From assembly GCA_903911165.1 (NCBI GenBank), contig CAIWCQ010000116.1:1-11678 (forward strand): a stretch of DNA of 11,678 bases. Reading direction: 5' to 3'. Position 1 is the first letter of the stretch. Every line of letters begins with the position of its first letter. The notes under the pieces were generated by a model. It made no database searches. It was not told the origin of the DNA and was given only the letters and a program-made list of their open reading frames with translations. A program made the translations under genes and the position numbers. The DNA is from an uncultured Actinomycetes bacterium. Lineage in GTDB: Bacteria; Actinomycetota; Actinomycetes; Mycobacteriales; Mycobacteriaceae. Positions 1 to 11,678 of the stretch are shown piece by piece.

Positions 1-1
1 T

Positions 2-1003
2 GTCGCCTCCACCACCGAACTCGTCGTTCAGATGGGATCGCGGATGCAGCGGCCGATCTGGCGCAAGGCGCTGCTGGAGAACGGTCTGGCCGAGGACGAG
101 GCGGATGAGATCTGTCGCGATATCGCCGATCACTACCCGGTGTGGCAGGAGAGCACCTTCCCCGGCCTGCTCGGCAATGTCGTGGCCGGACGTGTCGCCA
201 ACCGCCTCAACCTCGGCGGCAGCAACTTCGTCGTCGACGCCGCGTGTGCCAGTTCGCTGTCGGCACTGCAGTCCGCACTGCACCGGTTGTATCTGAACGA
301 ATCCGATCTGGTGCTGACCGGCGGCGTGGACGCACTCAACGACGTGATGATGTACATGTGCTTTTCCAAGACGCCGGCGTTCTCGGCGACGGGTGACTGC
401 CGGCCGTTCTCCGACGCCGCCGACGGCACCATCATCGGCGAGGGCGTGGGCATGCTGGCGCTCAAGCGCCTCAGCGACGCCGAGCGTGACGGTGATCCGA
501 TCCACGCGGTGATCCGCGGCATCGGCTCCTCCTCCGACGGCCGCGCCTCCAGCGTCTACGCACCGCGCTCCGAAGGTCAGGCCAAGGCACTGCGCCGCGC
601 CTACGAACGAGCCGGCTACGCACCATCGACCGTCGAACTGCTCGAGGCGCACGGCACCGCGACCAAGGCCGGCGACGTAGCGGAGTTCGCCGGACTCAAG
701 CTGGTGTTCAACGACGACTCGACCCGCTGCGCACTGGGTTCGGTGAAGTCCCAGATCGGCCACACCAAGGCGGCCGCTGGCGCTGCAGGTCTCATCAAAG
801 CCGTTCTGGCCCTGCAGCATTCAACGCTGCCCGGCACTTTGAAGGTGGACCGGCCGAACCCGGCGATGGAGATGGCTGACACCCCCTTCTACGTCAACGC
901 CCAGACCCGCCCGTGGGTGCGCCCCGGCGATCAGCCGCGCCGCGCCGCGGTCAGCTCATTCGGTTTCGGCGGCAGCAACTTCCACGTGACGCTGGAGGAG
1001 TAC
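2..1003 (+). other. Ketosynthase domain (N-terminal part outside the window)
   Basis: This is the condensing domain of the PfaA-like protein. Three signatures are intact: DAACASS with the nucleophilic Cys codon at 245-247, EAHGTATKAGD with His at 650-652, and KSQIGHTKAAAG with His at 761-763. The closing FGFGGSN motif lies near 959-979. A complete KS would start well over a hundred residues before the Cys; only about 80 are visible here. The domain looks catalytically competent. Confidence 0.93.
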
Positions 1004-4000
1004 CGCGGGAAGCAGCGCGCCAAGCGCCTGCGCGCCCTGCCGACCGAACTCGTGGCGCTCAGCGCGGCCTCCGCCGCCGACCTGGAGAAGCGGGCCGCCG
1101 AGATCCTTGCCGCGGCACGCTCCGGCGAAAGCCTGTCTCGCATCGCCTTCGAATCCGCGCGCGACTTCGACGCATCGCAGCCCGCCCGCGCGGGTCTGGT
1201 CGCAGCGGACACCGCCGCGCTGGAGACACTCGCCGAACGGTTGCGCGGCGCGCTCGCCGACGGCACCGCGGAGGGCCTCACCGATCCCAATATCGCCATC
1301 GGCATCGGCCCGGCCCGCGACGGCAAGACGGCCTTCCTCTTCCCCGGCCAGGGCAGCCAGTACGTCGGGATGGGTGCCGACCTCGCACTCGCCTTCCCCG
1401 GCGCACTCGCGGTGTGGGACGCCATCGACGGTGATCTCGCCGACCTGCACCGGGTGGTGTTCCCAGAACCGGCGTTCGACCCCGCTTCGGAAGATGCGCA
1501 GCGGACCACGCTCACCGCGATGCACAACGCCCAACCGGCCATCGCCGCCACCAGCCTCGCCCAACTGGCGCTGCTGGAGGTTCTGGGCGTGCGGGCCGAT
1601 GCCGCCGCGGGCCACAGCTTCGGCGAGGTCAGCGCGCTGGCAGCCGCGGGCGTCCTGCCGACTCACCGACTCGTCGACACCGCACGCATGCGCGGCATGC
1701 TGATGGCCGAAGCCGGCCAGGGTCAGGATGGCGCGATGCTGGCGGTCACCGCCAGTGCCGAGGACGTTCGGGGAATGCTCGACACCGAACCGCAGCGGGC
1801 CGCCGCGTTGGTGATCGCTAACGACAACGCACCTCGCCAGGTGGTGCTGGCCGGACATGAGGCCGACATCGCGTGGGCCGCGACCGCCGCGAAGTCGGCG
1901 GGGTGGACGGCGGTGCGACTGCCGGTCGCCTCGGCGTTCCACTCGTCGATCGTGGCCGCGAGTTCGGCGCCGCTGACTGAGTACCTGACGAAGATCGAAT
2001 TCGGGCAGCCGCGCTTCCCGGTGTATGCGAACGTGACCACCCAACCGTACGGCGACGATATCGCGGCTCAACTCGGCGATCAGGTGCGTCAGCCGGTGCG
2101 GTTCCGCGAGATGATCGAGGCGATGGCCCGCGACGGGGTCACCCGGTTCATCGAGGTCGGGCCAAGCCGGGTTCTGACCAAACTCGTTGGCCAGATTCTC
2201 GAGACGACACCGCATTCCGCTGTGGCCCTTGATGATCCGAAGGCCGAGGCGACGCGCGGCTGGCATCGCGGGCTCGCGGCCCTGGCTGCCGACGGCGTCG
2301 CGCTGGATCTCGTTGCGCTCTACGACCACTTCGAGGAACCGGAACAGCACGTCCCGGCGCCCGCGCATGCCGTGCTGGTGGGCGGGGCCAATGTCGGCAA
2401 GCCCTATCCGCGGGCGAACGGGAACAACACCATCACGCCCAAACGAGTCAGGGTTCCTGCAACTAGTGCGCCCATCGCACCGCCCAGTACAAACAGTGCA
2501 CCGACGCCCGCCGTCCCACGGCCAGAGGAGCCCACCGTGAATCTCCCGCGCAACGGCGCGCAGTCGCATGCCGCCGACATGCCGTCCCCAGTCACGCCGG
2601 CTGCCATAGCGCCGCAGGCCGAGCACTGGGCTCCTGTCGAAGCAGCGCCGCTGTCCGCTGACGCGTGGAGCGTTATCGACCGCATCCAACAGGAGACGGC
2701 GAAACAGCACGAGCGCTATCTGGACGTGGTGACGCATAGCCATCAGGCATTCCTGGAGACGGCAGCACAGATGATGGCCGAGATCGTCGGCGATCACTCG
2801 GCCGCCCCGCAGGCCCTCCGGCCGGTGGTCCAGGCTCAGCTGGCGGCACCCGCGGCGCCGCGTGCGCTGCCGCAACCGGTCGCCGCGCCGGTCGCCGCAC
2901 CTCCGCCAGTTGTCGTACCGCAGGCCGCCCCCGCGCCGGCACCTGCCGCCGCACCGGCATCGGCACCAGCGCCCGCCACCGCACCGGCCGTGCCGTCGAT
3001 CTCGGCCGCCGACGTGGTCCTGGCGATCGTGTCGGAGAAAACCGGCTACCCCGCCGACATGCTCGGCCTGAGCATGGAAATGGAATCCGAACTCGGCATC
3101 GACTCCATCAAACAAGTAGAAATCCTCGCCGCACTCCAAACCCACTTCCCCGGCGCACCCGAAGTCCCCGCCTCCGAACTCGCCCGCCTACGCACCCTGC
3201 AGGACGTCGTCGACTCCATCGCGGGACTCGGATCCGATGACAGCCCCGGCGATGCTGCGGGAGTTGACCATTCGGCTGCATCAGGTTCCGGCGCATCCGG
3301 TTCGGGCAACTCAGGCTCGGCCGCATCCGGTTCGGCCGCACCCGGTTCACCGTCGGCCGGCCTGGTCTCCACCGAGGCGACATTTAGCGAAGTTCCGCCG
3401 AGCGGTCTGACGATGGCGGGCCTTCGCGACGGCGAGGTCCTCATCACCCGCGAGGACCCGGCCTTCGCTGACGATCTCGAACGCGTGATGACCTCGCACG
3501 GAATCAAGGCCCGCGCCGTCGACGATGTCCCGGCCGAAGCCTCCGCCGTGATCTCGCTGGCCGCATTGGCGCCGGTCCGCACGCCGCAGGACTGCGTCGA
3601 CATGCATGTGCGGGCTTTCCACGCGGCGCGCAGTGTGGCCAAGAGCAGTTCGCGGTCGCGACTGCTGGTCGCCGTGCAGTCGACGGGTGCACGCTTCGCC
3701 GGTGCGGACGTCCCGGTGGGTGTGGCCAGCCTGGTCAAGACCGCCGCATGGGAGTGGCCCAACGCCTCGGTGCGGGCCATCGACCTCGAAACCTTGGACG
3801 CGACCCGACTGACGCAGGAGTTGCTCGCCGGCGGCAGCGGTATCGAGGTCGCGTTGCGCGACGATGGCACCCGTCTGGTTCTCGCCGACACTGCAGTATC
3901 TGGCACAGCGTCCGACACGATCAGCGTTACCCCGGGTGGTGTCGTCGTCGTCACCGGCGGTGCCCGCGGTGTGACGGCAGGCTCGGCCCTGGCGCTCGCG

Positions 4001-5560
4001 GCCCGGCACGGACTGCGGCTGGCGCTGCTGGGCCGGACCCCACTCAGCGCTGCAACACCGGATGAACCGTCCGGCACCACGACCGCCGAGATCGCCACCG
4101 CGCTGGTGGCATCGGCCAAGGCCCGCGGTGAGTCGATCACCTTGCCGCAGGCTCGGGCGGCGGCGGACAGCCTGCTCGCTCAGCGTGAGGTGCGTGCCAC
4201 CCTCGCGAAGGCCGAACAGCAGGGCACCGCCGCGCGATACTTCCCCGCCGATATCAACAACGGCGCCGAACTACGCGCAGTGCTTGACGAGGTGCGTCAG
4301 ACCTTCGGGCCGATAGTCGGTGTCGTGCACGGTGCCGGCGTACTCGCGGACAAACGTCTCGAAGATCTCGACGACGAGCAGTTCGTCAAGGTGTTCAGCA
4401 CGAAAGTCGTTGGCGCCGAGGCGCTGCTGGACGCGACAGCCTCCGACGATCTGCGGTTCATCTCACTGTTCTCCTCCATCGCGGCGCGGGCCGGCAATCC
4501 CGGACAGGCCGCGTACGCCGCCGCCAACGCTGTGCTGGAGTCCATCGCGGCGCGCGAGTCCGCCCGTCGCGGGGCCGACTGCGGGGTGCGCGCGTTCGGT
4601 TGGGGCCCGTGGGACGGCGGCATGGTCGATGCGACGCTCAAGAGTCGGTTCGCTGAGGCCGGTGTGGGTGTCATCGGGTTGGACGAGGGTGCGCGGTTCT
4701 TCGCCGAGCACGCGCTGGCCCGTTCCGGCGCCTCAGCGATCGTCGTCGCCGCACCTGCCGAACACCGCATGCGGGCGGCCCGCCTGGAATGGGACGTCTC
4801 TACCGAGACTCTGCCGGTACTCGCCGATCATCAGGTCCGCGGCCGGGTCGTGGTGCCGGTGGTCATCGTGCTCGACGCGATGCTGCGAGCGGTGCGCCCA
4901 CTGGTGCCGACCGCTGCCACCGTGGTCCGCGATTTCCAGGTGCTCTCCGGCGTGGTGTTCGACGAGACCGAAATTCAATCCCTGACCATCGATCTCGAAC
5001 CGGCGGGCTCGTCCTACATCGTCAGCGTCGAGGACTTTCAGGGCCGCAAGCGCTACCGCGCCGTCATCGACGTCAACGCCGCCGACACCTCTGCCGCGGG
5101 TGGCCTGGTTCCGCAGATCTCGGGGTCGGCCTGGCCGATCAGCGTCGACGACGCCTACACCGGTCCGCTGTTCCACGGCCGGAGTTTCGCCGCCATCGAA
5201 GCGCTCGACGTCCTCGGCTCCGCCGGGTGCACCGCGCGCCTGCGGGGTCTGCGCGAACTCGGCTGGCCCGACGACGCCTGGGCCATCGATCCGGTCATCG
5301 TCGACGGCGGGCTGCAGTTGGCCATCCTGTGGGCCAATGCGAACGGCCTACCGCTGGTGCTGCCGCAGCGGATCGGACGCGTAGTGCTGCACCGGCCGTT
5401 CGGCGACGACGTCCTGCGCTGCCGCCTCGCCGCGCATCCGGTCAGCGACAAACGCGTCGACTACGACATCGCCTTCGAGACCACCGACGGCACGCTCGTC
5501 GCGGAGCTTTCCGGCGTGGAGTTCTATGTCGCGGGTTCGGGTGCGGATTCGCCGGCGTGA
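2..5560 (+). CDS. pfaA: PfaA-like iterative PKS/PUFA-synthase subunit, KS-AT-ACP-KR-DH (5'-truncated)
   Basis: Large multifunctional synthase that should extend an acyl chain with malonyl units on its own ACP and reduce the beta-keto group. The frame is open from the first full codon, so the true start and the N-terminal half of the KS lie upstream; the ATG at 32 is internal. Residues counted from that ATG: KS with DAACASS Cys72, HGTAT His207 and GHT His244; malonyl-type AT with GHSFGE Ser529, Arg554 and AFHS His637; Ala/Pro-rich linker; one ACP with phosphopantetheine Ser1025 in LGIDSIKQ; Gly/Ser linker; KR with TGGARG and the K1458-S1482-Y1495-N1499 set; C-terminal PKS-type DH with His1600 and D1758-x3-Q1762. 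Domain order and the ACP motif match PfaA-family subunits. Enediyne PKSs share a similar order, but the PfaC-like neighbour argues against that. It overlaps the next gene by four bases. The single ACP is atypical. Product unknown. Confidence 0.93.
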   Translation, partial: VASTTELVVQMGSRMQRPIWRKALLENGLAEDEADEICRDIADHYPVWQESTFPGLLGNVVAGRVANRLNLGGSNFVVDAACASSLSALQSALHRLYLNESDLVLTGGVDALNDVMMYMCFSKTPAFSATGDCRPFSDAADGTIIGEGVGMLALKRLSDAERDGDPIHAVIRGIGSSSDGRASSVYAPRSEGQAKALRRAYERAGYAPSTVELLEAHGTATKAGDVAEFAGLKLVFNDDSTRCALGSVKSQIGHTKAAAGAAGLIKAVLALQHSTLPGTLKVDRPNPAMEMADTPFYVNAQTRPWVRPGDQPRRAAVSSFGFGGSNFHVTLEEYRGKQRAKRLRALPTELVALSAASAADLEKRAAEILAAARSGESLSRIAFESARDFDASQPARAGLVAADTAALETLAERLRGALADGTAEGLTDPNIAIGIGPARDGKTAFLFPGQGSQYVGMGADLALAFPGALAVWDAIDGDLADLHRVVFPEPAFDPASEDAQRTTLTAMHNAQPAIAATSLAQLALLEVLGVRADAAAGHSFGEVSALAAAGVLPTHRLVDTARMRGMLMAEAGQGQDGAMLAVTASAEDVRGMLDTEPQRAAALVIANDNAPRQVVLAGHEADIAWAATAAKSAGWTAVRLPVASAFHSSIVAASSAPLTEYLTKIEFGQPRFPVYANVTTQPYGDDIAAQLGDQVRQPVRFREMIEAMARDGVTRFIEVGPSRVLTKLVGQILETTPHSAVALDDPKAEATRGWHRGLAALAADGVALDLVALYDHFEEPEQHVPAPAHAVLVGGANVGKPYPRANGNNTITPKRVRVPATSAPIAPPSTNSAPTPAVPRPEEPTVNLPRNGAQSHAADMPSPVTPAAIAPQAEHWAPVEAAPLSADAWSVIDRIQQETAKQHERYLDVVTHSHQAFLETAAQMMAEIVGDHSAAPQALRPVVQAQLAAPAAPRALPQPVAAPVAAPPPVVVPQAAPAPAPAAAPASAPAPATAPAVPSISAADVVLAIVSEKTGYPADMLGLSMEMESELGIDSIKQVEILAALQTHFPGAPEVPASELARLRTLQDVVDSIAGLGSDDSPGDAAGVDHSAASGSGASGSGNSGSAASGSAAPGSPSAGLVSTEATFSEVPPSGLTMAGLRDGEVLITREDPAFADDLERVMTSHGIKARAVDDVPAEASAVISLAALAPVRTPQDCVDMHVRAFHAARSVAKSSSRSRLLVAVQSTGARFAGADVPVGVASLVKTAAWEWPNASVRAIDLETLDATRLTQELLAGGSGIEVALRDDGTRLVLADTAVSGTASDTISVTPGGVVVVTGGARGVTAGSALALAARHGLRLALLGRTPLSAATPDEPSGTTTAEIATALVASAKARGESITLPQARAAADSLLAQREVRATLAKAEQQGTAARYFPADINNGAELRAVLDEVRQTFGPIVGVVHGAGVLADKRLEDLDDEQFVKVFSTKVVGAEALLDATASDDLRFISLFSSIAARAGNPGQAAYAAANAVLESIAARESARRGADCGVRAFGWGPWDGGMVDATLKSRFAEAGVGVIGLDEGARFFAEHALARSGASAIVVAAPAEHRMRAARLEWDVSTETLPVLADHQVRGRVVVPVVIVLDAMLRAVRPLVPTAATVVRDFQVLSGVVFDETEIQSLTIDLEPAGSSYIVSVEDFQGRKRYRAVIDVNAADTSAAGGLVPQISGSAWPISVDDAYTGPLFHGRSFAAIEALDVLGSAGCTARLRGLRELGWPDDAWAIDPVIVDGGLQLAILWANANGLPLVLPQRIGRVVLHRPFGDDVLRCRLAAHPVSDKRVDYDIAFETTDGTLVAELSGVEFYVAGSGADSPA
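1325..2233 (+). other. Malonyl-type acyltransferase domain of the PfaA-like protein
   Basis: It opens with the FLFPGQGSQYVGMG motif and has GHSFGE with nucleophile Ser (codon 1616-1618). An Arg sits 25 residues later (1691-1693), the spacing of the carboxylate-binding Arg of malonyl transferases such as FabD. The catalytic His is in AFHS (1940-1942). These residues support malonyl-CoA loading of the ACP. The closing FIEVGP motif lies near 2150. Confidence 0.9.
2654..2790 (+). other. Helical segment with paired H-x2-Y/F-L motif before the ACP
   Basis: A short charged, probably helical block sits between two Ala/Pro-rich linkers. It contains HERYL followed, His to His 11 residues apart, by HQAFL. 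The PfaC-like subunit has the same spacing in its own inter-linker helix. A docking or dimerisation role is inference; no function is visible in the residues. Confidence 0.55.
3005..3229 (+). other. Acyl carrier protein domain (only one copy)
   Basis: A single ACP of about 75 residues contains ELGIDSIKQVEIL, the PfaA-family form of the phosphopantetheine site, with Ser at 3104-3106. Reading the rest of the protein finds no second DSIK/DSL motif, whereas classical EPA/DHA synthases carry several tandem ACPs. The domain is flanked by an Ala/Pro linker on the 5' side and a Gly/Ser linker on the 3' side. Its codons differ from the surroundings, with more AAA, CAA, GAA, GTA and CTA and very little G. 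Confidence 0.94.
3272..3361 (+). repeat. Degenerate Gly/Ser/Ala-coding repeat (flexible linker)
   Basis: Imperfect short direct repeats of the type gcatccggttcgg encode an SGSGASGSGNSGSAASGSA-like stretch between the ACP and the KR. It is low-complexity and in frame, and it acts most plausibly as a flexible tether letting the ACP swing between domains. Such tracts change length easily by slippage. Confidence 0.75.
3410..4790 (+). other. Ketoreductase region (structural plus catalytic part)
   Basis: About 3410-3925 looks like a degenerate Rossmann-like structural half. From about 3935 the catalytic half has TGGARGV for NADPH binding. Lys at 4403-4405, Ser at 4475-4477, Tyr at 4514-4516 and Asn at 4526-4528 are spaced 24, 13 and 4 residues apart, the usual PKS KR pattern. 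A long insertion between the LLGR strand and HGAGV (about 4040-4310) is a PfaA-family trait. The domain looks active. Confidence 0.88.
4795..5557 (+). other. C-terminal PKS-type dehydratase (double hot-dog) domain
   Basis: LADHQVRGRVVVP resembles the N-terminal His motif of PKS dehydratases (His codon 4829-4831). PLFHGRSF and DPVIVDGGLQ supply the second half, with Asp at 5303-5305 and Gln four residues later. Both putative catalytic residues are therefore present. In the PUFA-synthase family this DH is distinct from the FabA-type DHs and is thought to form trans double bonds; its activity here is inferred. Confidence 0.75.
5557..5560 (+). other. GTGA stop/start overlap coupling the two genes
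   Basis: The TGA stop of the PfaA-like gene (5558-5560) overlaps the GTG start (5557-5559) of the next gene. No good Shine-Dalgarno sequence is visible in the preceding 20 bases, so translation of the second subunit is probably coupled by terminating ribosomes. The start is supported by the KS beginning a few residues later (EPVAIVGRS). Confidence 0.85.
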
Positions 5561-8500
5561 GCGGTTTCGAACCTGTCGCGATCGTCGGGCGCAGTTGCGT
5601 CCTGCCGGGTGCGGCCACGCCGGAGTCGCTGTTCGAGGCGACAATGGCCGGGCGATGTCTGCTCTCGGCCACGCCGCGCGATCACTGGCGCGGGGTAGAT
5701 CCGGCGACACTACTGGCCAGCGACAAACCCGGCCTGCGAGTCTCCTCGGCGACCGGCGGCTACATCGAGGACGCACTCGATCTCGGTGATATCGCCTCGC
5801 GGATAACCGGTCTCGCGCGTCTCGATCCGCTCGTCGGGTGGCTTGCGCATTGCGTGCGTCAGGCTCTGGGCGCGCCACATGCCGCGCCGCGGACGGGCCT
5901 GATCGTCGGCAACCTCTCCTACCCCAGCACCCTGGGCACCGCGTTCGTCGAAAGCATGTGGAACGGCCGCGACGATGTGGACCCGCGCAACCGGTTCTCC
6001 TCCGGGCTGCCGGTGCATCTGGTCGCCGAGGCGATGGGTATCACCGGGCCGGCGTTTGCGCTGGACGCGGCGTGCGCGTCATCGCTGTACGCGATCAAGC
6101 TCGCCTGCGACGCACTGCAGGACGGCGACGCCGACATGATGCTGGCCGGCGGAGTCAACGGATCCGATGACCTGTTCCTGCATCTGGGGTTCACGGCACT
6201 GCAGGCGCTGAGCCCGTCGGGCCGATCGCGCCCGTTCCACGCCGACGCCGACGGACTCGTTCCGTCTGCGGGGGCGGCACTGGTCGCGCTGAAACGCCTC
6301 GAGGACGCCGAACGCGCGGGAGATCACATCGTCGGGGTCATCATGGGCGTCGGGCTGTCCAACGACGGCCGGCAGAGCGGATTCCTGGCGCCCGCGGTGG
6401 CCGGCCAGACCCGGGCTATGAACGCGGCCCTGGAGCAGGCGGGCCTGGCGCCGTCGGATATCGACTACGTGGACTGCCACGCCACCGGTACCTCACTCGG
6501 GGATGCGACCGAACTCGAGAGCATCGTCGCCGCCTACGGCGAGGTGCCGCTGCGACTGGGTGCGCTCAAGGGCAATCTGGGCCACACCATCACCGTCTCC
6601 GGCGCGGCGAGCCTGGTCAATGTGCTCTCTGCTATGCAGGCGTCGACGACCCCACCGACGTTGTGCGACAGGCTGACTCCGGCGCTCGCGCAGACGCCCT
6701 TCACCGTCTCGACCACCGCCGCACCGTGGGACGGCGCCATCAAACGCGCGGCGGTGAGCAACTTCGGCTTCGGCGGGAACAACGCCCACCTGATCGTGAC
6801 GAACCACCAGCCCGGGAGCCGGCCCGCGGCGCGACGGACGCCGCCGTCGGGTGACATCGTCATCTGCGGCATGGGTGTGGTCACCGGCGATGCTCGTGAC
6901 GCGGGGTCGTTCCGTCGCCGCGCTCTCGGTCCGGCAGCGGACCCGCAACCGTTGGACACGGTGGAACTCGATCTCACCGGATTGGGCTTTCCGCCCATGG
7001 AACTCAAGGCCAGCCTCAGCCAGCAGACGGCGATGTTGGCCGCGGCGGGCCAGGCACTCGACGATGTCGACACCGACCCGGACCGCACCGGGGTGATCGT
7101 CGGCATGGGCTGCGACGCCACCATCGCGCGCCAGCGGTTGCGGGTGCAGCACGCCGACGACGATCAGTGGCTGGCCGCCAACGCCGAGGCCGCCCCGCGA
7201 CTAACCGCCGACGGCGTCGTCGGAACCATGCCGAACATCCCGGCCAACCGCATCCACGCCCAACGTGACTTCCGCGGGTTCGGCTTCACCGTCTCCAGCG
7301 AGGAACTCTCCGGGATCACCGCGCTGCGTATCGCCGCACGGGCCTTGCGTAGCGGCGAACTCGACGCCGCCGTCGTCGGCGCTGTCGACATGTGCTGCGA
7401 GGCCGCGCACCAGAGCGCAGCGGACGCCCTCGGTGCGGGCGGCGACGGGCCGCACGGCGACGCGGCGGTAGCGTTCGTCCTCAAGCGCCGCGCGGATGCC
7501 GAAGCCGCGGGCGAGGCGATTATCGCCGTCGTCGACGCCGATGCCGCTGCTGGACCGCCGGATCCGAATGTCGCGACGGACCGGTTCGGCCGTACGCATG
7601 CCGCGAGTGCCGCGCTTGAAATCGCCTCCCGCGCAATGGCTCTGCAGTCACGGGTCCGGGTGGATCAGGCCGGGGCGCAGCCGGCGCCGGGCGGCACCCG
7701 CGGGTCGGTGTGGCTGGACTCGCTCGGCGGACGCGCCGATGGCGTCACCCTGTCGGCGGGCAACGGAGCGCCGACGCCGGTGGCGCTGGGTGCCATTCCC
7801 GTCACTGAGCGCTATGCCGGAGCTGACCGCAGTGATCTGCTGGGCCGGATATCGCGGCGCGACCCGGGCGGTACCGGGCCGGTGCGGTGCGCCGTGGTGG
7901 CCGACAGCGAGTCCGCACTCGAGGCGCTTCGACGGTCAGTGGTGGATCGGCTGCAGCGCGGCGAGGTGCCCGCGGGCCCCGGCGTCGTGTTCGCCGATCA
8001 CCCGATCATCGGCGAGTTGGCGTTCACGTTCACTGGAGCGGCGGCGGCCTATGCCGGTGCCGGTCGGGACCTACTGCTGGCGTGGCCTGAAATCGGCGAC
8101 GCCCTCGCCGATCGGCTCTCCGGCGTCGGCGACCTCGCCGAGGCCATGTACGGCGCCGATGTCACCACGCTGGATCCGCGCACCCAACTCACCGGCTGCG
8201 CGGTGGTCTGTCAGTCGCACGCGGAGTTCTCCCGCACTGTTCTCGGCCTCGCACCGGAGGCGGCAATCGGCCTGTCCTCCGGTGAGACCAACTCCATGAT
8301 GGCGTTCGGGGTGTGGCGTGACCTCGAGCCGATGCTCGACGAGATCGAAGCGTCGGGCATGTATGGCGATCAGCTGACCGGTAAGTGCACGGTCGCGGCC
8401 GCGGACTGGGGTCTGGGCGATGACCAGCCGGCACCGTGGGAGTGCTGGCGGATCAATGCGCCGAGAGCGGCAATCGAAGCGGCGCTAGAGCGTGAACCGC

Positions 8501-11500
8501 GCGCCTACATGACCATCGTTCAGGCGCCTGATGATTGCGTGATCGGCGGTGACGCTGCGGCGTGCCGCCGGGTGATCGCCTCGATCGACGGCGCGCAAGC
8601 GATGCCATTGGGTCTGGACATGGTGATCCACTGCAGTGCGATGGCGCCATTCGCTGACACCTGGCGCAGCATCCACACCCGCGAAACCTATGAGGTGCCG
8701 GGCGTGCGTTTTTATACCAATGCCGGTAACCGGTCCTACACACCGACGAAAACTGCTGCGGCCGAGGCGATCACCCAGCAGGCGGTCGAGCCGATCGACT
8801 TTCCCGCCACCGTGCTGCAGGCGTGGGAGGACGGCGTTCGCATCTTCGTCGAGCACGGCCCACGGGCCATCCTGACCGGTGCGATCCCGAAGATACTCGG
8901 TGATCGAGAGCACCTGGCGGTGGCGCTGGACTCCCAAGAACGACGGGGACTTCGCGCGCTAGCCGAGAGCGTGTCCAAGCTGTGGGTGCACGGGGTGGCG
9001 GTGGCCGTCGATGCGTTCGACGCACGCCTGCTCCTGCTGCGCGATCTCGCCATCCCGGCGGTGCGGGAGAACACCCGCACGGTGACACTGCCCGCCCACT
9101 GGCCAGCCGTCACCACAAAACCCGTCACGACAGAACCCGTCATCGCAACATCCGCCGTCGCAGCATCTGTGGCCTCGACAGCCACGGCGTCCGGGAATGG
9201 GAGCACGCCAATGCCAGATTCACAGCACCAACTGATGCCACCGGCGCCGCACTACCCTGCAGCGCTGGTGCTTCCCCGGACCGCGGTCAGTAACGGGGCC
9301 CGCACCGAGGTCGTCATCTCCCACCGGGTGGCCGAACCCGCCGCGGTCAACGGCAAGATGGCCGCCGCGATGAACCTCGTGAGCGCGGTCAGCGAGGCCC
9401 ACTCACTGTTCGTCGAACGTCAGGCTCAGGCGCACGCGTCGTTTCTGACGATGCGCGGCGAGTTGGTCAGGATGGCCGCGAGCCGGCCGTCCACGCTGCC
9501 GCCGCCGGTCGCCCCCGCCGCGTTGCCGCCAGCACCGCCGCCGTCACTACAACCGCCGACACCGCCAGCACCGCCGCAGGTTTCACAACCACCGGCACCG
9601 CCACCACCGCCGCCGCCCAATCGGCCGGTGGATGCTCCGATCGCTCCGCTGACCCCGGCCGCGGCGACCCCGCAACCGCCGCTGTGGTCGCGCGCCCAAC
9701 TCGAGGTCCTCGCCGGCGGGTCCATCGCGGAGGTGTTCGGACCACAGTTCGCCGAACTCGATCAGTACGAGCGACTGGTGCGCATGCCGCAACCGCCGCT
9801 GCTGTTCGCCGATCGGGTGATGAGTATCGAGGGCGAGCCCGGTTCGATGGGCACCGGCCGGATCGTCACCGAGACCGACGTCACCGCCGACCAGTGGTAC
9901 ATGCACGTCGGCCGGATGTCACCGGGCGTGGTCATCGAGTCCGGCCAGGCCGACCTGCTGCTGGCGTCGTGGTTGGGAGCCGACTTCTCCAATCGCGGTG
10001 AGCGGGTGTACCGCCTGCTCGGGTGTGACCTGACGTTCATGGGTGAACTGCCGCGCGGCGGCGAGACGCTGCGCTACGACATCCACATCGACGGACACGC
10101 GAAGACCGGCGACACCCGGCTGTTCTTCTTCCACTACGACTGCTACATCGGCGACCGGCTGATGATCTCGGTGCGCAACGGCCAGGCCGGGTTCTTCTCC
10201 GCGCAGGAACTCAGCCAGTCCGACGGTGTCCTGTGGGACGCTGCCGATGATGTTCCGCGTGAGGGCGCACGGCGCGACGCACCGCCACGGGTGACACAGA
10301 AGCGATCCCTGAACCGCGCCGAACTCGACGCGTTCACCGACGGACACGCCTTCGCCTGCTTCGGCAAGGGTTTCGAGAGGGCCGCGGCGCACACCCGCAC
10401 ACCTGCGACCCCGGGCGGGCGGCTGCGACTGATCGACGAGGTGGTGTCCTTCGAACCGAACGGCGGGCCGTGGGGGCTCGGCTATCTGCGCGCCACAACG
10501 GCGGTGCCGAAGGACGCCTGGTTCTACGACGGACACTTCAAGAACGACCCCTGCATGCCCGGCACGCTGATGGCCGACGCGGCCACCCAGGCGCTGTCGA
10601 TCACCATGGCCGCCTACGGGTTCACCATCGAACGCGACGGCTGGCGGTTCGAACCGGTGGGAGACGAGATGGCGCGCTTCGTCTGCCGCGGACAGGTAAC
10701 GCCAGATGCCGACCACCTCCTGGAATACGAGGTGTTCGTCGAAGAGATCGTCGACGGGCCGACGCCGACGATCTACGCGGCGCTGCTGTGCCGCAGTGAC
10801 GGGTTCAAGGTGTTCCACTGCCGACGATTCGGGATGCGCCTGGTTCCGGACTGGCCGCTGCCGCCGGGAGCGCCCGGGCCGGTACGAATTCTGGCCGGCA
10901 CCAACGATGTTCGCGGTGACTACGGCGCGTTACTGGCCTGCGGCCGCGGTATGCCCTCCGATGCGTTCGGTGCCCTGTACGCGCCGTTCGACGGCACCCG
11001 CCGTGCCCCACGCCTGCCCGATGAGCCCTACCACTTCATCTCGCGAATCCTGAGCGTGGATAGTGCGCCCGGGGTGCCCACCAAGGGCGGCACCGTCGTC
11101 GCCGAGTACGACGTCCCCGCCGACGCCTGGTATTTCGAGGACGGCCGGTGCGGTGCCGTCCCGCTGTCGGTGCTCATCGAAATCCTGCTGCAGCCGTGCG
11201 GGTGGCTGTCCTCCTACAACGGGTTCGCCGCTAACCGGCTCGACGATGTGGTGTTCCGCAACCTCGACGGCACCGACGTGGTGCTGGTCCGGCCCGCCGG
11301 TGCCGGAACCTTACGGGTGACGTCGACGCTGGAGCGGTTCGCCGAAGGCGGCGGCTCGACGATCGTGTTCTTCGATGTGGTGTGCACCCAGGGCGATGAC
11401 GTCGTCATGACGATGAAGACCGCGTTTGGGTTCTTCAGCCCCGATGCGCTGAAGAATCAGGTCGGCCTGCGAGTGGAGCCGGGTGAGTTGGAGGCCTTAT

Positions 11501-11678
11501 CCGCCCCGGCGCCGGTCGCCGTGGCGTACGGAAGCGATGAGCTTCGCGGCGACCCGTGCCTCGCCCAGGGCCGGCTGCAGGTGATCGACCGCCTCAACTT
11601 CTGGCCCGGCGGCGGGGCCGGCGGCCTCGGGCGGCTGGTCGCGGAATACGACGTTCACCCCGAAGCGTGGTTCTTCAA
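5557..11678 (+). CDS. pfaC: PfaC-like subunit, KS-CLF-AT-(FabA-type hot-dog units), 3'-truncated
   Basis: The reading frame is open from the GTG at 5557 to the window end: 2040 full codons plus two bases, no stop. In order: KS with DAACASS Cys173, CHATGT His308 and GHT His343; a KS-like CLF in which Glu583 aligns with the Cys; an acyltransferase with GLSSGE Ser907 and IHCS His1025; a Thr/Ala/Ser/Pro linker, a short helix and a long proline-rich tract; then repeated FabA-like hot-dog units. The second unit carries HF-x6-PG-x4-D (His1660, Asp1674), the FabA active-site spacing. Classical PfaC is KS-CLF-DH-DH with the acyltransferase in a separate PfaB; an AT inside this subunit resembles myxobacterial Pfa3 and thraustochytrid subunit B. 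It should pair with the upstream subunit. The C-terminus, including the fourth catalytic motif and any further domain, lies outside the window. Confidence 0.92.
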   Translation, partial: MSGFEPVAIVGRSCVLPGAATPESLFEATMAGRCLLSATPRDHWRGVDPATLLASDKPGLRVSSATGGYIEDALDLGDIASRITGLARLDPLVGWLAHCVRQALGAPHAAPRTGLIVGNLSYPSTLGTAFVESMWNGRDDVDPRNRFSSGLPVHLVAEAMGITGPAFALDAACASSLYAIKLACDALQDGDADMMLAGGVNGSDDLFLHLGFTALQALSPSGRSRPFHADADGLVPSAGAALVALKRLEDAERAGDHIVGVIMGVGLSNDGRQSGFLAPAVAGQTRAMNAALEQAGLAPSDIDYVDCHATGTSLGDATELESIVAAYGEVPLRLGALKGNLGHTITVSGAASLVNVLSAMQASTTPPTLCDRLTPALAQTPFTVSTTAAPWDGAIKRAAVSNFGFGGNNAHLIVTNHQPGSRPAARRTPPSGDIVICGMGVVTGDARDAGSFRRRALGPAADPQPLDTVELDLTGLGFPPMELKASLSQQTAMLAAAGQALDDVDTDPDRTGVIVGMGCDATIARQRLRVQHADDDQWLAANAEAAPRLTADGVVGTMPNIPANRIHAQRDFRGFGFTVSSEELSGITALRIAARALRSGELDAAVVGAVDMCCEAAHQSAADALGAGGDGPHGDAAVAFVLKRRADAEAAGEAIIAVVDADAAAGPPDPNVATDRFGRTHAASAALEIASRAMALQSRVRVDQAGAQPAPGGTRGSVWLDSLGGRADGVTLSAGNGAPTPVALGAIPVTERYAGADRSDLLGRISRRDPGGTGPVRCAVVADSESALEALRRSVVDRLQRGEVPAGPGVVFADHPIIGELAFTFTGAAAAYAGAGRDLLLAWPEIGDALADRLSGVGDLAEAMYGADVTTLDPRTQLTGCAVVCQSHAEFSRTVLGLAPEAAIGLSSGETNSMMAFGVWRDLEPMLDEIEASGMYGDQLTGKCTVAAADWGLGDDQPAPWECWRINAPRAAIEAALEREPRAYMTIVQAPDDCVIGGDAAACRRVIASIDGAQAMPLGLDMVIHCSAMAPFADTWRSIHTRETYEVPGVRFYTNAGNRSYTPTKTAAAEAITQQAVEPIDFPATVLQAWEDGVRIFVEHGPRAILTGAIPKILGDREHLAVALDSQERRGLRALAESVSKLWVHGVAVAVDAFDARLLLLRDLAIPAVRENTRTVTLPAHWPAVTTKPVTTEPVIATSAVAASVASTATASGNGSTPMPDSQHQLMPPAPHYPAALVLPRTAVSNGARTEVVISHRVAEPAAVNGKMAAAMNLVSAVSEAHSLFVERQAQAHASFLTMRGELVRMAASRPSTLPPPVAPAALPPAPPPSLQPPTPPAPPQVSQPPAPPPPPPPNRPVDAPIAPLTPAAATPQPPLWSRAQLEVLAGGSIAEVFGPQFAELDQYERLVRMPQPPLLFADRVMSIEGEPGSMGTGRIVTETDVTADQWYMHVGRMSPGVVIESGQADLLLASWLGADFSNRGERVYRLLGCDLTFMGELPRGGETLRYDIHIDGHAKTGDTRLFFFHYDCYIGDRLMISVRNGQAGFFSAQELSQSDGVLWDAADDVPREGARRDAPPRVTQKRSLNRAELDAFTDGHAFACFGKGFERAAAHTRTPATPGGRLRLIDEVVSFEPNGGPWGLGYLRATTAVPKDAWFYDGHFKNDPCMPGTLMADAATQALSITMAAYGFTIERDGWRFEPVGDEMARFVCRGQVTPDADHLLEYEVFVEEIVDGPTPTIYAALLCRSDGFKVFHCRRFGMRLVPDWPLPPGAPGPVRILAGTNDVRGDYGALLACGRGMPSDAFGALYAPFDGTRRAPRLPDEPYHFISRILSVDSAPGVPTKGGTVVAEYDVPADAWYFEDGRCGAVPLSVLIEILLQPCGWLSSYNGFAANRLDDVVFRNLDGTDVVLVRPAGAGTLRVTSTLERFAEGGGSTIVFFDVVCTQGDDVVMTMKTAFGFFSPDALKNQVGLRVEPGELEALSAPAPVAVAYGSDELRGDPCLAQGRLQVIDRLNFWPGGGAGGLGRLVAEYDVHPEAWFF
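5569..6810 (+). other. Ketosynthase domain of the PfaC-like protein
   Basis: A complete KS of about 410 residues starts at VAIVGRSCVLPG. The Cys is at 6073-6075, the first His at 6478-6480, Lys at 6568-6570 and the second His at 6583-6585; the closing FGFGGNNAH motif lies near 6766-6790. All catalytic residues are present, so this is a second working condensing domain beside the one in the PfaA-like subunit. Confidence 0.93.
6850..7770 (+). other. Chain-length-factor-like (inactive KS) domain
   Basis: It begins like a KS (DIVICGMGVVTG) and aligns with the preceding KS: FTVSSEELSGITALRIA matches FALDAACASSLYAIKLA, placing Glu (7303-7305) at the Cys position. The later HATGT segment is missing, and the GHT motif is GRT followed by HAAS. 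It therefore cannot condense and presumably pairs with the adjacent KS to set chain length, as in PfaC and type II PKS systems. Confidence 0.85.
7984..8990 (+). other. Acyltransferase domain embedded after the CLF
   Basis: An AT-like fold opens with a degenerate FTFTGAAAAYAGAG in place of FPGQGSQ. It has GLSSGE with Ser at 8275-8277 and a second motif VIHCSAM with His at 8629-8631, and closes with FVEHGPRAILTG near 8850. The residue 25 after the Ser is Ala, not Arg, so malonyl specificity is not supported. It may move acyl chains or release product, like PfaB-type ATs; this is inference. Confidence 0.82.
9370..9483 (+). other. Helical segment with paired H-x2-F motif before the Pro-rich linker
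   Basis: A probable amphipathic helix contains HSLFV and, with His 11 residues later, HASFL. The spacing equals that of the helix upstream of the ACP in the PfaA-like subunit. It is bounded by disordered linkers on both sides. Function is not known from the sequence. Confidence 0.55.
9484..9684 (+). repeat. Proline-rich low-complexity tract (interdomain linker)
   Basis: About 65 codons are dominated by Pro, with Ala, Thr, Gln and Ser, and include a run of seven prolines near 9598-9621. Repeated ccgcca/ccgccg units make the DNA itself repetitive. It separates the KS-CLF-AT half from the dehydratase half and is probably an extended, stiff linker. Confidence 0.8.
9799..10420 (+). other. FabA-type hot-dog unit 1 (atypical active site)
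   Basis: It starts with LLFADRVMSIEG and reaches WYMHVGRMSPGVVIESGQ. His (9904-9906) is present, but the His-to-PG spacing is two residues shorter than in FabA and no Asp falls at the FabA position. It is probably the structural partner half of a double hot-dog with unit 2, though weak catalysis cannot be excluded. Confidence 0.7.
10423..11030 (+). other. FabA-type hot-dog unit 2 (complete catalytic motif)
   Basis: It starts with LRLIDEVVSFEPNG and contains WFYDGHFKNDPCMPG. His at 10534-10536 and Asp at 10576-10578 lie 14 residues apart, as in FabA H70/D84. This is the best dehydratase (possibly dehydratase/isomerase) active site in the window, expected to act on beta-hydroxyacyl-ACP. Confidence 0.85.
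11032..11560 (+). other. FabA-type hot-dog unit 3 (His missing)
   Basis: It starts with YHFISRILSVDS and contains AWYFEDGRCGAVPLSVLIE followed by LLQPCGW. Arg/Gly occupy the place of the catalytic His and there is no PG. It looks like a pseudo-dehydratase half, the N-terminal partner of the truncated fourth unit. The LLQPCGW segment resembles what I recall of PfaC proteins. Confidence 0.75.
11575..11678 (+). other. FabA-type hot-dog unit 4 (only the first ~34 residues)
   Basis: LQVIDRLNFWPGG and EAWFF repeat the opening of the three earlier units at nearly the same Asp-to-Trp spacing. The window ends three codons after the Trp codon, just before the expected His/PG/Asp motif, so activity cannot be judged. 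Confidence 0.7.

Follow-up and report, generated by a model that had tools for sequence, protein, structure and literature searches.

A Pfa-type synthase gene pair in a Mycobacterium draft genome and its probable role in a glycopeptidolipid-like lipopeptide

The stretch of DNA analysed here (the window, 11,678 bases) is one entire contig of a Mycobacterium draft genome (G000; 524 contigs, 97.6% complete) and was found to carry two overlapping megasynthase genes of the PfaA and PfaC types. In relatives, this pair lies in one large locus together with genes for peptide, sugar and lipid-export functions, and it therefore probably makes the acyl chain of a sugar-coated, glycopeptidolipid (GPL)-like surface lipopeptide. 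The joining of chain and peptide, the structure and export of the product and the completeness of the pathway in the window's organism are what we infer from this setting.

Both genes are truncated by the contig, the PfaA-type gene (ORF1) at its 5′ end and the PfaC-type gene (ORF2) at its 3′ end (Table 1). Alignment to the relative locus L005 indicated that ORF1 lacks 129 N-terminal residues, while ORF2 is cut off by the end of the contig and is about 107 codons shorter than protein P0001 (2147 aa), with which it shares 2018 of 2039 residues (99%). The start codon of ORF2 at position 5557 lies over the stop codon of ORF1, giving an overlap of 4 bases (GTGA). Values of dN/dS were 0.12–0.17 in both genes (0.12–0.13 against L008, a locus from a MAG which is 92% identical), and purifying selection acts on both.

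ORF1 scored 1049.1 bits against the NCBIfam PfaA model (TIGR02813, cut-off 1010.1) despite its missing N-terminal residues, and Pfam placed its domains in the order KS, AT, one ACP, KR and PKS-type DH, with ACP number varying from 1 to 4 among relatives. ORF2 has the KS-CLF and FabA-like repeats of a PfaC subunit. It contains only one DAACASS motif and its second KS-like stretch is without the Cys motif; this stretch is therefore called as chain-length-factor type. The acyltransferase of ORF2 is weakly matched, with 65.9 bits to TIGR02816 (cut-off 144.3) and 19.4 to Pfam Acyl_transf_1 (cut-off 32.7). Two FabA-like hot-dog stretches lie in the window and three in the complete P0001. Motif searches across the two ORFs recovered the catalytic KS Cys, AT Ser, ACP Ser, KR Tyr, DH His and FabA His. 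Two KS His patterns were unmatched, with the HGTGT-type pattern reading HGTAT in ORF1 and the second-His pattern reading GNLGHT in ORF2, the His being kept by eye in both. The Pfam domains, the PfaA model and the 4-base overlap confirm two coupled, PUFA-synthase-like genes, as read in the first-pass annotation; its KS-AT-ACP-KR-DH and KS-CLF-AT-hot-dog architecture holds in domain order, with neither gene complete.

Table 1. Genes and domains located in the window.
Feature	Position	Strand	Basis
PfaA-type megasynthase (ORF1), 5′ end missing	2..5560	+	TIGR02813; open frame 1852 aa
KS1, N-terminus missing, Cys motif DAACASS at aa 79-85	2..1138	+	PF00109/PF02801/PF16197; motif; KS tree
AT, malonyltransferase-type, GHSFGE	1334..2206	+	PF00698 116.7 bits; motif
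Single ACP, phosphopantetheine Ser in DSIK	3014..3214	+	PF00550
KR domain, GGARGV and YAAAN motifs	3938..4615	+	PF08659 118.6 bits; motifs
C-terminal PKS-type dehydratase, DHQVRG	4778..5557	+	PF21089 41.9 bits, aa 1593-1672; right boundary inferred
PfaC/PfaBC-type megasynthase (ORF2), GTG start, 3′ end missing	5557..11678	+	Open frame; P0001 comparison
KS2, Cys motif DAACASS	5569..6834	+	PF00109/PF02801; motif; KS tree
Chain-length-factor-like KS, without Cys motif	6844..7800, approximate	+	PF00109 in 2 stretches; limits by eye
PfaB-like acyltransferase, GLSSGE	8011..8895	+	TIGR02816 sub-cut-off; motif
FabA-like dehydratase/isomerase domain 1, GHFKNDPCMPGT	10411..10818	+	PF07977 best stretch aa 1619-1754; motif
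FabA-like dehydratase/isomerase domain 2, start only, cut by contig end	11563..11678	+	PF07977 aa 2003-2137 of P0001

To place the pair within a family, a quick KS tree of 56 KS rows was used (no bootstrap, several long branches, no characterised enediyne KS), for which plasmid records supplied named references; their Azospirillum, Persicobacter, Embleya, Nostoc and Rhodococcus stretches are unannotated there. This tree grouped KS1 with PfaA-type KS and KS2 with PfaC-type KS, each group with an SH-aLRT of 99 and apart from modular PKS KS. The outcome named earlier as counting against a Pfa synthase, a placement of both KS domains inside a characterised actinobacterial PKS family with a non-lipid product, therefore did not occur in this set. 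For the families compared, a modular PKS with a non-lipid product was rejected on the tree and the PfaA model, and the original reading of the pair as an actinobacterial Pfa 'secondary lipid' synthase is supported. The tree also shows another mycobacterial Pfa lineage, in genomes G016 and G022. Sequence searches of solved structures returned general PKS/FAS relatives among the best 60 of 206 and the best 60 of 166 matches, with no pointer to the product. The role of a dedicated PfaE phosphopantetheinyl transferase could be filled by a general PPTase found in the genus.

Relatives of the pair are spread over many Mycobacterium and Mycolicibacterium species. All 25 mycobacterial loci have PfaA next to PfaC, and PfaD lay upstream in all 11 relatives' loci reaching that far. 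Of the relatives' loci, 19 extend more than 2 kb further downstream, and 18 of these have an adjoining MmpL pair, which makes the envelope role first proposed for the product plausible. In L005, the MmpL and MmpS proteins are nearest to MmpL4 and MmpS4. In two well-assembled genomes (G009, of the same genus as the window's organism, and G014), the pair lies within a common stretch of 75–88 kb holding rhamnose genes, glycosyltransferases, methyltransferases, an NRPS for four to five residues, a PKS and a fatty-acyl-AMP ligase. From PfaD to the ligase, G009 has 36 called ORFs, of which 28 could be paired with an ORF of the G014 stretch (27 distinct partners). A one-module PKS and a ligase, the ICMT-like gene lying between PKS and NRPS, were found by family search in G014 and by homology in G009, and an mmpS4-mmpL4-like exporter accompanied by rml, glycosyltransferase and methyltransferase genes was seen in relatives only (G009, G014, L005). 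The NRPS has four or five modules and ends in C-T, as judged from a scan for release domains by Pfam only; its A-domain codes, the first among them, look threonine-like. With such contents in the relatives' stretch, the lipid cluster of the first-pass annotation is probably not stand-alone.

The linkage of Pfa and NRPS genes was followed in further genomes. PfaC and the best match to the first NRPS protein (NRPS1) lie on the same contig in G009, G014, G023 and G027, and in G024 41 bases separate the end of an NRPS1-like first part from the edge of the PfaC contig, a matching rest opening another contig. Among 37 same-genus genomes, eight of them with this PfaC type (one being the query's own genome) and with no correction for kinship, NRPS1 at ≥65% identity was present over at least 1400 residues in 5/8 genomes with PfaC vs 1/29 without (p = 7e-4), and over at least 900 residues in 6/8 vs 2/29 (p = 3e-4). 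The co-occurrence weakens under looser rules, with 6/8 vs 4/29 over at least 600 residues (p = 0.002) and 7/8 vs 8/29 for 58% over the full length (p = 0.004).

These data bear on a different reading, namely that a free-standing Pfa synthase makes a polyunsaturated chain for a glycerolipid or glycolipid of the membrane or envelope and has the NRPS locus as a neighbour and not a partner. PfaD-PfaA-PfaC is indeed a self-contained block, the PfaC and NRPS starts are 36–49 kb apart in G009, G014, G024 and G027, G017 carries the NRPS (68%) but lacks this PfaC type, and the second Pfa lineage of G016 and G022 gave no NRPS1 match at the threshold used. However, the ORFs shared by G009 and G014 between Pfa and NRPS, a start-to-start distance of about 6 kb in G023, the co-occurrence statistics and the same-clade hybrid clusters already published (PMC13291983) argue against it, and this reading is considered rather unlikely.

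Pieces matching the relatives' locus were also found in the window's own genome, on contigs between which, and with the pfa contig, no link was seen. NRPS1 (71%) lies on contig C181, NRPS2 (73%) on C492, the glycosyltransferase that precedes the NRPS (77–79%) on C351, and a terminal E-C-T block on C173. Of the two A-domain codes readable in this genome, one is exactly that of the relatives and one differs by a single letter. The flanking PfaD hoped for in the first-pass annotation was not found over cut-off in this assembly, nor did it show an exporter gene next to PfaC. In L008, a YczE-like gene (by eye) lies 3′ of PfaC. The YczE-like contig of the window's genome (C1) was rejected as the continuation of the window, its match to L008 being only downstream of PfaC, and the MmpL gene of C202 was not accepted as the missing 3′ neighbour, the gene past its 3′ end not being PfaC. 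The MmpL genes of C138 and C422 are further candidates for missing 3′ neighbours.

It might be suspected from the lack of a PfaD over cut-off in an assembly of this completeness, from the different 3′ neighbour in L008 and from genome G004 (PfaC matches in two frames, a partial PfaD and no NRPS1 match at the threshold used) that the cluster of the window's species is decaying or only partly present and gives no product or, for want of PfaD, another polyene. This is improbable: the frames are open with the low dN/dS against L008 given above, and the contig begins inside PfaA, beyond the expected place of PfaD, in a draft of many contigs.

The system had been put forward as undescribed, which does not wholly hold. 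Hybrid PKS-NRPS-PUFA synthase clusters of 'clade IV' were published in 2026 for M. fortunisiensis TNTM28 and Mycolicibacterium sp. CBMA 234, with a related hybrid cluster without the PKS in M. simulans (PMC13291983). The KS2 of the window falls within an 11-row clade (SH-aLRT 99) with the PfaC KS2 of these three strains (P0058, P0060, P0063). The ICMT-like gene, PKS, acyl-AMP ligase and NRPS of the published hybrids recur in G009 and G014, and their TIGR01720 domain recurs in the window's genome on C173 (126.2 bits, cut-off 74.2), a contig separate from the pfa contig. The window's genome differs in having only 48–55% relatives of the PKS and ligase, in another gene order, and the contig carrying them (C163) was not accepted as the orthologous part. 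In the published study, clade IV was searched with gene types within 20 kb and the pfa-NRPS interval is described as poorly conserved, whereas the linkage found here is wider in four genomes and the interval in G009 and G014 holds common exporter, sugar and tailoring genes. The breadth among mycobacteria, the exporter, the sugar genes and the longer-range linkage are what the present analysis adds. Among the open-licence PMC papers returned by the literature searches and judged by titles and abstract starts, a discussion of mycobacterial Pfa genes was seen only in PMC13291983, and these searches gave no isolated product for such a mycobacterial Pfa chain.

Among the Pfa types of Shulse and Allen (2011; PMC3098273), types C and D are similar to the window in their KS-MAT-ACP-KR PfaA and fused PfaBC of KS-CLF-AT-DH2, and type L has PfaD at the 5′ end as in the window's relatives. 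However, Table 2 of that study holds no Mycobacterium among types A–T, type A has 4–6 ACPs vs one in the window, and the NRPS/glycosylation setting of the relatives differs from these types.

In setting, there is a likeness to the GPL locus, about 65 kb in M. smegmatis, which shares with the relatives its mmpS4-mmpL4a-mmpL4b exporter genes, NRPS, pks and acyl-AMP ligase, along with rml, glycosyltransferase and methyltransferase genes (PMC5996870, PMC1885439). It differs in its acyl chain, a C28-30 hydroxy or methoxy acid, and the covered part of its locus table lists no Pfa gene. The GPL peptide (D-Phe-D-alloThr-D-Ala-L-alaninol) also differs, since the first code here looks threonine-like and the NRPS ends in C-T; an NRPS of GPL type was not recognised. 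Trehalose polyphleates resemble the suggested product in being mycobacterial, MmpL-exported and built with long polyunsaturated phleic chains (PMC11633156, available passages). Their exporter is MmpL10 and no Pfa-type synthase is named in those passages; phleic acid synthesis was rejected as the role of the pair on the difference in exporter.

In the mechanism considered most likely, a Pfa synthase would supply the lipid part of a GPL-style glycosylated lipopeptide in mycobacteria. PfaA and PfaC, the latter with a fused PfaB-type acyltransferase, form the core of a Pfa-type iterative synthase which, with the PfaD enoyl reductase, may yield a long acyl chain retaining double bonds, hydroxyls or both. 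The NRPS is predicted to assemble a peptide of four or five residues with threonine-like positions, and the fatty-acyl-AMP ligase and Pks2-like PKS may contribute additional acyl machinery. EryCIII-like glycosyltransferases, dTDP-rhamnose enzymes and methyltransferases would decorate the peptide, and the MmpS4/MmpL4-like set would export the finished lipopeptide. Export of a siderophore-like lipopeptide metallophore by this set is considered very unlikely. In its favour, the solved structures nearest to the exporter are chains labelled as siderophore exporters (MmpL4/MmpL5 with MmpS4/MmpS5), L017 has a hemophore-related gene (TIGR04529) on the upstream side of PfaD, homologues of this gene occurring in 10 loci altogether, and Streptomyces Pfa-NRPS hybrids have been predicted to make metallophores (PMC13291983). 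Against it, no salicylate synthase or hydroxylase family was found among the scanned subset of G014 locus proteins, the locus has sugar genes, glycosyltransferases and presumably threonine-like A-domain codes, and the GPL exporter is likewise of the MmpL4 kind (PMC5996870).

A more specific form of the lipopeptide reading is put forward tentatively. The product could be a surface glycopeptidolipid of an unrecognised class with two lipids, one supplied by the ligase and Pks2-like PKS at the first C domain, the other made by the Pfa synthase, polyunsaturated or polyhydroxylated, and attached via the terminal C-T didomain, with glycosylated D-threonine-like residues and dedicated export of the MmpS4/MmpL4 type. 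Colony form, phage entry and contact with the host all depend on the surface lipids of mycobacteria. If the lipopeptide reading is true, a sizeable group of mycobacteria would display a glycolipopeptide whose acyl chain comes from a PUFA-type synthase and whose candidate gene set is now mapped, and the purpose of Pfa synthases would widen from membrane lipids to sugar-decorated surface lipids.

The window, a complete contig (C116) of a 524-contig draft of 3.14 Mb (genome G000; 97.62% complete, 1.48% contaminated), is filled by two genes, both on the forward strand.

Position and organization of the two genes of the window
Gene	Position	Strand	Feature
ORF1 (PfaA-type)	2-5560	+	Domain order KS-AT-ACP-KR-DH
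ORF2 (PfaC-type)	5557-11678 (GTG start)	+	4-base overlap with the ORF1 stop

Alignment to the locus of a relative (L005) showed that ORF1 is without its first 129 residues. Compared with P0001, a PfaC relative identical to it at 2018 of 2039 residues, ORF2 is approximately 107 codons short at the 3' end. The NCBIfam PfaA model was passed by ORF1 (1049.1 bits, cut-off 1010.1), with the best general PKS model falling far under its cut-off (607 bits against 1740). In order, ORF2 comprises a KS, a second stretch that is KS-like but lacks the catalytic Cys motif, an AT with a weak resemblance to PfaB, and FabA-like repeats. Motif matches across the two ORFs covered the KS Cys, AT Ser, ACP Ser, KR Tyr, DH His and FabA His. 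KS1 reads HGTAT where an HGTGT-type pattern was sought, and KS2 reads GNLGHT for the second-His pattern; neither pattern was matched, the His being retained by eye in both. The dN/dS values for PfaC and PfaA were 0.118 and 0.130 against L008, a metagenome-assembled locus 92% identical; with Mycolicibacterium sp. CH28 as the comparison they were 0.166 and 0.169. Both proteins are therefore under constraint. The paired Pfa-type synthase genes proposed in the first-pass annotation are thus borne out by domain order, the PfaA model, motifs and dN/dS; as judged from sequence, the pair is real and looks functional.

A quick tree of 56 KS rows, with SH-aLRT support only and several long branches, placed KS1 of the window in a mycobacterial clade within the PfaA-type KS group (19 rows, SH-aLRT 99). 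Next outside this group was a KS from Beijerinckia indica, whose genome is listed as phenolic-lipid (type P) in PMC3098273, with modular PKS KS domains further out. KS2 grouped with the hybrids published for M. simulans, CBMA 234 and TNTM28 in a mycobacterial PfaC clade (11 rows, SH-aLRT 99), which adjoins an alphaproteobacterial protein. This phylogeny, which had been put forward as a check, agrees with the Pfa assignment. Shulse and Allen (2011) defined 20 Pfa types, and their Table 2 is without Mycobacterium (PMC3098273). A 2026 paper describes hybrid clusters of M. fortunisiensis TNTM28 and Mycolicibacterium sp. CBMA 234, with a related one in M. simulans; it applies a 20-kb search rule and considers the stretch that separates pfa from the NRPS to be poorly conserved (PMC13291983). 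The Pfa pair of the window belongs to the kind reported there; put forward earlier as the best candidate for an undescribed system, it is not wholly undescribed, since this kind is already in print for three mycobacteria.

A second Mycobacterium Pfa lineage, separate from that of the window, was found in G015 (L069), G016 (L070), G017 (L071), G022 (L073) and G023 (L074), its PfaC showing 48-51% identity to the initial portion of PfaC in the window. It includes a single-contig 4.3 Mb genome (G016), and both lineages are present in G023, where Pfam, at E 0.001, matched no acyltransferase in the second-lineage PfaC. PfaD-family domains were also detected in G031 (L078), G042 (L080) and G049 (L082), where the stretches covered show long multi-KS PKS frames and not a PfaA/PfaC pair.

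The synthase type of the window was present in 25 of the 31 loci compared (L005-L029), 24 from Mycobacterium or Mycolicibacterium and one from Actinomycetota. PfaA directly adjoins PfaC in all 25, and PfaD lies immediately upstream in 11 of 11 loci with DNA reaching that far (in L005, TIGR02814 at 589.7 bits, cut-off 449.25). An MmpL pair was found downstream in 18 of the 19 loci having more than 2 kb there (the exception being L022), accompanied by MmpS in 16, the remaining two stopping within the MmpL gene. For the two MmpL proteins and MmpS of L005, the nearest solved structures are MmpL4 and MmpS4. The gene rmlA follows PfaC in 15 of the 25 loci; it is not there in L006, L007, L008, L021 and L024, a piece of it lies on the opposite side in L025, and four other loci end too early to show it. 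It should also be noted that genes for an ion-channel-like (PF00520) and a hemophore-related (TIGR04529) protein lie upstream of PfaD in L017 (474-1980), and similarly in L016, L018, L019 and L027.

Flanking DNA was compared over 140 kb in G009, a genome of the same genus as that of the window, 120 kb in G014 and 100 kb in G023. From PfaD to an acyl-AMP ligase, 28 of the 36 called G009 ORFs had a counterpart in the matching G014 stretch (27 distinct partners), mostly collinear, with the G014 rml genes on the other side of PfaD; the G023 locus is arranged differently from both. Family searches of the G014 locus gave three EryCIII-like glycosyltransferases, TylF-like and other methyltransferases, a weak sulfotransferase match, Gfo/Idh and GMC oxidoreductases, a nucleotide-sugar dehydrogenase, a sugar epimerase/dehydratase and an ICMT-like protein, with zero matches for a 462-aa protein. 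Its fatty-acyl-AMP ligase scored 914.7 bits (cut-off 775) and its PKS 3145.5 bits against a Pks2-type model (cut-off 2400), the name of which (sulfolipid synthase) should not be read as the product of this PKS. The NRPS order in G014 and G027 is C-A-T-E, then C-A-T-C-A-T-C-A-T-E-C-T; G018 has one module more, and the second part in G009 was called as two frames. The terminus is E-C-T, the last T being without an adenylation domain in the scan (second NRPS gene of G014, C5:86371-98874; contig C173 of G000). On a provisional reading, the specificity letters of the first and last A domains resemble a threonine code.

PfaC of the window type was found in eight of 37 same-genus genomes (G000, G004, G009, G014, G018, G023, G024 and G027). 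In four of these, PfaC and the best match to the first NRPS gene (NRPS1, query from G014) share a contig, their start-to-start distance ranging from 6 kb (G023) through 36 kb (G014) and 44 kb (G027) to 49 kb (G009). On contig C90 of G024, PfaC lies 46 kb from an NRPS1-like first part (57%) which stops 41 bases before the contig end, and contig C84 opens with the matching rest (72%), the two presumably being one split gene. The distances in G009, G014, G024 and G027 exceed the 20-kb rule applied to the published hybrids (PMC13291983). In G018 and G000, PfaC and the NRPS1 match are on different contigs. Among the matches listed, NRPS1 at 65% identity or more was found in 5/8 PfaC carriers against 1/29 non-carriers over at least 1400 residues (p = 7e-4), 6/8 against 2/29 over at least 900 (p = 3e-4) and 6/8 against 4/29 over at least 600 (p = 0.002), and at 58% over full length in 7/8 against 8/29 (p = 0.004); these values ignore kinship, and one carrier, G014, is the query's own genome. 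The carrier G004 gave no NRPS1 match at the threshold used, and its pfa genes look broken (L079, C1:4612000-4631999), PfaC being matched in two separate frames and PfaD only in part, as if pfa decays once the NRPS is lost.

Pieces resembling this locus are present in G000 on separate short contigs: NRPS1 at 71% followed by the start of the second NRPS gene (C181), the latter gene at 73% (C492), the terminal E-C-T block (C173; TIGR01720, 126.2 bits, cut-off 74.2), a methyltransferase and glycosyltransferase of the kind preceding the NRPS at 77-79% (C351), and Gfo/Idh and two GMC oxidoreductases at 72-78% (C410). The two GMC-type genes are adjacent (L125, C410:1-4583) and both resemble the single one of G014 and G009, likely a duplication in G000. 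Weighing the other way, a PKS/ligase pair on C163 was too distant and too differently arranged to be counted, no exporter gene was seen adjoining PfaC, within which the window contig ends, and no PfaD over the cut-off was detected in the G000 assembly. As the window contig starts beyond the expected place of PfaD, this gene may nevertheless be present. The surroundings of pfa vary between close relatives, because PfaC in L008 is followed by a gene YczE-like by eye (L008:8500-10142), whereas the G000 copy of this gene lies on C1 (L037) amid unrelated DNA without pfa; the pfa block is therefore in different places, or rearranged, in the two. For a mycobacterial draft of 97.6% completeness, G000 is small at 3.14 Mb: among the other 36 genomes of the genus, 33 are at least 4.0 Mb, and the two smaller than G000 are 72-80% complete.

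From the enzyme families and gene neighbourhood observed, we infer each of the following chemical steps. PfaA and PfaC, with PfaD, would add malonyl units in repeated KS-KR-DH/isomerase-ER cycles, giving a chain that would keep double bonds or hydroxyls and would be off-loaded by the fused PfaB-like AT, a terminal role being reported for PfaB in PMC12895367. Attachment of this chain to the NRPS peptide would follow, possibly via the terminal C-T didomain, and the product would be glycosylated and exported by an MmpS4/MmpL4-type system, as for glycopeptidolipids (GPLs; PMC5996870, PMC1885439). In the open-licence literature searched, covered mostly by titles and the starts of abstracts, no paper was found linking mycobacterial Pfa genes with sugar and exporter genes of the GPL type. 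The best-supported role for the Pfa pair of the window is as a lipid module of a GPL-like glycolipopeptide.
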